IMG/VR virus record: IMGVR_UViG_3300046005_000635
Location: 1-22,339 of that record
Origin: a virus
Reading direction: 5' to 3' (one strand)
DNA: 22,339 bases
Part shown: positions 1-22,339 of the stretch, piece by piece
How the letters are laid out: each line of letters starts with the position of its first letter
Numbering within the stretch: the stretch's first letter is position 1
The notes under the pieces: model-generated
Told to the model about the DNA's origin: nothing
The model's database searches: none
The model's input: the letters and a program-made list of their open reading frames with translations, nothing else
Program-made: the position numbers and the translations under genes

Positions 1-915
1 TTGATGGTTGACATCTACAACGATGCCAGTACCCCCTCTGTCGATCCCCATTTTGTTTGGACTAAGGGAATTCTCAAGCACCTTTTGCTCTCTCAGACCA
101 CAGGCGAAAACCTTTGGTTCGGTGGCGAAAAAGGTACAGGCAAATCTGAGACAGTGCGCCAGTTCGCAGCTAAAACAGGCCGTGGATACTGCCGGATCAA
201 TTTCCACAAGTACACCACCAGTGAAGACTACATCGGGTCAGTTGGCCTTGAGAATGGCGATACCGTGTTCAAGGAGGGTGACTTCCTGAGAGCCTTTACT
301 ACCCCTGCCACCTTGATCCTGTTGGACGAGATCACCAACGCAGATCCTGCGGCTTTAGCCACCCTGAATGGCTTCCTAGAGCCAAGCAGTGCTGTCTCCT
401 ACGGTGGGTCAGTTCGCCGCCGTGCCCCTGCTGTGTTGGTCTTTGCTGCCGACAATACTTTGACCAACGGTGACGAGTCAGGACGCTATGCAGGGACTCG
501 ATCCATGAACAGCGCACTGGCTGACCGCTTCGCTCGTGTGGTAGCGTTTAAACACATGGACATCGACACCGAGGTCGAGGCCGTTGTCCGTCACACTGGC
601 TGCAAGCCTGAGTTGGCAGAACACATTCTCAGGGCAGTTCACGCTTGCCGTGCCAAGGTAGCATCAGGCGATATTGTGGATGCACCATCGATCCGTCAGG
701 TGATGGCCTTTGTTCGCTCAGTGGCTGTACTGGGAGTGAATGAGGCATGGGCTGCGTCCATCGGTCACCGTCAACCGTCCGAGTCAGCGACTGCCATCGA
801 AGGCATCAAGTCGGCATATATCAGCGCAAATTACATCGAGAAATTGTTGGCAGATATTCCGACTCCGACTCCAGTGATTCCAGTGATCACAGAGCAAACA
901 GAAGTACCATTTTAA
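1..915 (+). CDS. MoxR/CobS-like AAA+ ATPase (5' end possibly cut)
   Basis: AAA+ ATPase of the MoxR/CobS type. Visible motifs are Walker A GEKGTGKS (residues 42-49), Walker B LILLDE (105-110), sensor 1 AADN (149-152), and SALADRF (171-177) ahead of the likely arginine region. Family members hydrolyse ATP as hexameric rings and remodel a partner protein that carries a VWA domain, for example CobS-CobT in cobalt insertion. The next gene encodes exactly such a partner, 10 bases downstream, so the two probably form one machine; the client is unknown. TTG at 1 is followed directly by ATG at 4. The window begins here, so a longer N-terminus cannot be excluded; only about 40 residues precede Walker A. 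Confidence 0.88.
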   Translation: MMVDIYNDASTPSVDPHFVWTKGILKHLLLSQTTGENLWFGGEKGTGKSETVRQFAAKTGRGYCRINFHKYTTSEDYIGSVGLENGDTVFKEGDFLRAFTTPATLILLDEITNADPAALATLNGFLEPSSAVSYGGSVRRRAPAVLVFAADNTLTNGDESGRYAGTRSMNSALADRFARVVAFKHMDIDTEVEAVVRHTGCKPELAEHILRAVHACRAKVASGDIVDAPSIRQVMAFVRSVAVLGVNEAWAASIGHRQPSESATAIEGIKSAYISANYIEKLLADIPTPTPVIPVITEQTEVPF

Positions 916-925
916 GGGGCACACA

Positions 926-2503
926 ATGAAACGAATTAACGGTATCCAGTTCCGCCAAGGCGTAGAGAAGGCAGCACACAAGATCGCTGCTGACTTGGGC
1001 ATGAAGATTACCATCGAGTGGATGAATGGCATCACCACCGCTGCTATCAACAAGGCAGGAGACATCATCCTGTCATCGGTGGCTGACGATGCAATTGTGA
1101 CTCAGGCACTGCTCGACAAGTACATCGGCTTTGTGATCCATGAGTTGCTGCACCGCAAGTACACCGACTTCGATGCTCGCTCAATGGATCAGTATGTGAG
1201 CCAGTTGCACAACGCAATTGAGGACGCATGGATCGAACGCAAAGGCATTCAGGCAGGGCTGACAGGCAACATTGCCCCGCTGCTCTCGACTCTCATTAAC
1301 AGCATGGCAACCGAGGCCAACGATACAGTTAAGGACTGGGCAGATCCTCGCCAGTATCCGTTTGTGTTGGCGGTCTACCTGCGTGACCATGCGGCAGTTA
1401 AGTGCCCACTGGCTAATGGCCTTGAGCCTGTGTTCAAGGAAGCGTTTAAACGTTTAGACACCTGCAAAAGTTCTACTGACACCCTCAAGCTTGCGAAGTG
1501 GGTACATGACCAGTTGAAGGGGTTGTCAAAGAATGCCCCTAAAAAGCCTCCACAGGGGTCTAAAAAGGACGGAAGAGTTGAAGGTGAGGGTCAGGGCACA
1601 GAACAGGGTGAAGACGCAGGTAATGGCGCAGGCCAAGGCCAAGGTCAAGGCGTGGGTCAGGCAACAGCACCAACCGACAAAACCGAGGCTGTCGAGGTCG
1701 AGCCTAAACTGGGTGAAGGCCAAGGCTATGGCGGTACTTACTCCGTCCAAGAAGTGCGGGGCGCACAGAAGCACACACGCGATACCGATGCATTCGAGAT
1801 CGATATCAATGTACCTGCACGACTGCGCTTTGAGGTGAAGAAGTTGTTCGAGAACAGTGGCACTGACGAGTTCCAAACCAACCGCCGTGCGGGATCGATC
1901 AATGTCAAATCCCTTTGCAACATCAAGACATCTGACCGTCTGTTTAAACGCCGCCTTGAGACTGAGGGTGTGGACTCTGCGGTGGTGATCATGTTGGATC
2001 TTTCAGGGTCAATGTGGGACAAACACCTTATCAGGGGTGCTGACGGTAACCCAGTGGTTGTAACCCGCATTCAACAGGCACTGAACGCTGCTGCTGCATT
2101 GCTCGATACCCTGAATCGGGCGCAGGTCAAGACAGCCATCGTCAGCTTTGGGTCAACCGTTGCAGTGTTGAAGGAGTTCACCAAGCCTGTACCTGCCACT
2201 GTGCAGTTGTTGGCTAAGGTCAGGGCATCAGGGTCAACCAATGACTACCATGCACTGCGCTACAGCCATGAGATCTTGTACGCTCGCCCTGAGTCACGCA
2301 AGGTGGTCTTTGTCCTGACCGATGGGTACGGTCACATCGAGGCGACAAGGGCACAGGCCATCAGCGGAGAAAACCTTGGTATCACCACAGTGGGTGTGGG
2401 CATAGGTGGCGATGTGTCAAGGGTCTACACACAGTCGGTGGTAGTTGAGAACGGTGGCAACCTTGGTGATGCATCGTTTAAACAAATCAAATTAGCAGCT
2501 TAA
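926..2503 (+). CDS. CobT-like protein: HExxH metallopeptidase-like domain plus VWA domain
   Basis: Partner of the upstream AAA+ ATPase. Residues 1-200 contain HELLH (72-76), followed by NAIEDAWIE (96-104), which has the spacing of a gluzincin-type third zinc ligand near E99. Residues 205-270 are a low-complexity Gly/Gln/Glu-rich linker. The C-terminal 350-525 region is a von Willebrand factor A domain with a complete MIDAS: DLSGS (358-362), T438 in GSTND, and D466 in LTDG. VWA domains of this family bind a divalent metal and dock to MoxR-type rings. The start follows an AAGGGG ribosome site at 6 bases. Whether the HELLH site cleaves protein or only binds metal cannot be told from sequence. 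Four GTTTAAAC sites lie in this gene pair (546, 1444, 1942, 2476). Confidence 0.85.
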   Translation: MKRINGIQFRQGVEKAAHKIAADLGMKITIEWMNGITTAAINKAGDIILSSVADDAIVTQALLDKYIGFVIHELLHRKYTDFDARSMDQYVSQLHNAIEDAWIERKGIQAGLTGNIAPLLSTLINSMATEANDTVKDWADPRQYPFVLAVYLRDHAAVKCPLANGLEPVFKEAFKRLDTCKSSTDTLKLAKWVHDQLKGLSKNAPKKPPQGSKKDGRVEGEGQGTEQGEDAGNGAGQGQGQGVGQATAPTDKTEAVEVEPKLGEGQGYGGTYSVQEVRGAQKHTRDTDAFEIDINVPARLRFEVKKLFENSGTDEFQTNRRAGSINVKSLCNIKTSDRLFKRRLETEGVDSAVVIMLDLSGSMWDKHLIRGADGNPVVVTRIQQALNAAAALLDTLNRAQVKTAIVSFGSTVAVLKEFTKPVPATVQLLAKVRASGSTNDYHALRYSHEILYARPESRKVVFVLTDGYGHIEATRAQAISGENLGITTVGVGIGGDVSRVYTQSVVVENGGNLGDASFKQIKLAA

Positions 2504-2515
2504 AGGAGAATGAAA

Positions 2516-2677
2516 ATGGACGCACGGTATATGGTTTTTATGGCAGCACAGGCAGTGCTTGTGCTTGCAGTTGCATGGGATATGGATGGATATCTATCCA
2601 AGCTAATGCTCATGTATGGGTCGGCGATAGTTGGTCATGTGTTAACCGAATTATTTAATCAAGGAGATACAGAATGA
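2516..2677 (+). CDS. Small predicted membrane protein (53 aa)
   Basis: A 53-codon frame with two hydrophobic stretches (about residues 8-22 and 29-45), so it is probably a small inner-membrane protein. The AAAGGAGA ribosome site ends 6-7 bases before ATG 2516; the in-frame ATG at 2510 sits too close to it. Its stop overlaps the next start as ATGA (2674-2677), typical of translational coupling and the main support for a real gene. No family recognised. A holin-like role is conceivable from size and topology but is not supported by anything else. Confidence 0.65.
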   Translation: MDARYMVFMAAQAVLVLAVAWDMDGYLSKLMLMYGSAIVGHVLTELFNQGDTE

Positions 2678-3033
2678 AGACAGCAGAATTAACAGGAGTC
2701 GCCCTTGACTGGGCAGTGGCGAAGTGTGAAGGATTACTTGCGCCCGACGGAATACATTTATCGGACGAATACTGCGATAGTCTGCACCGTCATCAAGAGG
2801 GAGGTTTCTTATCCGACTGGTCACAAGGTGGGCCGATTATTGAGCGAGAGAAGATAAAACTTGGTTGGGTTGTTGACCATTGGGTGGCGCAAAAAGACTT
2901 CAATTACAACAAGAGTTTTTATGGGCGCGACCCGCATCACCCTCTTATTGCAGCCATGCGCTGCTACGTTGCAAGCAAATTAGGTGACGAGGTAGAGATA
3001 CCCGAAGGTTTAAGCACAGGAGAAACAAAATGA
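2674..3033 (+). CDS. DUF2591 / NinX-like phage protein
   Basis: This 119-residue protein matches the layout I recall for the phage DUF2591 (NinX) family: an N-terminal LTGVALDWAVAKCEG, a central WSQGGPIIERE, and a C-terminal LIAAMRCYVASKLGDEVE. The family is common in the nin-like region of temperate phages and has no established biochemical function. It is coupled by ATGA overlaps to the genes on both sides. Confidence 0.85.
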   Translation: MKTAELTGVALDWAVAKCEGLLAPDGIHLSDEYCDSLHRHQEGGFLSDWSQGGPIIEREKIKLGWVVDHWVAQKDFNYNKSFYGRDPHHPLIAAMRCYVASKLGDEVEIPEGLSTGETK

Positions 3034-3257
3034 AATTATCAGAACAATTTGCCCTTAATCAATGGCTGTCCGACTACCCCGATGACATGACCTATGAGGA
3101 GGTCATTGCCGCCTTGAAGGTCGAGAATCAGTGGATGGTCGATGACATCACCGTGTGGTACTTGGTAGAGAACAACACGACTGATCAGGTCGCCATGTTC
3201 ATTGAAGATACCAAGGATGCCTTTGAACGAGCCACCGCTGACCAACCGATTCTGTAG
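3030..3257 (+). CDS. Small acidic phage protein, function unknown
   Basis: 75 residues, strongly acidic, with the phrase LSDYPDDMTYEEVIAAL near the N-terminus and a FIEDTKDAFE tail. It resembles small proteins I have seen in betaproteobacterial phages, always without an assigned function. An AGGAGAAAC ribosome site precedes the ATG, which overlaps the preceding stop (ATGA). No cysteines, signal or membrane segment. Confidence 0.75.
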   Translation: MKLSEQFALNQWLSDYPDDMTYEEVIAALKVENQWMVDDITVWYLVENNTTDQVAMFIEDTKDAFERATADQPIL

Positions 3258-3265
3258 GTGATGAC

Positions 3266-3523
3266 ATGACAATAGAAACCAGTAGTTGGTATCACACCAA
3301 CAAAACCACCGTTTGGGCGCACACGCAATTGGGTGAGATCCTGATCGCAGACTGCACCAACCGGTCTATGACAATGCATTCACAGCGTTTAAACACTAGG
3401 CTGATCACTGCTGCACCTGCGATGATGGAGTTGCTTGAGGATATTAAAAACTACCTTGAGCCTGACCATCTCAACCGCTACGCAGAGATCTGCAATAGTG
3501 TTCTCACAAGTCAAGGCGATTGA
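3266..3523 (+). CDS. Small phage protein with ITAAPAMMELLE motif
   Basis: 85 residues. The N-terminal half looks like a small beta-rich fold (WYHTNKTTVWAHTQ). The C-terminal half carries the amphipathic helix ITAAPAMMELLEDIK, a recurring tail in small phage proteins of unknown function (usual form AAPELLEAL). ATG at 3266 lies 8 bases after the preceding stop with a weak AGGTGA site. A GTTTAAAC copy (3387) encodes the Leu-Asn of its RLNT. Confidence 0.7.
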   Translation: MTIETSSWYHTNKTTVWAHTQLGEILIADCTNRSMTMHSQRLNTRLITAAPAMMELLEDIKNYLEPDHLNRYAEICNSVLTSQGD

Positions 3524-3710
3524 CTGTCCGTATGTCCGAGCCGCTAAGTCGAAGTACCCCATCTTGTTGGAAGTGGTCAAAGTTCCACCCAAGAGGGGTA
3601 AGTACATCTACTTCAATAAGGTTTGGCATATCGCCCGAATGCAGGATGGACTGCCCTATTATTTAGGGTGCTACGAGACGCTGCATAGGGCTGTTTTCAG
3701 CGCAAAGTAA
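3498..3710 (+). CDS. Small basic protein, function unknown (start uncertain)
   Basis: Last gene of the rightward unit. The frame is open from a TTG at 3435, but the part before 3524 overlaps the previous gene. I prefer GTG 3498 (70 residues); a start close to 3519 is also possible. The residues after the overlap, such as LLEVVKVPPKRGKYIYFNK and LPYYLGCYETLHRAVFSA, look like real globular protein. It is basic, with many aromatics. Function not recognised. It stops just before a strong intrinsic terminator. Confidence 0.55.
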   Translation: MFSQVKAIDCPYVRAAKSKYPILLEVVKVPPKRGKYIYFNKVWHIARMQDGLPYYLGCYETLHRAVFSAK

Positions 3711-3711
3711 G

Positions 3712-3740
3712 AAGGGCAGGAATTACCTGCCCTTTTTCTT
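3712..3740 (+). terminator. Rho-independent terminator of the rightward unit
   Basis: Stem AAGGGCAGG (3712-3720) pairs perfectly with CCTGCCCTT (3726-3734) around a five-base AATTA loop. The stem runs into TTTTTCTT on the plus strand. It sits directly after the stop at 3710. In the other orientation the tail is only TTCTT, so it would be weaker for the converging unit. Confidence 0.88.
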
Positions 3741-3948
3741 GTTTAAATCTTTACTAGAAAGAAAGACTGAAGCTCATCTGGTGAGCTACCGGTTAAGTAC
3801 CGCGCTGATGTTTAAACGCTAATTCGATTCCCGGAACTACCGGGATGAGCATTTTGTTTAAACACTACACCCGCATAAACATTGGCTTGCACCCTTGTAA
3901 CGTCTGTAACCTCACCCGTAACCCCACAAAAAATTAACTGTTTAAATG
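3741..3948. other. Convergent intergenic gap with four GTTTAAA(C/T) copies
   Basis: No gene seen between the two converging units. The 208 bases hold GTTTAAAC at 3810 and 3856 and one-mismatch copies GTTTAAAT at 3741 and 3940, the densest cluster of this motif in the window. Hairpins are AGCTCA/TGAGCT (3771-3776 / 3782-3787), TCCCGG/CCGGGA (3829-3834 / 3840-3845), an alternative outer pairing GCTCATC/GATGAGC (3772-3778 / 3844-3850), and a direct repeat CTACCGG (3786 and 3837). It could be a protein-binding, transcript-ending or attachment region; the sequence does not decide. Confidence 0.5.
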
Positions 3949-5667
3949 CTAAAACGAGTCTAGATTCTCTGAGTATGTGCCTGATGTTTTGTTGTAGAGC
4001 AGGGTAGTCTCCCCCTGTGTACCCACCCACCGATACCTGCACTTCCATACTGCGATCTCTACATGGTCGATCTTCCTGTGGACTGTGATGCCGTTGTCGG
4101 TCTTTGCCCACCACGCCATCGATCCGCTGATACTCATACCGTCAGGGCGAGGCTGTTCCACACCCGCTCGTTGGATCTTGGATGGATGGGCAACGAACCA
4201 ACAGTGGATGTCGAAGGCTTTGATGAACTTTTGTACCTTGGTCAACATGGAGGAGATGGCCTCTGTTTCGGTCAATCCATCACGCACTAGGTCAATGTAG
4301 TTGTATGGGTCAATGACTAGACCACGCACACCCATGCGCCGAATAGCCGCCTTGGTGCGCTCAATGATGGAGTCTAGGGTTGATGGTTCTTCTCCGCTGT
4401 GGTCGATGAAGATGAAGTGGTCGTTGACAAATTTAAACGCCTTATCCTTCTCCTCAGCGGTCATGCGTTCCTTGCCATCAAAGAATCGTTTCTTGGTGTA
4501 CATCTCCATCAGTCGGGAGATGTGAATCTCAGGCTGATTCTCAAAGGAACAGACAGCAAACTTCCAGTCGTTTGTCCGTGCTAGGTTGACCATAATCTGA
4601 TCCACGAAGTTGGACTTACCCGATGAGGGATAGCCAGTGACCACGGTGAGTTGGGATGTTGCCACTGTGTAAACAGCATCTACCGAGGCATAGCCGGTTG
4701 ACGACCCCTTGCCCGTGCCCTTGGAGAAGAGGTCGTTTAAACGGTCTTTGTAGGTGTCGGCCTGCGATAAGCCTGCGACGGGGTAGGCTACGGCAGCGTC
4801 GAGTACATCCTTGATGTCCTGTATTTTCCGTGTCGGGTCGTTGTGTTGCGTAGTCGGGTCGTTAAAACTCAAATACAACTCATTGAGATCCTTGGTGGGG
4901 AACTTGGCAAGTCTGCACTTGTCCTTACCAATACGCCTAGCCAACTCTTCGGCTAATGCCTGACCTGCAACATCCTGATCTGTGGCAAGGATCACATAGG
5001 GTGCTGCGTTTAAATACTCCTCTGCGTTCCATATATATCCGAACCGCTTGTCTTCTTCAGGCTTTACCTTGCCGTCTGCAACCTTGATAGGTGCGCCGCT
5101 TGGAACTGACACCACATTTGGTATACCTGCTTCCATTAGGGTAAGGCAGTCAATCTCACCTTCGACAATGATGATGGGCTTTCCCTTCTCAAGGAGATCA
5201 ATCCCAAAGAAATCATGTGCCCCGCCCGCGTCTTGTGTAAACGCTTTATCAGGGAAGCTGCGGTATTTAACCGCCACCAACTTACCCTCTCGGTAGTATG
5301 GGAAGCCAATGGCATCTGAGTTTCGTTCTAGCTTGGCAAAGAATTTATCTGCACCGAACAGCTTCATCTTGTCTGCGGTTGGTTTTGAAATACCACGAGA
5401 CAGTAGGTAGTCGTAGTGGAATGGTTGTAGGTTTGTTTGTTCAACGGTTATAGCGACTGGCACATTCTTCTCCTTGACGAGAGTTAATTTCTTGGTGGGC
5501 TGTATTGAACCACTGGCAGAGCAGTGGTGGCAATGGTAAACAACTGCGCCGTCTTCTCTATTGGAAACGGTCATGTCTTTAGTTGTAGATTTCTTCCTAT
5601 CGGAGGAACAGTAAGGACAGGTAATCCTGCCGCCCTTAGCGGCATTCACTAGCTGCTCTGTGATCAT
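3949..5667 (-). CDS. DNA primase-helicase (T7 gp4 / Twinkle type)
   Basis: Bifunctional replication protein of 572 residues, about the size of T7 gp4. In order: a zinc-binding domain with C17, C20, C46 and C49 (CPYC and CHHC); a TOPRIM primase core with VEGEID (168-173, E169) and ATDQDVAG (228-235, D230 and D232); and a RecA-like hexameric helicase with Walker A GYPSSGKS (345-352) and Walker B LVIDPYN (450-456), then FVAHPSK near 491-497. It would make RNA primers and unwind DNA ahead of the phage or host polymerase. ATG 5667 overlaps the upstream stop as ATGA. It is the last gene of the leftward unit; no strong U-tailed terminator follows apart from the shared hairpin at 3712-3734. Confidence 0.93.
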   Translation of the reverse strand: MITEQLVNAAKGGRITCPYCSSDRKKSTTKDMTVSNREDGAVVYHCHHCSASGSIQPTKKLTLVKEKNVPVAITVEQTNLQPFHYDYLLSRGISKPTADKMKLFGADKFFAKLERNSDAIGFPYYREGKLVAVKYRSFPDKAFTQDAGGAHDFFGIDLLEKGKPIIIVEGEIDCLTLMEAGIPNVVSVPSGAPIKVADGKVKPEEDKRFGYIWNAEEYLNAAPYVILATDQDVAGQALAEELARRIGKDKCRLAKFPTKDLNELYLSFNDPTTQHNDPTRKIQDIKDVLDAAVAYPVAGLSQADTYKDRLNDLFSKGTGKGSSTGYASVDAVYTVATSQLTVVTGYPSSGKSNFVDQIMVNLARTNDWKFAVCSFENQPEIHISRLMEMYTKKRFFDGKERMTAEEKDKAFKFVNDHFIFIDHSGEEPSTLDSIIERTKAAIRRMGVRGLVIDPYNYIDLVRDGLTETEAISSMLTKVQKFIKAFDIHCWFVAHPSKIQRAGVEQPRPDGMSISGSMAWWAKTDNGITVHRKIDHVEIAVWKCRYRWVGTQGETTLLYNKTSGTYSENLDSF

Positions 5668-5903
5668 TTCATTGAACCGTTAGATTTTCTTGGGAAACTT
5701 CGGTTCTTTGCAGGTGTCTGCAATGTAATCCCATCTTTGTTTGTGCCGCCCTTGGACAGGGCTTTCACATGGGCTACATCTTTACCTGCACGGCTTACGC
5801 CTTTAGCGTCAAGCTTGCGTCTTGCTCGCTGTCGTTCCATTCGGTCGGGGTGTTCATCTCTTGAAACTTGTGTCTTGTATTCTTGTTTATAGTTTCGTGT
5901 CAT
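5664..5903 (-). CDS. Small basic HNH-like protein
   Basis: 79 residues, very basic. The C-terminal half has the spacing of a minimal phage HNH fold: DVAHVKALSKGGTN (H45, N55) followed by LQTPAKNRSF (N67). Similar short proteins beside replication genes in podovirus-like phages are usually labelled HNH endonuclease or hypothetical. There are no zinc-binding cysteines, and the first H is preceded by A rather than D, so catalytic activity is uncertain. Coupled to the primase gene by ATGA; two bases separate it from the upstream gene. Confidence 0.6.
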   Translation of the reverse strand: MTRNYKQEYKTQVSRDEHPDRMERQRARRKLDAKGVSRAGKDVAHVKALSKGGTNKDGITLQTPAKNRSFPRKSNGSMK

Positions 5904-5905
5904 GG

Positions 5906-6382
5906 CTACTCCGAATAGAAGGAATTGAAAGTATGGAAGACTTCATCGTAGTCGAAATCGTACTCAAAACATGAGGTGATTTTCGTCATGTTGATGCTTC
6001 GCCCAACGACTTCACCATTGTATGTAAACACCTTGTCGGGTGCATCAATTTTATTTTCTGCGAACAGTTTGCCATAGGTAGTTACACGCCACATTCCGGA
6101 GTGTTTATTCTCTGAACTTTTCTCTGTATCGTTCCTCTCAACCATATCCCACCAACGCAAAGTCGGTAGTTGGTTTGAACGCAGAATCCAAGCAGGGGCA
6201 GTGTTAGGAACATCAACCCAGTTACCCTCGTTGCTCTTAGCTGCAAGCCAAATCAAAGATCTAGCCATCGTTCTATTGATACCCCTTGGGTATATCTTTC
6301 CCCATCTATCACAGACAGGGCAATGCCCACCATCACCACTCTTAATCCTATCCCAATCAGACCGCAATTGTGCAAGATCCAT
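5906..6382 (-). CDS. Phage protein with N-terminal zinc-knuckle, function unknown
   Basis: 158 residues. The N-terminus has HCPVCDRWGKIY (C21, C24), half of a zinc ribbon. The middle has LRWWDMVER and SGMWRVTTYGKLFAE, which read like a winged-helix or small DNA-binding fold. I recall phage hypothetical proteins with the same order, often close to primase genes. A replication accessory role is inference from position. AAGGAG lies about 7 bases before ATG 6382, and a six-bp hairpin lies just upstream in the leader (6411-6426). Confidence 0.72.
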   Translation of the reverse strand: MDLAQLRSDWDRIKSGDGGHCPVCDRWGKIYPRGINRTMARSLIWLAAKSNEGNWVDVPNTAPAWILRSNQLPTLRWWDMVERNDTEKSSENKHSGMWRVTTYGKLFAENKIDAPDKVFTYNGEVVGRSINMTKITSCFEYDFDYDEVFHTFNSFYSE

Positions 6383-6410
6383 TTTGTTCTCCTTGATGTT
6401 AATCCCTGTA

Positions 6411-6426
6411 AGCCCCTTGAGGGGCT
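6411..6426 (-). promoter_or_regulatory. Leader hairpin upstream of the zinc-knuckle gene
   Basis: AGCCCC (6411-6416) and GGGGCT (6421-6426) form a perfect six-bp stem with a four-base loop, about 28 bases ahead of the ATG at 6382 on the minus-strand transcript. No U-run follows on either strand, so it is not an ordinary terminator. It may shape the 5' leader or mark an RNA end. Confidence 0.4.
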
Positions 6427-6507
6427 ATGTACTTATTTTCACCCAAAGACCCCCCTACCCCATGTAAGGATGGAGTAAGGAGGAGATTGGTTTCACCGCC
6501 TATCGGC

Positions 6508-6804
6508 ATATGCATGGCAGCGTTAGCTGCACCCCTCGACTTGCATATAAGACCAGTCGCACGGATTGTTCGGGAACTGCCCCCTAGCCTATGTGATTGA
6601 TGATGATGGCTGGTACTGAAATCCAGCTTGTAATCCTCAGCCGCATGTAGCAGCCGTAACCGATTACAGAGAAAACAGGGATGGCTACCTGTGCCCATCG
6701 TGCATCAGTCTGCACACTCATCATCATCAATCACACAGTCGCATACCGTGTACCCTTTTCTTCCACGCCGTCAGGTTGAACGCTTGCTATCGTGTGGAGT
6801 ACGG
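6508..6804 (-). ncRNA. Candidate structured RNA or DNA element with multibranched stems
   Basis: Non-coding stretch dense in inverted repeats. A perfect 17-bp pair (6592-6608 with 6719-6735) encloses four hairpins in a row: GCTGG/CCAGC (6609-6613 / 6623-6627), TGTAATC/GATTACA (6629-6635 / 6662-6668), ACAGG/CCTGT (6675-6679 / 6688-6692) and GTGCA/TGCAC (6700-6704 / 6711-6715). On one side TCCAC/GTGGA (6762-6766 / 6794-6798) makes a further arm. On the other, ATATGCA/TGCATAT (6508-6514 / 6542-6548) encloses GCAGC/GCTGC (6517-6521 / 6526-6530). Strand is assigned minus only because the flanking genes are read that way. It could be a structured leader, a stand-alone RNA, or an origin-like DNA element. 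The short stems alone could be chance; the 17-bp stem is not easily so. Confidence 0.45.
6592..6735. repeat. 17-bp perfect inverted repeat, 110-base spacing
   Basis: The left arm (6592-6608) reads TGTGATTGATGATGATG and the right arm (6719-6735) is its exact reverse complement. The arms contain a GAT/ATC triplet run, which raises the chance of coincidence somewhat. The enclosed 110 bases fold into four short hairpins, described in the overlapping entry. Confidence 0.9.
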
Positions 6805-6817
6805 TTTAAAACCCAGC

Positions 6818-6988
6818 TTACATAGGGTATGGGTACTTCAAACGCTCATTGCGAATCGCTTCCGGCAAAACACCGTGACGCTTTGCAAACTGAATAAGAC
6901 CTTTTGGTAAGCCTAGTTCTCTAGCAATTGCAGATTGCTCTGCAGCAATGCGGGTTCGTTGGGCTTTGCGGTATTCAGTTCGTGTCAT
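6818..6988 (-). CDS. Small basic protein (56 aa), function unknown
   Basis: Short frame starting at ATG 6988 with GGAG eight bases upstream and ending at TAA 6818. The 56 residues are basic and helical. The segment AIARELGLPKGLIQFAKRHG has the rhythm of a helix-turn-helix (small residue, turn Gly, hydrophobic positions), so DNA binding is possible but not shown. It lies between the terminator at 7063-7143 and the structured gap, so it would be the first gene of the primase sub-operon. No family recognised. Confidence 0.6.
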   Translation of the reverse strand: MTRTEYRKAQRTRIAAEQSAIARELGLPKGLIQFAKRHGVLPEAIRNERLKYPYPM

Positions 6989-7062
6989 GTGTTCATCTCC
7001 AAAATGTGGTGGAGGTACTTGCCGCTCGTGGATGAACCCACATTGATGGCAGCTTTCCCTCC

Positions 7063-7143
7063 AAAAAAAGTAAAAAAAAACCGCTTACTACTGCCCCCTG
7101 TAGGAACTACCCGAAGGTAGAAGAGGCATGAGTAAACGGTTTT
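7063..7143 (-). terminator. Intrinsic terminator with nested UUCG hairpin
   Basis: Read on the minus strand, a 12-bp stem with one mismatch (7132-7143 with 7077-7088) ends in a run of nine Ts, then AC and seven more Ts. Inside the large loop are TGCC/GGCA (7092-7095 / 7125-7128) and CTACC-TTCG-GGTAG (7107-7120), a canonical very stable cUUCGg tetraloop on this strand. It would stop transcripts coming from the endonuclease-rusA genes, so the primase sub-operon downstream needs read-through or its own promoter. Confidence 0.75.
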
Positions 7144-7173
7144 CGCTAGTCACTTCCTACGGCAACTGTTCGC

Positions 7174-7200
7174 AGTGTACATGATTTTTTAGGATGTCAA
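7174..7200 (-). promoter_or_regulatory. Possible leftward sigma70-type promoter
   Basis: On the minus strand a perfect -35 TTGACA (7200-7195) is followed after 15 bases by TACACT (7179-7174). The spacer is shorter than the optimal 17, so it is a weak call. A start near 7167 would run straight into the hairpin terminator at 7143-7063, giving a roughly 100-base RNA or an attenuated leader. Confidence 0.3.
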
Positions 7201-7260
7201 CAGCTTTTTGAAAATATATTTTTGAGGGATGCCGTATAATTTAAACGCTACGTTGTTCAT
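7189..7260 (-). CDS. Possible 23-aa leader peptide
   Basis: A very short frame (23 codons) from ATG 7260 with an AAGGAGAGGAG ribosome site starting about 17 bases upstream and its nearest GGAG 6 bases from the ATG. It is basic and hydrophobic (YIFKKLL) and lies between rusA and the terminator. Its VAFK is encoded by GCGTTTAAAT, a one-mismatch copy of the iterated palindrome. The good ribosome site is the only strong support; it could be a leader peptide for the downstream terminator or noise. Confidence 0.3.
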   Translation of the reverse strand: MNNVAFKLYGIPQKYIFKKLLTS

Positions 7261-7279
7261 GTAGCTCTCCTCTCCTTGA

Positions 7280-7681
7280 TTAGCCCCGATTGGCTTGCGT
7301 CTTTCGGGGCTTCTTTTTTGGCTCGACATCTTCTATAGACTCAATCAAGATCTCCGCCCTCGGCTCTTCCTTGTCTAGATGCCAGTAGCAATGCCTCTCC
7401 TTAACCTGACGATCGTTCTCGTAGATTAGCCCCTGCATAAGGTCTAGGATCAGGCTCTCATCAAGGTCAGGTCTGCGTGAGGCGTACCAAATGTGCAGAG
7501 TAACCCTCAAGTCTCCGGTCATCAGGACAGGAATTTTCTCGCACTGTTGTAAAAAAGCATCGCCATAGTTCAACGCCTTCTGAGACTTGATCAGGCGAGA
7601 CATCCCCCCAAACCTCACTACACGACGTGAGTTGCTCTTGCTGGCTGGTTCCCCCAGTATCGTAAAACTTACTTTATTCAT
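7280..7681 (-). CDS. rusA: RusA-family Holliday junction resolvase
   Basis: 133 residues, close to the E. coli RusA length of 120. RusA proteins are homodimeric Mg-dependent nucleases that cut four-way junctions. The N-terminal VSFTILGEPASKSNSRR and the acidic active-site motif RPDLDESLILDLMQGLIYEN with D72, D74, D80 and D90 match the family. The C-terminus ends in a basic tail, KKKPRKTQANRG. It follows the endonuclease gene with an ATGA overlap (7678-7681). RusA would resolve recombination or replication intermediates made by the annealing system of the rightward unit. Its start segment is echoed at the start of the upstream gene. Confidence 0.9.
   Translation of the reverse strand: MNKVSFTILGEPASKSNSRRVVRFGGMSRLIKSQKALNYGDAFLQQCEKIPVLMTGDLRVTLHIWYASRRPDLDESLILDLMQGLIYENDRQVKERHCYWHLDKEEPRAEILIESIEDVEPKKKPRKTQANRG
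7283..7317 (+). terminator. Plus-strand terminator-like hairpin inside the rusA 3' end
   Basis: GCCCCGA (7283-7289) pairs with TCGGGGC (7304-7310) around a 14-base loop and is followed on the plus strand by TTCTTTTTT. It overlaps the last codons of rusA, which is read the other way, so it would end rightward (antisense) transcripts coming from the 6383-7280 gap. No rightward gene is seen there. Confidence 0.5.
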
Positions 7682-8448
7682 AGTTTGTTTAAACCCTCAA
7701 TAGGCCAACCAAAATTTATGGCTGCATTGTTGTACGCCAATGCTGCATCCACTGCAGAAGAAAATCTCCCTAATTGAATTTTCTTACTGTTTTTTTGAAT
7801 GTAAGCCTCGTATGTTCCTCTTCTTTTGTCAAAGCAAACTCCTTTGTAGCCTGAGTTAGAGCGTGGCTTACGAAGCATCCTCGATTTGATGAGTTTTTCT
7901 TTCCATTCTTGTGTCCTAACTACCTGCTTCCCAGAAGCTGATAATTTTGCTTTGTGATCTGCCGTTCTTAAAGGTTTTTTCTTTCCTTTGTGTGCAGCAG
8001 AAACTCTTGCTCGGTGTTCTTCTGTTTGTTTTTGCCCTAGCTTTTTGTTTCTCATCTTCATACGTGTCTCTGTCGATGGGCACAAAATTCCATAACCGCC
8101 AGCGCAGCTATTGGTTAAATCTTTGTATTTGGACATCCATTGACGTTCAGCATCTGACCATTGTTGTTCGCTTACAACATCTAAAATTTTTAATTCTGGT
8201 TGCAACCCAACACTTTTAAGTTGCTTAATCCATCTGGTCTTGTGCGTTTCAGACTTGTCTATTAAATGCCTTTTGTACCTATCTTCGGGAACAAAAGATC
8301 TTCCAATGTAGCGAACATTTGCATCTCTTGGATCAACCAAAGCATAGATAAACACCTGCCTTGCCTTACTTGCAGGCTCACCAAAAATAATTATTGATAT
8401 CGCTTGCTTTTCTGTGATAACATCACTATCATTGTGTTCGGGAATCAT
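7678..8448 (-). CDS. GIY-YIG homing-type endonuclease with NUMOD3 and AP2 domains
   Basis: About 256 residues from ATG 8448 (AAGG six bases upstream; a TTG two codons earlier is the alternative). Order: a RusA-like leader IIIFGEPASKAR (19-30); a GIY-YIG nuclease with FIY (34-36), YIG (47-49) and a likely catalytic Glu in DAERQW (E101); NUMOD3-type helical repeats (about 126-175: TRMKMRNKKLG, TEEHRARVSAAHKG, ADHKAKLSASGK); and a C-terminal AP2-type DNA-binding domain (about 200-250: GYKGVCFDKRRG, LGRFSSAVDAALAYNNAA). Such enzymes cut at long target sites and spread their own gene. The gene is richer in A+T than its neighbours, fitting recent arrival. It overlaps rusA by ATGA and carries GTTTAAAC at its last codons (7687). 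Confidence 0.88.
   Translation of the reverse strand: MIPEHNDSDVITEKQAISIIIFGEPASKARQVFIYALVDPRDANVRYIGRSFVPEDRYKRHLIDKSETHKTRWIKQLKSVGLQPELKILDVVSEQQWSDAERQWMSKYKDLTNSCAGGYGILCPSTETRMKMRNKKLGQKQTEEHRARVSAAHKGKKKPLRTADHKAKLSASGKQVVRTQEWKEKLIKSRMLRKPRSNSGYKGVCFDKRRGTYEAYIQKNSKKIQLGRFSSAVDAALAYNNAAINFGWPIEGLNKL
8404..8432 (+). promoter_or_regulatory. Candidate rightward promoter inside the endonuclease gene
   Basis: TTGCTT (8404-8409), 17 bases, then TATCAT (8427-8432) on the plus strand, ending 36 bases before the start of the rightward recombination unit. Only 20 bases separate the two divergent starts (8448 and 8469), so any promoter for this unit must lie inside the neighbouring gene, which makes this candidate plausible. 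Confidence 0.42.
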
Positions 8449-8468
8449 AAACAACCTTGGAGAGATGA

Positions 8469-9338
8469 ATGAGAGTTACAAACAAATACGACCTACCAAT
8501 AGCTTTAGTGAGAGCAATGTCTAGAGACGATTACACCAAAGGCAAGTCTGATTATAGTGTCACAGGTCTTTTGACACCACCTAAAGTTGCACTGTTACGA
8601 GAACAGTACAACGACAGGATGGAGATGGACATCTCTGACAAGATGTACACTTTCCTTGGGACTGCACTGCATAAGGTGATGGAAGACACCGTGATGCCTG
8701 AGAACTGCACCTACGAGGAACGTCTCTATGCAGATATCGATGGGACAACCATCAGCGGTGCTATCGACATCCAAGAGCGCATCCCCGCAGGAACAATCGT
8801 TTGGGATTACAAGGTCACCTCTGTGTGGTCGGTGATGAACGAAAAGGCCGAGTGGGTTCAACAACTCAATATGTATAAGTGGTTCGTTGAGACAGTAAAG
8901 AAGGAGCGGGTTGTTGGGTTAAAGATCTGTGCCTTCCTACGTGACTGGAGCGGCAATAAGACAGGTGAGAACTACCCCGAAGCTTCTATTGTGATTGTTG
9001 ATATCCCTTTGTGGAGTGCAACCGAGGCACAAGAATTTATCCGTAACCGTTTAAACGCTCACAAGGAAGCAAAGATGGTTATGGACTTCGGACAGGAACC
9101 ACCTCCCTGCTCCGACAAAGAACGTTGGATGTCGGAAACGACATTTGCCGTGAAGAGAGAGGGTCGCAAGACTGCGATTCGTGTATTAACCAGTGAGCAA
9201 GAAGCCAAGGAAATGGCAGAAAAGGAAAAAGGATATGTCGAAACAAGACTCGGAGAACCCCGCAGGTGTGCAGGAAACTACTGCGGAGTTGCAGAGTGGT
9301 GCAAGCAATATCAAGGAGAAAAAAATGGATCAAACTGA
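8469..9338 (+). CDS. PD-(D/E)XK nuclease, Cas4/RecB-like
   Basis: 289 residues. Motifs of the RecB/Cas4 nuclease superfamily: SVTGLLTPPK near the N-terminus, H68 in GTALHKVME, D100 in SGAID, D113 and K115 in WDYK, and Q132/Y136 in QQLNMYK. Four cysteines, C214 then C267, C272 and C278 (RRCAGNYCGVAEWC), have the one-plus-three layout that holds an iron-sulphur cluster in Cas4 and AddB; a zinc site is the alternative. It probably degrades DNA ends to expose single strands for the annealing protein encoded next, which it overlaps by 14 bases. GGAG lies 6 bases before the ATG. There are no CRISPR genes nearby, so this is a phage recombination nuclease rather than an adaptation factor. Confidence 0.82.
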   Translation: MRVTNKYDLPIALVRAMSRDDYTKGKSDYSVTGLLTPPKVALLREQYNDRMEMDISDKMYTFLGTALHKVMEDTVMPENCTYEERLYADIDGTTISGAIDIQERIPAGTIVWDYKVTSVWSVMNEKAEWVQQLNMYKWFVETVKKERVVGLKICAFLRDWSGNKTGENYPEASIVIVDIPLWSATEAQEFIRNRLNAHKEAKMVMDFGQEPPPCSDKERWMSETTFAVKREGRKTAIRVLTSEQEAKEMAEKEKGYVETRLGEPRRCAGNYCGVAEWCKQYQGEKNGSN

Positions 9339-9969
9339 TCTTTTAAAGATAAACGTCAATGACCATACTGAGAAGAAGAATGGTCTTACCTACCTGTCAT
9401 GGGCATGGGCTTGGGCAGAGGTGCTAAAGGCTGATCCAAAGGCCAACTTCAAGGTAGAGATGTTTGATGGAACACCTCTGATGTTTGTAGGTAACTCGTT
9501 CATGGTATGGGTAACCGTCACCATGTTTGATAAGCCTATGACTTGTATGTTGCCTGTCTTGGATTTCCGCAACAAACCAATCCCTACACCTAACTCGTTT
9601 GATGTAAACACATCCATCATGCGCTGCTTGGTTAAGGCGATTGCCATGCACGGACTTGGCCTGTATATCTATGCAGGTGAAGACTTGCCTGAGACGGATG
9701 TAGATGCCGAGATCAAGGAAACAAAGCCTGTTGCCAAGATGAAGCATGTTGCTGTCCAACCCGCCGAGTGGGACAACAGTGACGCAAGCCGTAACGCATT
9801 TGCAGGGATGATGATTCAGTTCACATCTACCTGCTCCACCGTTGCAGAACTCAGTAGCTACTGGGCAAGCAATAAGCTGCAGCTTGACTCGCTGAAGCAA
9901 ACACACCCTGAACTTCACGCTCAGGTTCTTACTAAATTTTCTGAAATCAAAAAAACCTTGCAAGGATAA
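9325..9969 (+). CDS. DUF1071 (Sak3-type) single-strand annealing protein
   Basis: 214 residues from ATG 9325, preceded by AAGGAGA; the frame is open further upstream but overlaps the nuclease gene. The N-terminal KKNGLTYLSWAWAWAEVLK and the central SIMRCLVKAIAMHGLGLYIY are hallmarks of the DUF1071 family, which I recall being grouped with phage Sak3 annealing proteins. Such proteins coat and pair complementary single strands in phage recombination. The order nuclease, annealing protein, SSB-like protein is the classic cassette. Residues after about 150 are variable. Confidence 0.78.
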   Translation: MDQTDLLKINVNDHTEKKNGLTYLSWAWAWAEVLKADPKANFKVEMFDGTPLMFVGNSFMVWVTVTMFDKPMTCMLPVLDFRNKPIPTPNSFDVNTSIMRCLVKAIAMHGLGLYIYAGEDLPETDVDAEIKETKPVAKMKHVAVQPAEWDNSDASRNAFAGMMIQFTSTCSTVAELSSYWASNKLQLDSLKQTHPELHAQVLTKFSEIKKTLQG

Positions 9970-9972
9970 ATC

Positions 9973-10281
9973 GTGGCTACATACAACACTCCCTACAAAC
10001 CACTTCCCGATTCCGGCTCTCTTAACAAGCAGACCACAAAGAACAACCCTAAGTCTCCTGACTACTGGGGTGAGATTCGTGTAAACCTTAAAGACTTGAC
10101 TGCGATCAAAACAGAAGATGGACTGACCATCATTAAGTTAAGCGGATGGAAACGTGAAGACAAGAATGGTCGCACGTTTCTTTCTTTAGCTGTGAATCGT
10201 TTTGTTCCACAAGAACAAGGCGGCAGTGTTCGTCAAGAATCACAGGCCCAAGAGTTTCCTGAAGAAGATATTCCCTTCTGA
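9973..10281 (+). CDS. SSB-like protein with acidic DIPF tail
   Basis: 102 residues, GTG start with AAGGA six bases upstream. The core (about 28-75) has the alternating strand pattern of a small OB-like fold: YWGEIRVNLKDLTAIK, then TIIKLSGWKREDKNGRTFLSLAV. A flexible Gln/Ser-rich linker follows, and the last residues are PEEDIPF, essentially the acidic C-terminal tip by which bacterial SSB recruits partner proteins. The core is shorter than a standard SSB, so the assignment rests on the tail, the neighbours and the fold pattern. Confidence 0.6.
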   Translation: MATYNTPYKPLPDSGSLNKQTTKNNPKSPDYWGEIRVNLKDLTAIKTEDGLTIIKLSGWKREDKNGRTFLSLAVNRFVPQEQGGSVRQESQAQEFPEEDIPF

Positions 10282-10283
10282 TC

Positions 10284-10694
10284 ATGGCACTGCAATTTGA
10301 ATGCAGGAAAGTGGCGTTGAAACAAGATCGAACAGGTTTTGTTTTGACTCTATCTCTACATCCCGATGAGGCTCCCGAAGAACTGCTTCGTGATTTTGTT
10401 GGGGCACGTTACATGTGTGTCTTGGCTCGTATTAAAGATGATGAGTCTCACACAGATTACAAGAACCGAGTAACGATTGCAGGCATCCTATGTCGCAGTC
10501 ATGTCTTCCAAAAGTTTATGGAAGAGATCTACTCAGGCAAACCGTTGTCAGAAGATGAAACCGCTGAGTTGCTTTGTGGTCTTTGCAAGATTGAGTCTAG
10601 AACAGAACTCAATGGCAAAGATGAGGCGAAGAAAGCTTTTGACAGTCTGTTGGTTGAATTTGAAGAATGGAAAACAAATGGCACTGCCTTTTAA
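10284..10694 (+). CDS. Conserved-looking phage protein in recombination cassette
   Basis: 136 residues with a start three bases after the SSB-like gene. The N-terminus FECRKVALKQDRTGFVLTLSLHPDEAPEELL is beta-rich, and GARYMCVLARIKDDE follows. The C-terminal half is helical and acidic. I recall similar proteins next to SSB or annealing genes in phages but know no function. C-terminal helices might bind a replication partner; this is only inferred from position. Confidence 0.7.
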   Translation: MALQFECRKVALKQDRTGFVLTLSLHPDEAPEELLRDFVGARYMCVLARIKDDESHTDYKNRVTIAGILCRSHVFQKFMEEIYSGKPLSEDETAELLCGLCKIESRTELNGKDEAKKAFDSLLVEFEEWKTNGTAF

Positions 10695-11001
10695 AAAACT
10701 AAAACCCTTTATGACTTACCTCAATGAGGATGAACACATCCGATTGAAGAAGTTCTCTAAGCAGAAGAAGGTAACGATGGCTAAAGTTATTCGTGAGGGG
10801 ATCTTGATGCGTATGGCTACAGACAGTCAGTATGTGTCAGGGTTCAATGATGGAATCAGTAAGGCTGCGGATGTTGTTAAGTCAAACACTGCGTCTCAGA
10901 TCCGATTCCCTAGCGGTCAATCCTTTGCAGAGTTAATCTGCGACGAATTGTTTAAACAAACTATGCAGGAGGCAAGCAATGAAGTTGTTAAAGGGAAATA
11001 G
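10678..11001 (+). CDS. Ribbon-helix-helix-like DNA-binding protein
   Basis: 107 residues from ATG 10678, overlapping the preceding gene by 17 bases. MTYLNEDEHIRLKKFSKQ plus KKVTMAKVIREGILMRM has the strand-helix-helix pattern of the CopG/Arc ribbon-helix-helix fold near the N-terminus. Such proteins act as dimeric repressors or antitoxins. No toxin partner is next to it, so a transcriptional regulator of the phage is likelier. A GTTTAAAC copy (10950) lies near its 3' end. The longer upstream extension of the frame is rejected because it lies wholly within the neighbour. Confidence 0.6.
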   Translation: MALPFKKLKPFMTYLNEDEHIRLKKFSKQKKVTMAKVIREGILMRMATDSQYVSGFNDGISKAADVVKSNTASQIRFPSGQSFAELICDELFKQTMQEASNEVVKGK

Positions 11002-11200
11002 GAATCAGTGCCAAGGCTGTAAAGAATACTTCAACAGCACTGGAGCATTTGATAAACACCGCACAGGCAGCTACGGTGTAGATAGACGATGCAGAACTCA
11101 CGAAGAGATGACTGAGATCGGCATGAGTTTAAACAAAGATGGCTACTGGATCGGGGAAAAGATGTCTGAGTCTTACATCAAAGACGGGGAAAAAGTTTAA
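10979..11200 (+). CDS. Small zinc-finger-like phage protein
   Basis: 73 residues with CQGC (C11, C14), H27 in FDKHRTG and C38 in RRCRT, giving a four-ligand zinc-finger layout. The phrase NSTGAFDKHRTGSYG is one I recall in many small phage proteins of unknown function. A strong AGGAGG site lies seven bases before ATG 10979, inside the previous gene (22-base overlap). A GTTTAAAC copy (11127) encodes Leu-Asn in MSLNK. Confidence 0.78.
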   Translation: MKLLKGNRNQCQGCKEYFNSTGAFDKHRTGSYGVDRRCRTHEEMTEIGMSLNKDGYWIGEKMSESYIKDGEKV

Positions 11201-11219
11201 CATTTTTTTGGAGAAAGAA

Positions 11220-11426
11220 ATGAGCAAGATAAGAATTCAATTGGTTGAAGACGAAGAAACCCCAACAGTGTTCGAGCGGTTTTGGGACAACCTGATGACG
11301 TTTGTTAAGTGTGTAGGGGTCTTTGCCGCCATCTGCTTTGCCATCGGCTACTTCAGCAGCACCAAGGCGCAGTCTAAGCAGTGCGAACCAACTAAAACTG
11401 TATTAACAAGGAGCATATTCAAATGA
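11220..11426 (+). CDS. Small single-pass membrane protein
   Basis: 68 residues from ATG 11220, GGAG seven bases upstream. An acidic N-terminus (VEDEETPTVFERFWD) precedes one hydrophobic helix at about 26-46 (FVKCVGVFAAICFAIGYF) and a short polar tail. Orientation and role unknown. Stop overlaps the next start (ATGA at 11423). Confidence 0.65.
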   Translation: MSKIRIQLVEDEETPTVFERFWDNLMTFVKCVGVFAAICFAIGYFSSTKAQSKQCEPTKTVLTRSIFK

Positions 11427-11626
11427 AAGAATACTTGATAAACAGAAGCGACACACTGGCATTTCCAGTTCCAAATATGAACACAGGCATGACCCTGCGT
11501 GATTACTTTGCAGCCAAGGCTTTGCAGGGGATATTGACGGACGCAGAAATTGCAATGGGCATTTCTGAAATAGCAGAACTAGCGTACAAATACGCAGACG
11601 CAATGATGGAGGCTAGAGAAGCATGA
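11423..11626 (+). CDS. Small helical phage protein (LRDYFAAKALQG type)
   Basis: 67 residues built around TLRDYFAAKALQGIL and a C-terminal AYKYADAMMEARE helix. This pattern is widespread in small phage proteins with no known role; a second, related protein of the same style is encoded at 15309-15512, suggesting duplication or a small family. Coupled on both sides by ATGA overlaps. Confidence 0.72.
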   Translation: MKEYLINRSDTLAFPVPNMNTGMTLRDYFAAKALQGILTDAEIAMGISEIAELAYKYADAMMEAREA

Positions 11627-11808
11627 GAGTACGACTACGGTTAGACGCAGATGGTGAATGGATTGTCGAAACAAAATGTTGGTATGACATTGGCTGGGAG
11701 TATGAAAGGCGTTTTTGGGTTGGCGACGTTGATAAAAAAGCCGCTTACGAACAAGCCAAAAATTACGCACAGAATTTAAAGTATCCAAAAACCGAGGAAA
11801 TAAAATGA
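11623..11808 (+). CDS. Small protein, function unknown
   Basis: 61 residues, with an N-terminal beta-rich half (VRLRLDADGEWIVETK, then YERRFWVGD) and a C-terminal helix (AAYEQAKNYAQNL). No family recognised. ATGA overlaps at both ends argue for a real, co-translated gene. Confidence 0.6.
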   Translation: MRVRLRLDADGEWIVETKCWYDIGWEYERRFWVGDVDKKAAYEQAKNYAQNLKYPKTEEIK

Positions 11809-12209
11809 ACTTAAAAGAAACGATAGCTTGCGGCGCAATGGCAGCAATAATGGTATTCCCCGTTTTTGTTATTGTGGGTTGCCAATCTGATGCTGACATC
11901 GCATCGAAAAACATGAGCAAAGCCGCTGACAACTTCGAGGTCTCACGGCGTGTAGTTTTCTACAACGGCGTAACGGGCGACTACATGATGACCATTGAGG
12001 GCTTATGTTCGCTTGGCAACTACGACAAGGCGAGAGAACTTTCACTGACCTGCAAGACAGGGCCGACTACATACAAGAAGCATTTTCTTGGGCTGTCGGA
12101 CAACGTGACGTTCTTTGTCGAGCAGTTGGAGCCAGTGAAGGTAAGCACGTACCACTACCGTGTAATTTTTAAGCCAGCATCCATTGTCCCTGACATTGAG
12201 ATTAAGTAG
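11805..12209 (+). CDS. Phage beta-sandwich-type lipoprotein
   Basis: 134 residues with a signal peptide: short charged start, hydrophobic AAIMVFPVFVIVG, then a lipobox-like VIVGC with C26 as the expected lipidation site. The mature part (DIASKNMSKAADNFEV, VFYNGVTGDYMMTIEGLC, KKHFLGLSDNVTFFVEQLE) matches what I recall as the phage 'beta-sandwich lipoprotein' family. It would be anchored in a host membrane. A lipoprotein inside an otherwise cytoplasmic early-type cassette suggests a role in altering the host envelope, such as exclusion of other phages; that is inference. Confidence 0.78.
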   Translation: MNLKETIACGAMAAIMVFPVFVIVGCQSDADIASKNMSKAADNFEVSRRVVFYNGVTGDYMMTIEGLCSLGNYDKARELSLTCKTGPTTYKKHFLGLSDNVTFFVEQLEPVKVSTYHYRVIFKPASIVPDIEIK

Positions 12210-12217
12210 GAGGTTGC

Positions 12218-12436
12218 ATGAACCAAGAACTAATGGACATGGCTAGACAGGCTGGCATTACGATGAGCAGTCAATATGGCGTTCAATGGGAAGCAAACAC
12301 AGAAGACCTTGAAGCCTTTGCCGTCCTAGTCGCTGAAGCCGAGCGTGAGAAGGTTGCAAAACAATGGGAGCAATGGCATGGGTTCGACAAGCACACCGTA
12401 GCAGCATTTATTCGAGCAAGAGGAGAAACAAAATGA
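12218..12436 (+). CDS. Small acidic helical phage protein
   Basis: 72 residues, AGGAGG six bases before the ATG. TEDLEAFAVLVAEAEREKVA is a pattern common in short phage proteins of unknown function. The C-terminus (HTVAAFIRARGETK) is amphipathic. The stop overlaps the next start. Confidence 0.68.
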   Translation: MNQELMDMARQAGITMSSQYGVQWEANTEDLEAFAVLVAEAEREKVAKQWEQWHGFDKHTVAAFIRARGETK

Positions 12437-12678
12437 GCGAGTATTACGACGAAATGGCTGGCGATATTGCCCTTGCAGAACGTGCTTGGGAAGACCGAGA
12501 AGCAAGACGCAATTTTTGGACGGAGGTATGGAAAACAAAAGATGGCAGGGAAATACCCGTTAGGGATATGGAAGACAGCCACCTGCTCAATGCCTACCGA
12601 CAGAGCCAATACCAACCTTTGTTCCGTGAAATGGTGTTGCGTTTGTTTGAAACACGGATAAAGGAGAACACAAAATGA
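12433..12678 (+). CDS. Small phage protein with DGREIPVRDMEDSHL motif
   Basis: 81 residues from ATG 12433, which overlaps the preceding stop; AGGAG lies nearby. An N-terminal helix with many charged residues is followed by WKTKDGREIPVRDMEDSHLL, a motif I recall across many phage hypothetical proteins. Function unknown. A longer upstream extension of the frame is not used because it lies inside the neighbour. Confidence 0.7.
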   Translation: MSEYYDEMAGDIALAERAWEDREARRNFWTEVWKTKDGREIPVRDMEDSHLLNAYRQSQYQPLFREMVLRLFETRIKENTK

Positions 12679-12887
12679 ACCACTTAAAAAACGTATGGGC
12701 GTGGCTAAAAGACCACTACACAATGCCGACCCCTGCCGAACTGATCGCCGAGGAACTGATACAAGCGCAGCGCACCAAGCTACGCCATCAATCAAGCATG
12801 GAGTACCACACCGCGATCGTGGCCTACAACGTGGCACGGATTAAACGCTTGGAATCTTTGACTGCAAAGCAGGAGGTGGTGGAATGA
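12675..12887 (+). CDS. Small coiled-coil-like phage protein
   Basis: 70 residues. MPTPAELIAEELIQAQRTKL, then YNVARIKRLESL, predicts two long helices, as in common short phage proteins beginning MPTP. No known role. ATGA overlaps at both ends. Confidence 0.65.
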   Translation: MNHLKNVWAWLKDHYTMPTPAELIAEELIQAQRTKLRHQSSMEYHTAIVAYNVARIKRLESLTAKQEVVE

Positions 12888-13093
12888 AAATTATCAAAGA
12901 ACTACCCGCAACCCTAAGAAGAGGGAAAAGGATAACAGTTGAACTTCAGCACCATGACGAGAAACTCATGTCGTTTAGGCCAAACCATTACTACAAGATG
13001 GGAGAGCCTACAGAAGACATTGTGCAGGGCTACACCATTATCGGTGCATGGCCTACGGACTGGTGTTCAATAGCGCAGGAGTGGCAGATATGA
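12884..13093 (+). CDS. Small basic protein, function unknown
   Basis: 69 residues, basic at the N-terminus (LPATLRRGKRITVELQHHDE) and Trp-rich at the C-terminus (IIGAWPTDWCSIAQEW). GGAGG lies about 9 bases upstream of ATG 12884. Not recognised. Coupled by ATGA overlaps at both ends. Confidence 0.6.
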   Translation: MKIIKELPATLRRGKRITVELQHHDEKLMSFRPNHYYKMGEPTEDIVQGYTIIGAWPTDWCSIAQEWQI

Positions 13094-13704
13094 AAGACGA
13101 AGCATTGAAACTTGCGCTTTATGCGTTGAAATTAGGTGATACGGTTTTTTATCCGCAAACAAGCATTGCAATTGCAGCCATTGAAGCAGCCTTGGCACAG
13201 CAAGAGCCTGACAACGGCGATGAATTGACCATTGCGTACATGAGTGGGGTACATCGAGGCAAAGAACTCGCAGCACAGCCAGCACAAGAGCCTGAGTACC
13301 GTTGCTGCCCACATGATTCCGACTGCGCTGTACACAATATGCCAGCGTATCCAGCGGGCCAGTGTGACTGCTCATATAGTAACAAATTTAACTTGCCCCC
13401 ATCGGCTCAAATTCACGAAATTTGTTTGAAACTTATAGAACGAGAATTAGACAAATTAACCAATGAGAATTTTGGGCGCACTCCCAATGACGCATGGGCA
13501 AACAAAATTGTAGATGTTTATCATTTTTTTGACAGTAATCCGAAAGCTAAAAAGTTGACGGAAATCTACACCACACCACAACAACGCCCTTGGGTGGGGC
13601 TGACGGAGGCGCAATTCTTGGAAGCCACACGGCTTGCTGAGAATGGTAATTATTTAGTTGCATTTGTTCGCATTCAAGAATGGCTAAAGGAGAAGAACAC
13701 ATGA
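13090..13704 (+). CDS. 'LAQQEP'-type phage protein with Cys/His cluster
   Basis: 204 residues from ATG 13090 (ATGA overlap). The N-terminal ALKLALYALKLGDT and AIEAALAQQEP segments and the C-terminal WVGLTEAQFLEATRLAE plus FVRIQEWLKEKN are typical of a modular phage family of unknown function seen in Burkholderiales phages. The middle has a dense metal-binding-like cluster: C72, C73, H75, C79, H82, C92, C94. It is the longest gene in the accessory cassette. The cluster could bind one or two zinc ions. Confidence 0.7.
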   Translation: MKDEALKLALYALKLGDTVFYPQTSIAIAAIEAALAQQEPDNGDELTIAYMSGVHRGKELAAQPAQEPEYRCCPHDSDCAVHNMPAYPAGQCDCSYSNKFNLPPSAQIHEICLKLIERELDKLTNENFGRTPNDAWANKIVDVYHFFDSNPKAKKLTEIYTTPQQRPWVGLTEAQFLEATRLAENGNYLVAFVRIQEWLKEKNT

Positions 13705-13859
13705 CACAAGAAGACATTCAAAAAGCATGGAACCTAATGTCCACGCATAACAGTGAGTTGATGCTGGAGAACGAGCGTTTAAAACAGCAGCTTATGCAGC
13801 GGAGTCTGTGGTACGCGCTTAAACGTGCAATCAATATTTGGAGAGGAAACAACACATGA
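13701..13859 (+). CDS. Small coiled-coil protein (52 aa)
   Basis: 52 residues from ATG 13701, which overlaps the preceding stop, with AAGGAGAAG upstream. SELMLENERLKQQLMQRSLWYALKR forms one continuous amphipathic helix, likely a short coiled coil. ERLK is encoded by a one-mismatch copy of the iterated palindrome (GTTTAAAA at 13778). The stop overlaps the next ATG. No function recognised. Confidence 0.62.
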   Translation: MTQEDIQKAWNLMSTHNSELMLENERLKQQLMQRSLWYALKRAINIWRGNNT

Positions 13860-14056
13860 TTAAAGTAGGAGACATAGTACAGGTAGACCCAAGCAAAGAA
13901 ATGTTTGGAGCCTGCATGGTAGTAGTAACAGAGATTAAGGACTGGGGCATCCAAGGTTACGTTCAGTCCGCTGGTGTAGAAGGGCAACAGTACATTCGTT
14001 TAAACACTGGAGAGTTTGAGGGAACCGGCGGTGAAGCAGTATGGATAGCACGATGA
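13856..14056 (+). CDS. Small SH3-like phage protein
   Basis: 66 residues from ATG 13856 with GAGAGGAAA upstream. MIKVGDIVQVDPSKEMFGACMVVVTEIKDWG is the start of a small beta-barrel type that I recall in several phages without a function. GTTTAAAC at 13998 encodes RLNT. A TTG 18 bases upstream opens the same frame but overlaps the neighbour; the ATG with ATGA overlap is preferred. Confidence 0.7.
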   Translation: MIKVGDIVQVDPSKEMFGACMVVVTEIKDWGIQGYVQSAGVEGQQYIRLNTGEFEGTGGEAVWIAR

Positions 14057-14334
14057 AACTAGCAGCAGGCAATCCTAACCTTATGAAGAAGCAAGCTATG
14101 CGTGTAAACAGACTAGCATCTCTTGGTTCAATCCCATTTACACCTAGCAATAAGAATAGGTACAAGCACTTTGGTGATGGCCCACTTCTCATGGAGCGCA
14201 CAGAGAACACGGCAGCACCTCGCACATTCAATCATGTCAAGGATGGTCAGGTGTACATCCCTGAGAAGAGTGAACCTGTAAGAGCAGGGTCTACCGATGC
14301 ATTCAAAATTAAAAGCCACGGACACAGCACATAG
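14053..14334 (+). CDS. Small basic phage protein, function unknown
   Basis: 93 residues from ATG 14053 (ATGA overlap; ATG 14041 is an alternative). The N-terminus LAAGNPNLMKKQAMRVNRLASLGSIPFTPS resembles short phage proteins of unknown role; the C-terminus is polar and unstructured-looking (VYIPEKSEPVRAGS). No metal or membrane signature. Confidence 0.6.
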   Translation: MKLAAGNPNLMKKQAMRVNRLASLGSIPFTPSNKNRYKHFGDGPLLMERTENTAAPRTFNHVKDGQVYIPEKSEPVRAGSTDAFKIKSHGHST

Positions 14335-14342
14335 GAGATAGT

Positions 14343-14594
14343 ATGTTTACACAGTACCATAAGACTCAGTTAAAAGATTTGGTGAGACCAAAGATTGGTG
14401 ACTTCTACCAAGGAACGGTCAACATCCGACTCAATGATTTTATTTCAAGGCTACAGGAACAGTGCCCTGAAAACTTTCACCAAGACACAAACTCCCTGCG
14501 GACTCGTGTTTTCTTTGATGAGCCACCCTATGCTCATTTTCCTATCCCTATGGCAGGGTTCATTAAGCCAATGAAGGGATGGCGTAGTGAGTAA
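14343..14594 (+). CDS. Small protein, function unknown
   Basis: 83 residues with GGAG five bases before the ATG. VNIRLNDFISRLQEQCPENF, then RVFFDEPPYAHFPIPMAGF, suggests a small mixed fold. Not recognised. It overlaps the next gene by eight bases. Confidence 0.58.
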   Translation: MFTQYHKTQLKDLVRPKIGDFYQGTVNIRLNDFISRLQEQCPENFHQDTNSLRTRVFFDEPPYAHFPIPMAGFIKPMKGWRSE

Positions 14595-14829
14595 ATCAAG
14601 GCATCCCGACATTCGTAGGTTGCTGCATAAGTACCATGATGGACTTACATCTATTGAGATATCAGAGTGGCTTGACTTGAAGCCTGACTCCGTCAGGAAC
14701 GCTTTAAGGGAGATGCCTGATACCTACATTGACAGATGGAAGCCAGTAAAGCATGAACCACCACATGCTGTATGGTGTGCCATTGTTCCACCTGAAGACT
14801 GTCCTAGACCGAAAGGCAAACATGGTTAA
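14587..14829 (+). CDS. Helix-turn-helix phage protein
   Basis: 80 residues, GTG start. RRLLHKYHDGLTSIEISEWLDLKPDSVRNALREMPDTYIDRW (positions 10-51) reads as a winged-helix or HTH domain with the turn between ISEWLDL and KPDSVRNAL. Similar short HTH proteins are common in phage accessory regions and may be regulators. The C-terminal PPHAVWCAIVPPEDCP looks like a short strand pair with two cysteines. Confidence 0.68.
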   Translation: MSKSRHPDIRRLLHKYHDGLTSIEISEWLDLKPDSVRNALREMPDTYIDRWKPVKHEPPHAVWCAIVPPEDCPRPKGKHG

Positions 14830-15034
14830 AACAAGATTTCAAACTCTTTTCTACACACCAAATAATAGCGACACACCAAACTTTTCTGCATGGAGTAATG
14901 AAAACTTAGCGCAGTTTGCATATGAGTCTTACCGGAAGATGCAGGAGCAGCATGATCACATCGAGCAGCTTCAGGGCGATCTCAAAGATTCTATGGTAGA
15001 GATACGGAGGCTGATATGGGAGGCAAGCAAATGA
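14822..15034 (+). CDS. Small protein with C-terminal coiled coil
   Basis: 70 residues from ATG 14822, overlapping the preceding gene by eight bases. NENLAQFAYESYRKMQEQ, then DHIEQLQGDLKDSMVEIRRL, forms a long charged helix, probably coiled coil. Not recognised. The stop overlaps the next start. Confidence 0.6.
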   Translation: MVKTRFQTLFYTPNNSDTPNFSAWSNENLAQFAYESYRKMQEQHDHIEQLQGDLKDSMVEIRRLIWEASK

Positions 15035-15312
15035 ATGTTATAGAAGCCATTGTTGAGGTTGTGAAAGAGCTTCAGGAAAGGGATGACAGAGATGTTTACA
15101 CAAGCTTTTTAAGGATGCTTGCTCTCGTTACTGCCGCACATTCCCCGGATTCTGGAACTAAATGCGTACTGATTTACACAGACGGGGAATCTTTTTTAAC
15201 TATGGGTGCAAACACCGACAGCTTTGAGATGGCAGGGTTAATTGATACCCTGCATAAACACAACATGGAAGAAGTTATGTCAGATGCACCACCAAAGGAG
15301 ATGTTCAATTGA
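15031..15312 (+). CDS. Small phage protein, function unknown
   Basis: 93 residues from ATG 15031 with GGGAGG about eight bases upstream and ATGA overlap. An N-terminal helix (VIEAIVEVVKELQERDDRD) is followed by KCVLIYTDGESFLTMGANTDSF, a small beta-sheet core. No domain recognised. It ends next to a TTG start (TTGA overlap). Confidence 0.6.
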   Translation: MNVIEAIVEVVKELQERDDRDVYTSFLRMLALVTAAHSPDSGTKCVLIYTDGESFLTMGANTDSFEMAGLIDTLHKHNMEEVMSDAPPKEMFN

Positions 15313-15512
15313 CTGATCACGACACAAATTTAAGAGACTTGGCTGCAATGTTTGCTATGGCTGGACTGCTGATGCGGGGCCGAGAAGACATACGCATAGT
15401 GGAATCGGCATTTGATATAGCTGACAAGTTCATGGAGACTAGAGAACTCAAAGCCGAGGAGCAGCAGGGTATCGTAGCCATCAAGAAAAAGAAGAAGAAT
15501 GTACCGGAGTGA
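15309..15512 (+). CDS. Small helical phage protein (RDLAAMFAMAG type)
   Basis: 67 residues, probable TTG start overlapping the preceding stop. NLRDLAAMFAMAGLLMRG, then FDIADKFMETREL, resembles the protein at 11423-11626 in plan. The C-terminus is lysine-rich (KKKKKN). Function unknown; an internal ATG start would truncate the conserved-looking helix and is less likely. Confidence 0.6.
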   Translation: MTDHDTNLRDLAAMFAMAGLLMRGREDIRIVESAFDIADKFMETRELKAEEQQGIVAIKKKKKNVPE

Positions 15513-15786
15513 CAAACTCCTGAAGTCTGTCAGAGACTGCCCCTGCCAATACTGCGGTGCTATGGATGGAACCATAGTCGCAGCCCACTCCAATCAGATG
15601 AGGGATGGGAAAGGCAGGGGTCTCAAGGCTGACGATTACCGTATCGCGGCACTATGCTACAAGTGCCACACGGAGCTAGACCAAGGCAAGAACATGTCAC
15701 GCGAGGAGCGTTTAAACATGTGGGAGGACGCTCATCGAGCCACGATCGGGTGGCTCTTTGAGAATGAGAAGATTAAGGCTGTATGA
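15499..15786 (+). CDS. YbcO-like HNH nuclease (DUF1364)
   Basis: 95 residues. Zinc-binding and HNH-like residues are C14, C16 and C19 (CPCQYC), H30 in VAAHSNQ, and C53, C56, H57 (CYKCH), with the family phrase GLKADDYRIAAL between them. YbcO-type proteins are small phage nucleases found in nin-like regions near RusA and NinG; their exact role is not settled. It is the last gene of the rightward unit and overlaps the converging giant gene by 14 bases. GTTTAAAC at 15710 encodes RLNM. Confidence 0.85.
   Translation: MYRSDKLLKSVRDCPCQYCGAMDGTIVAAHSNQMRDGKGRGLKADDYRIAALCYKCHTELDQGKNMSREERLNMWEDAHRATIGWLFENEKIKAV
15737..15759. terminator. Possible bidirectional hairpin between converging units
   Basis: GAGCCAC (15737-15743) pairs with GTGGCTC (15750-15756) around a six-base loop, followed on the plus strand by only TTT. 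It lies inside the last codons of the HNH gene. The U-tract is weak, so termination there is uncertain, but it is the only good hairpin near the convergent end. Confidence 0.35.
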
Positions 15787-18700
15787 CTTTTCGGATCGCC
15801 CGTATATCATTCACCAGTAAATTCTGAGCCTTCGTAATCTCAAGCAGGATTTCTCGTTTCTCATCAGGCGGGATGTCTGCAGAGCGAACCATGTTTGCCT
15901 GATCCTGCAAGTCCTGCATCTGCTTGTTCAGATCGTTGATGAAGTCTTTAGCCGCATACAGCATTGCATTCTTCTCTACGTACTGAGCAATAGTTGGGTC
16001 ATTGCTCTTCTCAAGGAAGTTCACCGTCCGCACAACCGAGTCAACCGAGTTCTTTAGGTCGTAGTACGCAGTGATCTTGCCCCTAGCCTCTGGGTCTGCA
16101 AAGAACCGCTTGATGACAGGCATCTGCTCAAAGCGTTTGGATGCTCTTTGCACACCGCTGTCTGGCATAAGTGAGGTGATGGATGCATCAAGAAGATCCA
16201 AGGCATACATACCCATTGTTCCTGTGTAGCCCTTGTATAAATACTCAAGCTTCATTGGAGACATACCTGTTGCCATGCCCAATTCCTGTGCCACCTTAGA
16301 TGTATTTGCTCCAACTTGGTACTCTGGGGCTACATCTTTCATGTTTCCAGAAACAATCTCTCTACCTGTAAACAGAGAGTAGTTTGACTTTACTTCGTAG
16401 TAAGGGGCTATAAACTGAGGCAATGGGCTTATGCCAAAGGTGTTCGACAAAGCTCTCTTTGCTGCTTCGGCAGAATCCTTGTTGGTATCCATGCCATAGA
16501 AGCTGCGGTAGATACGCTCAGGGACTGTCTTAAACAATGTACCAACCTCAAATGGGATTGGAATCTTCAAAGGTGCTCTGCCTTCGCCAAGCGGGATGAT
16601 CCAGTTGTTGTCCTTGACCTCTTCCTCTTGATTTTCGTAGTCAGGGTTACCAGCGATAGCTGCGGCGTACATGGCGCTCATAGCCATGATGGTTGATCCA
16701 CGGATAAACATAGCCTTTTGGACTTGTTTCTCCATAGCTGTAGCGTCTTTATTAAAGAACGGACGGATGCCGGAGCGGAAGAACACATCTAAGCCCTGAA
16801 CACGAGCGTTCAAGAATGGGATGACGGCGGCTGCAATACGGACTACTGCGGAGCTACCCTTGCGGTTAAAGTTAAGCACCTCTAAAGAACGATGCAGAGC
16901 CTCTGCCTCATTGCCTGTCTCAGCAAGGGTTGCCTTGTAGATTGCAATGCGGGTGGCAGCATCAGACGCTGTTGTACCTTTTTCCAGAGCGCCCCAGAAG
17001 AGTGTAAATGGAGAGGCGGCTGTCTCAAATGTTGTCTTTGTTCCGGTCTTTTTACGGATGTCTTTGGCAAACTCGCTTGTGCTTGCCTCAATATCACGGG
17101 AGAACTCATATCCACCAAGAACACCTGCGCTCAGTAGCTTCTGGTACTCAGGAGAACTATTCATCAGGACGCTGCCAAACTCTTTCATCGTTGAAACGAG
17201 CGGGGTAATCTTTGCACCGCTTGTAACGTATGCAGATACAGAGTCACGCATCAAGTTAGCCAGCATGAAGCCCGGATCTTTGGTAATTAAATTCCGCAGA
17301 AGGTCTGCTGGCTTGGCAAAGATGCTTAGGAATGGCAACTCAGGCAGGTTTAAACTGCTTACAGCATCAACCCAGAGCCGGTCAGCGCATTCGTAGGAAA
17401 CCTTCTGTCCCTTTTCCAAGATGGTAATTGTGTTTGGAGAGGATGAGACGTTGTCTAACTTCTGAACCATACCTATGAAAACACCAGCATCAGCAGCCTT
17501 CTTAGCTGCCACGTTCTTCATACCAGCTTGAATCGTTGCCTGCGTGTTGCGGACAACTGTCTCAAGGAAGTCAGCCAATGGAGCATCGCTTCCAGTAATC
17601 TTCTTTGGCGCTTTAACCCCAGAGATGCTTTGGAAGATGTTTGGCCCGATGGTGCGCTCCCCATCAATCTGACGGTAGAAGGGCAGGTAGTCTGAGTACT
17701 TGACGAATTCGGCTGCGTTCTGTGCAGAGATAACGCCTGTATCCACTGCGTATTTAACCAAGCCGTCGTTGTACTTGATCCAGTCTTTCTGGACACTGAC
17801 GAACTCTGGGTACTTTTGTTCCAATTGTTTTGCGTAAGCAAAGTCTTGCTGTGTAAACAGTTCTTCCTTACCGTTCGCCAAAAGTCGCTTACCGCGTTTG
17901 GACGCAGCCCAGAACTGATACGCCTGATACATTTTAGGATCACCGTAACGGGCTAATGGGGCAAATATAGCTACAGCACCTTTGATGGTTCCGTTTTCAT
18001 TGCTGACAGTTGTATAACCATCCTTGTATACAGGGATGCCGCCGATACGGTCTCCTACACCCAGTGCAGATGCAGCAACACCAGCGGCAAGATCAGACTG
18101 AAGCGCAGCAGCGTGGGCATTGGAATCAGCTAAACGCTCAACCCCACCCATCTTCTTGGCTACCAATCTCTCTACATCGCTCAATCGGTTGTAACGATCA
18201 AGACCCTTCTGGCGCAGGTAGCTGAAAGACTCAGGGGCCAAAGCCTCTGTAAGACGCTCAATGAATCCAACCTCTTGGCGAGTCTGTGTGGTGCGGTTAA
18301 TAGCTGCAAAGATAGCTGCCCCATTGGGCATGTTCTTAATGTCTTCTGTTACGTTAGTGCGGAGACTTTGTTTTACAACATCGGCTCTTCCGGAGGTTCC
18401 TGTTCCCCGTACAGTGCCACTTGTTGGTTCCACCTCGTTGGAGGTAATCCCAGTGTCTTTAGCAGATTGAATGGGTACTCTAGACCAGCTTGGGTCTTTG
18501 TTTGGGGAACTGTCCGTGATTCGAGCGCGGACTTCGTCTGTTGTGATTTTTCCGCTTTGGGATTGTTTCCAAATGGATTTAACATTGTTTACAGCCTTTT
18601 CCGTTTTAAATGTGTCAGGGAATAGTCCTCGAACTTTTTCCCATGTAACTGATTGCATCTCACGAGGCAATACACCAACTTCTTTTGCTGCACGACGATA

Positions 18701-21700
18701 AGCCTCGGCATATTCTCCGTACAGTCCGTTCTGACCATGCAATGAACTAGAGCCTTGCCCAAGCCAAGCTTGCCTTACTTCCGGTGAACCTGCGCCAAGA
18801 GGTTCAAACCGTGCAGCAGCAACGGCATGAGTGTCAATTGTTACATGCTCATCAGGGGAATCAGGATACACGATATTGTTGTAAAAGGAACGAACTTTAT
18901 GTGCGTCACCCATTTGATCACTGATATTTTTTAATGAGTCGTCGTTTAAAATAGACAACGCTTTTTCAATATTCTTAGTGTTACCCCAAGGTATATTGGA
19001 TGGTTCGCCATCCTTCTTGGTCATAACTCCAGCAGACTTACCCTCTGGAGCAACCAAGTGATACTCTCGGCTGTGATGAGTTTCATCATAGGCACGTAGC
19101 CACCAAGGTTGCAATCCAGTGCCTTCAACATCTTTAAAAGACTTCCCATTAATTGCATTGCGGATGCGAAGCATTTCTTCAGGGTTGCCCTTTTGCTTTA
19201 TCTCGTTAATTTTTGAGTTAAACCAATTCTTCATTGCACTGTCTGCAACGGTATTTTGATGGTTTTTCCAAATAGTAATTACTCGTGCAGCTTGGCTAAC
19301 ATTTACATCCCAAGGGGTTTGTGGGCTAAGAGCAGCTAATACACCAGACGCTGAACGTTTTGAAATTCCAGCAGCTTCGGCTAGGGTGCTGGCTATCTTG
19401 TTAGCGCCCTTGTACCAATTCTTGCTGCGGTTGCGAATGTCTTTTGGTGTTGCATTCCATAGATACAAAAGGTTATCTTTCAACGCATCAACAAAATGGT
19501 TTATAGTTGCTTCGTCGGAGTCAGACTTAAACTGACCCATCAATGGATCGTTTCTTACAAGATCTGCGTGTTTTGCTAGAAGTTTGAGATCTTCTTTGAC
19601 AACACCAACCCCAACGTTCAATTTATCTGTATCGGGGTTTTCTGTAGGGTTAACAGAAGTTGGTTTGCGTGTGCTAATAGTTTCTTCTTCTGGGCTAAAC
19701 TTTCCAGAATTTCTATCACTGCGAAGGCTCTTGCGCTCTTCAATGATACGGTTTTTCTCTAACTTACCAGACGCTTTAAGATCTGCAACTGTGCCTTGGT
19801 AGGTGGTAGGAACATCGTGGTTAAGGATAACCATCATTCCCATATCTGGGGATGCGTATCCGTCGTATCCAGCATCTACAACACCAGACTCAAACTTGTT
19901 GAAGTCACCCTTAGAAGCTGCGCTGATGCGACGCATCTCCGCTCCGGGGCCAAGTATGTTGTTTAAACTTTGTGTGTGTACCTGATTCCCAACGCCAGAC
20001 TCAACCATCGGCATTGAGCCGTCTGGTCTCTCTATGTAGAAGTAAGCCCGCTTCTTAATTCTTCCGTCAGAGGATTCGGATAGGCGATCTTTCTCAGCGC
20101 CTTTAAGCCCCGAACCAGACATGCTACCCATTAGGACTGGAGTCTTACTCCGTCCATAGTGGATGCCGTCAAAGGCTAAGGCATTTTTCTGTTTTTCTCC
20201 AAGGCTGATTCCTTCATCGCTTCCTCGGCTGGGTCGAACGGGAGGTTGTTTAGGTCTAGCGGCTGATTCGATCCAGCGGTTGCGGAGGTTGATTGCGTCC
20301 GTGGATATGTTGTCAAGGTTGCTACGCCCGATCCGCCGAACATCTGCCCCTTCGGTACGATTACCTCTCTCACCTGTGCCATATCGTGTTCCTTCTAAAT
20401 AAGCTTGCCTGTTATCGGGCTGAATAAAGTCACTATGAAACTTGTGAACGTCAGAGACATCAATGATTCCATCGTACTCAAAATTTGATACAGAATCTAG
20501 TATCGCCTTACGATATTGCTCGTCTGTAAGGGTAGAAACCTTGTCATTGTATTCTGAGAAGTTTCCGTACAGCAAAGATCCTCCACGCAGCGTATCTGAA
20601 TCCGCCTGTGGAACTTCCTTAGCAATGTGTTTTCTCAGCCCATTCAAGTCTGCATCGCTCATCCCTTTGGGGATATCAACCTTAACGAAACCAGCCTGAG
20701 ACCCAGACGATGTGTTGCTTTCGTCGTAAGCAATCATTGCCTTTTGGTCTAAAACATAACCAATTACATTTGCCAACTCAGACAACTCATCAATAGATGC
20801 GTTCTTTGGAGCGTTTATTAGAATGTTGGGGTTAAGCTCATTTAAATATGTTCCGTTGGAGTACTCAACCTTGTAACCCTCAAGGCCCATCTCTTTTAAA
20901 ACATTGTTTACGACTTTGTTGGTGACCGACTTGGTTGTTGCAAGCTTGTCTTCCTGAGACATGGTGCGCCATTGTTCTGCAATTTCTTGGTCTGGGTTCG
21001 GAGCTACCTCGGCAACAATACCCTTCTGCAGTTCTCTTGCGCTTAAACGCTCCTTGCCTGCAGCCTTCTTTCCAGCGGTAAGCTCTCCACGCTCAACCTT
21101 GCCGAATACATCGTCGGATGTTGTGTAGCCTGCACCGTTAAACGAATTACGCAAAGCCTCAAAGAACTGACGCATTTTGTTCAGCAGAGTGGTAAACACC
21201 CCTTTAGGAGCGCCGTTTACATCAAAGTCACCGAAAGCGTCGGCAATGGCCTCCTCACGGACAGCCTGCATATCACCTTTGTACAGGTCTACATATGCCT
21301 CGTAGCGGGACTGTTGCCCAGCCTCCAGAGGACGACCATCTATATTGCGCTCTTTGAGGTACTTGTCGATCCAAACCTTATCAGCTTGGTTCTCCAGAAC
21401 TCCCCACTGACCTTTGGTAAAGAAGCCCAGATCTTTTAAACCGTGCAGGGACTCATGGCGTAAGACTCTAATCGGGTTGTTAGCGTCAAGGGCTACCTTG
21501 ATAGTGCTTCCAGCGTAAGAGCCTTCTGCCTTCATCCCCGCTTCGATCTTTAAGGCTACATCACCCAGACCAAAACGCTTCAGCATTGGCAGGAGGTTGG
21601 ACTTGATAGACTCCTTTTGGGTAGTTACCAAGGGTTCTTCGGCAGGCTTTTGTACAGGTTCTTGTACAGGTTTTTCTGCAGCCAAGAAAGGCTTAGTGCC

Positions 21701-22339
21701 CTTCCTGCGTTCCAATTCCTTGCTGATGCGGGCTTTTAGGCCGGGAGACTTTGTCTCTGCTGCAATCTCGTTTAAACGGGCAACAGTGTGGTTCTCTATG
21801 GCGTGTTGAAGAGCTTCCTCACGGGTGGCAAAAGACTTCTCGCTTACGCCCTTTTCCTTTGTGGTGAAAGCCTTGACGTTTGCCGCCTTCTTGCCAGCCT
21901 TGACCGTAACTTCCTGCTGGAGGTATTCCTTTGTCTTGTTTAACTCACCAACCTTCTTGGCTGACTCTTCGACCATAGCGGTGTGCTTGGCAGATGCCTT
22001 GTTGTACTCAGGGGTTCCAAATAGCCCATTGGCTTCCATAGCATCCAACGAACGCTGGCTCGCACTGAGCGTCTTCTGTTCATTGGCGATGGACTTGTCT
22101 ACTTGACTGATTGTCGGGGCTGCTGAGTCACCAAGCGTCTTGGCCTTGGCCTTTGCTTCTGCTTCGTTCTGGGTAGAGAACAAAACTTTGTCGCCACGCA
22201 TGACATTGAAGCCAGTAGGTTCCGCTGGTTCAAAACCTTCCTCAACTCTGAACTCAGACTGAGGTACAGGGTTAACCCTAATGAAGTTGCCATTAGAGTC
22301 TAAGTCTAGGTCACCGTTACGGTATGCAGACTGCAGCAT
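15773..22339 (-). CDS. Giant polyvalent (virion-injected type) protein, 5' end open
   Basis: At least 2188 residues; the window ends at an ATG, so the true start may lie outside. Residues 1-250 are helical and Lys/Ala-rich. About 255-375 is a zincin-like domain with RHESLH (H295, E296, H299) and EEAIADAF (E362/E363) as likely third ligand. About 720-860 has HYGRSKTPVLMGSMSGSGLK and KKRAYFYIERP, reminiscent of toxin-like modules of phage polyvalent proteins. About 915-1290 is a helical domain of unknown role with GISKRSASGVLAALSPQTPW and VTIDTHAVAAA. About 1330-2188 resembles the C-terminal region of large polyvalent proteins that I recall as LPD38. Such proteins are thought to be packaged and delivered into the host with the DNA. 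Three GTTTAAAC sites lie in it (17348, 19961, 21770). Confidence 0.75.
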   Translation of the reverse strand: MLQSAYRNGDLDLDSNGNFIRVNPVPQSEFRVEEGFEPAEPTGFNVMRGDKVLFSTQNEAEAKAKAKTLGDSAAPTISQVDKSIANEQKTLSASQRSLDAMEANGLFGTPEYNKASAKHTAMVEESAKKVGELNKTKEYLQQEVTVKAGKKAANVKAFTTKEKGVSEKSFATREEALQHAIENHTVARLNEIAAETKSPGLKARISKELERRKGTKPFLAAEKPVQEPVQKPAEEPLVTTQKESIKSNLLPMLKRFGLGDVALKIEAGMKAEGSYAGSTIKVALDANNPIRVLRHESLHGLKDLGFFTKGQWGVLENQADKVWIDKYLKERNIDGRPLEAGQQSRYEAYVDLYKGDMQAVREEAIADAFGDFDVNGAPKGVFTTLLNKMRQFFEALRNSFNGAGYTTSDDVFGKVERGELTAGKKAAGKERLSARELQKGIVAEVAPNPDQEIAEQWRTMSQEDKLATTKSVTNKVVNNVLKEMGLEGYKVEYSNGTYLNELNPNILINAPKNASIDELSELANVIGYVLDQKAMIAYDESNTSSGSQAGFVKVDIPKGMSDADLNGLRKHIAKEVPQADSDTLRGGSLLYGNFSEYNDKVSTLTDEQYRKAILDSVSNFEYDGIIDVSDVHKFHSDFIQPDNRQAYLEGTRYGTGERGNRTEGADVRRIGRSNLDNISTDAINLRNRWIESAARPKQPPVRPSRGSDEGISLGEKQKNALAFDGIHYGRSKTPVLMGSMSGSGLKGAEKDRLSESSDGRIKKRAYFYIERPDGSMPMVESGVGNQVHTQSLNNILGPGAEMRRISAASKGDFNKFESGVVDAGYDGYASPDMGMMVILNHDVPTTYQGTVADLKASGKLEKNRIIEERKSLRSDRNSGKFSPEEETISTRKPTSVNPTENPDTDKLNVGVGVVKEDLKLLAKHADLVRNDPLMGQFKSDSDEATINHFVDALKDNLLYLWNATPKDIRNRSKNWYKGANKIASTLAEAAGISKRSASGVLAALSPQTPWDVNVSQAARVITIWKNHQNTVADSAMKNWFNSKINEIKQKGNPEEMLRIRNAINGKSFKDVEGTGLQPWWLRAYDETHHSREYHLVAPEGKSAGVMTKKDGEPSNIPWGNTKNIEKALSILNDDSLKNISDQMGDAHKVRSFYNNIVYPDSPDEHVTIDTHAVAAARFEPLGAGSPEVRQAWLGQGSSSLHGQNGLYGEYAEAYRRAAKEVGVLPREMQSVTWEKVRGLFPDTFKTEKAVNNVKSIWKQSQSGKITTDEVRARITDSSPNKDPSWSRVPIQSAKDTGITSNEVEPTSGTVRGTGTSGRADVVKQSLRTNVTEDIKNMPNGAAIFAAINRTTQTRQEVGFIERLTEALAPESFSYLRQKGLDRYNRLSDVERLVAKKMGGVERLADSNAHAAALQSDLAAGVAASALGVGDRIGGIPVYKDGYTTVSNENGTIKGAVAIFAPLARYGDPKMYQAYQFWAASKRGKRLLANGKEELFTQQDFAYAKQLEQKYPEFVSVQKDWIKYNDGLVKYAVDTGVISAQNAAEFVKYSDYLPFYRQIDGERTIGPNIFQSISGVKAPKKITGSDAPLADFLETVVRNTQATIQAGMKNVAAKKAADAGVFIGMVQKLDNVSSSPNTITILEKGQKVSYECADRLWVDAVSSLNLPELPFLSIFAKPADLLRNLITKDPGFMLANLMRDSVSAYVTSGAKITPLVSTMKEFGSVLMNSSPEYQKLLSAGVLGGYEFSRDIEASTSEFAKDIRKKTGTKTTFETAASPFTLFWGALEKGTTASDAATRIAIYKATLAETGNEAEALHRSLEVLNFNRKGSSAVVRIAAAVIPFLNARVQGLDVFFRSGIRPFFNKDATAMEKQVQKAMFIRGSTIMAMSAMYAAAIAGNPDYENQEEEVKDNNWIIPLGEGRAPLKIPIPFEVGTLFKTVPERIYRSFYGMDTNKDSAEAAKRALSNTFGISPLPQFIAPYYEVKSNYSLFTGREIVSGNMKDVAPEYQVGANTSKVAQELGMATGMSPMKLEYLYKGYTGTMGMYALDLLDASITSLMPDSGVQRASKRFEQMPVIKRFFADPEARGKITAYYDLKNSVDSVVRTVNFLEKSNDPTIAQYVEKNAMLYAAKDFINDLNKQMQDLQDQANMVRSADIPPDEKREILLEITKAQNLLVNDIRAIRKVIQP

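Follow-up and report, generated by a model that had tools for sequence, protein, structure and literature searches.

GOLLD, a phage-encoded RNA, combines pseudoknots and kissing loops with a conserved body and a variable linker that sometimes contains tRNAs, and is often found near tRNA islands; ROOL, an ornate RNA of phages and prophages, also has pseudoknots and a variable linker and lies near tRNA islands (PMC12286853). Here we describe a phage RNA of similar style from a 22,339-nucleotide stretch of viral DNA (positions 1 to 22,339 of IMG/VR record IMGVR_UViG_3300046005_000635; hereafter 'the window'), in which an initial annotation had proposed a candidate structured RNA at 6508–6804, within a long gap ahead of the primase genes. 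Comparative analysis indicates that this gap is a real noncoding RNA gene, encoded on the minus strand and common to more than 100 uncultured phages. Judged against Rfam 15, its core is an uncatalogued family separate from GOLLD and ROOL, which may nevertheless have been listed in an earlier bulk scan.

The perfect 17-bp inverted repeat on which the candidate had been based was recovered by repeat search (6592–6608 and 6719–6735), together with a wider match of 20 nt at 95% (6589–6608 and 6719–6738). Read from the minus strand, the RNA spanning 6591–6739 folds into a 17-bp stem closing four hairpins, as the initial annotation had it, with z = −6.05 and none of 200 shuffled sequences equally stable. 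Folding of the whole gap gave z = −4.53 on the minus strand versus z = −3.26 on the plus strand, and the better-folding strand is that of the flanking genes, including the primase genes. The Rfam search suggested at the outset returned no family above threshold anywhere in the window when run with Rfam 15, and the weak matches (HCV SLVII, Diantho 3'UTR) were taken as chance level.

About 90 related loci were gathered by searching with the PHROG 2693 and primase-helicase proteins; with those added through DNA patterns and a profile, the set comprises 134 distinct loci of uncultured phages. Aligned to these relatives, the minus-strand gap shows three conserved blocks, at 7220–7074, 6806–6740 and 6590–6403 of the window. 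Because the second block adjoins the third in the relatives, the hairpin cluster at 6739–6591 represents an insertion; because the first and second are merely 10–14 nt apart in several relatives, the stretch between them that holds a 56-amino acid (aa) open reading frame (ORF) is another. The conserved core is thereby reduced to approximately 225 nt, which in the window consists of a 5' part A (6804–6740, minus strand), comprising a hairpin and two loop pseudoknots, and a 3' part B (6590–6437, minus strand), comprising a closing helix, a pseudoknot, small hairpins and a pyrimidine/purine helix. An almost invariant purine-rich motif of the alignment, GGGGTAGGGGGGTCTTTGGGTG (6440–6461, minus strand), occurs once in the window. 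The extent first given to the feature was too short, for the core runs from 6804 to 6437, beyond 6508; moreover, the hairpin cluster taken as the candidate is real and structured, but it is the insert, and the conserved core flanks it. An additional 5' domain, at about 7200–7072, lies outside that feature, beyond the 56-aa ORF.

The core is single-copy in 13 of 14 long phage records (56–65 kb). Searches of isolated phages and plasmids for the core gave no match, and six pattern matches in bacterial and archaeal genomes included the core only in L120, a phage-like contig of a betaproteobacterial MAG. The match in L119 (Burkholderiaceae) was rejected as a core carrier; it shares the purine tract only and is probably a chance match within coding sequence. 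One locus may be chimeric (L085:3220–3540), with the 5' domain and the A part followed by unrelated sequence instead of the B part. A search of the relatives with the Rfam library gave no GOLLD or ROOL match, so that model searches of window and relatives alike justify the caution with which the initial annotation had refrained from claiming either family.

From an alignment of 40 diverse sequences (A1) we read 12 helices, three of which are pseudoknots: the loop of the first hairpin pairs with alignment columns 45–48, the loop of the second with columns 55–57, and columns 129–133 pair with 169–173, crossing the hairpin 117–120/136–139. Counted on the same alignment from which the structure was read, 94.6% of cells are paired, compared with 83.0% after shuffling and 34–51% after sliding; 32 of the 52 core pairs change on both sides, and all three pseudoknots are 99–100% paired. 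For covariation significance, 93 sequences were realigned by a covariance model from which helices 4–6/14–16, 35–37/55–57 and 117–120/136–139 had been left out, and were scored by a script modelled on the tree-based null of R-scape. Seventeen column pairs exceeded every null value. Fifteen of them belong to proposed helices, with all three pseudoknots represented and four pairs lying in helices omitted from the aligning model; the remaining two cross from one pair to its neighbour within a single helix. The comparison of homologous gaps proposed in the initial annotation has thus uncovered strong compensatory changes, and its candidate structured RNA turns out to be a conserved one.

Wobble cells counted on the minus strand comprised 109 G·U and 0 A·C, which indicates that the core acts as an RNA of that strand. 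A chance inverted repeat, an element acting at the DNA level or a hidden coding sequence would account for the gap without any such RNA, and a 99-aa open frame on the minus strand does overlap it. In the relatives, however, two invariant motifs lie at distances that fall into all three frames (33/33/26), so the frame is not conserved, in agreement with the early judgement that the gap holds no convincing frame. Compensatory change, strand-specific G·U pairs and this scatter of frames refute all three versions of that explanation, to which we assign a negligible probability. Taken together, covariation, wobbles confined to G·U and frame scatter argue that the core is a functional, noncoding RNA of the minus strand.

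By the same comparisons, the 17-bp hairpin cluster is an optional module that takes the place of a short hairpin in relatives. In the window it occupies 6589–6738 (minus strand), where repeat search, fold and comparison define a 17–20-bp stem closing four hairpins, with the first and last loops kissing (ACUGA/UCAGU). Twenty distinct inserts of 119–211 nt, including a few flanking bases, are found at the same core site in other phages; the long stem is kept in all 20, and most have similar arms (..TGATGATGG and CCATCATCA..). The nearest core to that of the window, in L015, has the short hairpin and no module, and presence of the module switches at least 11 times on the core tree, which rests on approximately 225 nt and is uncertain. 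Among the 11 inserts of the window type, 99.5% of cells are paired and 17 of 35 pairs have changed on both sides, while the 5-bp kissing pair between the first and last loops is 100% paired and alternates among A-U, G-C and G·U. The number of hairpins between these two loops differs among inserts. T-arm-like hairpins occur in 3 of 20 inserts versus 0.09 expected; a tRNA reading of the insert was rejected, as ARAGORN and the Rfam tRNA model detected no tRNA in the tested inserts and most inserts have a Watson–Crick kissing pair. The corresponding tRNA/tmRNA test (ARAGORN and Rfam) gave no match in the window either.

Upstream of the core, the 5' domain begins with a promoter-like box read from the minus strand (7174–7200; TTGACA at 7200–7195 and TACACT at 7179–7174, spacer 15), and TTGACA..TATAAT-like boxes precede the domain in the relatives read as examples. 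Then follows a 5' hairpin, GTTGC-CGTAGGAA-GTGAC (7149–7166, minus strand), whose loop GTAGGAA forms one side of a pseudoknot with TTCCTAC (7106–7100). This partner is held within a long terminator-like hairpin (7081–7145, minus strand), recognised from the sequence and from relatives, and a U-run follows at 7072–7080 on the same strand. A generic scan for sigma-70 promoters and terminators listed neither the box nor the stem, the former because its spacer is short (15) and the latter because its loop exceeds the limit of the scan. A stem of 9 bp or more with a T-run behind it was present in 124 of the 129 loci with enough upstream DNA, usually 7–25 nt ahead of the core and about 110–125 nt ahead of it in one clade. 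The pairing between the loop of the first hairpin and a segment inside the second recurs in these relatives: its helix has at least six Watson–Crick pairs in 114 of 117 distinct cases, in many different sequences, the two sides covary, and the longest Watson–Crick helix averages 7.47 bp versus 5.29 bp when partners are shuffled between loci. This architecture is common to several sequence types. The 56-aa ORF that separates the terminator-like stem from the core in the window (6818–6988, minus strand) has a plausible ribosome-binding site and was seen in no contigs other than those nearly identical to the window.

About half of 129 loci share one arrangement, in which RusA precedes the RNA, the primase-helicase gene follows it on the same strand, and the opposite strand carries exonuclease and annealing-protein genes; a smaller second set has a primase-like gene upstream and a RuvC-like gene downstream (both labels assigned by eye). 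The first gene behind the RNA in the window is annotated as PHROG 2693, with no function assigned (5906–6382, minus strand), and the primase-helicase gene (3949–5667) is on the same strand as the RNA. Ahead of the window's RusA gene (7280–7681, minus strand), and overlapping it, is a GIY-YIG/NUMOD3/AP2 homing-endonuclease ORF (7678–8454, minus strand). The first ~30 residues of this ORF resemble another start of RusA (..IIIFGEPASKA), as would be expected had the endonuclease gene entered rusA at its 5' end. Elsewhere in the window are a MoxR-like AAA ATPase and VWA-protein pair (1–915 and 926–2503, plus strand) and a 2,188-aa large polyvalent protein with LPD38 and DUF7178 domains (15773–22339, minus strand). 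Recognisable tRNA genes adjoin the RNA in only about 5 of 134 loci; 11 of the 13 detected are on the same strand and within ~650 nt upstream of it.

HK022 put and EAR are leader attenuators or RNA antiterminators, in which a promoter, a structured RNA and a terminator-like stem stand ahead of an operon. The new RNA may likewise be a cis-acting leader, its 5' domain a pseudoknot-controlled terminator and its core governing read-through (antitermination) or translation of the operon, and the initial annotation had offered a leader of the zinc-knuckle, HNH-like and primase genes as one option. The promoter-like box, the pseudoknotted terminator-like stem and the core do stand in that order before co-directional genes, and the main downstream gene families lie on the same strand as the RNA, which is compatible with such a role. 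Many relatives, the window included, have a ribosome-binding site and start codon within about 40–45 nt of the core, and a strict terminator directly behind the core occurs in only 9 of 133 loci. Neither a terminator nor a promoter-like box separates the core from the ribosome-binding site in the window, where the core is likely to be part of the same transcript as the next gene. On the other hand, the 5' pseudoknot and the terminator stem occupy different bases and so do not form a classic either/or switch, the first downstream ORFs fall into 61 unrelated groups with no constant gene type, and 25 of 133 loci have a separate promoter-like box between core and next gene, in 12 cases with a T-run ahead of it. 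A leader function can thus be entertained for the window, yet it leaves the family as a whole unexplained, and we consider it a rather doubtful second choice.

The position behind the 5' domain is shared with another RNA family. In L024 (4000–4117) the Betaproteobacteria-1 RNA (RF02932) is matched at 94 bits directly behind the same kind of 5' domain and near replication genes, and in L040 (4105–4227) it is matched at 93 bits approximately 380 nt behind the domain; L041, L044 and L073 resemble L040 by eye. In four further loci (L033:3290–3520, L066:250–470, L059 and L067) the core is replaced by other conserved, apparently structured sequence (CTCGCAGGCGATGCGGTACGTCGG...), for which an Rfam search of the L059 and L066 versions found no match. 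RF02932 was absent from the window and from all 13 long records that carry the new core. In Acidovorax phage AP1, blastn places a match to Betaproteobacteria-1 behind the helicase and primase genes, and the RNA is now tied to a phage replication locus. We tentatively propose, at somewhat less than even probability, that a single phage slot accommodates interchangeable, unrelated ornate RNAs (the new family, Betaproteobacteria-1 and at least one more) behind a common cassette of promoter, pseudoknot and terminator, that the kissing-loop module has been shuffled between lineages, and that the RNAs share one function. Separately, sub-threshold matches to the int-alpA RNA were noted in L178 (173–246, minus strand) and L125 (3713–3782, minus strand), at 30 bits against a cut-off of 35.8. 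The one in L178 lies directly behind the new RNA, and leaders of similar form (TGTTATAGT..CCAC..GTGG) stand before the next gene in other relatives.

In ColE1 RNA II and the mitochondrial CSB II element, a persistent RNA–DNA hybrid primes DNA synthesis. The new RNA could similarly be a preprimer or R-loop transcript whose purine tract, GGGGWAGGGGGGTCTTTGGGTG, keeps a hybrid from which synthesis starts, and in two gene contexts it does have primase/helicase and Holliday-junction resolvase genes as neighbours. Ten of the 12 pairs in the purine helix vary on the pyrimidine side alone, which argues that the purine strand is constrained beyond pairing, and the GC-skew minimum falls at or within 1–2 kb of the RNA in two of five long contigs. 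Yet skew tracks the coding strand and has its overall minimum elsewhere in the other three contigs, the Betaproteobacteria-1 RNA occupies the same slot and, in the sequences inspected, lacks a purine tract of this kind, and several pseudoknots exceed the needs of a primer. A replication primer hence seems improbable to us, more so than a leader.

The reading we prefer, to which we give about an even chance, is that the new RNA acts in trans as a structural or scaffold RNA, in the manner of GOLLD and ROOL, and is not merely the switch of one gene. Transcription would start at the promoter-like box near 7200, and the polymerase would read through the terminator-like stem to yield an RNA of several hundred nucleotides, presumably folded and made for the DNA replication and recombination stage of the phage. 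The insert module would then add to the conserved body a side arm of variable form, much as the variable linker does in GOLLD. The window's transcript would continue through the genes for PHROG 2693, the HNH-like protein and the primase-helicase.

The new RNA is a good new case among the large phage RNAs of unexplained function: a separate family with strong covariation in more than 100 phages, compact enough for structure work, and with natural variants (side arm present or absent, different 5' domains, exchange for a known RNA) that constitute ready-made experiments. With HK022 put and EAR it shares the promoter-like box, structured RNA and terminator-like stem ahead of an operon, but its large conserved core sits behind the terminator-like stem and its downstream genes vary among relatives. 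The Betaproteobacteria-1 RNA occupies the same genomic slot behind the 5' domain and likewise has no assigned function, whereas the two show no similarity in sequence or by model. Nearest in style are GOLLD and ROOL, from which model searches nonetheless indicate that it is a separate family. Compared with ROOL, the new RNA is shorter, is found in another genomic setting and has no match in the Rfam library, yet both are phage RNAs with pseudoknots and a variable part. Its core of approximately 225 nt contrasts with the more than 800 nt of many GOLLD RNAs and matches no Rfam model; like GOLLD, it is phage-encoded and joins pseudoknots and kissing loops to a conserved body with a variable part.

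Follow-up and report, generated by a model that had tools for sequence, protein, structure and literature searches.

In all likelihood, the analysed window (all 22,339 nucleotides of the viral stretch, from IMG/VR record IMGVR_UViG_3300046005_000635) holds a mobile homing-endonuclease gene in a conserved 5' motif of rusA, directly after GEPASKA, together with a recoded rescue 5' end for the gene it entered. The element is absent from close relatives. In the window, the native rusA is split after codon 29, and the endonuclease body is fused in frame to the severed leader. RusA remains encoded in full, by way of a replacement 5' end with an ATG that overlaps the stop codon of the endonuclease (Table 1).

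Table 1. Features of the rusA region of the window
Feature	Coordinates	Strand	Evidence
Mobile unit: endonuclease body and replacement rusA 5' end, 743 bp against 15 bp in L053	7619..8361	minus	
Fused ORF: rusA leader and predicted GIY-YIG endonuclease with NUMOD3 and AP2 modules	7678..8448	minus	
5' remnant of the resident rusA, MIPEHNDSDVITEKQAISIIIFGEPASKA (native start codon and 29 codons), now the ORF leader	8362..8448	minus	27/29 codons as in L053
GIY-YIG catalytic domain, sub-threshold in Pfam	8119..8352	minus	I-TevI catalytic domain 1mk0 profile match
NUMOD3 motif, just sub-threshold	7969..8037	minus	Pfam
AP2 DNA-binding domain, sub-threshold	7714..7854	minus	Pfam
Complete rusA gene (Holliday-junction resolvase family), of resident origin from 7618 on	7280..7681	minus	Pfam RusA; identity to L053
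ATGA overlap of the endonuclease stop and the spare rusA start	7678..7681	minus	Putative translational coupling
Regenerated (spare) 5' end of rusA, MNKVSFTILGEPASKSNSRRV (21 codons), with codons changed from those of the empty allele	7619..7681	minus	L053; shorter against L003
Divergent PD-(D/E)XK nuclease gene beside rusA; homologue in L249/L250 invaded by a like element	8469..9338	plus	PDDEXK_1 21.9 bits (cut-off 22)

The endonuclease ORF runs on the minus strand from an ATG at 8448 to a TGA at 7680-7678, with a translation beginning MIPEHNDSDVITEKQAISIIIFGEPASKARQVFIYALVDPRD and a Shine-Dalgarno-like AAGG ahead of it at 8455-8458. All three of its recognizable modules score below the Pfam cut-offs: GIY-YIG at 18.5 bits (cut-off 22.6), NUMOD3 at 20.0 (20.4) and AP2 at 26.5 (33.3). 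The GIY-YIG cut-off is exceeded in the homologue L102 (30.6 bits) and also in L112, L125, L149 and L360, and a profile of five GIY-YIG relatives matches the I-TevI catalytic domain (1mk0) with E = 0.0098. The Arg, His, Glu and Asn positions are invariant across a five-sequence alignment; together with Tyr, these are what we take to be the GIY-YIG catalytic residues. We assign the window protein a GIY-YIG catalytic domain, in which I-TevI-like catalytic positions are retained. Stand-alone relatives begin with a Met a few residues ahead of the domain's I-Y, where the window protein has its leader. Translation of the endonuclease could also begin, with no leader, at an internal GTG that has an AAGG-like site directly ahead of it, and the fusion protein may not be the only product. 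Elsewhere in the window, genes for a MoxR-like AAA ATPase and, after it, a VWA-domain protein lie in positions 1-2503, and the minus strand of 15773-22339 encodes a 2188-aa protein with LPD38 and DUF7178 domains, of the large polyvalent protein type.

A RusA search of viral contigs gave 98 confirmed relatives. In 76 of the best 80 of these loci the frame is uninterrupted, with a short variable leader followed by the GEPASK motif and the rest of rusA; the remaining four (L001, L002, L006 and L007) are the window's own occupied variant. L053, the closest intact allele, reads MIPERNDSDVITEKQAISIIIFGEPASKA up to the insertion point and NSRRVVRFGGMSRL beyond it, rusA continuing from the leader as NSRRVV. 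It matches the window at 27 of the 29 leader codons and at 94.9% of flanking positions, and this empty allele and the occupied L002 both come from metagenome 3300046006. The original prediction had noted that IIIFGEPASKAR in the endonuclease ORF resembles the start FTILGEPASKSN of the RusA product behind it, and proposed that the mobile endonuclease gene inserted close to the 5' end of a rusA-like gene and became joined to that gene's opening codons. The resemblance is real, both peptides being present, and uninterrupted relatives carry exactly that leader. Since L053 has this leader without an interruption, the endonuclease ORF opens with what is truly the 5' end of the resident gene, and the empty alleles exclude a chance resemblance.

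The presence of the endonuclease is polymorphic at one site, L053 and L003 being empty and the window occupied. A further contig, L178 (sample 3300044952), terminates exactly at the junction, on bases common to both alleles, as would be expected of an assembly fork between the empty and occupied forms. The inserted DNA is A+T-rich: G+C makes up 39.7% of 8361-7682, compared with 50.4% of the body of rusA and 47.0% of the adjacent gene. This fits a foreign origin of the mobile unit. Two other differences among these contigs were noted. L006, L007 and L053 all stop at the same point of rusA, near window position 7384 (codon 99-100), which suggests a second population polymorphism within the gene. 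L053 and L003 also have ~ 380 bp extra between two matching blocks (L053 1547-1927, against window 10281-10284); in L053 this includes a small ORF, beginning MKKFVSHLVVDRYLIKNPTASSK, that is missing from the window.

The gene behind the endonuclease starts at 7681, reading MNKVSFTILGEPASKSNSRRVV, and overlaps the endonuclease stop by 4 nt (ATGA). Its product belongs to the RusA family by Pfam (31.1 bits, cut-off 22.8, over residues 10-114 of 133). From GEPASK to V21, 10 of 12 codons differ from L053, nine of them synonymously, whereas of the 79 codons that follow only 3 differ (Fisher p = 3e-9). This bears out the earlier remark on the many codon differences between the two DNA segments. Identity to L053 returns abruptly at window position 7618, past codon 21. 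The contrast is weaker against L003 (92% protein identity), with 7 of 9 tract codons differing compared with 29 of 115 (p = 0.0024), and with this comparator the tract could be shorter by a few codons. Because of the near-identity to L053 past codon 21, only the first ~ 21 codons being new, we take the gene behind the endonuclease to be the resident rusA with a replaced 5' end, and not a second copy. The mobile unit most likely brought in the replacement codons along with the endonuclease, which the kinase element of L112 and L114/L324, described below, shows directly for its own spare start.

The window is not the only instance of this design. Taking an element to consist of a remnant, a GIY-YIG gene and an overlapping spare start, we found eight distinct elements (nine insertion alleles) in RusA, dNMP-kinase-like and PD-(D/E)XK genes. 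The endonuclease stop overlaps the new ATG in all eight (the window and seven others). A profile search with the five GIY-YIG relatives (160 confirmed, 80 kept) includes L101 and L102, whose endonucleases are 48% and 47% identical to that of the window. In each, a rusA leader reads in frame into the endonuclease after GEPASKS, at the same insertion codon as in the window, and the endonuclease ends in GLNKL with an ATGA overlap with a new rusA start, MKSVFLTIYGEPASKSN and MSNITLTIYGEPASKSN, respectively. L244 and L245 are empty alleles of L102, their native leaders each differing from that of L102 in 2 of 16 codons. Relative to them, 5 of 9 (L244) and 6 of 9 (L245) codons of the L102 spare tract are changed, compared with 11 and 15 of the 101 codons outside it (p = 0.003 and 0.0014). 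In L149, a distant RusA (59.5 bits) has its leader MMQIDLPYPPSSNR in frame with a GIY-YIG endonuclease, followed by MITIELPYPISSNRYWR. No leader-bearing endonuclease lacking a nearby rusA was seen, as the original prediction expects; rusA lies directly behind in all six contigs found to have a leader-bearing relative of the window endonuclease (four window-like, L101 and L102). The spacing between rusA and its divergent neighbour was surveyed at 161 loci, made up of the two kept sets and L101, with some contigs counted twice: 152 have 69-234 nt, six are occupied in rusA, two are others (L249/L250) and one is without the motif.

Where did the spare start come from? The spare tracts of the window, L101 and L102 all use GAA, GCC and SKS, and distinct native rusA tracts mostly have GAG (73/93), GCA (52/93) and SKA (82/93). 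The shared usage suggests that the tract is an inherited component of the element, that a cut site is being avoided, or both. It is quite possible, if on balance doubtful, that the spare start is instead a hybrid derived from another phage's rusA, a co-converted donor, so that the recoding was unselected and self-immunity is a by-product; the mobile unit would be the same. The spare peptides do look like the beginnings of other RusA proteins (for instance LTIL in L302), and the foreign C-termini of fungal mORFs have been interpreted as horizontal transfer (PMC3630166). However, the closest rusA in the collected set still mismatches the tract at 7 of 30 nt for the window and 4 of 30 nt for L102, and the agreement of all three tracts on GAA and GCC, against the native majority, also speaks against this reading. 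An exact DNA search with the spare tract matched the four window-like contigs only.

Elements in other genes bear on what travels with the endonuclease. L112 and L114/L324 carry nearly the same element in two alleles of a dNMP-kinase-like gene (Pfam DNMK, slightly sub-threshold). Their remnants, MENHIKLLIIGDARHG in L112 and MENNIRLNIVGSARHG in L114/L324, both ending at the junction, are identical at 32 of 48 nt, and the 44 nt of the L324 remnant that lead up to the junction are free of mismatches to the empty allele L347; ahead of these 44 nt the two starts differ. From the junction, the L112 and L324 elements have 9 mismatches in 624 nt (98.6% identical). The first 62 nt of the spare start are identical, and 46 mismatches follow in the next 300 nt (85% identity in the downstream gene). 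Because the element is near-identical while the remnants and the downstream gene diverge, these alignments demonstrably place the endonuclease and spare start of the kinase element in one unit that moved as a whole. A second DNMK-type kinase is invaded in L125 (also L127 and L130), where the remnant MGNNLIAISGKINSG is identical to the empty allele L356 at 43 of 45 nt; the recoding contrast for this pair, over 15 codons, is not significant (p = 0.14). A kinase of this second type is also invaded in L360, with the remnant MIIGISGKLGSG. Both kinase groups are invaded between the Gly and Lys of the P-loop.

In L249 (identical to L250), a GIY-YIG ORF has invaded the PD-(D/E)XK gene beside rusA (2176-2945, minus strand); its endonuclease reaches a GIY-YIG score of only 14.7 bits (cut-off 22.6). 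Three successive starts of one gene stand in a row: first a remnant that opens with MKITNKFLL, then the short MKITNKHN and, behind the GIY-YIG ORF, the live start MLITNKFLLPDT. This layering suggests two successive invasions, as far as the arrangement of starts can tell. The design of L360, L149 and L249 was recognized by inspection. No close empty allele was found for L101, L112, L149, L360 or L249.

These elements also speak to whether the RusA leader is a working part of the endonuclease, for targeting or regulation, and not a leftover. The remnant is fused in frame to the endonuclease in all four rusA elements (window, L101, L102 and L149), the distant RusA subfamily included, as a function would lead one to expect. 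In the other four (kinase and PD-(D/E)XK), however, the remnant runs into a stop codon and a separate start serves the endonuclease, and among native genes the leader sequence is freely variable. We consider a functional leader unlikely.

The original prediction read the rusA behind the endonuclease as a tandem or re-acquired copy, which would make the interrupted gene a duplicate killed by the insertion. Two copies of the GEPASK motif do flank the endonuclease, but no second body exists, codon 22 onward being the resident gene, and a short 5' tract moves with the endonuclease in the kinase element of L112/L324. A duplication of rusA thus seems very improbable. Introns and inteins are the usual hosts of endonuclease genes within genes, and in some introns the ORF is joined to the exon ahead of it. 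Splicing of a group I intron or intein that contained the ORF would restore the product and leave the second motif incidental. This usual route is even harder to credit here, since there is no Rfam intron hit, group I core included, in window 6600-9000 up to E = 5, the 743 bp are nearly all coding, and the spare start restores the gene without splicing. An intein was rejected outright, as the in-frame TGA at 7680-7678 closes the endonuclease ORF and no frame runs through both halves of the host gene. An assembly chimera might be suspected where all data are metagenomic contigs and L178 ends exactly at the junction, but identical junctions in four other contigs with four sample numbers, and the same design in unrelated contigs, make it scarcely conceivable.

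The reading of a mobile endonuclease gene that carries a recoded rusA start was extended by scanning GIY-YIG loci for a gene start duplicated across the endonuclease, with candidates then checked by eye. In a permutation test, 6 of 56 non-redundant loci (L097, L101, L102, L112, L114 and L125) score 38-50, with a null 99th percentile of 34; the test serves only to nominate candidates, as the low-complexity L157 scores 42 (a false positive) and the null includes family members. A wider scan of the fetched loci covered 3,221 gene junctions and gave 51 hits, many of them low-complexity, with L249, found via gene spacing, among the scorers. Of six new hits inspected, L360 and L149 are real; L335, L333 and L198 were rejected as tandem paralogues and L187 as a chance or paralogue match. 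One further possible case is L383 (~ 2400-3400 of LR756502, a 642-kb uncultured jumbo phage), where IIFLGKSGSG is followed by a GIY-YIG ORF and then MVKYEKCIIMGPSGSGKDFL, again at a P-loop; its score is borderline (31) and its remnant has no clear start codon.

Among the matches listed from an endonuclease-profile search of viral contigs, the relatives are the four window-like contigs, L101 and L102 only; the other hits align only to the AP2/C-terminal part or to the rusA leader. The same search of genome contigs gave 37 stretches and no relative. None of 12 GIY-YIG loci sampled from isolate-phage records shows the design, so a spare start is not the rule for phage endonucleases. The stops of isolate-phage endonucleases often overlap the start of the next gene. 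In Rhizobium phage RHph_Y1_10 (L388, 1795-2412) and Proteus phage vB_PmiM_ZX7 (L389, 1714-2475), a GIY-YIG gene runs ~ 20 nt into the beginning of the large terminase gene, with no start remnant detectable upstream of the GIY-YIG gene, and no remnant was seen at the HNH/Sak overlap of Lactococcus PLgW-1.

The nearest described arrangement is that of fungal mitochondrial mORFs, endonuclease ORFs with a replacement C-terminus in atp6, atp9, cox2 and nad3 of Glomus sp. and Allomyces (PMC3630166). They resemble the window element in combining an in-gene endonuclease ORF with a diverged duplicate of the severed gene end to give a hybrid gene, in differences that are largely synonymous and, for atp9, in a GIY-YIG endonuclease (PMC3630166). 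However, mORFs replace the 3' end of the gene and leave the native 3' end behind (PMC3630166), whereas the window element lies in phage contigs, replaces the N-terminus with an ATG/stop overlap and keeps the native 5' end as a leader. By its layout, the window element is an analogue of mORFs and not a member, sharing the diverged duplicate and lacking the C-terminal, mitochondrial character.

Free-standing seg and mob endonucleases of T4 share with the window a GIY-YIG type, a stand-alone gene and a presence that varies between close relatives, but a review places them in intergenic positions with distant cleavage sites, unlike an element inside coding sequence with a replacement start (PMC2988022). 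Gene-splitting insertions are closer in position: according to the same review, mobE in Aeh1 nrdA and mobA in T4 gene 60 put an endonuclease gene in a conserved part of an essential gene, as in the window, but leave two polypeptides that reassemble, whereas the window re-encodes one full-length protein (PMC2988022). No phage element with a replacement gene start was found in searches of the open-licence literature in PMC. The arrangement is explained at the sequence level.

How might such an element persist? The endonuclease would cut the intact 5' region of rusA, and repair of the break from an occupied genome would copy the whole unit in. The leader would be translated from rusA's own start signals, and RusA could be made by re-initiation at the ATGA. 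Recoding of the spare start may keep the element's own nuclease from attacking it; with only half of the uncut site left in the remnant and changed codons in the spare start, the occupied allele would be self-immune. Recoding may also prevent loss of the element through recombination between the two 5' copies, which would make it hard to recombine out because the copies are too different. The best reading is of a natural counterpart of 'home-and-rescue' drives, with cleavage and homing as its presumed steps. In the HomeR gene drive, the rescue is reportedly recoded. HomeR sits in an essential gene and encodes that gene's rescue, as the window element seems to do, but it is a man-made CRISPR construct for insects, whereas the window has a natural endonuclease and a rescue of only the 5' end (PMC7968924).

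We lean, with less confidence than for the window itself, towards a general phage class of GIY-YIG home-and-rescue elements at the most conserved early codons of replication and recombination genes (RusA, the dNMP kinase P-loop and PD-(D/E)XK nuclease). In these, the spare 5' end would be recoded against the element's own cleavage and the gene re-started via a stop/start overlap, with layering possible. Endonuclease genes within essential genes are thought to require an intron, an intein or a product that tolerates being split, and bringing a spare start would be an alternative to all three. The elements account for odd annotations, such as 'endonucleases' with an opening that resembles the gene behind them, and phage genes annotated with a non-ancestral N-terminus. 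They would also offer a natural and recurrent model for the logic of recoded-rescue drives, in which several lineages and their empty alleles can be compared, and they make it testable whether synonymous recoding is selected by self-cleavage.
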